Origin: Cumulibacter soli
Lineage (GTDB): Bacteria > Actinomycetota > Actinomycetes > Mycobacteriales > Antricoccaceae
Length of the DNA: 64,000 nt
Reading direction: 5' to 3'
NCBI RefSeq assembly: GCF_004382795.1
Contig: NZ_SMSG01000004.1
Coordinates: 62,001-126,000, forward strand
Below the pieces are notes generated by a model that was not told the origin of the DNA, made no database searches, and worked only from the letters and a program-made list of their open reading frames with translations. Below are positions 1-64,000 of this stretch, piece by piece; positions within the stretch are counted from its first letter, which is position 1; each line of letters begins with the position of its first letter. A program made the position numbers and the translations under genes.

Positions 1-85
1 ACGTACGCCGAAGCGCATTAGCCGGCCCCGGCTGCCCTACGGTGAGAATCGGACGTCGCGGCGCGGCAGCGAATACGCTCATGGG

Positions 86-1381
86 GTGAGCAATGACCTA
101 TTCACCGAACCGGTGAGCGCGGCGTCCTTCGGCGGCATGACTGACGCACAACGCCTCGCCGGACTGCGGAAGATGAAACTGATCGCCACCGGGCTGCTGG
201 TGTTCGCCGCCGTGGTCTTCGTCGTGTGCGTGATCTGGCAGAGCAATGGCGCTCCCGCGTGGGTCGGGTACGTGAAGGCGACCGCGGAAGCCTCGATGGT
301 CGGTGCGCTGGCTGACTGGTTCGCGGTCACCGCACTGTTCCGCCACCCGATGGGCGTTCCGGTTCCGCATACCGCGATCATCCCCAGCAAGAAGGACTCG
401 CTGGGCGAATCGTTAGGTGAGTTCGTCCAGGGCAACTTCCTCACCGGAACGGTGCTGACCGACAAACTTCGTCAGGTCGACGTCTCACACCGGATCGGCG
501 AATATATAGGAGATCCCGACAACGCCCGCAAACTCGGTAACAACCTCGGCCACGCGCTGGAGGTTGGCGCAGAGATCATGAACGACGACGACGTACACGA
601 CGCGTTCGACAACATCGTCGTGAAGCGGGTGCGCTCGACCTCCGCTGCCCCGCTCGTGGCGAAACTGATCGACGTGGCCGTCGAGGGCGGCAACCACCAG
701 CACATGATGACGGCCGGGCTCAAGGCGCTCTCGACCTTCCTGGAAGAAAACCGTGCCGTGTTCCGGCTCAAGGTCGCGCAGGAGTCGCCCGACTGGGTGC
801 CGTCGTTCGTCGACGACCGCATCTTCGAGAAAATGTTCAACGGAGTCCAGTCATTCATCACGGACGTGTCCGAGGATGAGAATCACCAACTGCGTAACGA
901 TTTCGATGCGCGGATCCGGGAGTACGCCGAACAACTGCGCACCGATCCCGAGGCCGCAGCGAAGATCGATGCGATCAAGCTCGACGTCCTCGATCACCCT
1001 GCCGTACGCAACTGGTCGCAGACCGCGTGGGCCACGATCAAGACGCAGATCATCGATATGGCCAACGATCCCGAGTCCGATCTGCGGCAGAGCGTCGATG
1101 GCACCATCGCTCGTACTGGTCGGCTACTGCAGACTGATGAGGCGTTGCGCGCGAAGGTCAACGGTTGGATCGAACGCGCCGTGCTTTATGTCGTCGAGCA
1201 ATACAAGGACGACATCGCCGATCTGATCTCCGGCACCGTCGCTCGCTGGGACACCAAGGAGACCTCGCGCAAGATCGAGACCCTGGTCGGCCGCGATCTG
1301 CAGTTCATCCGGATCAACGGCACCGTAATCGGCGCCCTGGCCGGCCTGCTGATCTACACTTTCGCCCAACTCATCGGCTAA
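86..1381 (+). CDS. DUF445 family membrane protein
   Basis: A 431-residue protein of the DUF445 (YjiN-like) family; its biochemical role is not established. It has one hydrophobic segment near residues 31-50 and another at the extreme C-terminus (about 411-430), with a long charged, probably helical middle. This suggests a protein anchored at both ends. The motif ADWFAVTALFRHP after the first segment is typical of the family. The start is GTG at 86; no ATG nearby gives the family N-terminus. It stands alone and is followed by a hairpin before the convergent CoA-binding gene. Family assignment is good; function unknown. Confidence 0.85.
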   Translation: MSNDLFTEPVSAASFGGMTDAQRLAGLRKMKLIATGLLVFAAVVFVVCVIWQSNGAPAWVGYVKATAEASMVGALADWFAVTALFRHPMGVPVPHTAIIPSKKDSLGESLGEFVQGNFLTGTVLTDKLRQVDVSHRIGEYIGDPDNARKLGNNLGHALEVGAEIMNDDDVHDAFDNIVVKRVRSTSAAPLVAKLIDVAVEGGNHQHMMTAGLKALSTFLEENRAVFRLKVAQESPDWVPSFVDDRIFEKMFNGVQSFITDVSEDENHQLRNDFDARIREYAEQLRTDPEAAAKIDAIKLDVLDHPAVRNWSQTAWATIKTQIIDMANDPESDLRQSVDGTIARTGRLLQTDEALRAKVNGWIERAVLYVVEQYKDDIADLISGTVARWDTKETSRKIETLVGRDLQFIRINGTVIGALAGLLIYTFAQLIG

Positions 1382-1409
1382 CTATTCGCCGCGCGACCGT
1401 TAGGCAGTG

Positions 1410-1434
1410 GCGACAGCACCGTACTGTGCGTCGC
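1410..1434. terminator. Hairpin between convergent genes
   Basis: Arms GCGACAGCAC and GTGCGTCGC pair with a one-base bulge around a 6-nt loop (1420-1425). It lies between the stop of the DUF445 gene and the stop of the minus-strand CoA-binding gene. There is no clear U-tract, as is common in actinobacterial terminators. Confidence 0.45.
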
Positions 1435-1492
1435 TCACCGTCGTACTGACCTCCGGCGGCACCTCCAGACTGCACGACCGCGCCGAGCAGGA

Positions 1493-1975
1493 TCAGGTCT
1501 TCTGGCGTTTGCTGGAAAGCACTCCCGTATCGAATCCAGCAAAGTGCAGTCCACCATGAAAGCGCGCGTGCTCGATCTTGGTGCAGCGATCCATCACCAC
1601 GCGCATCCCGGCTTCCTCGGCCCGCTGCGCCGACACTTCGTCCCACAGCCCGAGTTGTAGCCAGAACGCCTTCGCGCCGATCGCGATCGCCTCGTCCAAC
1701 ACACCCGGGATATCGGCGGGCTTACGGAACACGTCGACGAGGTCGGGCACGACAGGTAGAGCGCTCAACGACGGGTACACCGGCTGCCCGAGCAATTCGC
1801 TCAGCATCGGATTCACGAAGTACACGTCGTACTGTCCCGTGCCCAGCAGGTACGACGCAACGAAATACGACGCGCGCGATGGCTTATCGGACACGCCCAC
1901 GATCGCGATCGACTTCACCTCATCAAGCAGCCGCATCCGTTCCGGCGCTGAGGGCCCCTCCCAGGTGCGGTTCAT
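1493..1975 (-). CDS. CoA-binding domain protein (YccU-like)
   Basis: A 160-residue protein with a single Rossmann-type CoA-binding domain: SIAIVGVSDKPSRASY near the N-terminus, FVNPM in the middle, FWLQLGLW later, and the invariant-looking DRCTKIEH near the end. The reading frame is open 15 codons further upstream, but ATG at 1975 gives a 4-base ATGA overlap with the stop of metY, the expected arrangement for translational coupling. Small proteins of this type often sit beside O-acetylhomoserine sulfhydrylase genes; whether it binds an acyl-CoA or acts in sulfur metabolism is inference. Confidence 0.85.
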   Translation of the reverse strand: MNRTWEGPSAPERMRLLDEVKSIAIVGVSDKPSRASYFVASYLLGTGQYDVYFVNPMLSELLGQPVYPSLSALPVVPDLVDVFRKPADIPGVLDEAIAIGAKAFWLQLGLWDEVSAQRAEEAGMRVVMDRCTKIEHARFHGGLHFAGFDTGVLSSKRQKT

Positions 1976-3264
1976 CGTGCCTCCCCCGTCGCGGCCTGCA
2001 GAGCTCGGTCCAGATCCCACAGAATGTCATCCACATCTTCGAGCCCGACCGAGATGCGGATCAAGTCCTCACAGACCCCGGCCGCCGTCAGTTGCTCGGC
2101 GCTGAGCTGCCGGTGCGTGGTGGAGGCCGGATGTAGCACTAACGTCCGCGCATCGCCGACATTCGCCAGGTGCGAGGCGATCTGCAGCCCATCGATGAAG
2201 GCTTCACCGGCCTCCCGCCCACCGCGGACACCGAACGCGAACACGGCGCCCGGCCCCTGCGGCAAGTAGCGTTGCGCGCGATCATGGTGCGGATGTCCGA
2301 CCAGGCCCGCGTAGTTGACATATGCAACCCGCGGATCCTCTTCGAGCCATCGTGCGACGCGCTGTGCATTGGCGACGTGTTCGTCCATTCGCTGGGGCAG
2401 GGTCTCGACCCCCTGCAACAACATGAACGCCGAATGTGCAGGCAACGCGGGCCCCATATCGCGCAGATGTTCGCTACGCAGTCGGGTCAGGAACGAGTAT
2501 TCGGCGAAGTTGCCCCACCACTGCAGGCCGCCGTAGGAGGCGACGGGTTCGGTCATCCGCGGGAACTTACCGTTAGCCCAATTGAACCGGCCGGACTCAA
2601 CCACGACGCCGCCGAGCGTCGTGCCGTGTCCGCCCAGGAATTTCGTTGCTGAGTGCACAACGATGTCGGCACCGTGCTCAATCGGGCGCACCAGGTACGG
2701 CGTAGACAGCGTCGAGTCCACGACGAGCGGAATGCCGTGCCGGTGCGCTATATCCGCGAGCGCCGCTATATCAGCGATCTCACCTGACGGGTTCGCGATA
2801 ACCTCTACGAACAGCGCCTTCGTGCGGTCCGTGATCGCGGCCTCGTAGTCGGCAGGTTCGCTTCCGGGCACGAAAGTCGTGTCGACGCCGAGACGTCGCA
2901 ACGTAACATCCAGCATCGTCACAGTTCCGCCGTATAGTTGCGATCCCGCTACCAGGTGGTCTCCCGCCTCACACAACGCGGCGATGGTGACGAACTCCGC
3001 GGACATCCCGCTGGCGGTCGCGACCGCTCCGATACCACCTTCCAGTGCCGCGATGCGTTCCTCGAACGCGGCGACGGTGGGGTTCGAGATTCGCGAGTAG
3101 ATGTTTCCGTACTTCTGTAGCGCGAACAGGTTCGCGGCCTCGCCGGCGTCCTCGAATACGAACGAAGTCGATTGGTAGATCGGCACCGCGCGCGCTCCAG
3201 TGAACGGATCCGGCGTACCGCCGGCATGCAGCGCCTTGGTGCGGAAGCCGAACTGATGCTCCAT
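1972..3264 (-). CDS. metY: O-acetylhomoserine sulfhydrylase (aminocarboxypropyltransferase)
   Basis: A 430-residue Cys/Met-metabolism PLP enzyme that makes homocysteine from O-acetylhomoserine and sulfide. The PLP lysine is K208 in HSATKFLGGHGT. Near the N-terminus is TKALHAGGTPDPFTGA, typical of the OAH sulfhydrylase branch, and YGNIYSRISNPT follows at about 52-63. Length matches the family. Its ATG directly abuts the stop of the upstream ketopantoate-reductase-like gene, and its stop overlaps the CoA-binding gene, so the three form one operon. Cystathionine gamma-synthase is the main alternative, but length and N-terminal motif favour metY. Confidence 0.9.
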   Translation of the reverse strand: MEHQFGFRTKALHAGGTPDPFTGARAVPIYQSTSFVFEDAGEAANLFALQKYGNIYSRISNPTVAAFEERIAALEGGIGAVATASGMSAEFVTIAALCEAGDHLVAGSQLYGGTVTMLDVTLRRLGVDTTFVPGSEPADYEAAITDRTKALFVEVIANPSGEIADIAALADIAHRHGIPLVVDSTLSTPYLVRPIEHGADIVVHSATKFLGGHGTTLGGVVVESGRFNWANGKFPRMTEPVASYGGLQWWGNFAEYSFLTRLRSEHLRDMGPALPAHSAFMLLQGVETLPQRMDEHVANAQRVARWLEEDPRVAYVNYAGLVGHPHHDRAQRYLPQGPGAVFAFGVRGGREAGEAFIDGLQIASHLANVGDARTLVLHPASTTHRQLSAEQLTAAGVCEDLIRISVGLEDVDDILWDLDRALQAATGEAR

Positions 3265-4290
3265 CTACGACCCCACGATTTCGTCGTCAACGGCGCTGGC
3301 AGCCAGGCTGCGCGGCGCCCACCCGTTCGCCGCAGCGCGCCGCGCCAGGGAGGCCAACGCTGCGTTGACTGGGGTCGGTACGCCGTACAACGTGCCCAGC
3401 CGGACGATTTCGCCGTTGAGGTAGTCAGTCTCCACGGTCCCCGTGCCACGGGTGAGGGATTGGAACGTCGACGAACCGATCTGCTCGGGCGCGCCCTCCA
3501 CCTTCGCGACCTGCGGACCCTTGGCGCGCTCCTCAGCATCACGCTCCGGACTAATCACACTCGCACCGCTGGCCTGCAGTGCGGCCTCGGCCTCTTGCAT
3601 CGCCGACTTCAGCAGCCGCTTGCCCTCGGCGTCCGAGGGGTCGACGAGCGCATCGACGGCGTTTCCCATATTCATCACAAGTTTGCGACGCTTCCACGCC
3701 ATGACATCCACAGTGACCGGTGCACCGAGTCGGGCTGACTCCCAGTCGGCGCTGATCGACCGCACCAACGCGTCGGGTTCGGCCGGGCCGGGGTACGCGC
3801 CGAGCCAGAAGACTCCAGAGACACTGTCGTACATCGGGATGATTTCACCCGGTTTGACGTGCGTCGCCGGACACCAAACGGCCGCGCCGTACACGCGCTG
3901 GAAGTAGCGGATTCCGATTTCCTCGCCAGCCAGACCGTTGGTAGCCGTGATGAGCGGCAGTACTGCACCCGCGGTACCCACTACATCATCGGAGTCTGCC
4001 GCGCGGACCAGAACGTCGGCCCATGCGGCCAAGGCATCGATCGCCTGATGCACTTTCGTGCCCAGCACCAGCACATCACCGACACGCAAGTCCGCGTCGT
4101 CCGGCCCGGTCCAGACCGGCGCGGTGACGTTGAAGGTGCCCTCGGGCGTGCGGAGGGTCATACCGTCAGTGGCGAGCACCCTCGCGTGCTCACCGCGCGC
4201 TACCCAGACCACCGGCACATTGTGTTGCGCCAACCGTCCGCCGATCGTCCCGCCTACCGCACCAGTGCCGATGATCACGTATCTCGTCAT
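3265..4290 (-). CDS. Ketopantoate reductase family (ApbA/PanE) oxidoreductase
   Basis: A 341-residue NADP-dependent 6-phosphogluconate-dehydrogenase-like protein. The dinucleotide-binding loop is IIGTGAVGGTIGG at residues 6-18, and a conserved lysine region (WKRRKLVMNMGNAVDAL) opens the C-terminal helical domain. The family includes 2-dehydropantoate 2-reductase (pantothenate synthesis), but many members reduce other 2-keto acids, so panE is not assigned. First gene of the operon with metY (zero spacing) and the CoA-binding gene. It is divergent from the gene starting at 4341, with only 50 bp between start codons, so the promoters are packed together. Confidence 0.8.
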   Translation of the reverse strand: MTRYVIIGTGAVGGTIGGRLAQHNVPVVWVARGEHARVLATDGMTLRTPEGTFNVTAPVWTGPDDADLRVGDVLVLGTKVHQAIDALAAWADVLVRAADSDDVVGTAGAVLPLITATNGLAGEEIGIRYFQRVYGAAVWCPATHVKPGEIIPMYDSVSGVFWLGAYPGPAEPDALVRSISADWESARLGAPVTVDVMAWKRRKLVMNMGNAVDALVDPSDAEGKRLLKSAMQEAEAALQASGASVISPERDAEERAKGPQVAKVEGAPEQIGSSTFQSLTRGTGTVETDYLNGEIVRLGTLYGVPTPVNAALASLARRAAANGWAPRSLAASAVDDEIVGS

Positions 4291-4340
4291 GGGACCTGTC
4301 TACCAAACGCCAGTCGCGCAATGACCGGCAGAATGGTTGC

Positions 4341-5312
4341 GTGAACGGACGTTGGGCAGGCTGGTCAGTCGTAGGCGCACTGCTCATCGTGGCGGCGGTA
4401 CTCACCGAACCCGGTTTCGTGGGCCTATCGACGTACACGCCGTTCGCGCACCTGGTAGCGCTGCGCCCGTTGTTGGCGCTCGGCGGCATGCTCGCGGCGC
4501 TCGCAGTTCTGCTGTGCGCGTTGATGGTGCACCACCGCGGCGAGGACCGACCGACTCGGTTGTCGGCGGCACTGGCGATCCTGGTCTTGTTCACATCGGC
4601 GAACGCCGGCATCGTGCTAGCTCGCGGCGTCTCAGCCCCCAGCGCACTGCCTGAGGACAAGCTTCCTGGTGACATCGACGTGCTGTCCTTCAACACCCTC
4701 GACACGATCGACGGACCCGCGGCGATCAGGGACCTCATCGCCGAGCACGATCCGGACGTCGTGATGCTGTCGGAAACGCAGACGCCGGACGCCGAGGCGA
4801 TCGCCGGCAACGAGTTCGACGTGTTCATGGGGATCGGACGCCCGGGTGGCTCGGCGCCGACCGGGCTGCTGGTGTCGGCGGATCTCGGCGAGTATCAACT
4901 CATCGACGGGCCAGACACTGAATACGGACTCGTGGGTGCCGAGCCCGCCAGCGGATCCGGTCCCGTGTTCTACGCCGTGCACATCGCCTCGCCAGTGGCT
5001 GAGCGGATGCAACTATGGCGGGACGAGCTCGATCTGGTCACCGACATCTGCGATCAGCGAACGCAGGTGATCATGGCCGGCGACTACAACGCCACGATCG
5101 ACCACGCCCCGTTACGCGATACGACCTGCCTGAACGCGAATGTTGGCACTAGCGGGGTCGGCACTTGGCCTACCGCCCTACCGTCGCTGCTGGGCACCCC
5201 GATCGATCACATCTTCGCCGATCGCGCGACGTTCACCTCTGTCGGCTCCGCTGTCGTCGAACTACCCGGCAGCGATCACCGGGGGCTCTTGGCGCGTCTA
5301 CGCCCAGCGTGA
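4341..5312 (+). CDS. Membrane-anchored endonuclease/exonuclease/phosphatase family protein
   Basis: A 323-residue protein. The first ~100 residues hold about three membrane segments (near 8-25, 40-65 and 75-95), followed by a periplasm-facing catalytic domain of the EEP superfamily. Visible motifs in order: [30 protein letters not shown] and GSDHRGLLA; these provide the metal- and phosphate-handling Asn, Glu, Asp and His residues. Members of this membrane-tethered type are often called endonucleases, but phosphodiesterase or phosphatase activity on lipids or nucleotides is equally possible. Start is GTG at 4341. Confidence 0.8.
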
Positions 5313-5354
5313 GCCTCAAGTTCCAATCGTTCGGCCATGTGCGGGTAGTGCAGC

Positions 5355-5475
5355 TCGAACGCGGGCCGCTACGAGCGGATCGCGCAAGCGCATCGCAATT
5401 ACGTCGAGGCGGCGTGAAGCTGGCCCACCCAGTTCGTGCTCGACAGCGACGGGCACCGGGTCGAACCGCGGGCTA
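5355..5475 (+). pseudogene. Possible decayed coding remnant
   Basis: The 160-bp gap between the EEP gene and nadC contains a frame that reads protein-like ([16 protein letters not shown], stop TGA at 5415-5417, then WPTQFVLDSDGHRVEP) and is broken by one in-frame stop. It has no clear start, and a further stop lies just upstream. It may be the remnant of a small gene, or chance in GC-rich DNA. No family is recognised. Confidence 0.2.
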
Positions 5476-6360
5476 GCGCAGGTCTAGGCCGAGGTCGAGT
5501 ACCGGAGCGGAATGCGTGAGCGCGCCGACCGCGATGTAGTCGACGCCGGTGGCGGCGACCTCGGCGGCCGACTCCAGGCTCAAGCCGCCACTCGCCTCGA
5601 ACAACACCTTGCGCCCACTTGCTCGACCCAGCGCGACGCATTCGCGCAGCTGATGCGGCGGCATATTGTCGAGCAGGATCAGGTCAGCCCCGGCGGCAAT
5701 TGCCTCCCGCGCCTGGTCGGTCGTGTCCACTTCGACCTCTACCGGGAGGTCATCGCCAAAGCGATCGCGGACGGCGCGGTAGGCCGCGGCCACCGAACCA
5801 GCCGCCGCGACGTGGTTGTCCTTGATGAGCGCTGCGTCGCCGAGCCCCATCCGGTGGTTAACTCCCCCGCCGCATCGAACGGCGTACTTCTGCAACTCGC
5901 GCAGTCCCGGCACCGTCTTGCGGGTATCACGCACCCGCGCCGTGGTTCCCGACATCTCCTCCTGCCAACGGCCCGTCAGCGTCGCGACGCCGGACAACTG
6001 ACACAGGATGTTCAGCATCGTCCGCTCGGCGGTCAGGATCGCGGGGATGGGTCCGCTCACGCTCAGCACGCTCGAGCCCGGTTCTACGACAGACCCGTCT
6101 GGCAGCTGAACCTCTACATCCAGGTGGACACCAGCGTCGGCCGCGAACAGCTCAAGCACGCCGCACGCAACTGGAACGCCGGCGAGTCGCCCAGGGGCGC
6201 GGGCAACCACATCCGCCGTCCCTCGTTGCGCAGGATCGATCGTCGCTGTCGTGGTCACATCGAGGCCGTACTTGAGGTCTTCAGCAAGAGCCCGACGCAC
6301 CAGATCGGTTACCTGTTCCGGATCCAGGCCCGCCGCACCGAGTTGCTCGCGCCAATTCAT
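5473..6360 (-). CDS. nadC: Nicotinate-nucleotide pyrophosphorylase (quinolinate phosphoribosyltransferase)
   Basis: A 295-residue type II phosphoribosyltransferase that converts quinolinate and PRPP to nicotinate mononucleotide. Motifs: LAEDLKYGLDVTT near the N-terminus, RDTRKTVPGLRELQKYA, HRMGLGDAALIKDNH, EVEVDTTDQAREA and LFEASGGLS in the barrel. The frame extends 26 codons upstream, but ATG at 6360 gives a 4-base ATGA overlap with nadB and the usual family N-terminus. It is the last gene of nadA-nadB-nadC, probably controlled from the palindrome upstream of nadA. Confidence 0.95.
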   Translation of the reverse strand: MNWREQLGAAGLDPEQVTDLVRRALAEDLKYGLDVTTTATIDPAQRGTADVVARAPGRLAGVPVACGVLELFAADAGVHLDVEVQLPDGSVVEPGSSVLSVSGPIPAILTAERTMLNILCQLSGVATLTGRWQEEMSGTTARVRDTRKTVPGLRELQKYAVRCGGGVNHRMGLGDAALIKDNHVAAAGSVAAAYRAVRDRFGDDLPVEVEVDTTDQAREAIAAGADLILLDNMPPHQLRECVALGRASGRKVLFEASGGLSLESAAEVAATGVDYIAVGALTHSAPVLDLGLDLR

Positions 6361-7940
6361 GCTGCCTCCACTGCGTGCGTCATGACGGTAATGCGTCCGG
6401 TTTCCGTAGCGAGACGCAGGTCGATGTGCTGCTGCCACGCCGGATCGCTCTGCGGGTAATCACTACGGCGGTGACAGCCGCGGCTCTCTTCGCGCCGTAC
6501 GGCGGCCGCGGCGATCAGTTCGGCAACCAGCAACAAGTTTCCGGCTTCCAGCGCCGCAGGATCTGCCGGGGTGACTCGCTGGATTGCGGCCAGAATCCCC
6601 TCCAGCGTCGCCAGTCCGGCCGCGTTACGACTCACCGCGGCGTACTCGCTCATCGCCGCAACGATCCGCTCTCGGGCCGATGCACGCACGCCGCTCGCGG
6701 GCACTCGGACGTCTGTCAGAGGACCCGTCATCTGCGGGCGGTCGGCGCAAAGGGCCTGCCCGCAGGCGTGCCCGGCGACCAGCGCTTCAGTCACCGAGTT
6801 CGACGCTAACCGGTTCGCGCCTTGTACCCCGGTGCACGCAACCTCGCCGATCGCAAACAAACCCTCAACGCTGGTGCGCCCGGTGAGATCCGCCGAGACG
6901 CCGCCGCAGTGGTAGTGCGCACCCGGACGAACCGGAATCGGTTCGGTGACAGGATCGACCCCGCGTTCACGGCACAACTGCAGCACTGTCGGGAAGTGCC
7001 GCTGCCAGGTCTGCTCGTCGATCGCCGTGCCGTCCAGATATAGATACGATCCGCCGTATCGCTGCAGATGTTCGTGCATTGCCGCCGACACCACGTCCCG
7101 GGGAGCGAGGTCTGCGAGCGGGTGTACGCCGACCATGACCCGGCGGCCTTCGTCGTCGACGAGGACCGCACCTTCCCCGCGCAGCGCTTCGGTCACCAAT
7201 ACGCCACGGTCCCCGACATGAGTGGGCACGGCGAGCAGGGTCGGATGGAACTGCACGAACTCGACGTCGCGCAGCACGGCACCGGCGCGCGCAGCGAGTG
7301 CGAGCCCATCACCTGTCGCGGTACCCGGATTCGTGGTCGCCTGCCATAACTGGCCGATCCCGCCGGTGGCGAGTACGAGCGCACTGGCCGCCAGGTCATC
7401 GGTCCGCCCTGCGCGATCCATCACTCGCACACCGGCGACCGCGCCGCGCGCATCCAGGATCGCGTCGACGGCCCAGGTGTGTTCGAGAATCGCAATCTGA
7501 CCGTCATCGGCGACGCGTCGTACTGCGGCTGCTAACGTTCGCGCGACCTCCGCGCCGCTCGCGTCACCGCCAGCGTGCACGATGCGGCGCGCGCTGTGCC
7601 CGCCTTCCAGCCCGAGATCGAAACTGCCATCGGCGGTGCGATCAAAGGTGGCGCCCAATCCGACGAGCCGCGCGATCGCTTCTGGGGCGGCGGAAACGAG
7701 CTGCGAGACGATGTCTTCTTCGCATAGCCCAGCACCGGCAACCAGAGTGTCGGCTACGTGTGCGGCGTACGAATCATTTGCGGCGCTGACCGCAGCGAGA
7801 CCGCCCTGCGCCCACGCGGTCGCTCCGTCACCAATTTCGCCTTTGGTGATCAGCGTGACCGCGCGGCGTCCGGCCAGCATCAATGCGGCGCTCAGCCCGG
7901 CGGCCCCGCTGCCGATGATCACCACCGGCGGTGGGGTCAT
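6357..7940 (-). CDS. nadB: L-aspartate oxidase
   Basis: A 527-residue FAD enzyme of the succinate dehydrogenase/fumarate reductase family that oxidises L-aspartate to iminoaspartate, the substrate shared with NadA. The N-terminal FAD loop is [35 protein letters not shown] and [10 protein letters not shown] follow. The C-terminal helical domain carries [15 protein letters not shown], the expected arginine-rich segment. Overlaps nadA upstream and nadC downstream by ATGA. Length is typical. Confidence 0.95.
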
Positions 7941-8968
7941 TCTCCGCTCCCCGGATTTCCGATCGCGATCATCCGCTCGACCGCGCGGCGTCCACGTTCG
8001 GCGATGTCCGCGTCGACCGTCACCAGCTCGCGTTCCTCACGCAATGCCCGGAGCAGCTTCGGAGGCGTGATCATCTTCATGTACTGGCACGCTGCCTGCG
8101 GGTTCACCGGGACGAACTCGGTACCACTGTTGACCTTGCGCAGTTGGTGCAGCATCCCGATCTCGGTAGCCACCAGGACCTTCTTGGCTGTCGAGGTGCG
8201 TGCGGCGTCCAGCATCCCGCCGGTGGACAGCACGTGGGTGCGTTCCTCGGGCAGTTCGCCGCTCGAGGTCAACCACAGCGCCGACGTCGTACAGCCGCAT
8301 TCCGGGTGCACGTAAAGTTCGGCGTCCGCGCTATCGCGCACCGAGGAGATGAGATCCTTCGGCGAGATTCCGGCGTGCACGTGGCATTCGCCCATCCACA
8401 CGTGGATGTTGTCTCGGCCGGTCTGCCGCTTCACGTGCGATCCGAGGAACATATCGGGGCCGAACAGAATGTCCGTGTCTTCCGGGATCGACTCGACAAC
8501 CTCAACTGCGTTCGACGAGGTGCAGCAGATATCGGTCTCGGCCTTCACGTCGGCCGTCGTGTTGACGTATGAGACGACGACAGCGCCGGGGTGTTCGGCC
8601 TTCCACGCCCGCAGCTGGTCCCCGGTCATCGCGTCGGCCAGCGAACAACCGGCAGCGGCGTCGGGGATGAAGACCCGCTTCTCGGGCGAGAGAATCGCAG
8701 CGGTTTCGGCCATGAAGTGCACGCCCGCAAAAACGATGGTCGGGTGCGGCACGCTGGCTGCCAACCGCGAGAGACCGAGCGAGTCACCTACGTGGTCGGC
8801 AACGTCCTGAATCTGGGGAATCTGGTAGTTGTGCGCCAGGATGACCGCGTTCTTTTGCTCAGCGAGCTCGCGAACCTCGGCGCGCCAGTCTTCCCACTGC
8901 CGTGGGGTCCAGTTGGTCCAGTCGTCGCTCGCTAGATCGAAGCCGGGAGCGGTCGGTGCAGTCGTCAT
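7937..8968 (-). CDS. nadA: Quinolinate synthase A (4Fe-4S)
   Basis: A 343-residue iron-sulfur enzyme that condenses iminoaspartate with dihydroxyacetone phosphate to quinolinate. The three cluster cysteines are visible in [19 protein letters not shown] and [30 protein letters not shown] near residue 45 is the substrate-binding start of the fold. First gene of nadABC; ATG at 8968 lies about 25 bp from the palindrome at 8993-9015, placing that site over or just downstream of the promoter. Confidence 0.95.
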
Positions 8969-8992
8969 GGTCCGTGGCCCTTCGTCGAATTA

Positions 8993-9015
8993 GTTTTCGC
9001 CTGCTAGGCGAAAAC
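8993..9015. promoter_or_regulatory. 23-bp perfect palindrome, probable NrtR operator
   Basis: Arms GTTTTCGCCT and AGGCGAAAAC are exact reverse complements around a 3-nt centre. The site is roughly midway in the 72-bp gap between nadA (start 8968) and the divergent nrtR (start 9041), so one site can cover both promoters. Perfect symmetry and position make it the obvious target of the adjacent regulator. Confidence 0.75.
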
Positions 9016-9040
9016 CATGATTGCACGGTAACATCCGATC

Positions 9041-9745
9041 GTGGATCCACGCCAGAAAGTCCCGAGTTACCGCCACGAGGCGATCGCTGTGGTTTTCCGC
9101 GTGCGCGTGGACGCCCCCGGCAGTAGCGCGCTGGAAATCCTTGCCTGGCAACGAAATCGGGCGCCGTACGCCGGTGCGTGGGCTCTACCGAGTGGACCCT
9201 TACGACCCGACGAGACCCTCGGCGAGTGTGTTGCACGCCACCTCGCCGTACGGGTGGATCTAGGCGAAATCGCTCATCTCGAGCAACTCGAAACCCGTAG
9301 CGACCCCGACCGCGATCCGGCGCAACGCACGGTCGCAACGGCGTACCTGGGGCTGGTGCCGACCACCTCGGACCCAGTACTGCCGAGCAACGCGCAGTGG
9401 TGGCAGGTGGACGATCTGCCCGATATGGCCTTCGACCACGCTTCGCTCGTCGGGTCTGCCCATCAGCGGTTGCGCGCGAAGTTGTCGTACACGAACCTCG
9501 GCTTCGCGCTCGCTCCTGAGGCATTCACGCTGTCAACGCTGTCCGATGTGTACGCCGCGGTACTTGGCGATCGGCCGGCAACCACCAACCTCCAGCGGGT
9601 ACTCACCCGTCGTGGTCAGCTCGAACGCGCGGGAACGACAGCCGCCGGCACGGGAAAGGGCGGACGTCCCGCACACCTGTACCGGTTCAGTGAGCGGGTC
9701 GCGACCGTCACCGACTCATTCGCCGTGCTGCGTCCGCGCGACTAG
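9041..9745 (+). CDS. nrtR: NrtR-family Nudix-like transcriptional regulator of NAD synthesis
   Basis: A 234-residue protein: N-terminal Nudix-fold domain (about 10-150) and C-terminal winged helix (about 155-234). The Nudix box at residues 52-74 keeps G52, E58 and R66, but the catalytic REUxEE core reads RHLAVR, so hydrolase activity should be lost. This fits NrtR proteins, which sense ADP-ribose or related ligands and repress NAD genes. It is divergent from nadABC with a palindrome between. GTG start at 9041. NrtR/NdnR control of nadABC is established in other actinobacteria; here it is inferred. Confidence 0.85.
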   Translation: MDPRQKVPSYRHEAIAVVFRVRVDAPGSSALEILAWQRNRAPYAGAWALPSGPLRPDETLGECVARHLAVRVDLGEIAHLEQLETRSDPDRDPAQRTVATAYLGLVPTTSDPVLPSNAQWWQVDDLPDMAFDHASLVGSAHQRLRAKLSYTNLGFALAPEAFTLSTLSDVYAAVLGDRPATTNLQRVLTRRGQLERAGTTAAGTGKGGRPAHLYRFSERVATVTDSFAVLRPRD

Positions 9746-9818
9746 CCCGCGGCCCGTTGTGAATCCCGGATCGGCGGGATGATGCAATTGTGAAAGTTGA
9801 ACTTAGGAAGGGACCGCC

Positions 9819-11336
9819 GTGCGCATCGGGGTACTGAAAGAATCTGGTGATGCGCTCGTGGCGGCCACCGCCGCCACGAGCGCGCAACTTGTCAACCTCG
9901 GTTACCACGTCACCGTGCAACACGGCGCTGGATCGGCCGCGGCACAACCGGATGAGGCCTATGTTGCGGCCGGCGCCGAGTTGGGCGAGGCCGAAGAAGT
10001 GCTGCGCAGCGACATCGTGCTGAAAGTTGGGGCTCCGACCGAAGCCGAGATCGCGCAGCTATCCCCTGGCACGATGGTGATTGCCCAGCTCGCTCCCGCG
10101 CGCAATCCCGAACTCGTATCGAGCATGCAAACTCGCGGCGTGACGGCGCTCGCGATGGACGCTGTCCCGCGGATCTCTCGGGCGCAGTCGATGGACGTGC
10201 TGTCCTCGCTGGCGAACGTCGCAGGGTACCGGGCGGTCGTGGAAGCAGCCGGCGAATACGGTCGGCAGTTCGGCGGACAGGTCACCGCGGCCGGCAAGAC
10301 TGCGCCCGCGCGCGTGTTCGTCGTCGGCGCAGGTGTCGCCGGACTCGCCGCAATCGGCACGGCGGGCAGTCTCGGCGCGATCGTCCGCGCGTTCGACGTA
10401 CGCGCGGAGGTCGCCGAGCAGATCGAATCGATGGGCGCGCAGTTCGTCACCGTCGACATGCCGCAGCAGGTCAGCGAGGACGGGTACGCGTCCGAGATGT
10501 CGGCTGAGCAGGAGGCCGCGACCGCTGCGATGTACGACGAGGAAGCCCGTGCGGCCGACATCGTGATCACCACGGCGCTGATTCCCGGACGCCCGGCCCC
10601 GAAACTCATCTCGGCCGACACGATTGCCGCGATGCGCCCGGGTTCGGTCATCGTCGACCTCGCTGCCGCCCAGGGCGGAAACTGTGCGGGCACGCTCGCC
10701 GGCGAACGGGTCGTGACCGACAGCGGCGTCACCATTCTCGGCTACACCGACTTGCCAGCACGGCTAGCGGCCCAATCGTCCCAGTTGTATGGGTCGAACG
10801 TCGTGAACCTGCTGACCTTGATGACCCCAGCGAAGGACGGCGTCGCCAGCCTCGACCTGGACGATGTCATTCTCCGCGGGATCACCGTGGCACACGAGGG
10901 GGCTCTGCTCTGGCCGCCACCGCCCGTTCAGGTCTCTGCGGCGCCTGCGGCTCCCGCGCCGCAGCCTGAGCCGGTCGCCGAGCCGCCACGCAATCCGCGA
11001 ATGCGGCTGTACGCCGGCGGGCTAGTCGCCGTGCTCATTGCGCTCGTGGCCAGCGTCGGGCCGCCGAGTCTGATCGGACACCTCACCGTGTTCGCGCTGG
11101 CGGTTGTTGTGGGCTACTACGTGATCAGCAACGTGACCCACGCGCTGCACACACCGCTGATGAGCGAGACGAATGCGATCTCCGGGATCATTCTGCTGGG
11201 CGGACTGTTGCAGGTCGGAAGCGACAACACGCTCGTCACGGTGATCGCGCTGCTCGCCGTCCTCGTAGCCAGTATCAATATCGTCGGCGGATTCTTGGTG
11301 ACCTCGCGGATGCTCAAGATGTTCCGGAAGGACTGA
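9819..11336 (+). CDS. pntA: NAD(P) transhydrogenase subunit alpha (full-length form)
   Basis: A 505-residue subunit of the proton-translocating Re/Si-specific transhydrogenase, which transfers hydride from NADH to NADP+ at the expense of the proton gradient. Residues 1 to about 370 are the NAD-binding dI domain (alanine dehydrogenase/PNT fold; [18 protein letters not shown] at about 168-185). A Pro/Ala linker follows at about 370-390, then four membrane helices to the end. Many actinobacteria have this subunit split in two; here it is one chain, as in E. coli. GTG start at 9819 after AGGAAGGGA. pntB follows 6 bp downstream. Confidence 0.93.
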
Positions 11337-11342
11337 GGCACC

Positions 11343-12737
11343 TTGTTCACGTTAGCGGGGTTAGTGAGCGGTGCGTACGTCGTCGCCGCAGTGCTATTCA
11401 TCCTGGCGCTAGCCGGGCTGTCGCGGCATGAGACGGCTCGAGCCGGCAACTTTGCCGGGATGGCTGGTATGGCGATCGCTTTGGTGGCGACGATCGCGCT
11501 CGCCGTGAGTAATAGCGAACGGCCGGGGGCAGTGACGTTCGCGTTGATCGTGGCGGCGATGCTCGTCGGTGGGTCTATCGGCATCTGGCGGGCGCGTACG
11601 GTCGAGATGACTGGCATGCCTGAGCTCATCGCGTTGCTGCATAGTTTTGTCGGTCTTGCCGCCGTACTCGTGGGCTACAACGCCTACCTCGTCGGGGAAT
11701 CTGGCGATACCGCTCACCTGGTGGAGGTGTTCCTCGGCGTACTGATCGGTGCGGTGACGTTCACCGGTTCGATCGTGGCTTTCCTGAAGTTGAGTGCTCG
11801 GATGCCCTCGGCGCCGATGATGCTTCCGGGCCGGCACCTACTCAATCTCGCGATCTTGGTGGCCTCGGCCGGGTTACTGGCGTGGTTCATTGCCGCGGAG
11901 TCAGTGGTCCCGCTGATCATCATGACGGCGTTGGCTCTGCTGTTGGGCTTTCATTTGGTGGCGGCGATCGGCGGCGGCGATATGCCCGTCGTCGTATCGA
12001 TGCTGAACAGCTACTCGGGTTGGGCGGCCGCTGCGGCAGGCTTCATGTTGGGCAACGATCTGCTCATCATCACCGGTGCGCTCGTCGGTTCCTCGGGCGC
12101 GATCCTGTCCTACATCATGTGCAAGGCCATGAACCGGTCGTTTGTCTCGGTGATCGCAGGTGGTTTCGGGGCGGCTGAAGTGAGCGGTTCCGACCGCTCA
12201 TACGGCACCCATCGCGAAGTCCGCGCCGATGAGGTTGCCTCGATGCTCGGCTCAGCACGCTCGGTGATCATCGCGCCGGGGTATGGAATGGCGGTCGCGC
12301 GGGCACAGTACCCCGTCGCGGAACTGACTGCGGCGTTGCGCGAGCGCGGAATTTCGGTACGGTTCGCGATCCATCCGGTCGCGGGTCGTCTGCCCGGCCA
12401 CATGAACGTTCTGCTGGCCGAGGCTAAGGTGCCGTACGACATCGTTGAAGAACTCGTCGAGATCAATGACGATTTCGCGGATACCGACGTAGTGCTGGTG
12501 ATCGGCGCAAATGACACGGTCAACCCGGCTGCGCTGGACGAGCCGGACAGCCCGATCGCTGGCATGCCGGTGCTCGAGGTGTGGGAGGCGCGCGAGGTCG
12601 TGGTGTTCAAGCGGTCGATGGCCGCGGGGTACGCCGGCGTGCAGAATCCGCTGTTCTTCAAGGAGAACACCGGAATGCTGTTCGGGGATGCGAAGGACCG
12701 CGTCAACGACATCCTCGATGCCCTGCGCGCATCCTGA
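11343..12737 (+). CDS. pntB: NAD(P) transhydrogenase subunit beta
   Basis: A 464-residue membrane subunit. About eight or nine hydrophobic helices fill residues 1-265 and form the proton channel; the C-terminal dIII domain binds NADP(H), seen in [21 protein letters not shown] (about 310-330), [19 protein letters not shown] and [15 protein letters not shown]. The start is TTG at 11343, 6 bp after the pntA stop, with a weak GAGG upstream; it is the only start that keeps the family N-terminus. Operon with pntA, close to the NAD synthesis genes. Confidence 0.93.
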
Positions 12738-12768
12738 CCGGTGAGCGATGGCCTTACTGGCGTTTCGG

Positions 12769-13701
12769 TTAGCTGGTGACGAGTGGGTCGCTGGCAACGC
12801 GCTCTACATAGCAGTCGAACGTGCCGTCGAATGCGAAGGCGACCGGTAGCGATGCCTTACCAGGCTTGTCCACGTCGGGGAAGCCAGCCGTCACGGTGTC
12901 CGCGCAGATCTGTTCGGCCTCGGCGGCGAAGGCATCGTAGTTCGCCTGCACCTGCTCGGTCTTCGCAGCGTCCAGCGTGACGCGCGCGAGGACTTGTGCG
13001 TTGGTGATCTCGTCGTCACAGGCGGCGACGAAGGATCCCTCGACGTCCGCAGCCAGGCACGCGGCGAGGTTCTCGGAGATCGTGCCGTAATCGAGCGTCG
13101 ACAAATCGGTGAGAGCGGAACCGTAATTGACCAGGTCGCAACGCACCCACCGAGCGCCGGCATCCCAATCCTCGGCGGTCGGGAGCCACGCTCGCCCTTG
13201 AACTACTGTTGCCTTGTGCGCCGATGCCACGGTGTCCGTGGCCGTATCGATCGATGCCGCGCTCAGCGCCTCGTCGAACGTGGCCTGGCAGGCTGGAACG
13301 ACAACCGTCGTCCACGTCTGCTTGTCGTCAGGAACCAGCGCGGCACCGGTGTTCACCAGCGCGTCGAGTGTGGCCGCGTCGTCGTCCGGTAGACCCACAA
13401 CTCCCACGGTTATCGCGTTATGCGCGGAGTCGCACTCCCCCGCCGCGGACTCGGTAGCGACCTTTGCGGTGCTCTCGTCCAGTTCCTCGGAAGTGAGGGT
13501 GCTGCATTGGCCTGCTTCCGGGAGCGCAGTTGAGCCCGCGACGGCCGCCGTTCCGCTATCCGCTGGCTCCGTGGCTTGCTCACCCGAGGATCCGGCGGCC
13601 GTGCTTTCGGTGGAGGCGTCCGCCGGTTCGTCGTCGGTGCCGCCGCATCCCGCCATTACGGCGATCGCGAGTACGGCGATACCGCTCCTGAGTGCACGCA
13701 T
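12769..13701 (-). CDS. Secreted lipoprotein of unknown function
   Basis: A 310-residue protein with a lipoprotein signal peptide: basic start, hydrophobic stretch, lipobox VMAGC with C19 as the lipidation site. A Ser/Thr/Glu-rich linker (about 20-65) then leads to a globular domain with several cysteines that could form disulfides (seen in CSTLTSEE, CQATFDEA, RCDLVNYG, CLAADVEG, CDDEITN, CADTVTAG and CYVERV). The frame is open 10 codons upstream, but ATG at 13701 has GAGGG eight bases before it. It could be a substrate-binding or sensor lipoprotein; no family recognised. Confidence 0.7.
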   Translation of the reverse strand: MRALRSGIAVLAIAVMAGCGGTDDEPADASTESTAAGSSGEQATEPADSGTAAVAGSTALPEAGQCSTLTSEELDESTAKVATESAAGECDSAHNAITVGVVGLPDDDAATLDALVNTGAALVPDDKQTWTTVVVPACQATFDEALSAASIDTATDTVASAHKATVVQGRAWLPTAEDWDAGARWVRCDLVNYGSALTDLSTLDYGTISENLAACLAADVEGSFVAACDDEITNAQVLARVTLDAAKTEQVQANYDAFAAEAEQICADTVTAGFPDVDKPGKASLPVAFAFDGTFDCYVERVASDPLVTS

Positions 13702-13749
13702 ACGTTTCCCTCTCATCGACGACGCGTGCACAGGTTACCGATTCGCCGC

Positions 13750-14700
13750 CTACCGGTAGTCCACGACGTCCGGCTTGGGTTCCTTTTCCAAAGCGGTGAT
13801 GAACGACCAGGCCCGAGGGCGGGATCCGTCGAGGTCGTTCACGCCGTACTCGGCCGCGAGTACTTCGGATGTCGACGATCGCTGGTTCCATCGGCTACGT
13901 TCCGGGTCTGCCGCAAGCGCCACAACGCACCGCCCTAGGAACAGCGGGGATTCGGATATCGCGAAGTCTTCGGGAGCCGTCTCTCCGGTCGGAGTCTGCG
14001 TCCAAGCATCACGCCAGTTGTCTTCCTGTACACCGAAGATGTCGAGCATCATCTCCGAACGCAGCCAGCCTGGGCTAAGCGCTACGGCTGTGCCGCCGTG
14101 CTGCGCAAGCTCGTGTCCGAAACTGAAGGCGAGTCTGGTGAGCGCCGTCTTGATGGTGTCGAAGTATGCGTTGATCCGGTAGTGCGTGTCGTTGTACGCC
14201 GCATCCCCGTCGGTCAGCGTGATGTGTAGACCGCCGGTCGTGCGGTGCAGCAGGCCGAGCGCATGGGTGGCTGTCAGTAGGTGGGATTCGAGGATGCCGC
14301 GCAGCATGCCGCGGCCGACGGCGGAGTCTTGCTCCCAGATGGGCTTATCCCACAGACCCTGCTCGTTCTCGCCGCCGAGGCTGGTCACGGCGATGTCGAG
14401 TCGACCGTGCTCGCGCTCGATCTGCGCGACGAGATCGCGCACCTGTGCTTCATCGGTGTGGTCGACTTGACGGGCAACCGCGGTTCCTCCGGCGTTGTTG
14501 ATCAGATCTGCGGTGTCTTCAATTGTCTCGGCACGGTCGTACTCGGAGCGGTGCTGACGGGTGCTGCGGCCCGTGCACCACACGGTCGCGCCGGCGTCAC
14601 CCAGCGCTTGCGCGACACCGCGCCCCGCGCCTCGGGTGGCCCCGGCGACCAACGCGATCCGCCCAGCCAATGGCTTATCGATGGTTTCGATGTTCGTCAT
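13750..14700 (-). CDS. Short-chain dehydrogenase/reductase with altered catalytic motif
   Basis: A 316-residue SDR. The coenzyme loop is AGATRGAGRGVAQAL (about 19-33); GRSTRQHRSEYDR (about 44-56) follows as in a distinct actinobacterial/bacterial SDR subgroup. The YxxxK position is unusual: the lysine is K184, but residue 180 is Phe and the Tyr is one place earlier at 179 (AYFDTIK). The C-terminal half (SPGWLRSEMMLDIFGV; NDLDGSRPRAWSF) is longer than in classical SDRs. Divergent from the WYL regulator. Substrate unknown; activity may be altered. Confidence 0.8.
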   Translation of the reverse strand: MTNIETIDKPLAGRIALVAGATRGAGRGVAQALGDAGATVWCTGRSTRQHRSEYDRAETIEDTADLINNAGGTAVARQVDHTDEAQVRDLVAQIEREHGRLDIAVTSLGGENEQGLWDKPIWEQDSAVGRGMLRGILESHLLTATHALGLLHRTTGGLHITLTDGDAAYNDTHYRINAYFDTIKTALTRLAFSFGHELAQHGGTAVALSPGWLRSEMMLDIFGVQEDNWRDAWTQTPTGETAPEDFAISESPLFLGRCVVALAADPERSRWNQRSSTSEVLAAEYGVNDLDGSRPRAWSFITALEKEPKPDVVDYR

Positions 14701-14786
14701 GGCATCAATGATGCCTGCCTATTACTGCCATCTTGTGTCAGCGATAAGTTCGACTTCCGTTCGATCCCATGACTACGCTGAGGGGT

Positions 14787-14960
14787 ATGAATTCGCTAGC
14801 GCTCACGGATACCGTTGGTCACGTGGTTACGGTTGGCCACGCGGATACGGTTGGCCTTTTGGACACTTTTGACCGTTTGGATGCGGTGTCCGTCAGAGCA
14901 TTGGCGGCATCTCGGCATCGGTCGGCATTGCAGTCGAGCAGCCGCGACCGGATGGATTGA
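14787..14960 (+). CDS. Possible small ORF with hexapeptide repeats upstream of the regulator
   Basis: A 57-codon frame from ATG at 14787 whose TGA ends one base before the GTG of the WYL regulator. Residues read as six-residue repeats (DTVGHV, VTVGHA, DTVGLL, DTFDRL), produced by an 18-bp tandem DNA repeat. A GAGGGG lies only one base before the ATG, too close for a good ribosome site. It may be a leader peptide coupled to the regulator, or merely an open frame across a repeated operator. Confidence 0.25.
   Translation: MNSLALTDTVGHVVTVGHADTVGLLDTFDRLDAVSVRALAASRHRSALQSSSRDRMD
14808..14861. repeat. 18-bp tandem repeat, three units
   Basis: Three consecutive 18-bp units begin at 14808, 14826 and 14844, with the shared core ACGGTTGGCCAC and a few substitutions; a fourth, much weaker unit may follow at 14862-14879. 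It lies between the divergent SDR and the WYL regulator, in the control region of both. It could be a set of regulator binding sites or a slippage product. Confidence 0.6.
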
Positions 14961-14961
14961 C

Positions 14962-15942
14962 GTGCGCTCCTCTCGCTTACTCGCCTTGCTGATGTCCTTG
15001 CAACGCCGGGGTACTCGCACAGCCGCCGATTTATCCGCCGAGCTTGAGGTTTCGGTGCGTACGATCTATCGGGACATTCAGGCGCTCCAAGAAGCCGGCG
15101 TTCCGCTGTGGACAGAGTCGGGGCCCGGCGGCGGCATCCACCTGATGCCCGGTTGGCGTTCGCCTGTCGACGGGATGACCGGCGAGGAGGCCAGCGCGTT
15201 GATATTCGGCCCGGCGGGCGCCGCCGACCTCGGGATGGCAGGTGTGCTGGCGACAGCGAGATCGAAGGTTCGCTCCGGGCTACCGACTGCCGTCGGTAGC
15301 CAGATCGATGCGATCGCATCCCGATTCCACCTCGATGCATCGGGTTGGTTCCGAACGCGCGAACCGGGAGAGTTTCTAGCGGTCGTCGCCGAGGCCGTGT
15401 GGGACGGCGTACGCCTCGACATCCGTTACACAACAGGAGATCGGACCCGCTCGCGGCGGCTAGATCCGCTGGGGCTCGTGCTGAAGAACGGCGTCTGGTA
15501 CTTGGTTGCGGCTCATCGTGGCCAAGTGCGGACCTACCGGGTGCAACGCATTTCCGAGGCGCTTCGGCGCGAAGAACTCGCCCAGCGCCCGGCGGACTTC
15601 GACCTGCCGACGTACTGGGCATCGACGGGCGACGACCTGGACCGCCGGATCAGAACACTGGACACGATCCTCCGGATTCCGCGTGCCTCGCTGCCCGATC
15701 TTCGAGCGCACGTACCCGGTCCGGCGACTGCTCTGGCGATAGAGCGCGCACTCGCCGGGGCCGGCGACACTGAGACGTTGGAAGTTGCGCTCCCACTCGA
15801 ACGTCTAGAGGTCGCCACCGCACAGCTCGCCGCCGTCCCCGGTGTCGACGTGATCGAGCCCCGAGAGTTGCGCGCCGCACTTCATGCATTGGGCACGAAT
15901 CTCGCACGCGCCAACGCTTTGAAGGCAGATGTTGCACCGTAG
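14962..15942 (+). CDS. HTH/WYL-domain transcriptional regulator (YafY-like)
   Basis: A 326-residue regulator: N-terminal winged helix of the HTH_11 type (RSSRLLALLMSLQRRGTRTAADLSA..., with VRTIYRDIQALQEAGVP as the recognition region) and a WYL-type ligand-binding domain (about 135-230; RRLDPLGLVLKNGVWYLVAA). The frame is open 49 codons upstream, but that part is repeat-derived; GTG at 14962 gives the usual family N-terminus. Probably controls the divergent SDR and itself. Its last codons lie within the hairpin repeat at 15921-15978, so the stop codon sits in the hairpin loop. Confidence 0.85.
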   Translation: MRSSRLLALLMSLQRRGTRTAADLSAELEVSVRTIYRDIQALQEAGVPLWTESGPGGGIHLMPGWRSPVDGMTGEEASALIFGPAGAADLGMAGVLATARSKVRSGLPTAVGSQIDAIASRFHLDASGWFRTREPGEFLAVVAEAVWDGVRLDIRYTTGDRTRSRRLDPLGLVLKNGVWYLVAAHRGQVRTYRVQRISEALRREELAQRPADFDLPTYWASTGDDLDRRIRTLDTILRIPRASLPDLRAHVPGPATALAIERALAGAGDTETLEVALPLERLEVATAQLAAVPGVDVIEPRELRAALHALGTNLARANALKADVAP

Positions 15943-15978
15943 TCGGTACAACATCTGCCTTCGTAATTCGGTTCAGCG
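15921..15978. repeat. Hairpin repeat, copy 1
   Basis: A perfect 14-bp stem (15921-15934 with 15949-15962) closes a 14-nt loop, followed by a tail ending TTCAGCG. The same element, with identical loop, recurs at 17058-17115. This copy overlaps the end of the WYL regulator gene and contains its TAG stop. It could act as a terminator; the conserved loop and tail suggest a repeat family. Confidence 0.75.
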
Positions 15979-16128
15979 CTCCAGCCGACTCACTCGATCG
16001 TCGGCGTAGCGGCGGCCGAACGACTGGCGCCCGATCAGTAGGACGTCACAGCGCCGGAATGCTCGCAAAATTAACGGCCCCGTGTCGTGTGCCGTCGGAA
16101 GCCACGGCGACCAGAGCCCTCGCCCGAT

Positions 16129-16920
16129 CTAGGCCAATTGGAAGGAACGCTTCGCGAGTCCGTACCAGTAGCCGTCGATCACCGACTCGGCGCGGAACGC
16201 CTCGCCGACTGCCCCGTACGCCGCCCCCATAGAGACAAAGATCGGCGCGAAGTGTTCGGTGCGTGGGTGGGCGAGCTGTGCCGCCGGAGCCTTGTGCATG
16301 AAGTCGAGCAGCGCGTCGACATCGCCGGACTGGACGGTCTCGGTTGCCCAGTGGTCGAACTCGGTTGACCAGGTGTGCCGTTGCCCCTTGTTCGCGCCAG
16401 ACCCGAACTGAATCAGCCCGAGGTTATGCGTCACGAATCCGCTGCCCATCACCAACACGTCCTGATAGCGCAGCGGCGCCAGCTTGCGCCCCAGCTCGAA
16501 CAGTTCGGCCGGGGCCAGTGTCGGCATCGACAACTGCAGCACCGGCACGTCTGCATCAGGGTACATCTCGACGAGCGGCACGTAGGCGCCGTGATCGAGC
16601 CCGCGCTCTTCCTCTTGAGCGACGTGACCGCCGAGCAGGCGCAGCACCTCGGCCGCGAGCTGCGGCGCACCCGGGGCGGCGTACTGCACATCGAAGTACC
16701 GCTGAGGGAATCCCCAGAAGTCGTACGTCAGCGGCACCGTGCGGGTGGCGCCGAGCGTCACCGGTGCTGCCTCCCAGTGAGCAGACACGACCAGGATCGC
16801 CTTGGGGCGGGGAAGATCGGCCGACCAGTCGGCGAGTTGGGAGGTCCACAGTTCGTCATCGGCGAGCGGGGGCGCACCGTGCCCCAGGTACACGACCGGC
16901 ATGCGTTTGTGGGTGTTCAT
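16129..16920 (-). CDS. Class III extradiol ring-cleavage dioxygenase (LigB/DODA type)
   Basis: A 263-residue single-domain LigB-fold enzyme resembling 4,5-DOPA extradiol dioxygenase. Metal-binding or catalytic histidines are in VVYLGHGAPPL (about residue 14), VVSAHWEA (about 48), ERGLDHGAYVPL (about 110) and MGSGFVTHNLG (about 165). Non-haem ferrous iron is expected to open a catechol-type ring; the natural substrate is unknown. A 22-bp inverted repeat typical of a regulator site lies 18 bp upstream of the ATG. The gene is flanked on both sides by copies of the hairpin repeat. The gap to the WYL gene (15979-16128) holds nothing else clear. Confidence 0.85.
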   Translation of the reverse strand: MNTHKRMPVVYLGHGAPPLADDELWTSQLADWSADLPRPKAILVVSAHWEAAPVTLGATRTVPLTYDFWGFPQRYFDVQYAAPGAPQLAAEVLRLLGGHVAQEEERGLDHGAYVPLVEMYPDADVPVLQLSMPTLAPAELFELGRKLAPLRYQDVLVMGSGFVTHNLGLIQFGSGANKGQRHTWSTEFDHWATETVQSGDVDALLDFMHKAPAAQLAHPRTEHFAPIFVSMGAAYGAVGEAFRAESVIDGYWYGLAKRSFQLA

Positions 16921-16938
16921 GGCACCAGTCTAGGTCAA

Positions 16939-16960
16939 ATTAGTTAAACCCTCAACTAAT
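16939..16960. promoter_or_regulatory. Inverted repeat upstream of the dioxygenase, probable operator
   Basis: Arms ATTAGTT and AACTAAT are exact reverse complements with an 8-nt centre, starting 18 bp before the dioxygenase ATG. The AT-rich sequence stands out in GC-rich DNA and resembles MarR-type operators. No regulator gene is adjacent, so the repressor would be encoded elsewhere. Confidence 0.6.
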
Positions 16961-17057
16961 GAGGCGGCAGCCCAGAGCTCTTCAAGAAGGAACACTGGGA
17001 TCTTGGCCACGACGGCCATCAAATGGCGACCAACGGGGCGCAGCGGGTAAACATCAC

Positions 17058-17115
17058 GAAGGCGGATGTTGCACCGTAGTCGGTACAACACCCGCCTTCA
17101 TCATTCGATTCAGCG
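17058..17115. repeat. Hairpin repeat, copy 2
   Basis: A second copy of the 58-bp element at 15921-15978. Stem 17058-17071 with 17086-17099; the 14-nt loop is identical to copy 1. One stem position has changed on both sides (A-T to G-C) while another is now an A-C mismatch. It lies between the dioxygenase promoter and the stop of the lactate dehydrogenase gene. Confidence 0.75.
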
Positions 17116-17132
17116 TCGACCTGGACACCTGA

Positions 17133-20105
17133 TCAGGCGGTCATTGCCTTTTCGACGAGCTCGGCGATGGTCTTGACCTCACGACCTGCGAGATCCTTGA
17201 TCTGGGTCTGACACGAGAAACCGTCGGCAACCACCACAGCGTCCGGTTCGGCTGCGAGCATCGGCAACAGCCTGTCCTCGGCAACCTTCATCGACAGATC
17301 CGCATGTCGGGCGTTAAACCCAAACGAACCTGCGAGTCCACAGCAGCCCGAATCAAGCACCTTCACGTCGTAACCGATCGCCTCAAGGATCTCCACATCC
17401 TTGGCGTGACCGCCGTTCGCGTTCTGATGGCAGTGCACCTGCAGAAGCACTCGCTCACGGGCCGGCGTAACGTCCCGGCCGGCCGCGCCGCCGTTTGCCG
17501 CCGCTTGCGTCGGGGCCGCAGCGCGCGACGGGTCGCCGGCCCACTTGGCAGCGAGCCACTCCGGCAGCGACAGCGCGATCTCGCTCAGCGTCTTCGCTCG
17601 CGGGTCCTCGGGGAACAAACCGAGCAGTTCGTCGCGGAACGTCGCCAGGCATGACGGCTCCAGGACCACGACCGACGTACGCGACTCGATGGCCGGCGCC
17701 AAGGCACGCATGGTCTTCTCAAGGTTCCGCTTCGCCAAATCAAGCATGCCGTAGTCGTAGAGCGGGCGGCCGCAGCACAGATCTTCGGCGGGAACGACCA
17801 ACTTTCCACCGGCCGCCTGAATCACCTTGGCCGCCGCGATCCCGGCCTCGGGTCCTAGGAAGTTCGTGAACGTGTCCAGCCACAGCACCACATCGCCTGG
17901 CCCGCTCGAGACATTCTTCTTCAGCCAAGCGCGCAGGGTCTGCTTTGCGAACGTGGGCGCTGGGCGCTTATTCGTCACGCCCGCAGCCGACTTGACAATC
18001 TTGCCCACCGGTGAGGCGAGTACGCCGTTCGCCAGCGACGGCAGCTTCGAGGCAAACTTCGCCCCGTACCGGATCATGCCCAGCGAGTACGCCTCGCGCG
18101 GGCGTACCTTGCCCTTGTAGTAGTGCGAGAGGAACTCCGACTTGAAGGTCGCCATATCGACATTCGTCGGGCAGTCGGTCTTGCATCCCTTACAGGAAAG
18201 GCAAAGATCCAGCGCATTCTTCACGTCCTCGTTGCGCCACGTCGCCTCAGTGCTCTCGCCACGGAACATCTCCTGGAAGAGTTTTGCTCGACCGCGAGTG
18301 GAATGCTTCTCGTCGCGAGTAGCCCGGTACGACGGACACATCGTGCCGGTATCAGTGCGGCGGCAACGCCCCACACCAACGCAACGGTCGGCAGCATCCT
18401 GCAGCGAGAATCCCTCGTCCCCGAAGAAGAACGTCGTCTTCCCCATCGGGTTGTGCGGGCGATCAGGTCCATGCTTGAGGTTCGTATCCAGCGGGAACGG
18501 GTCGATCAACTTGCCCGGGTTCATCCGACCACTCGGATCCCACGCATTCTTAAATTCCTTGAAGCCTCGCATCACTTCCGGCGAGAACATCCGGCCCCAT
18601 AGCTCGGCGCGGCCCTGGCCGTCGCCGTGCTCGCCGGACATCGAACCGCCGAGCTCACCCACGATTGCCGACGCCTTTTCTAGGTACTGCCGGTACTTAC
18701 GCAGCCCCTCGACCGTTTCGGTATCGAAGTTCGAGCGTGTGTGCATGCACCCGTCACCGAGGTGTCCATACCAGCACCCGTGGTAGTCGAACTCTTTCCA
18801 GAGTTCCTCCATTCGGCGCAGGTACTCACCGAGACGCTCCGGGGGTACGGCGGCGTCCTCCCAGCCCTCAACGAGCGGTTCCTCACCCGGCGGGCGCGCC
18901 GTCGCACCCAACGCCGTCTCCCGAACCAGCCACATTGCCTTCTGCTCAGCGGCGCTGCGGCACACCAGAACGTTCGGCGAACCAGGCGCGGCAGCGACGG
19001 CCTCGTCGACCATCGCATCGACATCGGCTTCGTCATCGGACCCGAACTCGGCGAACACCCAGCCCTTACCTGCGGGCAAAGTATCGAGCGATCGCGTGTT
19101 CATCCCGCGGCGGCGTTGGTACAGCGTCAACTGCTCATCGACACCCTCACAGCCGATAATGCCGCGCATATCGCGGAATGCCGGCGCGTTGTCGGCGGCG
19201 CGGAAGATATCCGGATAGCCCAGCACAACCAGCCGTCGATACTTCGGCCACGCCACCAGTTTCAGCTTCGCTTCGGTGACGACGACCAGCGTCGACTCGC
19301 TACCGACCAGTGCCTTCGCGATGTTCGCACCGCCGGGTTCACTTAGGGAGTCGAGGTTGTAACCACTGACTCGGCGCGGGATGTCCGGAAACTCTTGGCG
19401 CACCGCATCGGCGTACTGCTGCCGGATAGCGGTGATTTGCGTGTAGATCTTGCCTTCCCGCCCGCCGGATGCGGCTAGCGATGCGAGTTCAGCATCGGAG
19501 ATCTGACCGACGTCCAACACCGTGCCGTCGTAGGTGAGCACCCGCATCGAGATCGTATTGTCGACGGTCTTACCGGCATACACCGAATGCGTACCGCACG
19601 AGTTGTTACCGACCATGCCACCGATCGTGCAGTAGGCATGCGTCGCCGGGTCCGGAGCAAAAGTGAGGTCATACTTCTCGGTCACGAGGCGTAGATCATC
19701 CAGCACGATCCCGGGCTGCACCCGCACCCAGCGCTCCTCGACGTTCAACTCGAGAATCTGATTCATATACCGGGAAAAGTCGATGATCAGCGCGACGTTG
19801 CACGTCTGCCCCGCCAACGCGGTACCGCCACCGCGCGACACGATGGCCGCATCGACGGCTCGCGCACACTCAACGGCGTACTCCACATCGTCCTGATTGC
19901 GGGGAAACACAACGCCCAGCGGAATCTGACGGTAATTCGACGAGTCACTCGCGTACGTCGCGCGCGTCCATGAGTCGAACTCGACATCGCCACTGAACTT
20001 CTTACGTAGCAGCGATTCGAGCTTCAGCCGCCCGTCCTCGTCGACCGTGTTCCGGTCGATTTTGGTGCCAGGCATCCCGGGCATCCCGAGATCGATCGCC
20101 GTCAT
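17133..20105 (-). CDS. FAD-linked and Fe-S oxidoreductase (D-lactate dehydrogenase/glycolate oxidase type)
   Basis: A 990-residue fusion. The N-terminal half is a GlcD-like flavoprotein: FAD-binding domain (about 40-270; [27 protein letters not shown]) and FAD-oxidase C domain (to about 530; [22 protein letters not shown]). The C-terminal half is GlpC/GlcF-like: two 4Fe-4S motifs ([16 protein letters not shown] and [11 protein letters not shown]) and two CCG repeats ([23 protein letters not shown]). It should oxidise a 2-hydroxy acid, most likely D-lactate, and pass electrons to the quinone pool. Its ATG overlaps the rlmB stop by four bases, so it is coupled to cysS-rlmB. Confidence 0.88.
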
Positions 20106-21094
20106 TGCTGCTCCCCACTCAACTCAATCGCACCACCGAAACCCCGCGCGCTTGCCAACTGCCACAGTGCCACCGACGCGGCCACCGACGCATTCAGCGA
20201 CTCCGTCGTCCCCGCCATCGGAATCGACAACACTTGGTCGCACTTCTCGGCTACCAGACGTGAGAGCCCCTTACCTTCAGAACCCACCACGACACATAGC
20301 GGATCGGCCGCGCCGTCGAAGTTCTGCAACTCGACGTCCCCGTCGGCAGCCAGCCCCACCACGAACACACCCGACTTCTGTAAGGCAACGAGCGTCCGCG
20401 ACAGGTTGGTCACTTGCGCGATCGGCATGCGAGCCGCCGCACCGGCCGACGTACGCCACGCGGTCGCGGTCATGCCAGCTGCGCGCCGCTCGGGGACGAT
20501 CACGCCGTGCGCCCCGAACGCGGCTGCCGACCGCACCACAGCACCCAGGTTTCGCGGGTCCTGCACACCATCCAGCGCGACTAATAGCGGCGCCTCACCG
20601 GCATCGACAGCGCCGGCGATAATGTCCGCCGGATCGGCGTACTGGAACGGCGGTACGGCGATGCCCACGCCCTGGTGCAATGCTCCGCCGGTGAGCCGGT
20701 CCAGTTCGGCGCGACTCACCTCTTGGATCGGAATGCCGCGCGACTGTGATTCACGAATCGCCTCGCGAACGCGGTCGTCAAGATCCATTCGCTCGGCGAT
20801 GTACAAGGCTGTGGCCGGTACGTCGGCGCGCAGCGCCTCGACCACGGGATTGCGCCCGACGAGCAACTCTGGCCCGGACGCGGTCGAGCGGTTCGAACGC
20901 GTCTTGCGGCCGGCGACTTTTGGCCCACCGGACTGCGCGCGCCGGTACGCCTTGTGATTCGGACGATCCGCCGCCTTCGGGGTCGGTCCTCGCCCCTCGA
21001 GTCCCTTACGGCGCTGGCCGCCGGATCCGACGACCTGCCCCTTTTTGGTTCCGCCCTTGCGCATTGCGCCGCGACGCTGGGAGTTTCCGGGCAT
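20102..21094 (-). CDS. rlmB: 23S rRNA (guanosine-2'-O)-methyltransferase RlmB
   Basis: A 330-residue SpoU/TrmH-family methyltransferase. A basic, low-complexity N-terminal extension of about 70 residues precedes the substrate-binding domain ([14 protein letters not shown]) and the SPOUT knot with its motifs: [28 protein letters not shown] and [13 protein letters not shown]. RlmB methylates G2251 (E. coli numbering) of 23S rRNA. Its start directly follows the cysS stop, an order common in actinobacteria. It overlaps the downstream dehydrogenase by ATGA. Confidence 0.93.
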
Positions 21095-22480
21095 CTACCT
21101 GCTCCACTTCGGGCCGTCGGGCGTGTCTTCGATACTGATTCCGTGGGCGGTCAACGTGTCGCGAATAGCGTCGGCGCGCGCGAAATCCTTAGCCGCGCGG
21201 GCTTCGGTTCGTTGTGCGAGCAAGTCGTCGATTGCCCACCCGAGATCCGCCGTCTGCGATTCCGCGCAGTCGACCCACTGTTCGCTAAGCGGGTCTAACC
21301 CCAGCACGTCAAGCATCGCGCGCACCTGCAGGGCAAGCTCGCGGGCCCGCGCTTTGTCGCCGCTCGCGAGCGCCGAGTTGCCGTGGCGCACAGCGTCGTA
21401 CACCACAGCCATTGCGCCGGAGACATTGATGTCATCGTTCATCGCGGACACGAACCCGTCCGGTAGCGCGACCGTCGATATGTCACCGGCGACGTCCGCG
21501 CGGCCGATGAACCCCTCGATCCGGTCGTACGCCGCCCGAGCCTCGGCCAGCGAGGACTCGCTGAAATCCACGGTCGAGCGGTAGTGCACGGTCGCTAAGT
21601 AGAACCGGAGGTCAACCGGTCGCGCGTTCTTGGTCAGTTCGTCGATCGACAACGTATTGCCCAACGACTTCGACATCTTCTCGCCGGCGAGAGTCACCCA
21701 AGCGTTGTGCATCCAGTACTGCGCGAACTCGTCGCCGGCCGCGCACGATTGCGCGATCTCGTTCTCGTGGTGCGGGAATCGCAGGTCGATGCCGCCGCCA
21801 TGGATATCGAAGCCCGAGCCCAGGTACCGGCGCGCCATCGCCGAGCACTCCAGGTGCCATCCAGGTCGACCGCGGCCCCATGGAGTCGGCCACGACGCGC
21901 TGGCTGGTTCGGACGCCTTCTGGCCCTTCCAGAGCGCAAAGTCACGCACGTCGCGTTTCTTGGAGTCGTTGTCGGTATCGGCTGCGGGTTGCAGTTCGTC
22001 GACCTTCATCCCGGTCAACTCGCCGTACCGCGGCCACGACGCTACGTCGAAGTACACGTCACCGCCGGATTCATACGCGTGCCCGCGGTCAATGAGTTCA
22101 GCGATCAGGTCGATCATCTCGGTGATGTGTCCGGTGGCGCGCGGCTCGTACGAGGGAGGCAGCACGCCGAGCGTGTTGTACGCCGCGGTCGCGACCAGCT
22201 CGTAGCGGTAGGCCCACTTCCACCAATCGTCGTTGTGCTCCGCGGCCTTGATCAGGATCTTGTCGTCGATGTCGGTGACGTTGCGGATCATCGTGACGTC
22301 GTAACCGGTACGGATCAGCCAGCGGCGTACGACGTCGAAGGCGACCGCTACCCGCATGTGTCCGATATGCGGCGGACCCTGGACGGTGATACCGCACACA
22401 TACATAGAGACCTTGCCCGGCTCTACGGGCACGAAGTCGCGCACCGCCCGGTTCTTGCTGTCAAAAAGGCGAAGGCTCAC
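21095..22480 (-). CDS. cysS: Cysteinyl-tRNA synthetase
   Basis: A 461-residue class I synthetase that charges tRNA-Cys. The first zinc ligand lies in MYVCGITVQGPPHIGHMRV, which also holds the HIGH motif; others are in LECSAMA and FPHHENEIAQS. KMSKSLGN is the ATP-binding loop. The C-terminal anticodon region is of normal size. The TAPxxxx neighbour genes (ispD/ispF) often found with cysS are not seen on this side. Followed without a gap by rlmB. Confidence 0.96.
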   Translation of the reverse strand: MSLRLFDSKNRAVRDFVPVEPGKVSMYVCGITVQGPPHIGHMRVAVAFDVVRRWLIRTGYDVTMIRNVTDIDDKILIKAAEHNDDWWKWAYRYELVATAAYNTLGVLPPSYEPRATGHITEMIDLIAELIDRGHAYESGGDVYFDVASWPRYGELTGMKVDELQPAADTDNDSKKRDVRDFALWKGQKASEPASASWPTPWGRGRPGWHLECSAMARRYLGSGFDIHGGGIDLRFPHHENEIAQSCAAGDEFAQYWMHNAWVTLAGEKMSKSLGNTLSIDELTKNARPVDLRFYLATVHYRSTVDFSESSLAEARAAYDRIEGFIGRADVAGDISTVALPDGFVSAMNDDINVSGAMAVVYDAVRHGNSALASGDKARARELALQVRAMLDVLGLDPLSEQWVDCAESQTADLGWAIDDLLAQRTEARAAKDFARADAIRDTLTAHGISIEDTPDGPKWSR

Positions 22481-22589
22481 CCGGACATCCTACGGGTACG
22501 TCGGTAGACTGCTGGCCGCACAGGGACCCGGCGCGACCTGATGGGCGGGTAGGCGCGCCACCCGTTCGTGTACCTCAGGAATTACCTCG

Positions 22590-23831
22590 ATGAGCGCTAC
22601 CGCGTCCTACCGTCGGCTGTTCGGATTCTCCGGCCTGTCCTACGTCATTTTCGCCTTCTTGGGGCGGCTCCCACTGGCGATGAGCCAGATCGGCACGCTG
22701 CTGCTCGTTCAGGACTACACGGGCTCGTACGGCGCCGGGGGTGTCGCTGCGGGTGGCCTGGCGATCGCCAACGCGCTATGCGCGCCCTACTTCGGCGCTC
22801 TAGCCGATCGCGTCGGCCAGCGCCCGGTCGTACTGACGCAGTCACTGATTGCCTCCACCGGGTTCGTCACCGAGGTCGCACTGGTCTGGGCGGGTGCGCC
22901 ATGGGCGGCGGTAGCCCTCATCGCGGCGATCGCGGGCGTTGCCTGCCCGCAGGTCGGTCCGCTCGCCCGGGTGCGGTGGCGCCCGCTGACCAAGGGGCAG
23001 CCAGATCAAGGCCGGTTGGTCTCGACGGCTTTCTCGTACGAAGGTGCCGCTGACGAGGCAACGTTCGTGCTTGGACCAGCATTGGTGGGTATCAGCATCG
23101 CCGTGGTCTCGCCGCAGTTTGCGATGCTGCTGGCAGCGGCCCTGTTGGCGGTCTTCGGAACGGCGTTCGCCCTGCATCGCTCTGCCGCGTTGGTAGGGGC
23201 CCGCCCACGCACCACCTCGGCGTCGACATTGCTGAGCATCGGCCTCGTCACGCTGGCGATCGGCCAACTGTCCCTAGGCATGCTGTTCGGCTCGGTCCAG
23301 ACCGGCACGTCGGTGATCGCGACCGAGGCTGGGCACCCCGGACTCACCGGGCTCTTGCATGCCTTGCTGGGCGTCGGCAGCGTGATTGCGGGCCTGGCGG
23401 TCGCGCTGCTGCCGGACTCGGTTCCGCTGGTGCGCCGCGCGCGCATCTTCGGCGGCGCCATCCTGGTCCTCGCGACCCCGCTGCTGTGGGTGGGTTCGAT
23501 CGGCGCGTTGATACCGGTGCTGCTGGTACTCGGCTGCGCAATCGCGCCATACATGATCACGATGTTCTCGATGGCCGAGCAGATCACCGAAGCGACTAGG
23601 ACGGGAGCCGCGATGACTCTGATGGCCGCAGCTACCGGGCTGGGTTATGCGCTCGGATCGTCGATTGCCGGCCGCCTGGCCGACGCGGGCGGCGCCACGC
23701 CTGCGTTCGCGGTCACCGTGTGTGCGGGCGGGCTCGCGGTCGTGATCTCGCTGACTGCCGGGCGGGCGCTGATCGCTGGTCGGTCCCTAGTTGCCGGGCC
23801 AGCCCTGGGCGACCCTGCCGGCGATCAATGA
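22590..23831 (+). CDS. MFS transporter
   Basis: A 413-residue major facilitator with about 12 hydrophobic helices. After helix 2 comes LADRVGQRPVVL, a form of the family loop motif DRxGRR; another conserved stretch, ALGSSIAGRLADAGG, lies in the C-terminal half. No large soluble domain. The protein resembles actinobacterial drug-efflux MFS proteins, but the substrate cannot be read. Divergent from cysS; the 109-bp gap between them shows no clear site. Confidence 0.8.
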   Translation: MSATASYRRLFGFSGLSYVIFAFLGRLPLAMSQIGTLLLVQDYTGSYGAGGVAAGGLAIANALCAPYFGALADRVGQRPVVLTQSLIASTGFVTEVALVWAGAPWAAVALIAAIAGVACPQVGPLARVRWRPLTKGQPDQGRLVSTAFSYEGAADEATFVLGPALVGISIAVVSPQFAMLLAAALLAVFGTAFALHRSAALVGARPRTTSASTLLSIGLVTLAIGQLSLGMLFGSVQTGTSVIATEAGHPGLTGLLHALLGVGSVIAGLAVALLPDSVPLVRRARIFGGAILVLATPLLWVGSIGALIPVLLVLGCAIAPYMITMFSMAEQITEATRTGAAMTLMAAATGLGYALGSSIAGRLADAGGATPAFAVTVCAGGLAVVISLTAGRALIAGRSLVAGPALGDPAGDQ

Positions 23832-23889
23832 TCTGACACGCGGACGCCGGGCGCCCGTTGCGCCCGCGTCTCGACCACTCCCGCCGAAG

Positions 23890-23955
23890 ACGCAGTCGCT
23901 GCGCGCACTCATCGCGCATACATCGATAAGTCGCCGCTCAGGCTGCGTTTTCAGC
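23890..23955. repeat. Degenerate copy of a hairpin repeat
   Basis: Outer arms ACGCAG (23890-23895) and CTGCGT (23943-23948) enclose a degraded stem, followed by TTCAGCG. The CATACATCGATAAGT segment and flanks match the intact element at 55169-55235. It lies in the 243-bp gap between the MFS gene and the next membrane protein gene; nothing else is recognised there except a short run CATCCCCTGGGATG near 24003. Confidence 0.45.
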
Positions 23956-24074
23956 GGCTCGTCAAGGTGTGGGATGGCCGGCGCGGTGCTCATGCCGCAC
24001 GTTCATCCCCTGGGATGAGGCTGGCCGCACCGCGGGATGATTCGGCGAGGACCTGAGCGCGCCAGAGTGAACTC

Positions 24075-24881
24075 ATGACTTCGCACAAGGTGTACTCGAT
24101 ACTTCTGCTCGGCGGAATCGCCGTCCTGCTGGCGTTTTGGGGCGACCCGATCGCGCTGCAACTCGTGGCCTACATTCCGATTCTTATCGCCGGCTGGATC
24201 GGCGGCGCCGACGACGTGCCCACCGTGGGCCAGATCCTCGGCGATTGGCATCTGTGGCGGTCGGTGATCGTGCTCGTCGCTGTCGTCTTGTTGTTCCAAT
24301 TGGCCCGGCGGCTGTGGCCGACGCGGCGGCCATTGGAGCAACTGAGCCGGTCGACGCTGCAACGCCTGTTGACGACGGCCGTCGTACTCGCCGTGATTCC
24401 GCCCCTCCTGTACGCCGTGACGCGGTTGGCGTGGGTGTTCGGGTGGCCGTTGGGCCTCAGCCCCGAGTTCTTCGAAGAGGTCCGCTCCATCCTCGGCAAC
24501 GGCCTGGTGCTCGGCTTGCTCGCCGTCGCCGGCGCAATTCTGACCGTCGGCCTGCTGCGAGGATGGGGCGAAGTCTTCCCGCGGTGGATTCCGTTCATGG
24601 GCGGCAAGGACGTCCCGATCGGGTTCGCCCGGCGCTTCGCGTTGATTGTGGCGCTATTGATTGCTTCGGCCGGGCCGTTCTTTGTCCGCGCCAAGCTGGC
24701 CGGTGGCCAGATCGCGATCGCGCCCGAGGGCGCTGAAAACCATTGGGGAGCGTGGCTTCCGGAGATGCTGTGGCCGCTGTGGGCAATCGCGCTGGTAGTA
24801 GCCGCGTTCGCGTACGAGGAGCGACGTCTGCGGAGCGCAACGCGCCTGGAGGAACTGCGGCGTACGCCGGTCGCTGGATAG
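24075..24881 (+). CDS. Hypothetical multi-pass membrane protein
   Basis: A 268-residue protein with about six or seven hydrophobic segments (near 7-22, 28-44, 60-77, 95-115, 135-160, 188-205 and 235-253) and short polar loops. No known family is recognised. Its stop is 11 bp before the histidine kinase start, so it is probably the first gene of an operon with the two-component system. It could be a partner of the sensor or its regulated target. Confidence 0.6.
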   Translation: MTSHKVYSILLLGGIAVLLAFWGDPIALQLVAYIPILIAGWIGGADDVPTVGQILGDWHLWRSVIVLVAVVLLFQLARRLWPTRRPLEQLSRSTLQRLLTTAVVLAVIPPLLYAVTRLAWVFGWPLGLSPEFFEEVRSILGNGLVLGLLAVAGAILTVGLLRGWGEVFPRWIPFMGGKDVPIGFARRFALIVALLIASAGPFFVRAKLAGGQIAIAPEGAENHWGAWLPEMLWPLWAIALVVAAFAYEERRLRSATRLEELRRTPVAG

Positions 24882-24892
24882 GCTCCTCATCA

Positions 24893-26098
24893 ATGCGCAC
24901 TTCTCATTCCGGTCGATGGCCCGCGCGCAGCGCGTGGGCCATCGACGCCGCCGTGTGCATCGTCGCTGCGATCCTGCTGCTTCCCGCGACCGTCGACACC
25001 CTCCGCAGCTCAGACCTCTCCACATTCTGGTCAGCGTCCGTGTGGGTGGCCGTTGCCGCGCTCCATACTCTCGTCGTGCTGGTCCGGGCGTTCCCCCGAG
25101 CGGCGTACGTCGCTGCCGGCGTGGCGATGCTAATCCTCGCGTTTGCTCCTCGACTGATCTATGACGGGCTTCAGGTTCCGGCCGCCGTACTGCCGTCCTC
25201 GTTACTTTTCCTCTACGCGCTGTATGTGTTCGCGCAGCGTTGCAACTCCCGAACGGCACTCGCCGGCCTCGCGCTCGCGTTGACTGGCGGCATCGGCATC
25301 AGCGCGCACCTCGCCGTTGCCGATGATTGGGCCTCAGACTTCGGCACTGGGGTACCAGCCGTGCTGATCCTCGCCGCCATCGCGCTCGGCGGTCCGATCG
25401 GAGCCTGGGCGCTGGGCCGGTTACGCGCGACACGCTCGGCCTATCTCGACGAGTTGGAGCAGCGGGCACGTCGTACCGAGGAGGACCGCGCCCGACAACT
25501 AGCAGATGCGGCCGCCGCGGAACGCGCACGCATAGCCGCCGAGATGCACGACGTCGTGTCGCATTCGCTCGCGGTGATCGTCTCGCAAGCCGAGGGCGGG
25601 CGAATGATCGCCACCGACGAACGAAGCAGCGAGGTACTGCGGACCATCAGCGACACAGGCCGGACGGCGCTCAACGAGATGCGCACGATGCTCGGCGTAC
25701 TCAGCAGCACCGACGATATTCGTCGAGACCCGCCACAGCCGGGAGTCGATGATCTTGAGCGATTGGCACGTGAGGCCGGCGCGACGTACGCGCAGACCGG
25801 TTCGCGCCGACCGGTACCGGCATCGGTTGGACTCGCGATCTATCGAATCGCTCAGGAATCATTGACTAACGCGCTTAAGCATGGTGGCGGAGGCGCGAAC
25901 CTCGAACTCGCCTACGCCAACCCGATCACGTTGACGATCACGAATCCGCTGGGTGATGAGATCACCGATATGGGTGGGAACGGGCTAGGGATCGCTGGCA
26001 TGCGCCAGCGTGCCGAGGCGGTCGGTGGGACGTTGAACGCTGGCGCGACGGGTGACAGTTGGCGCGTTATCGCCCACCTTCCGAAGGAGACCACATGA
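24893..26098 (+). CDS. NarL-family sensor histidine kinase
   Basis: A 401-residue kinase. About four to five membrane segments occupy residues 14-190, then a coiled linker (about 185-225). The HisKA_3 dimerisation region reads AAEMHDVVSHSLAVIV with phosphoacceptor His in the MHDVVSHSL motif. The ATPase domain shows AQESLTNALKHGG (N box) and GGNGLGIAGMRQRAEAVGG (G box). The frame is open 50 codons upstream inside the previous gene; ATG at 24893 is chosen for spacing. It overlaps the response regulator by ATGA. Signal unknown. Confidence 0.9.
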   Translation: MRTSHSGRWPARSAWAIDAAVCIVAAILLLPATVDTLRSSDLSTFWSASVWVAVAALHTLVVLVRAFPRAAYVAAGVAMLILAFAPRLIYDGLQVPAAVLPSSLLFLYALYVFAQRCNSRTALAGLALALTGGIGISAHLAVADDWASDFGTGVPAVLILAAIALGGPIGAWALGRLRATRSAYLDELEQRARRTEEDRARQLADAAAAERARIAAEMHDVVSHSLAVIVSQAEGGRMIATDERSSEVLRTISDTGRTALNEMRTMLGVLSSTDDIRRDPPQPGVDDLERLAREAGATYAQTGSRRPVPASVGLAIYRIAQESLTNALKHGGGGANLELAYANPITLTITNPLGDEITDMGGNGLGIAGMRQRAEAVGGTLNAGATGDSWRVIAHLPKETT

Positions 26099-26739
26099 TC
26101 CGAACGGCGCTGGCGGATGACCAACCGCTGATGCGCGGTGGCGTCGCTATGGCTCTCGAATCGCAGCCCGACATCGAAGTGGTGTGGCAGGCCGACGACG
26201 GTGCACAAGCGATCGAGGCAAACTCGCGAAATCCGGTGGACGTGATCGTGATGGACGTACGGATGCCCGTGATGGATGGAATCGCCGCTACCCAGCGGAT
26301 CTGCGAATCCGCGGACAGCGCAACCCGAGTTCTGGTGCTGACAACGTTCGACCTCGACGAGCACGCTTTTGACGCGCTGCAGGCTGGAGCCAGCGGGTTC
26401 CTCCTCAAGGACGCACCTGCCGAAGAACTGATCGCCGCGGTACGTCACGTCGCGGCCGGAGACGCCGTTCTCGCGCCCACGACGACGGCACGGCTGATTC
26501 AGCACTTCGCACGTCCCCCTGATCGGCGCGCGCCGGTGGACGAACTAGATGAACTATCCGAGCGCGAACGGGAAATCACTCGGCTCATCGCGCGTGGGCT
26601 GACTAATCCGGAGATCGCCGCCGATCTGTTCCTGTCTGAGGCGACGGTAAAGACTCACGTACGGTCGATTCTGCGCAAACTTCGGGCCCGCGATCGGGTA
26701 CAGATCGTGATCACGGCGTACGAGGCGGGCCTGGTCTGA
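26095..26739 (+). CDS. NarL/FixJ-type response regulator
   Basis: A 214-residue regulator: receiver domain with acidic pocket (ADDQP) and phosphoacceptor Asp in VIVMDVRMPVMDG (about 54), conserved Thr in LTTF and Lys in LKDA; C-terminal LuxR-type helix-turn-helix with LSEREREITRLIARGLTNPEIA and SEATVKTHVRSIL. ATG at 26095 overlaps the kinase stop, so it is a cognate pair. The next gene begins 82 bp downstream. Confidence 0.93.
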   Translation: MIRTALADDQPLMRGGVAMALESQPDIEVVWQADDGAQAIEANSRNPVDVIVMDVRMPVMDGIAATQRICESADSATRVLVLTTFDLDEHAFDALQAGASGFLLKDAPAEELIAAVRHVAAGDAVLAPTTTARLIQHFARPPDRRAPVDELDELSEREREITRLIARGLTNPEIAADLFLSEATVKTHVRSILRKLRARDRVQIVITAYEAGLV

Positions 26740-26821
26740 CCCGCGCCCTCGGCATCCCCGCATCGTGGGGCGAGCGGACTTGGCACTCGCCGAATTTTCG
26801 TCTGCACCCTAGGCTCGGCAC

Positions 26822-27652
26822 ATGACTGAACCTGTGTTGCTCATCGACGAACCGCTGTCCAAGGTCCGGCGTCTCACGCTGAACCGACCCCAGAAGCGCA
26901 ACGCGCTCAACGACGAACTGCGTGGCTCGCTGTTCGATGCGATCCGCGAGGCCGACCGCGATCCAGACATTTCCGTCATCATCATCCGCGGCGGCGGCCC
27001 GTGCTTCAGCGCCGGTTACGACCTGTCCGCCGGCGGCAATAACGGCGTCGAGCGATCGATCGCAAAAGTCGACGGCTGGTGGTCGCGGCACGTGGTGAAC
27101 AACTGGTTCGAGATGTGGGACATGGCTACCCCGATCATCGCGCAGGTGCATGGTTACTGCCTCGCCGGCGGCACCGAGCTCGCCACGGCCTGCGACCTGG
27201 TGTACGTCGCCGAGGACGCCGCGATCGGTTACCCTCCGGTGCGGCTCATGTCACCGCCCGACATGCAGTGGCAGACCTGGATGATGGGCCTACGGCATGG
27301 CATGGAAGCGCTGCTCACCGGCGACTCGATGACCGGCATCGAAGCCGCCGAACGTGGGTTCGCCAACCGTGCGCACCCGCTGGACGAGTTGGACGACGCC
27401 GTACTCGCCGTCGCCGAACGGATCACGAAGGTACCGCTGGACTTGCTCGCGCTGAACAAGCGCTCGGCGCACCGCGCGATGGAAGCGATGGGCATTCGAC
27501 ACGGGATTCGTAATGGGGCAGATATTCAGGCGATGGGTTTCCATCAACCCGCATCGCAGGAATATATGAAGTCATTCAAGGAGAAGGGCGTGAGCGCTGC
27601 GCTCAGCGACCGCGATCGCCAATTTGGCGATTACCGCGAAACCGACAGATAG
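26822..27652 (+). CDS. Enoyl-CoA hydratase/isomerase family protein
   Basis: A 276-residue crotonase-fold protein. Oxyanion-hole segments are GPCFSAGYDLS (about 59-70) and HGYCLAGGTELATACDL (about 108-125). It should act on an acyl-CoA thioester, by hydration, isomerisation or hydrolysis. A C-terminal extension of about 20 residues is slightly longer than in basic hydratases. Single gene, convergent with acetoacetyl-CoA synthetase, with a strong hairpin between them. Confidence 0.85.
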   Translation: MTEPVLLIDEPLSKVRRLTLNRPQKRNALNDELRGSLFDAIREADRDPDISVIIIRGGGPCFSAGYDLSAGGNNGVERSIAKVDGWWSRHVVNNWFEMWDMATPIIAQVHGYCLAGGTELATACDLVYVAEDAAIGYPPVRLMSPPDMQWQTWMMGLRHGMEALLTGDSMTGIEAAERGFANRAHPLDELDDAVLAVAERITKVPLDLLALNKRSAHRAMEAMGIRHGIRNGADIQAMGFHQPASQEYMKSFKEKGVSAALSDRDRQFGDYRETDR

Positions 27653-27677
27653 CGCTCTCAGGTACGCGCTCAACCCG

Positions 27678-27720
27678 CTGCATAACGGACGCGTCCTCCG
27701 GCGGCGTCTCCGTTATGCAG
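27678..27720. terminator. Bidirectional hairpin terminator
   Basis: Arms beginning CTGCATAACGGA and ending TCCGTTATGCAG pair exactly for 12 bp, and a further inner CGC/GCG extends the stem past a small bulge. It lies in the 220-bp gap between the convergent enoyl-CoA hydratase and acetoacetyl-CoA synthetase genes; the rest of that gap shows nothing clear. Confidence 0.7.
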
Positions 27721-27872
27721 CCCTCGACCGCGTGTCCGTCGATGACCAAACAAGACAACGCGGCTCCCGGGCGCGGCCGGCTAGTGTCGCCAACAAGCCC
27801 AGACATCGAGCCGACCCCGGGACGAAGTCGAACTGTCCCAGGCTGCAAAACTTGCGTCGGCCCGCCTAACCG

Positions 27873-29843
27873 CTACTTCGTGCGGGCAGCGACCTCGTTG
27901 TAGCGCTCGCGGGCGATCGCCTGGAACGCCGCCATGTGTTCCGGGACGTCGATCACTTCGGGATTGACCACAGCCTTGAACTCTGCACCCTGGATTAGCC
28001 GCTTGATCGGGATCTCCAACTTCTTGCCGGTGCGGGTGTGCGGGATCCCTTCTACCGCAATGACTTCGTCCGGCACATGCCGCGGGGAGGCCTGCTCGCG
28101 GACACGCGTCTTGATCTTCGCAATCAGATCTTCGGTGAGTTCGTAGCCCGGATTGAGTACGACGAATAGCGGCATCCAATATCCGCCGTCAGCCTCTTCG
28201 GCGCCAATCACCAGCGCTTCCCCGATCTCCGGGATCGATTCCACCGCCGAGTAGATGTCACCTGATCCCATGCGGATGCCGTTGCGGTTCAACGTCGAAT
28301 CGGAGCGGCCGAGCACCAGGACACTGCCGCGATCGGTGATCTTGATCCAGTCCCCGTGCCGCCATACACCGTCGTACGTGTCGAAGTATGCGTCGTGGTA
28401 CTTCTTGCCGGCCGGGTCGTTCCAGAACCGAATCGGCATGGACGGCAACGGCTCCACACAAACGAGTTCGCCAACCTCATTGACCAGCGGCTTTCCGTCA
28501 TCGTCCCAGGCCTCCACCTTCAGGCCGAGCCCGCGCACCGGTAGCTCGCCGCTCCATACCGGAACGTTCGGCGATCCCATCGCGAAGGCGCCGGCGATGT
28601 CCGTGCCGCCGGACATCGAAAACAGCGGTATGTCGCCGACCTCGTCGCGCACGTACTTGAACGAATGGTCCGGACACGGCGAACCGGTAACACCCATGAT
28701 CCGTAACGCGGATAGGTCGAAGTCCTTTGACGGGTGGATTCCCTGGTCCTGGGAGGCACCGAGGAAGCCCGGGCTAGTGCCGAAGATCGTTACCCCGCAT
28801 CGCGATACGACGTCCCAGCACGCGGCCGCAGTCGGCGCCATCGGCGCACCGTCGTAACACACCACCGAGCCGCCGCCGGTGAGCCCACCGACCAGGATGT
28901 TCCACATCACCCAGGACGGGGACGTGTACCACATCAATCGGTCGGACTTCTTCAGATCCCAGTTCAGCGCGAGCAGGCTGACCTGCACGGGCAGTACGCC
29001 GCCGTGCGAGTGCACGATCCCCTTCGGCAGACCAGTCGTCCCCGAGGAGAACAGCACCCATAGCGGGTGGTCGGAATCGACGGGTAGCGGCTCGTAGGGA
29101 TGCTCGCCGTCGACCATCTCCTCGAACGCTCTCGTATCCGGTACCCCCTTGCCGAGCCGGCTGACGCCGATAGTGTCGCGCAGGGTCGGCAGCCCCGCAC
29201 GCAATGCGGCTACCGCATCTCGCTGATCACGTTCCTTGCCACCAAAATGGTGTCCGTCGGCTGCCACGAGTACGACCGGCTCCAACTGCGCGAATCGATC
29301 GATCGCGGCGGCAGCCGCATAGTCCTGGCCCACACCCGACCAGATCGCGCCGATCGAGATAGTGCCCAGCGCGGCAACGAGCGTCTCGGCGATATTCGGC
29401 AGGTACCCGACAACGACTTCTTCTGGCCGCACACCCATGTCACTCAGATTGTGCGCGAATGCCGCGACTTGGCGCCGGAACTCGGCCCAAGTCATTTCCG
29501 CGTAGTCGCCCTGTTCGCCGGTAGTGACGATCGCGACGTCGTCATCGTCTCCACGGCTAACGACGTACTCGGCGAGGTTGAGTTTCGCACCTGCGAACCA
29601 GCGCGCTCCGGGCATCTTGTGCTCATCCAGAACCTCGGTGAAATCACCGGGCAGATCGAAGTACTCCCAGGTTGCCGCCCAGAAGTCCTCGAGATTGTCG
29701 GTCGACCAGCGCCACATGTCGTTGTAGTCGTCGACATTCACGCCGTACTTCGCGCGCACGAACCGAGCGAACGCGTGGATGTTGGTCTGCGCAATCGACT
29801 CCGGCGTCGGCTGCCAAACGATCTCGGGAACACTCTGCGTCAT
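27873..29843 (-). CDS. Acetoacetyl-CoA synthetase (acetoacetate-CoA ligase)
   Basis: A 656-residue ATP-dependent adenylate-forming ligase that activates acetoacetate. Motifs: LFSSGTTGLPKGIVHSHGG (A3 loop), VTGSPCPDHSFKYVRD, FSMSGGTDI, GRSDSTLNRNGIRMGSGDIY (A8) and HTRTGKKLEIPIKR with the catalytic lysine. The N-terminal half (AFARFVRAKYG; MWRWSTDNLEDFWAATWEYF) is that of the acetoacetate-CoA ligase group, longer than typical acyl-CoA ligases. The frame is open 66 codons upstream; ATG at 29843 gives the family N-terminus. Confidence 0.92.
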   Translation of the reverse strand: MTQSVPEIVWQPTPESIAQTNIHAFARFVRAKYGVNVDDYNDMWRWSTDNLEDFWAATWEYFDLPGDFTEVLDEHKMPGARWFAGAKLNLAEYVVSRGDDDDVAIVTTGEQGDYAEMTWAEFRRQVAAFAHNLSDMGVRPEEVVVGYLPNIAETLVAALGTISIGAIWSGVGQDYAAAAAIDRFAQLEPVVLVAADGHHFGGKERDQRDAVAALRAGLPTLRDTIGVSRLGKGVPDTRAFEEMVDGEHPYEPLPVDSDHPLWVLFSSGTTGLPKGIVHSHGGVLPVQVSLLALNWDLKKSDRLMWYTSPSWVMWNILVGGLTGGGSVVCYDGAPMAPTAAACWDVVSRCGVTIFGTSPGFLGASQDQGIHPSKDFDLSALRIMGVTGSPCPDHSFKYVRDEVGDIPLFSMSGGTDIAGAFAMGSPNVPVWSGELPVRGLGLKVEAWDDDGKPLVNEVGELVCVEPLPSMPIRFWNDPAGKKYHDAYFDTYDGVWRHGDWIKITDRGSVLVLGRSDSTLNRNGIRMGSGDIYSAVESIPEIGEALVIGAEEADGGYWMPLFVVLNPGYELTEDLIAKIKTRVREQASPRHVPDEVIAVEGIPHTRTGKKLEIPIKRLIQGAEFKAVVNPEVIDVPEHMAAFQAIARERYNEVAARTK

Positions 29844-29998
29844 GGGGACCTCACTGCGGGACGACCGAATTGTCTGCCAGTGTACGAAGGCTCGGGCGGG
29901 AGCACGAGGCGGATCACCGTCTCGACGCGTCGGTTGCTGAGCACACCGGCGACGCCATGCTGAGCGATCACATCTGCCGAGGCGTGCACAATAGCCAA

Positions 29999-31606
29999 AT
30001 GAGTGAGACCAGCAACCTCCCCGCCGTCGAAAACCGCACACTCAGCCACGCATTCGAGCGTGTCCTGCGCGAGTCGCCGGACAAGGTCGCGCATATCGGC
30101 GATGAAGCGCAGTACACCTTCGCCCAGGCACACGAACGCGCGTTGCGGATCGCCGGCGCTTTGAGCGCGCTCGGCGTGCGACGTCAGGACACCGTGGCGT
30201 TCTTGCTGGACAATTCACTGGATGCAACCCATACCTGGATGGGTATCACGCTCGGCGGAATGATCGAGGTACCGATCAACACCGCATACGTGGGTGACTT
30301 CCTAGTGCACATTCTTAATGACTGTGGCGCGCGTGTGATCATTGCCGACGCGGTGTACGTCGACCGCGTTGTCGCTGTCGCGGATCGGCTCACGGATCTG
30401 CACACGATCATCGTCCGCGGGGATGCTCGCACGTCCGCAGGCGCACTGCAGTGCGTTCCGTTCTCCTCCTTGACGGCCGCCGAACCCGCAGACGTCGTCC
30501 CCAACCGTGCCGAGGATCTGGTGGCGTACATGTACACCTCGGGCACCACCGGAGCGTCGAAGGGCGTGCTCATTACCCACGCCCACGCATACACCTACGC
30601 CTCGCGCGAGGACCGTCCCACGCCAACCTCGAACGACCGCTTCCTCGTCACGTTGCCGGTCTTCCACCTCGCCGGGCAGTGGTACGGCGAGTACCAGGCA
30701 CTCATCCACAGCGCGACCGCGATCATTCGCAGCGGATTCTCGGTATCCGGTTTCTGGCCGACAGTACGCAAACATGACGTCACGTACACGCTGCTGCTCG
30801 GCGCAATGGCGGAGATGCTGCAGCAACGTCCGGCCGAGGATGATGACGCCGACAATCCACTACGCCTCGCTCCGATGGCGCCGCTTGCGAGCAATATTCG
30901 GGATTTCTGCGAACGCTTCGCTCTTGACGCCGAACCGGTGTACGGGATGAGTGAGATCGGCGCCGTGATGGGATGCGCTCCCAAGGACCTCAAGCCAGGA
31001 GGCGCTGGGCTTGCCCGAAACGGCTATCAGCTGCGGATCGTCGACGAACAAGGAAACGACGTTCCGCCTGGCAATGTCGGCGAACTGTGGGTGCGCGCGG
31101 ATTCGCCGCTAATGATGATGAGCGGCTATCACCGACTGCCAGAGAAAACCGCGGCGACACTGATCGACGGGTGGGTGCACACCGGGGATGCCTTCCGTGT
31201 GGACGATGACGGTCACTACTTTTTCGAGGACCGGATCAAGGACGCGCTGCGGCGACGCGGCGAGAACGTATCCAGTTTCGAGGTTGAGCGAGTCATCAAC
31301 ACCCACCCCGATGTCCTAGAGAGCGCGGTTGTCGCGGTGCCCTCCGAATTGAGCGAGGACGAGATCAAGGCCGTCGTCGTATTGCGCGACGACGTCCAGC
31401 TCGATCACCGGTCCTTCATTCGCTACCTGGCCGGGAACATGCCGTACTTCATGGTGCCCAGGTACGTCGAGGTGATCGACGAACTGCCGAAAACGCCGAC
31501 GCAGAAAATCAGCAAGCACGTACTGCGTGATCGACCGATTGGCGGGTCCGTATGGGATCGCGTCGCCGAGGGCATTGAGGTCACCCGCCGCGGCACCAAC
31601 GCCTAA
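29999..31606 (+). CDS. Acyl-CoA synthetase (AMP-forming; CaiC-like)
   Basis: A 535-residue adenylate-forming ligase: AYMYTSGTTGASKGVLITHAH (A3), VYGMSEIG (A5), HTGDAFRVDDDGHYFFEDRIKD (A7) and PKTPTQKISKHVL near the C-terminal lysine. Overall similarity is to carnitine/crotonobetaine or medium-chain acyl-CoA ligases; the substrate cannot be read. A start at 29957 (14 codons earlier) is possible. Divergent from acetoacetyl-CoA synthetase across 155 bp, so the two ligases may share control. Confidence 0.85.
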   Translation: MSETSNLPAVENRTLSHAFERVLRESPDKVAHIGDEAQYTFAQAHERALRIAGALSALGVRRQDTVAFLLDNSLDATHTWMGITLGGMIEVPINTAYVGDFLVHILNDCGARVIIADAVYVDRVVAVADRLTDLHTIIVRGDARTSAGALQCVPFSSLTAAEPADVVPNRAEDLVAYMYTSGTTGASKGVLITHAHAYTYASREDRPTPTSNDRFLVTLPVFHLAGQWYGEYQALIHSATAIIRSGFSVSGFWPTVRKHDVTYTLLLGAMAEMLQQRPAEDDDADNPLRLAPMAPLASNIRDFCERFALDAEPVYGMSEIGAVMGCAPKDLKPGGAGLARNGYQLRIVDEQGNDVPPGNVGELWVRADSPLMMMSGYHRLPEKTAATLIDGWVHTGDAFRVDDDGHYFFEDRIKDALRRRGENVSSFEVERVINTHPDVLESAVVAVPSELSEDEIKAVVVLRDDVQLDHRSFIRYLAGNMPYFMVPRYVEVIDELPKTPTQKISKHVLRDRPIGGSVWDRVAEGIEVTRRGTNA

Positions 31607-31708
31607 TCGCCCGAGGAAACCCGCCCTGTCCACCGTGTCCTGCTGTATCGCGCCGGGACGAGGGCAGAGCCCGCCCACGCCCGACCGCCAAGCAATTACC
31701 GCGCCACG

Positions 31709-31828
31709 GTGACGTCGGGCAGTAACGGGACGGAACCAGCCGAAACGGATGAGGCACTGTCGGCCCGCGACCCCAACGATATCGGTGACGAGCGCGACCT
31801 GTTCAGAGAAGGCTGCGCGCCGAACTGA
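31709..31828 (+). CDS. Possible small acidic ORF
   Basis: A 39-residue acidic peptide from GTG at 31709, ending 11 bp before the ribosome site and start of the next gene. The reading frame is continuous with the previous acyl-CoA ligase frame: it stays open from that gene's TAA at 31604 to the TGA at 31826. No ribosome site is clear, so it may be an untranslated remnant of a longer C-terminus. Confidence 0.2.
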   Translation: MTSGSNGTEPAETDEALSARDPNDIGDERDLFREGCAPN

Positions 31829-31839
31829 AGAGGACGACG

Positions 31840-32499
31840 ATGAACGCTGAACGAGCGGCGATCGACACGGAATCTCCATCGGCCATGGGCGACAGCGAGC
31901 GCGAGAAGTCTATTCGCGAAATAGTCCTCGTCGTCTTGATGTCGATCACCGCTGTACTGACCGCGTGGTCGGGCTTCCAGGCCTCCAAGTGGGGCGGAGA
32001 AATGTCCATTGCGTTCAGCGAGGCCTCTAGCGCTCGCGTCCAAGCCTCCAACTACGAAGGAACCGCACGCGACGCTCGCCAGTTCGACCTGACCATCTAC
32101 TCGGAGTGGGTAGTCGCGACACAGACCGGTGAGGATGAGTTCGCGGACTACATCGAATCCCGCTTCACCCCGGCGTTCGCGGTCGCGTTCGATGCCTGGA
32201 TGGCCGACGGGATGCAGGAGAACGCACCGTTCGCACGCCCTGAGTACTTACCGGACGGGACGGCCGAAGCTCAACAGTGGACTGAGCGCGCCGATCAGCG
32301 ATTCGCCGACGCGCTGAAGAACAACCAACGCGGGGACAACTACTCGATACTGACCGTCCTGTTCGCGCTGGTTCTATTCCTGGCTGCGTTGGCGCAGCGC
32401 ACCCGCGGTCGTCGGCCAGGTCAGGTCCTGCTCACGGTTGCAGGGCTGGCAGCCATCGCAATCGTGATCGTCATGGCGACGTACCCCATCAAGGTTTGA
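31840..32499 (+). CDS. Hypothetical membrane protein
   Basis: A 219-residue protein with one membrane segment near residues 27-45, a soluble helical middle rich in Asp and Glu (about 48-165), and two closely spaced membrane segments near 168-183 and 193-212. It starts at ATG 31840 after GAAGAGGA. The layout resembles DUF4337-like proteins, but I cannot confirm it. No functional motif is seen. Confidence 0.6.
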   Translation: MNAERAAIDTESPSAMGDSEREKSIREIVLVVLMSITAVLTAWSGFQASKWGGEMSIAFSEASSARVQASNYEGTARDARQFDLTIYSEWVVATQTGEDEFADYIESRFTPAFAVAFDAWMADGMQENAPFARPEYLPDGTAEAQQWTERADQRFADALKNNQRGDNYSILTVLFALVLFLAALAQRTRGRRPGQVLLTVAGLAAIAIVIVMATYPIKV

Positions 32500-32647
32500 C
32501 GTACCGTCCACCGGACGTCCTGCGTGGCCACGCTCCGGTCAGCAGGTTCACCAGTCCGAGATAATTCGCAGGATTCGGTAAGTCAGGCGGCCGGCTACGT
32601 CAGACGGTCCGCGCGCACGACAGGGTGCTCACCGACGCGCCAAGCCG

Positions 32648-33109
32648 CTAGATGAGGCGGCGCAGCAGCACCGCGAGCGCGTCCTGTTCGGAAGGATCGA
32701 GCCGCCCAAAGAATTCCTCCGCGTGCGCCACTCGCCCCGATTCGACTTTCGCCAGCACATCAAGCCCATGTCCTGTCGCTTCGACGACCCTCGACCGACG
32801 GTCGGTCGGGTGTTGTGCGCGCCGAACAAACCCCTTGCGCTCCAGGTGATCGACCACGTCGGTGGCCGACCGGGTGACCATGCCCATTCGACCGGCGATA
32901 TCGGAGATCCGCGGCGACGCGTCGGGCGCTGCACAGCGGGTTTCACCACCGCCGCGACCGGCGATAAAGCGCAACGCATGGAACTGGTGCACGCTCAGCC
33001 CGAACGGCTCCACCAGGGCCATCGTGCTCCGGCGCAAGGCTCGTGAAGCGTGCCGTAGCAACTCGGCGAGGTCGTCGGTGCGATCAGTCACGGAATGAAT
33101 GTAGCCCAT
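32648..33109 (-). CDS. MarR-family transcriptional regulator
   Basis: A 153-residue winged-helix repressor: helix 1 (LAELLRHASRALRRS), DNA-reading helix around PRISDIAGRMGMVTRSATDVVDHLERKGFVRR, and the wing HPTDRRSRVVEATGHGL. Members respond to small hydrophobic or aromatic ligands. The start is ATG at 33109; GTG at 33091 is an alternative. Divergent from the ABC exporter gene with a perfect palindrome between, so it very likely represses that exporter and itself. The 148-bp gap before it (32500-32647) shows no clear feature. Confidence 0.88.
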   Translation of the reverse strand: MGYIHSVTDRTDDLAELLRHASRALRRSTMALVEPFGLSVHQFHALRFIAGRGGGETRCAAPDASPRISDIAGRMGMVTRSATDVVDHLERKGFVRRAQHPTDRRSRVVEATGHGLDVLAKVESGRVAHAEEFFGRLDPSEQDALAVLLRRLI

Positions 33110-33124
33110 GCAGCGTTTGCTTCA

Positions 33125-33143
33125 TTGTGAGGTAGCCTCACAA
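33125..33143. promoter_or_regulatory. 19-bp perfect palindrome, probable MarR operator
   Basis: Arms TTGTGAGG and CCTCACAA are exact reverse complements around a 3-nt centre. The site is 16 bp from the marR-type start and 55 bp before the exporter start, in their shared divergent promoter region. Size and symmetry suit a MarR dimer. Confidence 0.75.
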
Positions 33144-33197
33144 ATTGCTTGTGCCGGTCACTTAGCCGCACCGCACACCGAGAAAGGGGAGCCACCT

Positions 33198-35027
33198 ATG
33201 CAACCTATGGGCCCCGTCGGCGGTCCCGGTCCGCTCGGCATGAGCGCTCGAATGAACCCGGCCGACCGCGCGCAACTCGACCGCTCACCAGTTTCCTTAC
33301 GTCGCGTCACGACCCTCTTCCGGCCGTTTCGCGGCGTCATTGCGGTCGTCGTCGCGCTGATCGTCGCGTCCTCCGTGATCAGCCTCGCGCAGCCGTTCCT
33401 AGTTCGGACGGTCATCGACGATGCCCTCCCGCACGGCGACATCAGCCTGCTCGTGTGGGCAGTGGCCGGGATGATCGGCATCGCGGTCGCGGCGGCAGTA
33501 CTCGGCGTCCTGCAGACCTACCTGTCGACCAAGGTCGGCCAGCAGGTCATGCACCGCTTACGAGTGTCGGTCTTCGACCACCTACAGAAACAATCAATGT
33601 CGTTCTTCACCCGTGAGCGCAGCGGTGAGGTGCAGTCCCGCCTGACGAACGACATCTCCAGCATGCAGAACGTGGTTACCACGACCGCGACTTCCATCGC
33701 CTCGAACGTGACCACCGCGGTGGGGACCGCCATCGCCATGGCCGCGTTGTCATGGCGGCTGTCCCTCATTTCTCTGTTCGTACTTCCTCCAGCGATCTAT
33801 ATCAGCCGTAAGGTCGCGCTGATGCGCCGCGACAAAACATCCGCCCTGCAAAAGCGCCGCGCCGATATGCAGACCCAAATCGAGGAGCGCCTATCGGTCT
33901 CCGGAGCGCTGCTGATGAAGACGCTCGGCGCAAACGGACGATCCAGCGAACAGTTCGCCGCGACCTCGGCCGACATCGCCGACCTCGAACTTCGTTCACA
34001 ACTCGCCGGGCGCTGGCTGATGTCGACCACCACCGTCGTGTTCGCGACGATCCCCGCGCTGATTTACCTAGCGGCGGGTTTCCCCGCAACTTCCGGCGGG
34101 ATGACGATTGGAACGCTGGTCGCGTTCACGGCGCTACAAACCACGATCTTCCGACCGATCCTCGGACTACTGAACGTCGGCGTCCAATGGGTCTCGTCGA
34201 TGGCGCTGTTCAGCCGAATCTTCGAGTACCAGGACCTACCGATCGACGTGGCTGAACCGGCCAATCCGCGCTACCTCGACCCGAGCAGCGCGCGCGGCGA
34301 CGTAGTCATCGAGCACGCGACGTTCAGTTACCCGAATGCCGCGAAAGCCGCAGTGGATGACGTTGACCTGCACGTACCCTCGGGCACCTCGTTGGCGCTG
34401 GTCGGTGAGACGGGGTCCGGAAAGAGCACCCTCGCCTCCCTGCTGTCGCGGATCTACGACCCGCAGCGCGGGCGGATCACCATTGACGGCGTCGATCTTC
34501 GCGATCTCACCAACGAGAACCTGACCTCGATCGTCGGCGTCGTCGCCCAGGAGGCCTACCTCGTGCACGCGTCTATCCGCGACAACCTACGGTTGGCCAA
34601 ACCTGATGCCACCGACGACGAGATTTGGCGAGCGCTGGAAGCGGCCCAGATCGACGACCTGCTTTCGGGGCTACCCGAAGGCCTAGACACCCTCGTCGGT
34701 TCACGCGGCTACCGTTTCTCCGGCGGGGAGAAGCAGCGCTTGGCTATCGCGCGAACCCTGCTGCGTGACCCGCGCGTACTCGTCCTCGACGAAGCAACAT
34801 CCGCCCTGGACAACGACACCGAACGCGAACTGCAGGCAGCCCTCGATGCCCTGGTCGTCGGCCGTACGACGATCACCATCGCGCACCGCTTATCCACCAT
34901 CGAGGACGCCGATCAGATCGCCGTACTCTCGCACGGCCGGGTGATCGAACTCGGCACCCACACCGAACTCCTCGCCGCCGACGGACAGTACGCCCATCTC
35001 GCGGGCGAGGCCCTACTTACCTCCTGA
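33198..35027 (+). CDS. ABC exporter, fused membrane and ATPase domains
   Basis: A 609-residue half-transporter: six membrane helices (about 45-330) followed by a nucleotide-binding domain (about 365-600). ATPase motifs: GETGSGKSTLASLL (Walker A), YRFSGGEKQRLAIARTLL (signature), VLVLDEATSALD (Walker B) and TIAHRLSTIEDAD (H loop). It should work as a homodimer exporting drugs, lipids or peptides. The frame extends 30 codons upstream, but ATG at 33198 follows AGGGGAG. Divergent from the MarR gene, the usual layout for an inducible exporter. Confidence 0.92.
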   Translation: MQPMGPVGGPGPLGMSARMNPADRAQLDRSPVSLRRVTTLFRPFRGVIAVVVALIVASSVISLAQPFLVRTVIDDALPHGDISLLVWAVAGMIGIAVAAAVLGVLQTYLSTKVGQQVMHRLRVSVFDHLQKQSMSFFTRERSGEVQSRLTNDISSMQNVVTTTATSIASNVTTAVGTAIAMAALSWRLSLISLFVLPPAIYISRKVALMRRDKTSALQKRRADMQTQIEERLSVSGALLMKTLGANGRSSEQFAATSADIADLELRSQLAGRWLMSTTTVVFATIPALIYLAAGFPATSGGMTIGTLVAFTALQTTIFRPILGLLNVGVQWVSSMALFSRIFEYQDLPIDVAEPANPRYLDPSSARGDVVIEHATFSYPNAAKAAVDDVDLHVPSGTSLALVGETGSGKSTLASLLSRIYDPQRGRITIDGVDLRDLTNENLTSIVGVVAQEAYLVHASIRDNLRLAKPDATDDEIWRALEAAQIDDLLSGLPEGLDTLVGSRGYRFSGGEKQRLAIARTLLRDPRVLVLDEATSALDNDTERELQAALDALVVGRTTITIAHRLSTIEDADQIAVLSHGRVIELGTHTELLAADGQYAHLAGEALLTS

Positions 35028-35033
35028 ACACAG

Positions 35034-35090
35034 ATCTGCGGTGGTTTGGCGGTGGGTAATCGCAATTTCCACCGCTAAACCACCGCAGAT
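35034..35090. terminator. Long hairpin terminator
   Basis: Arms 35034-35055 and 35069-35090 pair over 22 bp with one mismatch around a 13-nt loop. Located between the convergent ABC exporter and solute-binding protein genes; serves both strands. Confidence 0.75.
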
Positions 35091-35098
35091 TTCAGGTG

Positions 35099-36670
35099 CT
35101 ACTCCGGCGAGACGGCGATGTACCGCAAGTCGGTGTAATCGGTCGCGGCATGCAGCCCGGTGACCGAATCATCTGCGCCGATCAGCCGGTTGGTCAGGCA
35201 GATCGGGATGATGTTGCGGACCTCTTCCAAGAACAGTTCGCTCCACTGGCTGTACAACTCATTGCGCACGTCAGGATCGGTCTCGCTGGCCGCCTGCTTA
35301 CCGAGGTCCAGCATCTCCTGCGGCATCTCGCCACCCGGGTTGTACAGCGCGTCGGGTAAGAAGTTGCGATCCAGTACGCCGGCCGGGTCTGGCTGACCGG
35401 TGTAACCAGACACCGTCAGCGGCGACGTCTTGGCGAAGGCGAACTCCTCGAGGAGCGTCGCCGGCGGTCCGGGTTTGACGTTCATCGACATACCGACCTG
35501 CTTGAGCTGTGCCTGGATAACCTCGGCCAGATCCACCGTGTCGTTATCTGTCACGTTCGCGTCGTACGCCGTGCTCGGGTCAACCCCGGCTTCCTCGAGC
35601 AACTGCGTCGCCTTGTCCGGGTCGTACGGCCACTGGTCCAGCCCGTCGCCAATTTCTTCGGAGTAGCCAATCGTGCCCTTACCGAACATCTGCACCTGGG
35701 GGTCGCAGAATCCGCCGTACAGCCCCTCGGAGATGTCCTCACGATTGATCGCCAGGCTCATCGCCTCGCGCACCTTGGGATCGTCGAACGGCGCCGTGGC
35801 GGTGTTGATTGCCAAGAAGTAGATCAGCGGAGTCGGGCCCGCAACGATCACACGGTCATCGTCGATCGTCTTCGACTGGTCGACAGTGATCGCGGCTGCG
35901 GTCGCCTCACCGCTGGCGAGCGCGTTGTAGCGCGTTTGCGCATCCGGCATCGCGACTACGGTCAACTTGGCGACGCGCTGGGCCTCCGGATCCCAGTAGT
36001 CCGGATTTCGTTCCAGTACGACGCGGGTACCCGGGGTTGCCTCGATGACCTTGTACGGGCCCGTTCCGACTGGATTGCTCGCGAGCGTGTCTTCCTTGAT
36101 CCCCTTCGGGGAGGACATCATCCCGGCTCGCGCCGAAAGTGACGACGTCACGGCACCGAGTCCGCTTTGCACATTCACCTTGACGGTGTATTCGTCGATC
36201 ACCTCGACGTCGGTGACCGGCAGCAGCTCGGAAGCGATCTTGCTTCCCTCGGACCGGTAGTGGTCGAGATTCGTCTTTACCGCCTCGGCATTGAACGGCG
36301 TCCCGTCGGTGAAGTTCACCCCCTCACGCAATGTGAGCGTGAGCGACTTACCGTCCTCGGACGGCGTCCACTCGGTCGCCAGCATCGGTTCGAACTCACC
36401 CGCGGGGGTGCGGTAGATCAACCGGTCGTAGATCGGGGCCATGTAGTTTTGATCCAGCCCAGCAGCACTCGCGTATGGGTCGAAACTCGACGGCATCAAG
36501 GACTCTGCCATCACGAACTCGGCATTTTCGTCGTAGTCGTCGGAGGCTGGCACCTCGATCGGGAAGTCGTCGCGCGACGGCTCGTCCGAACTGTCCGGGG
36601 CATCACCGCAGGCGGACAGCGCGAGGGTAAGCCCAACGCCTGCCGCGAACGCTTTGAATCTGAATCGCAT
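35099..36670 (-). CDS. ABC transporter solute-binding lipoprotein, family 5 (peptide/nickel type)
   Basis: A 523-residue SBP_bac_5 lipoprotein: lipobox LSAC with C21, then MAESLMPSSFDPYASAAG, YDRLIYRTP, LATEWTPSEDGKSLTLTLREG and KVREAMSLAINREDI, all typical of the family. It should bind a peptide or peptide-like ligand outside the membrane. No permease or ATPase gene is adjacent, so it is an orphan. It is clearly paralogous to the protein at 59387-60964, with closely matching N-terminal third and C-terminus. Divergent from the SDR at 36798. Confidence 0.9.
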   Translation of the reverse strand: MRFRFKAFAAGVGLTLALSACGDAPDSSDEPSRDDFPIEVPASDDYDENAEFVMAESLMPSSFDPYASAAGLDQNYMAPIYDRLIYRTPAGEFEPMLATEWTPSEDGKSLTLTLREGVNFTDGTPFNAEAVKTNLDHYRSEGSKIASELLPVTDVEVIDEYTVKVNVQSGLGAVTSSLSARAGMMSSPKGIKEDTLASNPVGTGPYKVIEATPGTRVVLERNPDYWDPEAQRVAKLTVVAMPDAQTRYNALASGEATAAAITVDQSKTIDDDRVIVAGPTPLIYFLAINTATAPFDDPKVREAMSLAINREDISEGLYGGFCDPQVQMFGKGTIGYSEEIGDGLDQWPYDPDKATQLLEEAGVDPSTAYDANVTDNDTVDLAEVIQAQLKQVGMSMNVKPGPPATLLEEFAFAKTSPLTVSGYTGQPDPAGVLDRNFLPDALYNPGGEMPQEMLDLGKQAASETDPDVRNELYSQWSELFLEEVRNIIPICLTNRLIGADDSVTGLHAATDYTDLRYIAVSPE

Positions 36671-36797
36671 CGAGTACCGCCTTGAGGGTCTGAGGCTACA
36701 AAGTTCCCCTCAACCTATCGAGCGCTCACTCAACCGGCAACGGGCGGCGCGACAATGCGGTCACGGTTGGGTATCGCCAACGTGGCAGAGTACCGGC

Positions 36798-37592
36798 ATG
36801 GATCAACTCAACAGAATGTTCGGCCTGGACGGCAAAGTCGCTATCGTCACCGGTGGGAGCCGCGGCATCGGTCTGATGGCCGCGCGCGGCTTACTCGACG
36901 CGGGTGCCCGCGTCTACATCGCAGCCCGCAAGGCGCAGCAAGTCGAAGAGGCCGTTGCCGAACTCTCGGCGCACGGGGACGTCGTCGGTACGGCCGCGGA
37001 CCTATCTTCGCCCGAAGCGTGCCGTGCGTACGCGAGCGAAATCGCCGACCGCGAATCCAGTCTCGACATTCTGGTGAACAACGCCGGTGCGACCTGGGCC
37101 GCGGATATCGGCAGCTTCCCGGAAGAAGCGTGGGACAAGGTCTTCGATATCAACGTGAAGGCGCCGTACTTCCTCACCGAGGCATTGCTGCCACTATTGG
37201 AAAAGAACGCGTCCCAGGACGATCCGAGCCGCGTGATCAATATCGGCTCGATTGATGGCATTCAGGTGCCGCGGCATGCCGCGTTCCCCTACGGGCCAAG
37301 CAAAGCGGCGGTTCACCAACTCACCCGCGTACTAGCGTTCAACCTTGGCGACCGATACATCACCGTGAACGCGATCGCGCCCGGACCGTTCGAATCGAAG
37401 ATGATGGCAGTGACGCTGGCTGCCCATGGTGACGCGATCGCGGCATCCTCTCCGTTGGGACGGATCGGTCGCCCGGACGACATCGGTGGCACGGTGGTGT
37501 ATTTCGCCAGCCGCGCGGCGGCGTACGTGACGGGTTCGGTGCTGCCGGTGGACGGCGGCATCGCTACCACCGCGGGCCGAAGCACCGAGTAG
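36798..37592 (+). CDS. Short-chain dehydrogenase/reductase, 3-oxoacyl-ACP reductase-like
   Basis: A 264-residue classical SDR: TGGSRGIG coenzyme loop (about 18-25), NNAGA, catalytic Ser in INIGSIDG and YGPSKAAVH with the YxxxK pair intact. The C-terminal PVDGGIAT is typical. It is closest by eye to FabG/RhlG-like reductases. The frame extends 48 codons upstream; ATG at 36798 is the family start. Ends at a hairpin. Confidence 0.85.
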   Translation: MDQLNRMFGLDGKVAIVTGGSRGIGLMAARGLLDAGARVYIAARKAQQVEEAVAELSAHGDVVGTAADLSSPEACRAYASEIADRESSLDILVNNAGATWAADIGSFPEEAWDKVFDINVKAPYFLTEALLPLLEKNASQDDPSRVINIGSIDGIQVPRHAAFPYGPSKAAVHQLTRVLAFNLGDRYITVNAIAPGPFESKMMAVTLAAHGDAIAASSPLGRIGRPDDIGGTVVYFASRAAAYVTGSVLPVDGGIATTAGRSTE

Positions 37593-37607
37593 ACACCCAA
37601 CGACCTA

Positions 37608-37656
37608 TGGGGCGGCCCGCGAGACTACCGAACCGATAGCCTCGCAGGCTGCCCCA
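37608..37656. terminator. Hairpin between convergent genes
   Basis: Arms TGGGGCGGCCCGCGAG (37608-37623) and CTCGCAGGCTGCCCCA (37641-37656) pair with two mismatches. Between the SDR and the small membrane protein gene. Confidence 0.65.
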
Positions 37657-37674
37657 CAGAGCGCTGCGCTGAAG

Positions 37675-37995
37675 TTAGCCGATGGCCGGGGGTTTGTTGC
37701 CGTACTTCTGGCGGACCTTGCCCAGGTGCCCGACGGCCATGGTGCCGGCGCCCGCGGCCAGCAGGATCGCCACGATGTCCATGAACGTTCCGCCCGAAGT
37801 CATGAGCAGAGCGACCAGCGATACACCGCCGACGGCGCCGACCGTCTTCCACTGAGAACTCACATAGCGGTTCACGGCTGAACCTGCGGCGCCACGCGAT
37901 TTGGCGGCCTTGTCGAGCAACATCAGGTACGCCGCATCACCGGCGACCGCGAGAATGCCCGCGATCGCGACGAGAATCGCAATCAGATTGATCAT
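37675..37995 (-). CDS. Small hypothetical membrane protein
   Basis: A 106-residue protein with three hydrophobic stretches (about 3-26, 51-67 and 70-88) and a basic C-terminal tail (KVRQKYGNK). No family recognised. Starts ATG at 37995. It is downstream of the MBL-fold gene on the same strand, separated from it by a hairpin. Confidence 0.55.
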   Translation of the reverse strand: MINLIAILVAIAGILAVAGDAAYLMLLDKAAKSRGAAGSAVNRYVSSQWKTVGAVGGVSLVALLMTSGGTFMDIVAILLAAGAGTMAVGHLGKVRQKYGNKPPAIG

Positions 37996-38057
37996 GTTGT
38001 GCCTAACGGTTCAGGTCGGTCTGTTGTTCCTGCGGCTTCGCGAAGGTAGATATGACG

Positions 38058-38113
38058 ATGCGGTGGGTCTGCCCGGATAGCCACTGCTTATTGCCGGACT
38101 GAACCCACCGCAT
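38058..38113. terminator. Hairpin downstream of the MBL-fold gene
   Basis: Arms ATGCGGTGGGT (38058-38068) and ACCCACCGCAT (38103-38113) pair exactly over 11 bp; an inner CCGG/CCGG pair can extend the fold. It is 15 bp past the stop of the MBL-fold gene (minus strand). Confidence 0.6.
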
Positions 38114-38128
38114 GCGCACCGTACGACG

Positions 38129-39193
38129 TTAGGACTTCTCGACGACTCGCCAACGATTGGTCTCGCCCGGATCGGACTGCACTACCCCGCGCTGCTGCAG
38201 CAACTCGATGTGCGAGACGGACTCACCCAACGCGGAGCGACGCTCCGGGAACTTGAAGGTGTCCCACGACCGGCTCCACGACAGTCGCTGCGACACCTCC
38301 CAGGCGGTGAGGCCGGGCTGATCGCGCAGGACGCCGACGAGTTCGGCGAGCCGCTCCTCATGGTGACCGATCAACTCCGCGGTGCGGTCACTGATCCCCG
38401 AGTAGCGGTACTCGTGGCCGGGCAGCCCTTCGAGTTCGCCTAGTTCATCGGCGATGGTGCCGACCTTGGTCAACGAATCGAGGTACTTCGCCAGCGCGTC
38501 CGGCGGGTTGCTGGAGTGCACCGAGATGTTCGGCGTGATGCGCGGCAGCACATGATCACCGGTGAACATCACCTTGCGCGTGTTGTCCACGAAGCACATG
38601 TGCCCCGGCGTATGGCCCGGGGTCCAGATGCCATCCAACTCCCAGCCCGGCAGGTCGAGGCGCTGTCCGTCCTCAACGAGTACATCCGGCGGATGGTGGT
38701 CGACGAACGAACGGAACTCGCCAACGTCACGGTTCATCAGTTGGCGTTCTTCTTCAGGGACACCGTTGGCAATGGCATGGAAGTCCGATTCCATCTGCCA
38801 CTTGACCTCCTGAGTGGGGTCAATCATCAACGTCGTCGCCTCAGCGCGGTGCAGCGTAATCCGCGCTCCGGTCTCTTCACGCAGCCGCTTCGCCAGTCCG
38901 AAGTGGTCTGGGTGCACGTGCGTGATCAGAATGTCTTTAATGTCGCTGACCGCGTAGCCGCCCTTGGCTAACCCGGCGGTCAATGCCTCGTAGGACTTCT
39001 CGTCATTCCACCCGGCATCGATAATCGCGATACCGTCGCGCAACTCAAGTACGTAGACCAACACGTATCGCAGTGGACGAATCGGGATCTCGACCGGAAT
39101 GGACCATAAGCCCGGCTGGACCTCCTCGACGGGCGGCAACACCCGGTCGATCCATGCCTGCTTCTGCAGATGGCCAGTCACTTTCGCAGCCAT
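38129..39193 (-). CDS. MBL-fold metallo-hydrolase
   Basis: A 354-residue metallo-beta-lactamase-fold protein. The zinc site is in LITHVHPDHFGLAKRL; TPGHTPGHMCF and FTGDHVLPRI supply later ligands. A C-terminal helical region of about 100 residues, with EVSQRLSWSRSW and a winged-helix look, resembles the tail of LACTB2-like or glyoxalase-II-like hydrolases. A frame start 23 codons upstream exists, but ATG at 39193 follows GAGGAG. Substrate unknown. Confidence 0.85.
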   Translation of the reverse strand: MAAKVTGHLQKQAWIDRVLPPVEEVQPGLWSIPVEIPIRPLRYVLVYVLELRDGIAIIDAGWNDEKSYEALTAGLAKGGYAVSDIKDILITHVHPDHFGLAKRLREETGARITLHRAEATTLMIDPTQEVKWQMESDFHAIANGVPEEERQLMNRDVGEFRSFVDHHPPDVLVEDGQRLDLPGWELDGIWTPGHTPGHMCFVDNTRKVMFTGDHVLPRITPNISVHSSNPPDALAKYLDSLTKVGTIADELGELEGLPGHEYRYSGISDRTAELIGHHEERLAELVGVLRDQPGLTAWEVSQRLSWSRSWDTFKFPERRSALGESVSHIELLQQRGVVQSDPGETNRWRVVEKS

Positions 39194-39288
39194 ATATCTC
39201 CTCACGTCGTCTGGCCTGACGGTATCTGACGCCCTACCAAACTCGTTCGCACCCCTCATCATTTGCGATGACGGGCGATCAGCGAGGT

Positions 39289-40107
39289 CTAGTTCCAGCC
39301 CTCCAGCCGTCCGACGTCCTCCCAGGTCGACGCGTATTCCCGGTAGGAGGCTAGCGACGAATCGAGGTCGCCCTCTTGCAGATATTCCAACGCGTCAGCA
39401 GCCACGGACATCGAATCATCGCCGTCCGGTCGGATCCGATGCAGCAGCCCGGCCAACGACTCGTAATCCAATTCGACCATCGAATCGAGGTCAAAGGTGC
39501 GTAGCCAGCGCACGGCTACATCGAGGTCGGAAATGAACGGCGTGACACCGAAGGTCTGCGAGATCAACTCGAGAGCACGTTCGCCGCGTCGCAGCGCATC
39601 CACGATGGAGGTTCGATACACGATCGACTCCAGCGTGTCGGTCGGCACGGCGTCCGATGGCGTGAACATCAGCGCCCACCAGAACGGGACCTCCCAACTG
39701 GCGGTGACGACGTGATCCTTGCCCTCGTCCTCGGTCGGCTTCGGGCGCAATTGCAGACCGGCAGCTTTGCGCCTCGCGGTCCGCCCCAGTACCTGGTCGC
39801 TGAGCGGGAACGGCAACTTCCATTCGGAGTCGACGATGGCTTGCAACGCGCGGTCACGAGTGTCCAGCGGACACACGACGATGTTCTCGCCCCATTCGGC
39901 GATCAGCGCCTCTTCGTCGATATTCAAGCGGTGAAAGTCGACCTGGGTGCCGACGACCGCGGACAACATTGCGTACCGTTCACGCTCCAACGCGGAACCT
40001 TGGCGACGCCGACGAGCCGCGTAGCGAGCCCATCGATTGCGGGCTGCGCCCTCGAAGGCGAAAATCGGTTCGTAGACCCGCAGAGAACTCCTGTACGACG
40101 CGTGCAC
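39289..40107 (-). CDS. Hypothetical protein
   Basis: A 272-residue soluble protein of no family known to me. An N-terminal basic helical segment (RNRWARYAARRRRQ), a tryptophan-rich centre (SWEVPFWWALMFTP) and a helical, acidic C-terminus. It starts at GTG 40107. No signal peptide or membrane segment. It stands between the MBL-fold gene and the divergent DUF3073 gene. The 195-bp gap after it holds the DUF3073 promoter region. Confidence 0.55.
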   Translation of the reverse strand: MHASYRSSLRVYEPIFAFEGAARNRWARYAARRRRQGSALERERYAMLSAVVGTQVDFHRLNIDEEALIAEWGENIVVCPLDTRDRALQAIVDSEWKLPFPLSDQVLGRTARRKAAGLQLRPKPTEDEGKDHVVTASWEVPFWWALMFTPSDAVPTDTLESIVYRTSIVDALRRGERALELISQTFGVTPFISDLDVAVRWLRTFDLDSMVELDYESLAGLLHRIRPDGDDSMSVAADALEYLQEGDLDSSLASYREYASTWEDVGRLEGWN

Positions 40108-40302
40108 GCCCCGAACGATACGAGCACTACGTGCCGCTGGGCGCCGATTTCGCGCTCAGCGGAATGAACGCGTCACCAAACGCGCCGTACCGCCGGGCCT
40201 AGGTGGGCGAACCGATCAAAGCCGGGTAGGCTGGTGCCCACGATATGACTAATGGATCCGGGACCGCTTTGTGCGGCCCGCTGCGTATGAGGGGGTCGAG
40301 CC

Positions 40303-40524
40303 ATGGGGCGCGGCCGTGCAAAGGCAAAGCAGACCAAGGTTGCTCGCGAACTTAAGTATTTTTCGCCTGACACCGACCTGAGCGCGCTCCAGCGCGAGCT
40401 CGGAGGGTCGTCTGCTCAGCCCAGAGACGAGGCTGACTACGACGATGATCCGTACGCGGATCTCGCCGATAAGTACGCCGACTACAACGACGAGCCGGAC
40501 ACCGGCCGTCGCAGCACAGGCTGA
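40303..40524 (+). CDS. DUF3073 family protein
   Basis: A 73-residue highly charged protein of the DUF3073 family: basic start MGRGRAKAKQTKVARELKYFSP, then an acidic, tyrosine-rich tail (DDDPYADLADKYADY). It is found next to purM in many actinobacteria, pointing the other way as here. Function unknown. Start ATG at 40303 after GAGGGGG. Followed by a strong hairpin. Confidence 0.9.
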   Translation: MGRGRAKAKQTKVARELKYFSPDTDLSALQRELGGSSAQPRDEADYDDDPYADLADKYADYNDEPDTGRRSTG

Positions 40525-40549
40525 CTCGAGCCATCAGCACCGGCAAATA

Positions 40550-40585
40550 ACAAATATCGACTCCCCGATGGGAGTCGATATTTGT
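40550..40585. terminator. Perfect 16-bp hairpin terminator
   Basis: Arms 40550-40565 and 40570-40585 are exact reverse complements around a CGAT loop. Its outer half is AT-rich (ACAAATATCGAC), unlike most hairpins here. It separates DUF3073 from the convergent purM. Confidence 0.85.
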
Positions 40586-40645
40586 GCGCTGCAACGTTGC
40601 GAGATCGCGAGCCCTGGGCGCTGCACCCCGGGCAGAGCATCGGCG

Positions 40646-41707
40646 CTAGGCCCGGTAGTCACCCACGAGCGTGGTGACCGCGGCGCCGTCAGCCTCGGCG
40701 ATCTGGCCGCATACCCAAGATTCAATTCCGGCCGCCGTCAGTTGACGCACGGCGCCATCAGCGGCCGAAGCCGGCACCGCAGCGAGCATGCCGACACCGA
40801 CGTTGAACGCGCGCTCCATTTCCTCGCGCGCGATACCGCCAGCTTCCTTGATCACCGAGAACACCGGCGGCAGCGCCCAGCTCGAGCGCTCAACCGTGGC
40901 ACTGAGCCCGTCCGGCAGCACCCGCGGCAAGTTCCCCGGAATTCCACCGCCGGTGACGTGACACATGGCGTGTACATCGGTGCTCTTCAATAGCTCCAGC
41001 AGTGGCAACGTATAGATGCGCGTGGGTTCCAGCAGGGCTTCACCCAAGGAACGATCGAGGCCCTCGGGTGTGGCGAACAAGTCGAGACCGGTATCCGCGA
41101 TTACCTTACGCACCAGGCTGTAACCGTTCGAGTGGAACCCACTGGAGGCCATCGCGATGAGCACGTCGCCGGCCCGCACCCGCTCGGGTCCGAGAACCGA
41201 ATCGGCCTCGACGATCCCCGTGGCGCACGCGGCGACGTCGTACTCGTCCTCACTCATCAAGCCCGGGTGCTCGGCGGTCTCGCCGCCAACGAGTGCTGTG
41301 CCGGCCATCCGGCAGCCGTCGGCAATACCGCCGACGATCGCGGCGATCTGCTCGGGCACGACCTTGCCGCACGCGATGTAGTCCTGCAGATACAGCGGTT
41401 CTGCACCGCACACCACGATGTCGTCGACCACCATCGCGACCAGATCTTGCCCGATCGTGTCGTGCTTATCGAGTTGGCGCGCGATCGCGACCTTGGTACC
41501 GACACCGTCCGTCGACGAGGCCAGCAGCGGCTGTCGCCACTTGCTCACGTCGAGTCGGAACAGACCGGCGAACCCGCCGAGTCCGCCCACCACCTCGGGC
41601 CGGGACGCGGACGCGACCTTGGCCTTCATCAACTCGACTGCTCGGTCGCCGGCCTCCAGATCGACTCCAGCAGCGGCGTACGTCGAGGACTTAGAAACGT
41701 CGGTCAT
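40646..41707 (-). CDS. purM: Phosphoribosylformylglycinamidine cyclo-ligase (AIR synthetase)
   Basis: A 353-residue enzyme of de novo purine synthesis that closes the imidazole ring with ATP. Motifs: TYAAAGVDLEAGDRAVELMK, LASSTDGVGTKVAIA, GQDLVAMVVDDIVVCGAEPL, GGETAEHPG and HVTGGGIPGNLPRVLP. Length is normal. The frame extends upstream but ATG at 41707 is the family start. In mycobacteria purM follows purF directly; here about 6.7 kb of other genes lie between. Confidence 0.95.
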   Translation of the reverse strand: MTDVSKSSTYAAAGVDLEAGDRAVELMKAKVASASRPEVVGGLGGFAGLFRLDVSKWRQPLLASSTDGVGTKVAIARQLDKHDTIGQDLVAMVVDDIVVCGAEPLYLQDYIACGKVVPEQIAAIVGGIADGCRMAGTALVGGETAEHPGLMSEDEYDVAACATGIVEADSVLGPERVRAGDVLIAMASSGFHSNGYSLVRKVIADTGLDLFATPEGLDRSLGEALLEPTRIYTLPLLELLKSTDVHAMCHVTGGGIPGNLPRVLPDGLSATVERSSWALPPVFSVIKEAGGIAREEMERAFNVGVGMLAAVPASAADGAVRQLTAAGIESWVCGQIAEADGAAVTTLVGDYRA

Positions 41708-41735
41708 GCCCCTAGTCTGCCGGAGCGAGCCGCCG

Positions 41736-41767
41736 ATGCGCCCCTCAGGGGCCGCGCTGAGGCGCAT
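41736..41767. promoter_or_regulatory. Inverted repeat in purM/aminotransferase divergent promoter
   Basis: ATGCGCC...CTCAG at 41736-41748 and CTGAGGCGCAT at 41757-41767 pair apart from a 2-nt bulge. It lies in the 111-bp gap between purM and the aminotransferase. It may be an operator or mRNA leader hairpin. Confidence 0.4.
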
Positions 41768-41818
41768 GTCTCTACACTCACGCCGTTATCGCGCACGTCA
41801 CGCCTCTACGATGACGAC

Positions 41819-43006
41819 ATGGCACTTTTCTCCGGCATTACCGAAGCACCGCGCGACCCGATCCTAGGACTCACGGAGGCGTTCAACGCCGACCCTAAGC
41901 AGGAGAAGGTCAACCTCGCGGTGGGCGTGTATTACGGCGATAACGGCACCATTCCGCTGCTCGATTGCGTGCGCTCGGCCGAGGCGCGGTTGGCCGAGGC
42001 TCCGTCGGCTCGCGGCTACCTGCCGATCGACGGCATGAAGACGTACGACGCGGCCGTCAAGACCCTCGTGTTCGGCGAGCAGGCCGATGCCGACCGCATC
42101 GCGACCGTGCAGACCCTCGGCGGCACTGGGGCGCTGCGCGTCGGCGGCGATCTCCTGCGCCAGACATACCCGACGTCGAAGGTGCTGATCAGTGACCCCT
42201 CGTGGGAGAACCACCGCGCGGTGTTCAGCCGGGCCGGTTTCGAGGTCGAGACGTACCCCTACTACGACGCGGAGGCACGCGGGATCCGCTTCGATGACAT
42301 GATCGCCGCGCTGCGCGCTGCCGAGGCAAACACCGTGGTGGTCTTGCACGCGTGCTGCCACAACCCGACCGGCTATGACCTCACCGACGAACAGTGGGAC
42401 ACCGTCATCGAGGTTGTCCGCGAACGAAACCTGGTCGCGTTCCTCGATATGGCTTACCAGGGCTTCGGCGCCGGGATCGCCGAGGATGGCGCGGTCATCG
42501 GCAAGTTCGCTGCCGCTGGACTGAACTTCCTCGCCGCTACATCCTTCTCCAAGAACTTCAGCCTGTACGGCGAGCGCGTCGGCGCCCTGTCGGCGTACTG
42601 CGCGGACGCCGGCGAGGCCGCGCGTGTGCTGTCCCAGTTGAAGGTCCTGATCCGCACCAATTACTCGAACCCGCCCACGCACGGCGCCGCTGTCGTGTCT
42701 GCCGTGCTCGCGGACGCCGAACTGCGCAAGGTGTGGGAAGCCGAACTCGGCGGAATGCGCGATCGAATCCGCGCCGTGCGTGCTGACCTGGTTGCCGGCC
42801 TACAGGCTGCGGGCGTCACCTCGGACGTCTCATACATCACGACCCAGCGTGGCATGTTCTCCTACTCCGGACTTGGCAAGGAGCAAATGGAGCGGATGCG
42901 CACAGAATTCGGCGTCTACGGCACCGATTCGGGCCGTATCTGCGTCGCAGCTATCAATGCGGGCAACATTGACCGCGTAGTGCAGGCGATCGCCGCGGTG
43001 ATCTAG
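41819..43006 (+). CDS. Aspartate/aromatic aminotransferase, class I alpha type
   Basis: A 395-residue PLP enzyme of the E. coli AspC/TyrB subgroup. It opens with FSGITEAPRDPILGLTEAFN and LAVGVYYGDNGTIPLL; later VVLHACCHNPTGYDLT and the PLP lysine in ATSFSKNFSLYGERVGAL; near the end GMFSYSGLGKEQMERMR. This class I alpha form is common in proteobacteria and eukaryotes; many actinobacteria use other aspartate aminotransferase subgroups. ATG at 41819. Ends in a strong hairpin. Confidence 0.9.
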   Translation: MALFSGITEAPRDPILGLTEAFNADPKQEKVNLAVGVYYGDNGTIPLLDCVRSAEARLAEAPSARGYLPIDGMKTYDAAVKTLVFGEQADADRIATVQTLGGTGALRVGGDLLRQTYPTSKVLISDPSWENHRAVFSRAGFEVETYPYYDAEARGIRFDDMIAALRAAEANTVVVLHACCHNPTGYDLTDEQWDTVIEVVRERNLVAFLDMAYQGFGAGIAEDGAVIGKFAAAGLNFLAATSFSKNFSLYGERVGALSAYCADAGEAARVLSQLKVLIRTNYSNPPTHGAAVVSAVLADAELRKVWEAELGGMRDRIRAVRADLVAGLQAAGVTSDVSYITTQRGMFSYSGLGKEQMERMRTEFGVYGTDSGRICVAAINAGNIDRVVQAIAAVI

Positions 43007-43019
43007 CACGCTCGGCCGG

Positions 43020-43077
43020 TTCTGCGGGGCTGCGAGTAACGCTCGACACTCGATAGCGTTACTCGCAGCCCGCAGAA
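43020..43077. terminator. Long hairpin after the aminotransferase
   Basis: Arms 43020-43043 and 43055-43077 pair over 23 bp with one unpaired base, around an 11-nt loop. It isolates the following HSP90 operon from the aminotransferase gene. Confidence 0.8.
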
Positions 43078-43100
43078 CTTCATGAGAGAGACGGACGGAT

Positions 43101-44879
43101 ATGCGCGAGCAGTTCCAGGTCAACCTGCGCGGCATCGTGGAGATACTCTCGCATCACCTCTACTCCAGCCCTCGGGTCTACCTGCGCGAATTGATCCAGA
43201 ACGGCCGCGACGCGATCACCGCGCGCCGCAATCTCGATCCGTCAACCTCCGGGGCCATTCAGATCCGAGTGGACGCCACGAATGGCGCTCTGATCATCAG
43301 CGATAACGGCATCGGGCTCACCGCGGACGAGATGCGTAGTCTGCTCGCGACGATTGGCGCCTCCTCCAAGCGGTCGGACTTCTCGTCCGTACGCAGCGAT
43401 TTCCTCGGTCAGTTCGGCATCGGTCTGCTGTCCTGCTTCCTGATCTCCGACGAGATCGAGGTCCGCTCGCGCAGCGCGAAGACTGCCGACGCTGGTACGG
43501 ATCGCTGGGTCGGGTACGCCGACGGCACATTCACGGTCACGCCGGCCGACGAGCCGCTCGACTCACCCGGGACCGAAGTCGTGGTGCGTCCTCGCCGCGG
43601 GGAACATGAATGGACCAGCGCCGCGCGAGTGCGCACGCTCGCCGAAGACTTCGCTCGCTACCTCGAGGTGCCGATTCACGTTGACGGCGAGTTGGTGAGC
43701 CAGCAGATCCCACCGTGGCGGATGCCGCGCGAGCAGGCAGAAGCCTTCTGCCGTCGAGAGTTCGGGTTCGCGCCGCTGGACGTGCTCCCACTTCACTTCG
43801 ACCTGCTCGGGTTCAACGGCGTCGCGTACGTCCTGGATTCACCTGGACGTATCGGCGATCGGGCCGGGGACACTGTTTACGCGCGTGGAATGCTGCTTTC
43901 GACGCGCAACGATCAATTGGCCCCACCGTGGGCATATTTCGTGCGGATCGTCGCTGACTGCGGTCCGCTGGCACCCACCGCATCGCGCGAAGCGCTGCAG
44001 GAGAATGCGCTGCTCGGCGACGTCAAGAAGGCGATCGGACGGAGGATCCGCGACCACATCGACGATATGTCCGCCGACTCCCCCGCCCGATTTGCGGCAT
44101 TCTGCGACGTCCACGCGACCGGCCTACGAGCTCTGGCGGTCAACGACGACGAGATGCTGGACTTCGTCTGTCGGCACCTGCCAGTCGTCTCCACGGTCGG
44201 TCGCCGTCCCCTGGATGACCTGCTCGCGCAGTACGACGACGTCCACTTCGTTCGGTCCGTCGCGGAGTACGGCGGCCTCGCGGACCTGTCGCGCGCGCAG
44301 GGCATGGTGCTGATCAATGGCGGCTATGTCTACGAATCAGAGATTTTGGGCAAGGCGCAGGCTCGACGTCCTCAGGCGCGGATCTCCGAACTCGATCTAC
44401 TCAGCGTGATCGACTTACTCCCGGAGCCACGCGAAGCCGACCGCCAATTGGCTGCGCGGGTCATCGCGGCCTGGGACGAGTTACCGATCTCGGCCGACGT
44501 CCGGCTCCGATTGAAGTCGTTCTCGCCGGTTTCTACCCCGTCGCTGTTCGCTCCCGGCCGCACGTACATGCCCGATGTCAACGAAGATCCCGATCCAATG
44601 GCTGACATATTGGGCGAGTTCGCCGTGGTACCCGAAAATGTCCCGCCCCAGCTGGTCCTGAACCTGCTCAGCCCACCGGTGCGTGCGCTGGGTGCGACAT
44701 CGCGCGGTGACATCGCGCGCGACTCAATTCGCTCCCTGTATGGACTCGGACTGCTGTTGGCCGGACAGCAACTCGGCGAACACCAAGCCCTCGCCCTCAG
44801 CCAGTCCCTACACACCTTGATCGTCGCGGCGGCCGATCGACAGAACCCATCTATACAAGGAGACAGCGCGCCATGGTGA
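43101..44879 (+). CDS. HSP90-family chaperone-like ATPase
   Basis: A 592-residue GHKL ATPase with the Hsp90 layout: N-terminal ATPase (about 1-215), middle domain (about 220-500), and a C-terminal region. Nucleotide-site residues are present: E30 and N34 in YLRELIQNGRDA, D68 in SDNGIGL, and the lid GQFGIGLLSCF (103-113). The middle domain keeps the conserved arginine in TASREALQEN. The lid, middle and C-terminal parts differ clearly from canonical HtpG, and the end has no C-terminal motif such as MEEVD. ATG at 43101. Its end overlaps the next gene by 7 bases (44873-44879), so the two are translationally coupled. Active ATP turnover is likely; clients are unknown. Confidence 0.88.
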   Translation: MREQFQVNLRGIVEILSHHLYSSPRVYLRELIQNGRDAITARRNLDPSTSGAIQIRVDATNGALIISDNGIGLTADEMRSLLATIGASSKRSDFSSVRSDFLGQFGIGLLSCFLISDEIEVRSRSAKTADAGTDRWVGYADGTFTVTPADEPLDSPGTEVVVRPRRGEHEWTSAARVRTLAEDFARYLEVPIHVDGELVSQQIPPWRMPREQAEAFCRREFGFAPLDVLPLHFDLLGFNGVAYVLDSPGRIGDRAGDTVYARGMLLSTRNDQLAPPWAYFVRIVADCGPLAPTASREALQENALLGDVKKAIGRRIRDHIDDMSADSPARFAAFCDVHATGLRALAVNDDEMLDFVCRHLPVVSTVGRRPLDDLLAQYDDVHFVRSVAEYGGLADLSRAQGMVLINGGYVYESEILGKAQARRPQARISELDLLSVIDLLPEPREADRQLAARVIAAWDELPISADVRLRLKSFSPVSTPSLFAPGRTYMPDVNEDPDPMADILGEFAVVPENVPPQLVLNLLSPPVRALGATSRGDIARDSIRSLYGLGLLLAGQQLGEHQALALSQSLHTLIVAAADRQNPSIQGDSAPW

Positions 44880-45919
44880 TTCGCCACGACGATGAGTGGC
44901 CAGCCGACCTAGAGGACGTGCTCGACGATCTCGTCGAGCGCTACCTGGCTCTCGACACGCTGGATGACCCAGAACAACTGGAAGCAGCTGCGGAAGCGCT
45001 GTACACGGACGTGGCCGCCATCGAGTATCCGCAGCTGATGCTGATGGTGCTCGCGAGTTTGTACTCGTCCCAGTACGACCGCGATGCCGGGGCCGAATCG
45101 CTCGGGACCTACTTGCGAATGAATCGCATCATCGTCAAGCACCGCGACGCTATCGATCCGACGATCGCCGAAAACATGCAAATGCTGATCGTGATCGCCG
45201 CCGGGACGCTGGCTCAGATGCCCGACGTACCACTGTCTCGGATCATCGCGTTGCTGGATGCCGCCGAACAGCAAGTACGCGCCGCCGGCGATCCCCTGGA
45301 TAACGTGCTGCTCAGCCGTGGCGTGGTGGCCGCGCTGTGCGGCGACTTGGACGGCGCCCGCACCTACCGTGAGCAATGGCGCGCCGCCGAGCCGTACTCC
45401 TCACCGGTGCCACGCACCGCTGCGCTCCAGATGGACGCGATCATCGCTCTGACGTACGACGCCGACCTGGCGCTCGAAATCATCGAGCGGTTCATGCCGT
45501 ACGACGCGTTGGAAGAGAAGCACACGATCATGCTGCAGGCGCATCGCGCGTACAGCCTGGCGTTAGTCGGTCGGGCCCAGGAAGCCGAGCGCGAAGCGGT
45601 CGCGGTGATGTTGCAACACGACCCGGAACTGGTGCGTACGAGATCAACGCATCTCTACCTCTTGCGGGCGCTGGAAGGCAATCCGACGCTGGCGAACGCC
45701 GTCCTAGGATGGATGAGCGACGATCTCACCGAGGACTCAGCCGCCTCCGAGTACGAGACTCAAGCCGTCGCGGCGCGATACCTGCTGCGTTCACCCGAGA
45801 CTCACGAACGCGGACTGGCGATGCGGGAGTTGGCGCTGCGTAACGCCGCGCTGTTTGACGCGCGCAATGGCAATACGTTCGTCACGGACACCGTCATACG
45901 CGATCACCTGGCGGCCTGA
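44873..45919 (+). CDS. Helical-repeat (TPR-like) partner of HSP90-family protein, copy 1
   Basis: A 348-residue, probably all-helical protein with tetratricopeptide-like periodicity (for example YPQLMLMVLASLYSSQ, LLSRGVVAALCGDLDGARTY, MLQAHRAYSLALVGRAQEAE). The C-terminus carries LALRNAALFDARNGNTFVTD, which is nearly identical in the next gene. Overlaps the HSP90 gene by 7 bp and precedes its paralogue by 6 bp. No catalytic motif, signal peptide or membrane segment. In eukaryotes TPR proteins are Hsp90 co-chaperones; the same role here is inference. Confidence 0.75.
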   Translation: MVIRHDDEWPADLEDVLDDLVERYLALDTLDDPEQLEAAAEALYTDVAAIEYPQLMLMVLASLYSSQYDRDAGAESLGTYLRMNRIIVKHRDAIDPTIAENMQMLIVIAAGTLAQMPDVPLSRIIALLDAAEQQVRAAGDPLDNVLLSRGVVAALCGDLDGARTYREQWRAAEPYSSPVPRTAALQMDAIIALTYDADLALEIIERFMPYDALEEKHTIMLQAHRAYSLALVGRAQEAEREAVAVMLQHDPELVRTRSTHLYLLRALEGNPTLANAVLGWMSDDLTEDSAASEYETQAVAARYLLRSPETHERGLAMRELALRNAALFDARNGNTFVTDTVIRDHLAA

Positions 45920-45925
45920 CCGGCC

Positions 45926-46972
45926 ATGGTGATCGCCTTCGATGACGAGATTCCAGCCGCACTCGAATCTCAGTTCGACGACCTATTCGAGCGATACGAA
46001 GCTCTGAAGCACCTCGACGATCCGCACGCGGTGACCGCGGCCGCCGAGTCGATTTACCGCGATGCCACCGAGCTCGACTACCCACAACTGATGGTGATGG
46101 CGCTTGGCAAGTTGTATTCAGCGCAGTGGGATCTAGGCGCGCGGGCGGAAAGTCTCACCACCTACGTCCGCTTCAACCAAATCGCGACGAAGTACCGCGC
46201 CGCGCTGTATCCCGACCTGGCCGGGATAGCTCGCCTGTATGTGGTGATCTCACTAGACACCTTGCTGGACATGCCTGACGTGCCGCTGTCTCGCATTCAC
46301 GCACTCGTCGACACCGTCGAACAACAGTCGCGTGCCGAGGGAGATCCGCTCGATGTGGCGTACCTCTGCCGCGCGATCGTTGCCATGCAGACCGGCGATC
46401 CTGACGGCGCTCGGCGGTGGCGCGAGAAGTGGCACGCCGCCGAGCCGTATGATTCGGCCCTGCCACGCGTCGCCGCCGCCAATCTCGGCGCATCAATCGC
46501 GGGTAGTTTCGATCCTCAGCTTGCAGTGGCCGCCCTCGAAACCACCGGCCCCTACGATGCCATGCAGGAGCACGACGCCATCGCGCTGCGTTCGCACCGC
46601 GCCTTTCGGCTTGCGCTCGTGGGGCGCGTCGTCGAGGCCGAAGAGGAGGCGGTAGCAGTGATGCGGCAGTATCCGCACGATCTGATCGAACAGGAAGCCA
46701 CACATATCAATCTGCTACGCGCATTGGAGGGCCGCGGAGACTTCGCCGAACTGATCTTGGGCTGGATGGCCGACGATATCGCCGCTGACGCCCCCGCTCG
46801 GGAATACGAGAGCCAGGCGATCGCGGCTCGCTACTTCCTGCGCTCCGCGCAGACCCGGGAGCGGGGGCTCGCACTTAAGGAGGTGGCGCTGCGAAATGCG
46901 GCGCTATTCGATGCCCGCAACGGCAACACCTTCGTCACCGACTCCATCGGACGCAATCACTTCAGCGACTAA
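45926..46972 (+). CDS. Helical-repeat (TPR-like) partner of HSP90-family protein, copy 2
   Basis: A 348-residue paralogue of the preceding gene, alike over the whole length: both start MVI..DDE, share DDLxERYxAL, YPQLMxMxLxxLYS and MPDVPLSRI, and end in NAALFDARNGNTFVTD. Equal length and adjacency show tandem duplication. Sequence has diverged, so the copies may have separate partners or form a heterodimer. Last gene of the HSP90 operon. The 65-bp gap to the RHH gene stop (47038) shows no clear feature. Confidence 0.75.
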   Translation: MVIAFDDEIPAALESQFDDLFERYEALKHLDDPHAVTAAAESIYRDATELDYPQLMVMALGKLYSAQWDLGARAESLTTYVRFNQIATKYRAALYPDLAGIARLYVVISLDTLLDMPDVPLSRIHALVDTVEQQSRAEGDPLDVAYLCRAIVAMQTGDPDGARRWREKWHAAEPYDSALPRVAAANLGASIAGSFDPQLAVAALETTGPYDAMQEHDAIALRSHRAFRLALVGRVVEAEEEAVAVMRQYPHDLIEQEATHINLLRALEGRGDFAELILGWMADDIAADAPAREYESQAIAARYFLRSAQTRERGLALKEVALRNAALFDARNGNTFVTDSIGRNHFSD

Positions 46973-47037
46973 CTGCACCGGCGGCTACCGCTTGATCGCC
47001 GGTCGCGGTCGCTGGTCTCCGGTTGCGCGGATGTCAG

Positions 47038-47277
47038 CTATAACTGCGGATCTATCGGCGGACGCCCACGCCGCGGCAACTCTCCCATCGCCTTAGGGCT
47101 GCGATGCGCGGATTTCAACGCCTGCCGCAGAATCACCTCTATCTGGGCGTTGACGCTCCGTAACTCATCAGCGGCCCACCGCTGCAGCGCCTCGTGGACG
47201 GCGGGGTCGAGTCGCAGCAGTACCGATTTGCGCTCGGCCGACTTTCGTTTACGCGGCCGCGCGGCCTCGTCGTTCAT
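47038..47277 (-). CDS. Ribbon-helix-helix (HicB/Arc-like) small regulator
   Basis: A 79-residue basic protein. [37 protein letters not shown] is split as a short strand (KSVLLRL) and two helices, the ribbon-helix-helix pattern. Basic tails at both ends. It lies 12 bp downstream of the SPFH gene on the same strand. Similar pairs of an SPFH protein with a HicB/Arc-type gene occur in actinobacteria. It may autoregulate through the palindrome at 48277-48297. No toxin gene is next to it, so an antitoxin role is not supported. Confidence 0.7.
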
Positions 47278-47289
47278 CGGACATCCGGT

Positions 47290-48258
47290 CTAGTACAGCG
47301 ATCCGGCGTTAACCACCGGAGTTGTACCGCGCTCGGAGCACAGCACTACGAGAAGGTTGGAGACCATCGTGGCGCGTCGCTCCTCATCGAGTTCGACCAC
47401 TCCCTGCGCCTCCAAGCGCGTCAGCGCGCCATCAACCATTCCCACTGCACCCTCGACGATCTTCTCGCGCGCGGCGATAATCGCCGAGGCCTGCTGGCGC
47501 TGCAGCATAGCCTGCGCGATCTCCTGTGCATACGCGAGCGCGGAGATCCGCACCTCGATCACCTCGAGTCCGGCCAACGTGATGCGTTCGGCTACTTCGT
47601 CCGCCAGTTCGCCGGAGATGATGTCGGTATCACCGCGCAGGGTCACCTCGGTGGCGTCATTGTCATACGGGTGACTCATCGCGACATGCCGCAGCGCAGA
47701 CTCGGCCTGGACGGCAACGAAGTCTTCGTACTCCTCCACCGCGAACGTCGCCTTAGCGGTATCCGCGACCTGCCACACCACGATGGCGGCGATATTGATC
47801 GGGTTGCCGTCGGCGTCGTTGACCTTCAACTCGTGGGTCTCGAAGTTGTGCACCCGCACGGACACCTTCTTGTGCGTACTCAGCGGCACGACCATCCGCA
47901 GACCGGCCTTGCGAACCGTTCCGATGTAGCGGCCGAAGAACTGCACAACTTGCGTCTGCCCCGGCGGCACGATGACCAGTGAGGTCCCTAGCAGGATGCC
48001 GATCAGCACCAGAATAATCCCACCGACCAGCGCGGCCACCGCACCGCCACCGCTGTCGCCGCCATCGAGGGCAATCGCACCGGAAACCACCAGCCAAGTT
48101 CCGAGTCCAAGCAAGACCAGCGAAATCACTAGGCCCGCGAACCCGTCAATCGACCAGGCCCTGCGCTCGCTCACATCAACCCGCGAGCCATCCGGGCCGA
48201 CCGGAGTTCCCGCTGGCTGCCCGCCGGTTGAGTTCTCGTCATGCACCAACTGCGTCAT
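47290..48258 (-). CDS. SPFH/band-7 domain membrane protein
   Basis: A 322-residue protein. Two hydrophobic segments (about 36-55 and 70-95) are followed by the SPFH domain (about 95-280): [52 protein letters not shown] and [20 protein letters not shown]. The C-terminal helix [20 protein letters not shown] is the usual oligomerising part. Such proteins form ring-like membrane scaffolds. Expressed with the RHH gene downstream. A perfect 7-bp inverted repeat sits just upstream of its start. Confidence 0.88.
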
Positions 48259-48276
48259 GATGTGCTCCCTATCGTC

Positions 48277-48297
48277 GTGATATTAAAACGATATCAC
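48277..48297. promoter_or_regulatory. Inverted repeat upstream of the SPFH gene, probable operator
   Basis: Arms GTGATAT and ATATCAC are exact reverse complements with a 7-nt centre, 18 bp before the SPFH start. The AT-rich site stands out from the local GC content and is a reasonable target for the small ribbon-helix-helix protein of the same operon. Confidence 0.55.
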
Positions 48298-48397
48298 TTT
48301 ATTGGCAGAGTGCCGAACAATAGAGAGCTAAGGCGCGAAGGAACGCACCTCAACAGAAGCAGGTCCGTCTGCCACCAGCAGGGAGGGCGAGAGGAAC

Positions 48398-49939
48398 TCA
48401 GGGGCGGCGGACGGCGTCCTCGGCGCCACCGGAAGAACTCAAACTGGACAGGCCGTCGACGGGATCCACCCGACGCTCAACGCCCTCCAGCACGTGCTTG
48501 CCGATCAAACTGGCATCGGGCAACTCGATCGGATATTCGCCGGAGAAGCACGCCGCACATAGCCGGGACGGCGGCTGTTCGGTCGCCTTGATCAGTTGCT
48601 CGAGCGAGACGTAACCCAACGAGTCGGCACCGATCGTGGTCCGAATCCCGTCGTCGTCCAGCCCGTTCGCAATCAGTTCCGCACGGCTGGCAAAATCGAT
48701 GCCGTAGAAGCACGGCCATTTCACCGGCGGTGAGGAGATCCGCACGTGCACCTCGAGTGCCCCGGCTTCGCGCAACATGCGCACGAGCGCCCGCTGCGTG
48801 TTACCTCGCACGATCGAATCGTCCACCACGACCAGTCGCTTGCCGCGGATCACGTCCCGCAGCGGATTAAGCTTCAGCCGGATGCCTAGCTGACGGATGG
48901 TCTGCGACGGCTGAATGAAGGTCCGCCCGACGTACGCGTTCTTGACCAAGCCTTGCCCGTACGGAATACCGGACTCCTCGGCATAGCCGATCGCAGCCGG
49001 AGTCCCCGACTCGGGAACCGGAATCACCAGATCGGCCTCGACCGGGTGTTCGCGCGCCAGCCTGCGGCCGATCTCCACCCGTGACGCGTGCACGCTGCGG
49101 CCGGAAATCGTTGTGTCCGGGCGCGCCAGGTACACGTACTCGAACACGCAGCCCTTCGGCTTCGGCGTCGCCCAGCGCTCGGAACGCAAACCGTCGGCGT
49201 CAATCGCGATCAGTTCGCCGGGCTCCACCTCACGCACGAACGAGGCGCCGACGATATCCAGCGCCGAGGTCTCAGAGGCGACTACCCAGCCGCGCTCCAG
49301 ACGTCCCAGCACCAGCGGTCGCACGCCATGCGCATCGCGGGTCGCGTACAAGGTGTGCTCATCGCAGAACACCAGGCTGAATGCGCCGCTGAGCGTCGGC
49401 AACAGTTCCATCGCCGCAGCCTCGACGCTAAGGTCGGGCCGACTGGCCAGCAGCGCGGTGATCAGGTCGGAATCGGTGGTCGTACCGCTCATCCCGGGCA
49501 CGCCGTACTCCGAGGCGCGGACAGCGAGTTCGGCAGTATTGACCAGGTTCCCGTTATGCCCCAGCGCAATCGAGGTGCCCGTCGTGGTGGTGCGGAACGA
49601 AGGCTGGGCGTTTTCCCAGTTCGAACCACCAGTCGTCGAATAACGGCAGTGCCCCACCGCGATGTGGCCGTTCAGCGTGCTCAACGTGGCCTCATCGAAC
49701 ACGCGGCTCACCAAGCCGATGTCCTTGTAGATGACGATCTGCGAACCATCGCTGACGGCGATTCCGGCCGCCTCCTGCCCGCGGTGTTGCAGCGCGTACA
49801 GACCGTAGTAGGCAAGCTTGGAGACGTCCTCCCCAGGCGCCCAGGCGCCGAAGACGCCACACTCCTCGTGCGGTACGTCGTCCTGCGCCGATTCCGGCTG
49901 CGCTACAGCGTCACGTTGCGATGCGTTTTCCAGAAGCAC
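48398..49939 (-). CDS. purF: Amidophosphoribosyltransferase
   Basis: A 513-residue enzyme that makes phosphoribosylamine from PRPP and glutamine, the first step of purine synthesis. The N-terminal class II glutaminase has its nucleophile cysteine in HEECGVFGAW after a propeptide of about 26 residues. GHNGNLVNT and YSTTGGSNWENAQP follow; the PRPP loop is RLVVVDDSIVRGNT. Cysteines near the C-terminus (RLCAACFSGEYP) are typical of the Fe-S-bearing type. In mycobacteria it precedes purM; here the intervening genes separate them. Confidence 0.95.
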   Translation of the reverse strand: MLLENASQRDAVAQPESAQDDVPHEECGVFGAWAPGEDVSKLAYYGLYALQHRGQEAAGIAVSDGSQIVIYKDIGLVSRVFDEATLSTLNGHIAVGHCRYSTTGGSNWENAQPSFRTTTTGTSIALGHNGNLVNTAELAVRASEYGVPGMSGTTTDSDLITALLASRPDLSVEAAAMELLPTLSGAFSLVFCDEHTLYATRDAHGVRPLVLGRLERGWVVASETSALDIVGASFVREVEPGELIAIDADGLRSERWATPKPKGCVFEYVYLARPDTTISGRSVHASRVEIGRRLAREHPVEADLVIPVPESGTPAAIGYAEESGIPYGQGLVKNAYVGRTFIQPSQTIRQLGIRLKLNPLRDVIRGKRLVVVDDSIVRGNTQRALVRMLREAGALEVHVRISSPPVKWPCFYGIDFASRAELIANGLDDDGIRTTIGADSLGYVSLEQLIKATEQPPSRLCAACFSGEYPIELPDASLIGKHVLEGVERRVDPVDGLSSLSSSGGAEDAVRRP

Positions 49940-50044
49940 GGCAGTCCCTTAGCTGGAGGTCGCTTACCCGGCGAGTCTACGAGCGATTCGCGGCGATTGG
50001 CACCCGTTGTTGGTGTGGTTTTCACCTGCGCGCATAGATCACAC

Positions 50045-50470
50045 TCACCGCCGGCGAGCGCCGAGCCACGCGACGAGGCACAACACGCTGGCACTGCCGA
50101 ACAGCACCATCCCGGCCAGCCCGATCGGCATGAACCCGAAGTCACCATCCTGCTGCGGGCGCGTCGAGTCACCAATGCCGGTAAAGAAGTAGGCCAGGCT
50201 GATCAACGCCAACACGCCGGTGAGGCAGGCCACCAGCAAATACCCCATCCGGCCGCGAACATTTGGCCGACTAAAACTGTCGCGATCGTCCGAGCCGCCG
50301 ACACCGATCCAGATTCCGGCGCCCACGGCCAGCCCACCGAACAAAGCCACCAGAAGTCCGAATAGAGCGCTGTCCGAGTTACTGGCGGCACCAAAGATGC
50401 CGGATCCGGTGGTCAGCGCACCGAAAACCAGGACGACGATCGCCAGCACGATCCGGACGTACCTATTCAT
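50045..50470 (-). CDS. Small hypothetical membrane protein
   Basis: A 141-residue protein with four hydrophobic segments (about 6-28, 38-60, 78-98 and 115-133), short loops and a basic end. No family is recognised. Its ATG at 50470 lies within the last codons of the SCP-like gene (8-base overlap), so it is coupled to the purL operon. Confidence 0.6.
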   Translation of the reverse strand: MNRYVRIVLAIVVLVFGALTTGSGIFGAASNSDSALFGLLVALFGGLAVGAGIWIGVGGSDDRDSFSRPNVRGRMGYLLVACLTGVLALISLAYFFTGIGDSTRPQQDGDFGFMPIGLAGMVLFGSASVLCLVAWLGARRR

Positions 50471-50849
50471 CTACGAGTCCACGAATCGGCACCAGCGCCG
50501 TCAGGTCCGCCCGCGAACCACTCGCCGACACCCCCGCGGTGACGACGTCCTCCCACGCGCGCCGCCCGGTAGCCAACGCCAGCCAGGTACGCGGATCGAG
50601 TTCGACGACGTTCGGCGGGGTCCCGCGTCGGTGGTTCAGGCCCTCGACGCACTGCACCGCGACGTACGGCGGCACCCGTAATTCCAGTGCGCCGCCGGGA
50701 TGCAGCGCCGCCAGATACCGTGCGCTGGCGCGCACGGCGTCGGCGATCGCCCCGCGTTCGGGCGCCACCGTGTCGTCGTCGAGCCAGCCCGCTACTCGTT
50801 CAACCGCGGCGCGGGCTTCGGCGCGGGTAGGCGGGGTACGTTTCGCCAC
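50463..50849 (-). CDS. Sterol-carrier-like family protein (Rv0807-like)
   Basis: A 128-residue protein whose start I place at GTG 50849, 2 bp after the purL stop; the frame extends further up but would overlap purL. The central part GALELRVPPYVAVQCVEG and the following LDPRTWLALATGRRAWEDVV resemble the bacterial sterol carrier / maleylpyruvate-isomerase-like C-terminal domain. An equivalent protein sits between purL and purF in mycobacteria. Its function is unknown, but the fixed place suggests a link to purine genes. Overlaps the membrane protein gene downstream. Confidence 0.75.
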   Translation of the reverse strand: MAKRTPPTRAEARAAVERVAGWLDDDTVAPERGAIADAVRASARYLAALHPGGALELRVPPYVAVQCVEGLNHRRGTPPNVVELDPRTWLALATGRRAWEDVVTAGVSASGSRADLTALVPIRGLVDE

Positions 50850-50851
50850 GA

Positions 50852-53800
50852 CTACCCCACATGTAGGCGCGCGTTGCGGAACATGCGCAGCCACGGGCTG
50901 TCCTGCGTGAGCGGACCGTCGGTCCAGGACATCTGCACATTTCGATGCACCCGCTCAGGATGCGGCATCATCGCGGTGAACCGGCCATCCGGCGTAGTGA
51001 CCGCGGTCAAACCGTCGGGCGAACCGTTCGGGTTCGCCGGGTAACTAGTGGCGACCTCACCACCGGGAACGACGAACCGCGCCGCGCGCACTACCTCGCG
51101 CTCACTGCCGCGGTGGCGGAAGTCCGCCAACCCTTCGCCATGCGCCACGGCGATCGGCACTCGGCTCCCGGCCATTCCGTCGAAGAAGATCGATGGCGAG
51201 TCCAGCACCTCGACCAGCGAGAGCCGCGCTTCGTACTGCTCAGAGACGTTGCGGGTGAATCGCGGCCACGCATCAGCTCCCGGAATCAACTCTGCGAGCG
51301 CCGCGAACATCTGGCAGCCGTTGCAAATACCCAGCGCGAACGTGTCGGTCCGACCGAAGAAACTTCCGAACTGCTCGGTCAGCCGCTCATTGAACAGCAC
51401 CGAACGAGCCCAGCCTTCGCCGGCGCCGAGAGTATCTCCATAGGAGAATCCGCCACAGGCGACCAGACCGGCCACATCGGCGAGGTCGAATCGTCCGGTC
51501 TGCAGGTCGGTCATGTGTACGTCGATCGCATCGAATCCACTGCGCGCGAACGCGACGGCTGTCTCGACATGCGAGTTCACGCCCTGCTCGCGCAGAATCG
51601 CCACCCGCGGCTTGGCACCGAGGTTGAGGTACGGTGCGGCAACGTCCGCCGACGCGTCGAACGTCGTCACCACTTCCAGAGAGGGGTGCGCGGCACCGAC
51701 GGAGGCATGCTCGGCATCGGCGCAGTCCGGGTTATCCCGCAGGCGGCTAATCCGCCAGGACACCTCATCCCAGGCCGCGAATAGATCGTGCACGGCCTCA
51801 TCCAGCACGCGCTCACCGTCAACGACGACGCGAACTCGCCGGTCACCCGACGGCGTCGCGACCACCGAGGTGAGATCGCCAAGTCCGTGCGCGGCCAGCA
51901 CCTCGCGGGCCCGCGGCAACGATTCGTTCGGTATCTCCAGGACGGCACCGAGTTCCTCGGCGAACAACGCTCCGACGTCCGGCACGCTGATATCCACACC
52001 CAGCCCGGATGCGAAGGCCATCTCCACCAGCGTCGCCCACAGTCCGCCGTCCGAGCGATCGTGGTAGGCCGACACCAAACCGGCTGCGCGCAACTCGTTG
52101 ACGGCATCGACGAGGCCGACCAGCCGTGACGGGTCGTCCAGGTCCGGTACGTCGCGCCCAAATCCGCCTCGGGTCACCGACGCCACGGAGCCGCCGAGGC
52201 GATTGCGTCCGGCGCCCAGATCGACGAGTACTAACGACGTATCGCCGCCCACCAGCAGCGGGCTGAGGGTGCCGCGCACATCCGCGAGCGATGCGAATGC
52301 GGTGACCACCAGCGAGACCGGTGAGATCACCTGGTGCTCGGTACCGTCGGCGCTCCAGCGAGTGCGCATAGACAACGAGTCCTTGCCGACGGGAATGCTG
52401 ATACCCAGCTGTGGGCACAGCTCCATCCCGACGGCGTGCACCGTGTCGTACAGCGCGGCGTCCTCGCCGTCCTCGCCACAGGCAGCCATCCAGTTCGCGG
52501 ACAACTTCACGCCGGACAAATCCATCGGCGCCGCGAGCAGGTTCGTGATCGCCTCCCCTACAGCCATTCGCCCGGACGCCGGGGCATCCACGGCGGCCAG
52601 CGGCATCCGCTCACCGGTCGCCATGGCCTCGCCGGCGAACCCGGAGTAGTCGGCGAGGGTGACCGCGACGTCGGCGACCGGAACCTGCCACGGCCCGACC
52701 ATTTGGTCGCGATGCGTCAGTCCGCCGACTGTCCGATCGGCGATCGTGATCAGGAATCGCTTACTGGCCACCGTCGGGTGGCGAAGTACGGCATACGCCG
52801 TATCGCGCAACTCGGCGCCGCTGAGTGTCGTGGGGTCGGTGTCATCGCCGGTACGGCTGATCCGGCTCACGTCGCGGGTCATCCGCGGCGGTTTACCCAG
52901 TAGCACCTGAATCGGCATGTCGATCGGCTTATCGACGTCAGCCGTCGACCCGCTCACGTCAATGGGCTCATCGGCGAGCACCAACTGTTTATCGGCACTG
53001 GCACGACCGACGACGGCCACCGGACAGCGCTCGCGCCGCGCCAACTCCATAAGCAGCGGCAACGATTCGGGCGCGATCGCCAGGACGTATCGCTCCTGCG
53101 ACTCGTTGCACCAGATTTCCTTCGGCGCCAGCCCGGATTCTTCCAGCGGAACGGCCGAAAGGTCGAACTTCGCACCCAGCCCGGCGTCATCGACGAGTTC
53201 GGGGAACGCGTTCGATAGACCGCCGGCGCCGACGTCGTGAATCGCGAGGATCGGGTTGTCGCTGCCTAGCGCCCAACAGTGGTTGATCACTTCCTGCGCA
53301 CGGCGCTCCATTTCCGGGTTGCCGCGCTGCACCGAATCGAAGTCGAGTTCCGCGGCGTTTGCGCCGGACGCCATCGAGGACGCCGCACCCCCACCCATCC
53401 CGATCCGCATCCCAGCACCGCCGAGTTGTACCAGGAGCGAGCCGTCGCCGAACACGATCTTCTCAGTCTGTTCGGCGCCGATCGTGCCTAAGCCGCCCGC
53501 GCTCATGATCGGCTTGTGGTAACCGCGGCGTACGCCGTCCACGTCCTGCTCGTACACCCGGAAGAAACCACCGAGGCCGGGGCGGCCGAACTCGTTGTTG
53601 AACGCCGCCGCGCCGATCGGTCCGTCGATCATGATCTCCAGCGCACTCGCAATGTGTTCGGGTGCGGCGAGACTGCCGGTTTCCCAAGGCTCGAGGCGAT
53701 CGGGCAGGTTCAAGTTCGAGACTGCGAAGCCGGTCAGGCCGGCCTTCGGCTGCGAGCCGCGTCCGGTGGCCCCCTCGTCACGGATCTCGCCACCGGCGCC

Positions 53801-54763
53801 GGTCGCGGCGCCGGGGAACGGCGAGATAGCGGTCGGGTGATTGTGGGTCTCCACCTTCATCAGGACGTGGACGTCGCCGTCGCGCGGCGCGTATCGGCTC
53901 GGCGCGTCGGCACGCTCAGGCAGCCAACGGCTACGGGCAGATCCAACCATGATCGACGCGTTGTCCTTGTAGGCGACGATCGTGCCGGTCGGATTCAGTT
54001 TCTCGGTATTGCGGATCATCCCAAACAGAGAAGTCTGCTGCGCCTGGCCGTCGATGACGAAATCGGCATTGAAGATCTTGTGCCGGCAATGTTCGGAGTT
54101 GGCCTGCGCGAACATCATCAACTCGACGTCGGTCGGGTTTCGGTCGAGATCGACGAACGCATCGACGAGGTAATCGACCTCATCGTCGGCGAGCGCGAGA
54201 CCGTACTCGGCGTCCGCCCGTTCGATAGCCGCCCGACCCCCGCCGAGTACGTCGACGTGCTCCATCGGTTCTGCGGTACGAGGCGCGAAAAGATGGTCGA
54301 GGTCATCGGTCGAGGTCAGCACGGTTTCGGTCATTCGGTCATGCAGCAGCGCTGCCACCTCGACCCACCGCTCGGCCGTCAAAGCACCGTCGGCGTGCAC
54401 GATCTCGAACTCGACGACCCGTTCGACCCGATGGATATCGACACCACAATTACGGATGATGTCGGTGGCCTTCGAGGACCACGGCGAGATCGTACCGAGG
54501 CGCGGTGCGACGACGAACGTGCTCGACGCGGGCGCATCACCGGTTTGCGCCGGTTCGCCGTACGTCAACAGTTCGACGACCTTCTGCCGCGTCGCCTCCT
54601 CGAACTCGGCGTCGCTGAGCACGAGGTGGATGTGTCGAGCCCGGATTCCGGTGATACCGGCTAACACGCCGTCGAGCCGGGAGCGCAAACCCGCGATCCG
54701 GAAGTCGGACAGCGCCCGGCCCCCTTCGATGACGGTGAGCACATGGGGGTGCGAGGGGTTCAC
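50852..54763 (-). CDS. purL: Phosphoribosylformylglycinamidine synthase, single-chain large form
   Basis: A 1303-residue FGAM synthase, about the size of E. coli PurL (1295). It contains the N-terminal PurS-like part, two AIRS-type synthetase domains ([49 protein letters not shown]) and a C-terminal class I glutaminase (about 1055-1303) with its nucleophile in LGICNGCQM near 1146 and HPERVHRN near the end. Actinobacteria normally encode PurS, small PurL and PurQ separately. GTG at 54763 is chosen: GGAG precedes it by a normal distance, and the ATG ten codons upstream lacks one. Confidence 0.95.
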
Positions 54764-54857
54764 AGCAGCTCCGAGGGATCGACGAAATGCCACTCCATTA
54801 TCGCCCTACCGCCGGCGCGGTCGGAGTGTGAGTCGCGCTTCGTCAGCTGACGCGACG

Positions 54858-55073
54858 TTAAGACTCGGCGCGCTCTCGTTCACCGTCGGCGTCTGGATGA
54901 TCCTTATGGTCGTCGGCGCGCTGCTCGTCTTGCTCGATCAGCGCTTCACCGTGCTCGGCATGCGCGTTTCCGGCGGCCGACATAGCGCTGTCTCCGCGGG
55001 CATCGCCGATGAACTCCTCGACCTTGCCAGCGACTTCTTCAATCTTGTGCTTAGCCTCTTCGAAGAACCCCAT
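54858..55073 (-). CDS. Small acidic stress-type protein (CsbD/antitoxin-like)
   Basis: A 71-residue acidic, amphipathic protein: GFFEEAKHKIEEVAGKVEEFIGD at the start resembles CsbD-family and MT0933-like small proteins; the rest is low-complexity and rich in Asp, Glu and His. ATG at 55073 is preferred to a GTG three codons earlier because the GAGGGGAA site fits it better. Function unknown. Confidence 0.6.
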   Translation of the reverse strand: MGFFEEAKHKIEEVAGKVEEFIGDARGDSAMSAAGNAHAEHGEALIEQDEQRADDHKDHPDADGERERAES

Positions 55074-55168
55074 AGCGACCACTTCCCCTCACCTGTTGAC
55101 GCGGTGAGTTCATCTTGCCACCGCGACGCGCCGGGCGGCTCGATCGTGCGCGCGAACGTTACTCAACA

Positions 55169-55235
55169 CGCAGCGTGAGCGGGCACTTGTCGCTCATACA
55201 GCGACAAGTGCCCGCTCAGACTGCGTTTCCAGCGC
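55169..55235. repeat. Hairpin repeat, intact copy (also terminator-like)
   Basis: A 19-bp perfect stem (55177-55195 with 55201-55219) closes a 5-nt loop (CATAC), inside outer arms ACGCAG/CTGCGT, followed by TTCCAGCG. A degraded copy lies at 23890-23955. It is between the small acidic protein gene and the stop of the LLM gene, so it can end transcription of the LLM gene. Confidence 0.75.
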
Positions 55236-55242
55236 GGCGTTG

Positions 55243-56415
55243 CTAGCTCTTCTTCGCCGCCAGCTCGGCTTCGTACTTCTTCGTCATGTGGTCCACGGCG
55301 TCCAGCTGCTGCTGCGCCAGCGCGTCGCGACCAGCGCGAGCTCGGGCCTCGGAGGCCTTCAACGGCTCAACCTGACCCTGGAAGTACGGCATGACCTCCT
55401 GGGAGATGAGCTCGTACGAACGCTGCGTGGCCTCCGGGTTCGCCCAGTCGGTGTGCATGTTCAGGATCGAGCCGAACCCACCATTGGACTGATCGATGAG
55501 CCGCTGGATCTGCTCACGAGCCTGCTCCGGCGTACCGATCACACCGATGCCGGCGTTCTTGATGAACTCGATCATTTCCTTCAGGTTGCTGCCGTCCACC
55601 GCCATCTGCGGGAACGCGGCGACATGCTGGAAGTACTCGAACCAGTGCTCGATACCGAACTCGACGTCCTTACGCGCCTGCTCCTCGGTTTCGGCGATGT
55701 GGAACGGCCCGACAAGGCGCCACGCCGCGCGATCCGCCCTCTGGCCAAACTCGGCCGCGCGCTCCTCGACGACGTTCCAGTGGTGCGCCAGCGCGTCGAA
55801 ACCCTCCGGCGTGAGCGTGGCACCAATCGACATCAGGCCCAGCCCGTACTTGCCGGCCAGTCTCGGACCAGTCGGCGAAGCGACACCCGCGACGGCCATT
55901 TCGAAACCGCCCGGGGTGTACGGCGCGAACTGAAGTTGAGCGTCAATCAACTTGTGCGTGCGAGTCTCAGCGTTCACGACTTCACCGCGAACCAGCCGCG
56001 TGATGATGTCGATGTTCTGCTCGAGCAACTCGCGGGTATCGGTCGGGTTCAAGCCGATCATCTGCGAGTCGGACGGCAACGATCCCGGACCCATGCCCAG
56101 GATTGCGCGGCCCTGCGTCATGTGGTCGAGCTGAATCATCCGATCCGCTACCCACAGTGGGTTGTGGTAACTGATCGAGGTGACGCCGGTGCCGAGTTTG
56201 ATGCGCTTCGTACGCTCCGCGGCGGCCGCGATGAAGATCTCCGGGGATGCGACCCACTCGCCACCCGACGAGTGATGCTCGCCTATGAAGACCTCGTCGA
56301 AGCCGTACTCGTCCAAGTAATCGATCGTGCGCAGGTCTCGACGCAGCGCAGCGGTCGGGTTGGTGCCTGCCTTGTGGTACGGCGCCATGAAGGCACCAAA
56401 CTTCAGACGATTCAT
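55243..56415 (-). CDS. LLM-class flavin-dependent monooxygenase (limonene monooxygenase-like)
   Basis: A 390-residue bacterial-luciferase-fold oxidoreductase: KFGAFMAPYHKAG, EVFIGEHHSSGGEWVASPEIFIA, LGTGVTSISYHNP, MTQGRAILGMGPGSLPSD and a C-terminal NMHTDWANPE. It needs reduced flavin from a separate reductase. It resembles LimB-type limonene or alkanal monooxygenases; the substrate is not determinable. ATG at 56415. Divergent from the AcoR-like activator, which probably controls it. Confidence 0.85.
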   Translation of the reverse strand: MNRLKFGAFMAPYHKAGTNPTAALRRDLRTIDYLDEYGFDEVFIGEHHSSGGEWVASPEIFIAAAAERTKRIKLGTGVTSISYHNPLWVADRMIQLDHMTQGRAILGMGPGSLPSDSQMIGLNPTDTRELLEQNIDIITRLVRGEVVNAETRTHKLIDAQLQFAPYTPGGFEMAVAGVASPTGPRLAGKYGLGLMSIGATLTPEGFDALAHHWNVVEERAAEFGQRADRAAWRLVGPFHIAETEEQARKDVEFGIEHWFEYFQHVAAFPQMAVDGSNLKEMIEFIKNAGIGVIGTPEQAREQIQRLIDQSNGGFGSILNMHTDWANPEATQRSYELISQEVMPYFQGQVEPLKASEARARAGRDALAQQQLDAVDHMTKKYEAELAAKKS

Positions 56416-56523
56416 GCGTGTCCTCCAGAGGAAATGACGGCCGGTTACGATGCCGCCTGTCGTGTGGGTCACTGGACGATACTTCCCGGATACGCACCAA
56501 ATCGACGGCTTGGCTGTCCGATA

Positions 56524-58365
56524 ATGAAACAGAGCACACCGCGACAGGAGATCAGGAGGGGTCCATTGCCGGAAAAGGACGACTTCGTGGCTCTGGTGAG
56601 TCAGGCGCGGGCAGATTTCCTCGCCGCCGACCACACGCGACCGCTGTCGTGGCGCGTCGCGAGTGGCACCCTGGTGCGGTCGCAGATCGTGTCGTCTTGG
56701 GAACGATCGCGAGCTGCGGGCGTCCGCCCCGACACCTTCGGCGCCCCGTACCGCGATCTCGCTGCTCCACCCGAGCCCTTGCTGCCGGCGGCCCGCGAAC
56801 CACTCGATTGGCTCACCGACAGTCTCGATGACCAGCGGGCGTGCCTGCTGCTGACCACCGCCGACGCACGGATCCTGGAGCGGCGCGGGGGCGGTCGCGA
56901 GTTCCTCCGGCGGCTCGACGAGGCCAGTGCCGTGCCCGGTCATGTGTTTGCCGAGGATGTCGTCGGCACCAACGCCATCGGTACCTCGCTGGTGCTCGGT
57001 GAATACCTGGAGGTGCGCGGACCAGAACATTTCACCGATACACTTCAGGACTGGTGGTGTGCAGCAGCACCTATTCACGATCCGGTTACCGCTACGACCG
57101 CCGGCACTATCTGCGTCATCTGCACCGGCGAGGGCGCGATGCGTTTCGTACGTCCCGTCGTCCTGGGCGCGGCCCGCGACATCAGTCGGGCGCTACTTGA
57201 ACGCACCCCGGACTCGGAGCAAGTGCTACTGAACGCCTTCCTGGCTGAAACTAATCGCTCGCACGAGCCGCTGATCGCCGTCGGATCGTCGATGTTTATC
57301 GGCAACGAATCTGGATTGCAGTTATTACAGAGATCCTCACGCCAACGATTATGGGAGCAGGTCGCACCTCGACTCGATAAACGCCGCCCGGCCACCATCC
57401 TGCTGGCCACCTCCACCGGCGCAACGATAACCGCCCACGCGACGGCGATCACCCGGGCCGAGCAGACCGTGGGCGCCCTGTTGCGCTTGTCGGTGGCGAC
57501 GCGCTCGATGCGGAGCGTGCACGCGATCCCGGCGATGCCCCAGCCGGTCCGACGGTTCATTCCTGGTGACTCCCCGGCCGCACATCGACTGCGTCACGCC
57601 GTGCATCTCAGCGCGCGAGCCGATAAGCCGACCCTGGTGATCGGCGAGGACGGATCCGGCCGCGGACATATTGCACACGTACTGCTTCGCAGCCTCGGCA
57701 GTACCGCGCCCATCGTGTCGCTGAACCTGTCGAATGACACACCCGACGGAGTCCGGTCGAACGTGGCGGCTCTGCGCGCAGGTTCTAATCAGCGGTTATT
57801 GCTGCGGAACGTCGATCGGTCTCCGAAAAGCCTGGCACCTATCGACGTACTGCTCAGCGACGCAATCGATCGCGGCGCCCGCGTGGTGGCGACCGCAGCG
57901 GATGCCAGCAGCATCAAGAAGCTAAGCGTCGCGAGCCTCTTCTCGACACTCATCCAAGCGCCGCCGCTGCGGGCTCGCCTGGCGGATCTGGAAGCGATAT
58001 CGCTCGATCTACTGATCAAACTTGCCGGTTCGCCACACGCAGCGCCGACCTTGTCGCCACAGGCTCTCGCGGCACTGGCCGACCATGACTGGCCGGGCAA
58101 CATCCGTGAACTGCAGTCGATCCTGTCTGCCGCGCTCAGCGCGAGCGGCGACGAACCGATGATTCGACTCGATCATTTGCCCGGCCGCTATCGCGCCCCG
58201 AATCGAGAACGGCGGATGAGCGCAATTGAACGCGCCGAACGCAAAGCGATCGAAGAGGCACTTGAGCACGCCGAGGGCAACAAACTCGCCGCCGCCGGTT
58301 CGCTGGGGATCGCGCGATCCACGCTGTATCGCAAGATGCGTGCACTCGGCATCGAAACCGACTGA
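56524..58365 (+). CDS. AcoR/MimR-like regulator with degenerate AAA+ domain
   Basis: A 613-residue regulator: N-terminal helical and GAF-type sensor region (about 20-330; DRACLLLTTADARILERRGG, VGTNAIGTSL), a central AAA+ region (about 345-530) and a C-terminal Fis-type helix-turn-helix (about 570-611; AAAGSLGIARSTLYRKMRALGI). The Walker A reads GEDGSGRGH, with Arg in place of Lys. The GAFTGA loop that contacts sigma-54 is absent, so it should work without sigma-54. ATG at 56524; upstream frame is antisense to the LLM gene. Divergent from that gene. Confidence 0.85.
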   Translation: MKQSTPRQEIRRGPLPEKDDFVALVSQARADFLAADHTRPLSWRVASGTLVRSQIVSSWERSRAAGVRPDTFGAPYRDLAAPPEPLLPAAREPLDWLTDSLDDQRACLLLTTADARILERRGGGREFLRRLDEASAVPGHVFAEDVVGTNAIGTSLVLGEYLEVRGPEHFTDTLQDWWCAAAPIHDPVTATTAGTICVICTGEGAMRFVRPVVLGAARDISRALLERTPDSEQVLLNAFLAETNRSHEPLIAVGSSMFIGNESGLQLLQRSSRQRLWEQVAPRLDKRRPATILLATSTGATITAHATAITRAEQTVGALLRLSVATRSMRSVHAIPAMPQPVRRFIPGDSPAAHRLRHAVHLSARADKPTLVIGEDGSGRGHIAHVLLRSLGSTAPIVSLNLSNDTPDGVRSNVAALRAGSNQRLLLRNVDRSPKSLAPIDVLLSDAIDRGARVVATAADASSIKKLSVASLFSTLIQAPPLRARLADLEAISLDLLIKLAGSPHAAPTLSPQALAALADHDWPGNIRELQSILSAALSASGDEPMIRLDHLPGRYRAPNRERRMSAIERAERKAIEEALEHAEGNKLAAAGSLGIARSTLYRKMRALGIETD

Positions 58366-58408
58366 TCACAACCGGTCGCTCGCCCGGCAACCGGGATGTA
58401 CAGCGCCG

Positions 58409-59134
58409 TCAGGACTCGTCGGTGTTCGCGAGACTGTCGACGTACGCATCGATGTCCCGGAATGCATCGAAGACATCGAACTCGTCCGGCAGCAGCATCG
58501 CCAAGTACGCAACGCCGCGGAAGGACGCCGTCAGTTGGCGCGCTACCGCATCCGGGTCGACGTCCAGGCGGATCGACCCGTCGTCGATCCCGCGCTGAGT
58601 GTCTGCGCTCGTGGAGGTCAGCGCGACCTGATTCAACTCCTGCATCTTCTCGGTCAGACTCGGGATCGGCTGGATCGCCGCTTCGAACATCAAGGAGTAG
58701 AGCGCACGCATCCGGCGTACCGAGATCGTCCAACCACCACGTATCGCATCAACCCTGATACGCAGCGCCTCGAGCCCCACCGCCGCGCGCGACGCCGGGT
58801 TGACGTGAGTCTCGAACCAACCAAGCGTCATTCGATCCACCAGCGCCAGCAATAGACCTTCTTTGGACCCGAATCGCCGGGTTACCAGGCCATGGCTGTA
58901 CCCAGCGCGTTCACCGATCATCGCCAAGGTCGTGTTGTTGACACCGCCCTCAGCAATCAACTCGGCGGCGGCATCGAGCAGTTTGCGGGTGGACAACGCC
59001 GCCCGCGCTTGTTTCGTGGACGGCTGTGCTCCTGAATCAGTCCTCGGCGTAGCCCCGTCGGTGACCCGCACCGCCACAGGCGCAGACGCAGGCGCGCTTG
59101 CCTCCCGCGACGATCCGTTTTCTTCCGGCCGCAT
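58409..59134 (-). CDS. TetR-family transcriptional regulator
   Basis: A 241-residue TetR protein with an unusually long Ser/Ala-rich N-terminal extension (about 40 residues) before the DNA-binding helices (TRKLLDAAAELIAEGGVNNTTLAMIGERAGYSHGLVTRRFGSKEGLL). The C-terminal ligand domain is typical in length. ATG at 59134 follows GGAGGG. Divergent from the solute-binding lipoprotein at 59387; a pair of identical direct repeats lies in the gap. Confidence 0.88.
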   Translation of the reverse strand: MRPEENGSSREASAPASAPVAVRVTDGATPRTDSGAQPSTKQARAALSTRKLLDAAAELIAEGGVNNTTLAMIGERAGYSHGLVTRRFGSKEGLLLALVDRMTLGWFETHVNPASRAAVGLEALRIRVDAIRGGWTISVRRMRALYSLMFEAAIQPIPSLTEKMQELNQVALTSTSADTQRGIDDGSIRLDVDPDAVARQLTASFRGVAYLAMLLPDEFDVFDAFRDIDAYVDSLANTDES

Positions 59135-59232
59135 CCAGCCCTCCACAGTTCCGTGCGCGCCGATCGCGCGCGATTATGTGGCCCGATTGTCCCATCGCTC
59201 GCCATGAGCTCTCTCGGCGGGTAATGTTGTTA

Positions 59233-59298
59233 GTTGACAACCTACTTTCTTGCACGACTCTCGATTTCAATCAATGTTTGTGGTTGACAACCTACTTT
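59233..59298. promoter_or_regulatory. Two direct-repeat sites, probable TetR operators
   Basis: GTTGACAACCTACTTT occurs at 59233-59248 and again at 59283-59298, 50 bp apart start to start. Each contains GTTG-A-CAAC, symmetric about one base. They lie in the 252-bp region between the TetR start and the solute-binding lipoprotein start. Spacing of about five helical turns suits cooperative binding. Confidence 0.7.
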
Positions 59299-59386
59299 TG
59301 GTCACGTTCACTGTTTCCCACACCCAAGAGCAGCCGGGCTCCCGCGCCCCGCACCGCTGGGCCCACAGAACGGACATTGGACAGAG

Positions 59387-60964
59387 ATGCGACAAAGTTT
59401 TCGGCTCGCCACGGCGCTCACCGCCGGAGCCCTCCTTCTGACTGCGTGCGGGTCGGCTCCCGACGACCAGCCTGCCGACGCGGCGGATGACTCCTTCCCG
59501 ACCAACGTCAAGTTGGACGAGAACTTCGACCCGAACGGGCATTTCAGTTATGCCGGCGCCTACCCGCCGTCAAGTTTCGATCCGTTCTCCAGCGCTTCGG
59601 GACTCGACCAGACATACCTCGCGCCCGTGTACGACCGGCTCATCTACCGCGCCCCGGATGGCTCACTCGAGCCGATGCTCGCCACGGAGTGGACGCCGTC
59701 CGAAGACGGGAAGTCTTTAGAGATCACCCTTCGCGAAGGGCTGACGTTCACCGACGGCGCCCCGTTCAACGCCGAAGCGGTCAAGATCAACCTCGAGCGC
59801 TACATGGAGGACACCAGCAAAATCAAGCAGGAGTTGTCCCAGGTCGCCGACGTCGCAGCGATCGATGACCTGACCGTCCGTATCAACGTGACCGATAGCC
59901 TGGGCGCATTACCAGCGACCCTCGCCGCACGCGCGGGCATGATGGTCTCCCCGAAGGCCATCGCCGCGGACAACGTCACCAACAACCCGGTCGGTATCGG
60001 CCCCTACACCGCTACCGAAGCCATTCCTGGCACGAGCATTACGCTGACGAAGACCGAGGATTACTGGGATCCAGAAGTACAGCGGGTCGCCACGATGGAC
60101 CTGTTCGGCATGCCTGAAGGTCAAACTCGCTATAACGCGTTGGTCGGTGGTCAACTCACCGCCTCGGAAATCTCCGCCGAGCAGATCGACCCCGCTCAGG
60201 GCAAGGATTTCAGCATCCTTTCCGGTCCGACACCGCTGCTGTACTTCTTCTCGGTCAACACCGCCGAAGCGCCCTTCGACGACATCAATGTCCGCACGGC
60301 GCTCAACCTTGCCATCGACCGCGAAGGTATCGGCGGTGGGCTGTTCGAGGGCTACTGCAAGCCACAGATCCAACTGTGGCCCGAAAGCAGCGAGATGTAC
60401 GACGAGGACTTCGGCGACGGACTGGAGCACTTCCCGTACGACCCGGAGAAGGCCAAGGAACTCTTGACGGAGGCCGGCGTCGACCCCCAGCAGACCTTCG
60501 ACGCAGTGCTCACGAACAACTCGACGTCCACGAAACTCGCCGAGATTATCCAGTCGAACCTCGAAGAGGTCGGGATGGAGATCAGCGTCAACCCGGTTCC
60601 TTCCGGTGGCATCGTGGAGAACTTCGGTATCGCGAAGACGATGCCCACCGCCGTGTCCGGCTACACCGGCCCGCCGGACCCTGCCGCCGTCGTCGAACGC
60701 AACTTCACGCCAACCGCGCTGTACAACCCGGGCGGTGAAGTAGATCCCGCGATGGACGCCGCAGCAGCCGAGGGTGCGAACGCGGTCGATCAGGCCGAGC
60801 GTAAGTCGGCGTACGCCGACTACATGAATGCCTTCGTGGACGCGGTGCCCAATATGATTCCGATCTGTATGGCGTATCGCGTTGTCGCGTACGCCGACGG
60901 CGTCAGCAATCTGTGGGCTTCCAGCGACTACGTCGACCTGCGTGGAGTGGCCGTCACCGAATAA
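59387..60964 (+). CDS. ABC transporter solute-binding lipoprotein, family 5, paralogue
   Basis: A 525-residue SBP_bac_5 lipoprotein with lipobox LTAC (C21). It shares with the protein at 35099-36670 PPSSFDPFSSASGLDQTYLAP, YDRLIYR, LATEWTPSEDGKSL, INREGI-type helices and the ending DYVDLRGVAV. No permease or ATPase gene is near. ATG at 59387. Probably regulated by the divergent TetR via the two repeats. The ligand may be a peptide or related compound. Confidence 0.9.
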   Translation: MRQSFRLATALTAGALLLTACGSAPDDQPADAADDSFPTNVKLDENFDPNGHFSYAGAYPPSSFDPFSSASGLDQTYLAPVYDRLIYRAPDGSLEPMLATEWTPSEDGKSLEITLREGLTFTDGAPFNAEAVKINLERYMEDTSKIKQELSQVADVAAIDDLTVRINVTDSLGALPATLAARAGMMVSPKAIAADNVTNNPVGIGPYTATEAIPGTSITLTKTEDYWDPEVQRVATMDLFGMPEGQTRYNALVGGQLTASEISAEQIDPAQGKDFSILSGPTPLLYFFSVNTAEAPFDDINVRTALNLAIDREGIGGGLFEGYCKPQIQLWPESSEMYDEDFGDGLEHFPYDPEKAKELLTEAGVDPQQTFDAVLTNNSTSTKLAEIIQSNLEEVGMEISVNPVPSGGIVENFGIAKTMPTAVSGYTGPPDPAAVVERNFTPTALYNPGGEVDPAMDAAAAEGANAVDQAERKSAYADYMNAFVDAVPNMIPICMAYRVVAYADGVSNLWASSDYVDLRGVAVTE

Positions 60965-60988
60965 GAACTAGGCCGCATCCTGACACTG

Positions 60989-61021
60989 GCGGGCATCATC
61001 TCCACCGGAGATGATGCCCGC
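60989..61021. terminator. Perfect 15-bp hairpin terminator
   Basis: Arms 60989-61003 and 61007-61021 are exact reverse complements with a 3-nt loop. Downstream of the solute-binding lipoprotein, before the convergent LLM gene. Confidence 0.8.
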
Positions 61022-61123
61022 TTAGCGCGTGGCTGATGCCGGACTGGTGCCCGCCTAGCGTGTGGCCGGCGGCGCTCGGGCGCCGGTCCGGGCGCGTGCG
61101 GCCCGGATCAGGAGGTGCGAGCG

Positions 61124-62191
61124 TCAGTTCGTTGCCCGCAGTTCGGGGACGCGAGGCAGCACCTCGTGCACCAATAGATCGAGCCCGCTCATGATCTCCG
61201 CACGGGACATGCCGGGCCAGTTCATGCGCAGACCGATCTGCGCCGGACCGACCGTGTCGATCAGGTCCTGCAGACGACGAGCGCAGGCCTGTGGGTCACC
61301 GATGATGAACCGTCCTTTGCGCAGGTCGTCGAACTCCTTATCGAAACTTTGGCTTTCCGGGAGTACGGAGTCCTGACCCCAGGCCCGGTACGCCTCGTAC
61401 TTGACCCGCAGGGAGCGTCGCACCACGTCGAGCGCGGCGTCCTCGGTTTTCGCGACGTACAACTCGACACCGACGGTCATGGGGAGACCCTCATGCCCGT
61501 GGTCACGACACGCTTGACGGTAGATCGCGACCTGCTCGAGGAAGTAGTCGTCCTGGACGTGCGCCGCGGCGGCCGCCCACGGGATTCCCATTCGCGCAGT
61601 CCGCTCAATTGCCGTGCGCGAATGCGCTGCCATCGTCAGGGGCGGGTGCGGCCGTTGCAGCGGGCGCAGCGCGATCGGGACGTCATCGAGACGGGCGTGT
61701 TCGGCCGAAAACGTGACTCGTTCAGAGGTCCACAACGCACGGAGTAATTCGAGGTTGTCGAGGTATCGCTGCAGCCGGCCAGTCCTGCCCAGCCCGAACG
61801 CGGCGAACTCCACATCGCGATAGCCAAGTCCTACCCCGACCGACAGTCGCCCACCGGACATGATGTCGATGCTCGCGAGTTGTTCGGCGAGATCGACCGG
61901 GTGCGCGAGGGCCGCAAGACTGATCCCGGTCGCGAGCTGCATATCTCCGGTCTCCGGAATGAGCCGGGCCAAGGTCGCGAGTGGGTGCAGGTACTGGAAC
62001 GGGTGCGCGAGGTAGTGCTGCGTCGCACTCACACCGTCGAATTGGTGGTCGCGGGCAAACCGCGCCTGCTCCACCTGCTCCTCAAACCGCGCGGCGGGGT
62101 CCTCCCCCACCGGGTACTGGACGGAGATCCCCAGCGTGAGCGCGACCTTACGGCCCGATCGCGGCGCCGGTAATTGCAGTGCACACGTCAT
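61124..62191 (-). CDS. LLM-class flavin-dependent oxidoreductase
   Basis: A 355-residue luciferase-fold enzyme of a different subgroup from the one at 55243. Motifs: FDGVSATQHYLAHPFQYLHP, LATGISLAALAHPVDLAEQLA, MSGGRLSVGVGLGYRDVEF and RPPLTMAAHS-like substrate region. Reduced flavin or F420 is expected as cofactor; which is not readable. Located upstream of the acyl-CoA dehydrogenase but separated by a hairpin, and on the same strand. Confidence 0.82.
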   Translation of the reverse strand: MTCALQLPAPRSGRKVALTLGISVQYPVGEDPAARFEEQVEQARFARDHQFDGVSATQHYLAHPFQYLHPLATLARLIPETGDMQLATGISLAALAHPVDLAEQLASIDIMSGGRLSVGVGLGYRDVEFAAFGLGRTGRLQRYLDNLELLRALWTSERVTFSAEHARLDDVPIALRPLQRPHPPLTMAAHSRTAIERTARMGIPWAAAAAHVQDDYFLEQVAIYRQACRDHGHEGLPMTVGVELYVAKTEDAALDVVRRSLRVKYEAYRAWGQDSVLPESQSFDKEFDDLRKGRFIIGDPQACARRLQDLIDTVGPAQIGLRMNWPGMSRAEIMSGLDLLVHEVLPRVPELRATN

Positions 62192-62272
62192 TTCACTACC
62201 CCTTAGTCAGTGCAGCGCCGACCCGCTGCAGGTCGCGGTGTATCGGTGAAAACCCGCGGGTAGACCAACGAC

Positions 62273-62313
62273 GACCGCGGGGTCGCGCGCGTACTGCTCG
62301 CGACCCCGCGGTC
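62273..62313. terminator. Perfect 15-bp hairpin
   Basis: Arms 62273-62287 and 62299-62313 are exact reverse complements around an 11-nt loop. It lies between the acyl-CoA dehydrogenase stop and the LLM gene start on the minus strand, so it separates the two units. Confidence 0.75.
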
Positions 62314-62333
62314 AAGATAAATCGTGCCCGGCA

Positions 62334-63506
62334 CTAGCGGCCGAGGATCGAGTCCGAAATGATCCGTTGCTGGATCTGGCTGGTGCCCTCGAAAATCTTC
62401 GTCAGGCGCGCATCACGCCAGTAGCGCTCGATCGCGAAGTCGGTGGTGTATCCCGCTCCGGCATGAATCTGTAGCGCGTCGCTGGTGACCCGCTCGGACA
62501 TCTCCGAGGCGTACAACTTCACCATCGACGCCTGGGTGCTCGCGCGACGACCAGCATCAATCTCACGACATACCGCGTACATCAACTGGCGCGACACCTC
62601 GATCTTGGTCGCCATGTCGGCGACCATGAACCGCAGCGCCTGGAACTTCTCGATCGGCTCACCGAACACGATGCGGGTCTTCAGGTAGTCGACCGAGTCC
62701 TCCATGGCGCCGCGGGCCAGGCCGATGGACCGGGCTGCAGTATGCGCCCGCGCGGTATCTAGGAAGGTCATGATCGTGCGGAACGCCTTCCCTTCCTCAC
62801 CTACCAGTGCGTCGGCGGGCAGTACGAAATCGTCGAACGACAATTCCCACGTACTCCATCCGCGGTAGCCAATCTTGCGGACCTTGGTGCCGCTGATCCC
62901 TTCTGGGAAGGTGCCGCGCTCCTTCGGGATGAAGAACGCCGACACGCCTTCATGGCGACGCCGCGGATCGGATGCGGGCGAGGTCCGCGCGAACACCTGC
63001 AGGTAGTCCGCGCCATCGGCGAAAGTGCACCACATCTTGGTGCCGTTGATGACCCACTCGTCGCCGCTTTTCGTCGCGCGGCAGGAGATGTTGGCGACGT
63101 CCGAACCAGCCTCAGGCTCCGAGATCGCGGTTGCCCCCAGGAATTCCCCACGCACGGTCATTTCGAGGTACTTCTTGCGCTGGTCTTCCGGCAATCCCAC
63201 CGGCACGCTCTGCCCACGCGCCAGGATGCTCGCCACGCTCATCCAGCCACGCGCGAGTTCCTCGGCGACGATGCAGTACTCCAAAGCGCCCAGGCCCAGG
63301 CCGCCGTACTCCTCGGGCACCATGATCCCGAAGAAGCCGACCTCGGCCATCTTCTCGCGCAGGCTCATCGGGATCTCGCCCTCGACGGGGTCGAGTTCGT
63401 TGGCGACCGGCAGCACCTCGCGCATGGTGAACTCGCGCGCGAGCAACTGCAGTTCGCGCTGCTCCTCGGTTAAGCCTCCGGCCAGAAAGTCATCGTTCGG
63501 CAGCAT
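62334..63506 (-). CDS. Acyl-CoA dehydrogenase
   Basis: A 390-residue flavoprotein of the standard family: FFGIMVPEEYGGLGLGALEY, the flavin-binding ATAISEPEAGSDVANI, WVINGTKMWCTFADGADYL and a C-terminal IHAGAGYTTDFAIERYWRDARLTKIFEGTSQIQQ. It removes hydrogen from an acyl-CoA, chain length unknown. ATG at 63506 follows AGAGGA. Preceded by the MmgE/PrpD gene on the same strand, so probably one operon (44-bp gap). Confidence 0.92.
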   Translation of the reverse strand: MLPNDDFLAGGLTEEQRELQLLAREFTMREVLPVANELDPVEGEIPMSLREKMAEVGFFGIMVPEEYGGLGLGALEYCIVAEELARGWMSVASILARGQSVPVGLPEDQRKKYLEMTVRGEFLGATAISEPEAGSDVANISCRATKSGDEWVINGTKMWCTFADGADYLQVFARTSPASDPRRRHEGVSAFFIPKERGTFPEGISGTKVRKIGYRGWSTWELSFDDFVLPADALVGEEGKAFRTIMTFLDTARAHTAARSIGLARGAMEDSVDYLKTRIVFGEPIEKFQALRFMVADMATKIEVSRQLMYAVCREIDAGRRASTQASMVKLYASEMSERVTSDALQIHAGAGYTTDFAIERYWRDARLTKIFEGTSQIQQRIISDSILGR

Positions 63507-63550
63507 TCGTTCCTCTTTACTTGTCTTCGGATCGGTTAGTTCGTCAGCCG

Positions 63551-64000
63551 CTAGTGGGATGGTGTCAATGCAGCACCGGCGGCGGCAAGCGCCGCGGTGA
63601 GCTCTGTCGCGGAGCCAAGGTCATCGACGTTGCGCACGGCATCGACCAGCGCATCGACGACGGCGACCTCGAGCAGCGGTTCGGTCAGGGACCGGAACTT
63701 CTGCTCTAAGCGGCCCCATTGGTCCTGCAGTTCGGACATGGGCGCCGGGATCGTCATATCGATGGCTGACGTCAGGGTGCGACCATCGTTCAGTTCGACC
63801 TCGACCTCGGTGGTGCTGAACGGGCGGGCGGGGTCTTCGAGGACTTGCACCCGAGCGGCCATGTCTTGCACCTGTGCATCAGACATCGACGACGGGTGGA
63901 AGTCTGCCTCACCGGCACTTCCCCGAACCCAGGCGAGTCCGCTGGTGAATGCGAGGCTGAATTTGCCCTGTAGTTCGGTACGAGCGTTGGTCTGATCGCA
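63551..64000 (-). CDS. MmgE/PrpD-family protein, 5' end outside window
   Basis: C-terminal 149 residues of an MmgE/PrpD-like protein. The open frame continues from the window edge (64000) through KFSLAFTSGLAW and then SDAQVQDMAARVQVLED and EVEVELNDGRTLTS to the stop. The ATG at 63886 is internal, not a start. The family includes 2-methylcitrate dehydratase and related hydratases. Co-directional with the acyl-CoA dehydrogenase, 44 bp upstream of it. Confidence 0.75.
   Translation of the reverse strand, partial: CDQTNARTELQGKFSLAFTSGLAWVRGSAGEADFHPSSMSDAQVQDMAARVQVLEDPARPFSTTEVEVELNDGRTLTSAIDMTIPAPMSELQDQWGRLEQKFRSLTEPLLEVAVVDALVDAVRNVDDLGSATELTAALAAAGAALTPSH

Follow-up and report, generated by a model that had tools for sequence, protein, structure and literature searches.

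A gene for an HSP90-family ATPase and a gene for a TPR-type partner form, as judged by sequence comparison, a tight and mostly overlapping pair that is conserved in Actinomycetes and was also found in two Bacillota (Firmicutes) records. In the window (the whole 64,000-nucleotide stretch of Cumulibacter soli DNA that was analysed), the partner is present in two tandem copies. We somewhat favour the reading that the unit encodes a bacterial Hsp90 chaperone together with a TPR-superhelix protein that serves it as co-chaperone or client adaptor. The features of the unit and its surroundings were:

43007..48397 (edges approximate), no strand: block carrying HSP90, P1 and P2 between the aspartate aminotransferase gene and purF, delimited by synteny
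43027..43071, no strand: perfect inverted repeat with 17-nt arms (43027-43043 and 43055-43071) and an 11-nt loop, in the gap that separates the HSP90 gene from its upstream neighbour
43101..44879, + strand: HSP90-family ATPase of 592 aa (NCBIfam NF010683/PRK14083), with an N-terminal GHKL ATP-binding domain, a middle domain with R296 and an HSP90-like C-terminal domain (profile and fold matches)
44873..45919, + strand: P1, predicted TPR-type helical superhelix of 348 aa, its gene sharing 7 bp with that of the HSP90
45926..46972, + strand: P2, 348-aa paralogue in tandem with P1, starting 6 bp after it
47038-47277, strand opposite to HSP90: gene within the synteny block
47290-48258, strand opposite to HSP90: gene within the synteny block

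The coordinates agreed with the initial annotation, which had described a 592-residue HSP90-like reading frame overlapping a 348-residue gene by 7 bp. By profile scores, the protein is a member of a known family separate from HtpG proper: it scored 562.4 bits against NF010683 'HSP90 family protein' (curated cut-off 455), and 174.5 bits against the HtpG model NF003555, below the cut-off of 371. The NF010683/PRK14083 definition covers the HSP90 alone and leaves the TPR partner outside. The ATP-site residues E30, N34 and D68, the further ATP-site and lid positions G72, K90 and G103-G108, and R296, the middle-domain catalytic arginine within an invariant TASRE stretch, were the same in all 16 aligned proteins including the window HSP90, which bears out the intact ATP site, lid and middle-domain arginine noted earlier. 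The three-domain fold is shared with HtpG, to which the protein aligned by profile over residues 4-610 (2iop). The structural model was of moderate confidence (pLDDT 82.6) and gave a full-length fold match to TRAP1/HtpG (Foldseek against TRAP1: 613 alignment columns, E 1.8e-33). The C-terminal domain is predicted to be of the Hsp90 (dimerisation) type, and both sequence and model indicate an intact Hsp90 ATPase architecture.

P1 and P2 were 56% identical over 347 residues with no gaps, in keeping with the full-length paralogue first reported 6 bp downstream of a helical-repeat gene. Neither matched a Pfam or NCBIfam family above cut-off; P1 had no Pfam TPR match over the gathering score, and the best Pfam match of P2, TPR_4, reached 18.1 bits against a cut-off of 27. 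Two homologues passed, L044 with TPR_12 (30.5 against 30.1) and one Listeria partner with TPR_8 (26.1 against 25.7), and the TPR matches of L048, L042, L043 and the other Listeria homologue stayed under the Pfam cut-offs. The AlphaFold2 model of P1 was all helical, with a mean pLDDT of 92.1 and a pTM of 0.88, and P1 is confidently modelled as a TPR-type superhelix; the helical repeats were thus predicted at high confidence. Among the closest solved folds were MalT domain III (Z 20.3, 315 residues, rmsd 4.5) and the TPR domains of Rap/NprR (Rap, Z 16-17). In contrast to these, P1 has no DNA-binding or phosphatase part, is only 6-12% identical to them and is encoded with an Hsp90. A Foldseek search with the P1 model returned no match below E 1e-3. 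At other loci the same HSP90 is followed by a protein of ~1000 aa, and P1 was homologous to the first ~350 residues of that protein (hhalign probability 99.5 against the N-terminal domain). By homology P1 and P2 are one duplicated module, which elsewhere makes up the N-terminal domain of a longer chain.

P1 alone, as a query against genome contigs, found no relative; its relatives were found by whole-genome and profile searches. In a class sample of 394 genomes spread evenly over the Actinomycetes, 46 carried the HSP90, and at 52 of their 53 NF010683 places the partner was the next gene downstream on the same strand. At the remaining place (G373), where the HSP90 also passes the NF010683 cut-off, a different TPR gene overlaps the HSP90 stop. 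Both genes were present in 45 genomes, the HSP90 only in 1, the partner only in 5 (one weak) and neither in 343. The partner lay away from the HSP90 at 7 of 61 partner places, one of them weak, so the paralogues rarely lack the HSP90 gene. The partners proposed in the initial annotation as dedicated thus keep that description as far as their helical repeats and rare separation from the HSP90 go, but the pairing is not peculiar to this genome. Of 577 relatives in named genomes, the best 80 had the partner downstream in 74 cases, directly upstream in 4 and not recognised in 2; the swapped order occurred in four Pseudoclavibacter, and the HSP90 had no recognisable partner at two Phycicoccus loci. 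With start codons chosen by script, the two genes overlapped in 106 of the 131 pairs whose partner lies downstream (median -4 bp).

Seven genomes have two pairs, and in 6 of them each partner kept to the neighbours of its own HSP90. The exception was G710, in which the partner of the second copy, a diverged two-domain protein, did not keep to the neighbours of its HSP90 (0/5). The HSP90 and partner trees correlated at 0.94, a value uncorrected for the species tree. All 10 genomes with NF010683 above cut-off in a phylum sample of 296 belonged to the window's own class. Beyond the phylum, Listeria showed an HSP90 with a tandem pair of partner homologues (150.6 and 157.9 bits), the same three-gene order as in the window, and Paenibacillus an HSP90 with one partner copy (169.2 bits); both HSP90s exceeded the NF010683 cut-off.

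These counts make it very improbable that the genes are merely co-transcribed housekeeping neighbours without joint function. The interface between HSP90 and partner is hypothetical, as that explanation would have it, but the pair stays adjacent in Actinomycetes and in the two Bacillota records, and its adjacency survives both reversal of gene order and different genome sites. Moreover, HtpG-type loci differed in having no adjoining P1-type partner match (0/20, with 269-870 bp of downstream sequence scanned), against 10/10 NF010683 loci with 1455-1497 bp scanned.

A second explanation, unlikely in our judgement yet deserving of weight, is that the TPR protein is a dedicated client, folded or assembled by the adjoining HSP90, and itself does the biological work as a scaffold or sensor. 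The HSP90 is almost never found alone and the partner is found without it in the five class-sample genomes mentioned; the partner can therefore act alone. The HSP90 is usually translated first from overlapping genes, partner length varies greatly (348 to ~1000 aa), and the closest partner folds include those of regulators (MalT domain III, Rap). Against a client stand the reversed order in Pseudoclavibacter and the distinct TPR gene that occupies the partner position in G373. The same may hold for P. aeruginosa, whose second gene has TPR matches that all lie under cut-off. That distinct TPR genes fill the partner place suggests that the TPR fold, rather than one particular client, is needed.

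The genomic setting bears on a third explanation, a conflict or signalling module in which the GHKL ATPase would act as a switch and the TPR protein as its sensor, for instance in anti-phage defence. The unit is patchily spread over the class (46/394) and lies within a block that was missing at that site from two genomes of the same genus, L195 (G296) and L196 (G297). Three Streptomyces plasmid records carried an HSP90 that matched over 90% or more of the query, followed in the one record checked by a 'hypothetical' gene, and a TIR-domain gene was noted near a Pseudanabaena relative. However, recG and a DAK-domain gene were both present in the flanks of 52 of the 93 HSP90 loci with flanking sequence, which is a constant chromosomal context and not a defence island. 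None of six partner-side proteins (P1, P2 and four others) matched a PADLOC family, and the HSP90s gave only local matches to the TmtA/REase_II models through the shared ATPase domain. When viral contigs were scanned once for the profile of the partner, two pattern matches came up, neither of them a relative. A known anti-phage defence system and a viral origin of the partner were rejected on these grounds, and the module as a whole is improbable.

The inverted repeat upstream was described in the initial annotation as a strong hairpin isolating the unit. The hairpin is present, but it belongs to a dispersed palindromic repeat found at 11 places in the genome, one of them partial, and is therefore no special feature of the HSP90 unit. 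Heat-shock control was assessed with CIRCE and HAIR consensus motifs, over up to 300 bp upstream and 150 bp of the frame at the 114 of 135 loci with enough sequence. The best CIRCE match had 6 mismatches at 1/114 loci, against 5 at 2 in shuffled sequence; nothing stood out above this background, and regulation by CIRCE was discounted. For HAIR, the best matches had 4 mismatches at 6/114 loci, a count without a shuffled comparison.

Co-chaperones are generally regarded as a feature of eukaryotic Hsp90, which works with TPR co-chaperones, whereas bacterial HtpG mostly acts alone and bacterial Hsp90 is seen as DnaK-linked. The TPR co-chaperones of eukaryotic cytosolic Hsp90, namely Hop, FKBP51/52 and PP5, carry a small three-repeat clamp. 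The bacterial unit likewise joins an Hsp90 to apparently dedicated TPR proteins; it differs in that the partner is a long MalT/Rap-like superhelix, the genes form one operon, and none of 135 HSP90s ended in EEVD. As the MEEVD tail is missing from 135/135, these proteins do not use eukaryotic-style docking, which was ruled out. No evidence of common descent was found for the bacterial and eukaryotic Hsp90-associated TPR parts, and bacteria are described as having no Hop orthologue (PMC7688965).

Under the co-chaperone or adaptor reading, the Hsp90 dimer would run its usual ATP-driven clamp cycle, and the TPR superhelix would dock on a surface other than an MEEVD tail. Once docked, it may select or hold clients, or set the ATPase rate. 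Repeated doubling of the TPR module, whether into tandem genes or within one fused polypeptide, would fit a picture in which a two-fold Hsp90 dimer takes on two modules. Counting against this reading are the five genomes with the partner only, the two Phycicoccus loci, the G710 exception, the confinement of NF010683 to the window's own class in the phylum sample, the missing MEEVD tail, the lack of a CIRCE-like site that stands out and the lower level listed for P. aeruginosa PA1069 at 46 C. The comparisons suggest that some bacterial Hsp90s, like eukaryotic ones, have dedicated helper proteins. Tentatively, and with less assurance, we propose that in two phyla or more a non-HtpG Hsp90 lineage is tied to a TPR superhelix dedicated to it, the module being repeatedly duplicated or replaced by unrelated TPR proteins. 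If bacteria have their own Hsp90-TPR machinery with non-MEEVD docking, the alliance would therefore have arisen more than once. If this is true, tractable bacteria would offer a minimal Hsp90 with a single dedicated helper for study, one could ask whether Hsp90 and TPR proteins became coupled on more than one occasion, and an annotated Hsp90 family and its 'hypothetical' neighbours would gain a testable function.

In the open-licence literature, judged largely from listings, no paper on an Hsp90-TPR operon was recognised, and no functional study of the NF010683 family was found. The terms HSP90, htpG and GHKL did not occur in PMC7159879. In P. aeruginosa, the second gene was unsupported as a P1 homologue (hhalign probability 1%); PA1069, which we take to be the counterpart gene, is presumably not one. 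PA1069 is recorded at a lower level at 46 C (PMC4957987) and is tabulated in the part of PMC13411936 that deals with BatR interactions; 'PA1068' in PMC9995270 and PMC8315991 is the name of a strain, not a gene. Chen et al. 2006 (PMC1525184), in whose text 'tetratricopeptide' does not appear, distinguish HTPG groups A/B/C and report for S. coelicolor two copies of different groups, 638 and 615 aa, the shorter of which probably corresponds to the NF010683 family. From Listeria, lmo0941 is described as hypothetical with no function assigned (PMC6901971), and lmo0942 is counted among the heat-shock genes (PMC10393277).

The three open reading frames reported in the initial annotation were confirmed at their positions by an ORF check of the window. 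They are listed here with three neighbouring features.

43018-43078, dispersed palindromic repeat upstream of the HSP90 gene, with 11 distinct occurrences genome-wide, of which one is partial
43101-44879, + strand, HSP90 gene (592 aa)
44873-45919, + strand, P1, TPR-type protein (348 aa)
45926-46972, + strand, P2, tandem paralogue of P1 (348 aa)
47038-47277, - strand, 79-aa gene, ribbon-helix-helix-like by eye, in a block missing from the sister genomes' site
47290-48258, - strand, 322-aa SPFH/band-7-like protein by eye, in the same missing block

By its score (562.4 bits, cut-off 455) the 592-aa protein belongs to the NCBIfam family NF010683, 'HSP90 family protein', and by the threshold of the HtpG family it is not an HtpG (174.5 bits, cut-off 371). 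Its gene is the single place in the genome matched by the Pfam HSP90 model. The catalytic residues E30, N34 and D68 and the middle-domain arginine (R296), described as intact in the initial annotation, were unchanged across 16 aligned HSP90 proteins. The predicted structure (pLDDT 82.6, pTM 0.70) aligned with TRAP1, and also with HtpG, over about 610 columns, and the profile of the protein's family covered HtpG residues 4-610; on these two alignments, an Hsp90-type C-terminal domain is present too. The family NF010683 is already annotated, and groups of bacterial HSP90 were described in 2006 (PMC1525184). No description of an Hsp90-TPR operon was found in the open-licence papers searched.

P1 and P2 matched no Pfam or NCBIfam family above the cut-off. 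The predicted structure of P1 is an all-helical repeat protein of high confidence (pLDDT 92.1, pTM 0.88). Foldseek alone gave nothing below E 1e-3 for P1; its nearest solved folds are TPR superhelices, among them MalT domain III, aligned along 315 residues at Z 20.3, and the Rap regulators (Z 16-17). In other actinobacteria the partner is long, and P1 and P2 are the counterpart of its N-terminal ~350 residues (hhalign probability 99.5, P1 residues 17-344), and a terminal FDxRNG motif is mostly common to both, reading FDRRNG in Paenibacillus and, as a variant, FDARNE in Listeria. Two homologues passed a Pfam TPR cut-off, one Streptomyces-like (TPR_12, 30.5 against 30.1) and one from Listeria (TPR_8, 26.1 against 25.7); four further homologues tested were all under it. 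In another Streptomyces-like locus (L047, G023:C1) the partner ORF is 565 aa, about half the usual length and perhaps truncated, with an intact HSP90 alongside.

Within the window's small family, HSP90 was present in three of five genomes and the partner adjoined it in those same three, as two tandem copies in two genomes and one in the third. Searching 101 genomes with P1 alone gave three additional weak matches (E 1e-4 to 6e-4). Two of these (G335, G376) adjoin an HSP90 near that of the window (phmmer E 1e-104 or better); the third (G326), at a contig end, had no HSP90 within the 15 kb examined. Among 394 evenly drawn genomes of the class, NF010683 was found over its cut-off at 53 places in 46 genomes, and the partner lay directly downstream on the same strand at 52. 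At the remaining place (G373) a different TPR gene follows (Pfam TPR_2, 27.8 against 27; TPR_8, 27.7 against 25.7), its start overlapping the HSP90 stop as ATGA. In one genome (G657:C1, 2671016-2672793) two slightly overlapping frames make up the HSP90 match (profile 4-217 and 215-600), possibly through a frameshift or sequencing error. An evenly drawn phylum sample of 296 genomes sets limits on the breadth of NF010683, with ten genomes over the cut-off, all of the window's class.

Both genes were present in 45 of the 394 class genomes, HSP90 only in one, the partner only in five and neither in 343. The partner-only genomes favour the main rival reading, in which the TPR protein is the HSP90's client. 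Of the 61 partner places, seven lay away from NF010683, including a weak one in G629; at another of the seven, in G740, the partner sits between RecG- and DAK-like genes (judged from their starts), as in the Streptomyces copies, but the HSP90 gene is missing there. In two order relatives (L099, 8265-10019; L100, 7957-9609) a partner-domain protein without HSP90 adjoins a large gene that is FtsK-like by eye. G322 also has a proper HSP90-partner pair elsewhere.

Similar pairing was seen at 80 loci from named genomes, which were the best of 577 relatives; four of the 80 also belong to the class set, so that the sets are not wholly independent. The partner was downstream in 74 and directly upstream on the same strand in four, all Pseudoclavibacter, whose partners carry a second partner domain (clear in three, weak in L110). 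No partner was recognised by profile in the other two, both Phycicoccus, where HSP90 lies directly upstream of genes that are gyrB-/gyrA-like by eye (L112, 5362-10089; L165, 5356-10102). In 20 control loci with HtpG-type matches under the cut-off, no partner match was found in the 269-870 bp downstream, compared with 10 of 10 NF010683 loci over a longer examined stretch of 1455-1497 bp. Excluding the two Phycicoccus loci from 137 left 135 pairs, with a downstream partner in 131; by script-chosen start codons, 106 of these overlap the HSP90 gene, 20 lie at 0-30 bp and five are wider (median -4 bp).

Outside the actinobacteria, a Listeria monocytogenes record has, after fri, an HSP90 family protein (799 bits) and next two tandem 'hypothetical' proteins that score 150.6 and 157.9 bits with the partner profile, as the genes are ordered in the window. 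The gene adjoining fri is lmo0942 (PMC3534079), and the tags of the next genes follow from the numbering onward. A Listeria record (L187, NZ_LR134399.1, 45430-55085), labelled 'plasmid 2' (394 kb), contains fri, placed on the chromosome by other papers, and is probably a mislabelled chromosome piece. In Paenibacillus, HSP90 (715 bits) is overlapped by a 353-aa ORF matching the partner profile (169.2 bits). Pseudomonas aeruginosa has a weaker HSP90 relative (293 bits, under the NF010683 cut-off) followed by a 764-aa protein with TPR matches all under the cut-off, a pair which we take to be PA1068/PA1069; profile comparison rejected the 764-aa protein as a P1 homologue. Different TPR proteins thus seem to fill the same place, in two cases, one weak, which would point to the TPR fold as such being the important feature. 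On a Pseudanabaena plasmid (L190, 4222-9804), an 877-aa HSP90-like protein adjoins a TIR-domain gene and has a small protein and then a TPR protein after it, possibly a conflict-system relative.

The HSP90 tree and the partner tree had correlated distances (r 0.94, 135 pairs), with shared species ancestry left in. More telling is a test of seven genomes with two pairs. For each HSP90, the five HSP90s nearest to it were taken, and their partners were compared with its own partner and with the other copy's to see which was nearer. Own partner was nearer in 5/5 for both copies in six genomes; the seventh (G710) gave 5/5 for one copy and 0/5 for the other, and its second partner is diverged and two-domained. 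Two domains are also found in the Pseudoclavibacter partners. Tandem copies are 56% (P1/P2), 45% (G299) and 73% (Listeria) identical, and copies across genomes 20-35%. This would be as expected from three independent duplications; gene conversion could also account for the likeness.

Most likely, the unit encodes an Hsp90 together with a TPR protein dedicated to it as co-chaperone or client adaptor. The HSP90 would run an ATPase cycle, given its intact residues, and operon conservation and co-inheritance suggest that it may be in contact with the partner. Eukaryotic Hsp90 docks via an MEEVD tail, whereas this tail was absent in all 135 HSP90 proteins examined, and the docking mode must therefore differ. 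The stress or defence role raised in the initial annotation is not supported by anything found, as no CIRCE-like site stood out at the HSP90 loci, P1 and P2 matched no PADLOC family, and PA1069 is listed as lower at 46 C in one P. aeruginosa heat-shock transcriptome (PMC4957987).

The upstream hairpin, first taken to isolate the unit, turned out to be the dispersed palindromic repeat, possibly a terminator or REP-like element. The unit lies between an aspartate aminotransferase gene and purF, along with the two opposite-strand genes. In the two same-genus genomes the aminotransferase gene lies close to purF, and the five block genes were all absent from that stretch; the block was therefore gained in the window genome or lost in the sisters. 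The unit has other neighbours in G298 and G299. In contrast to the window block, the recG-DAK surroundings are a stable chromosomal setting, with recG and the DAK-domain gene both in the examined flanks of 52 of the 93 loci with flanks.
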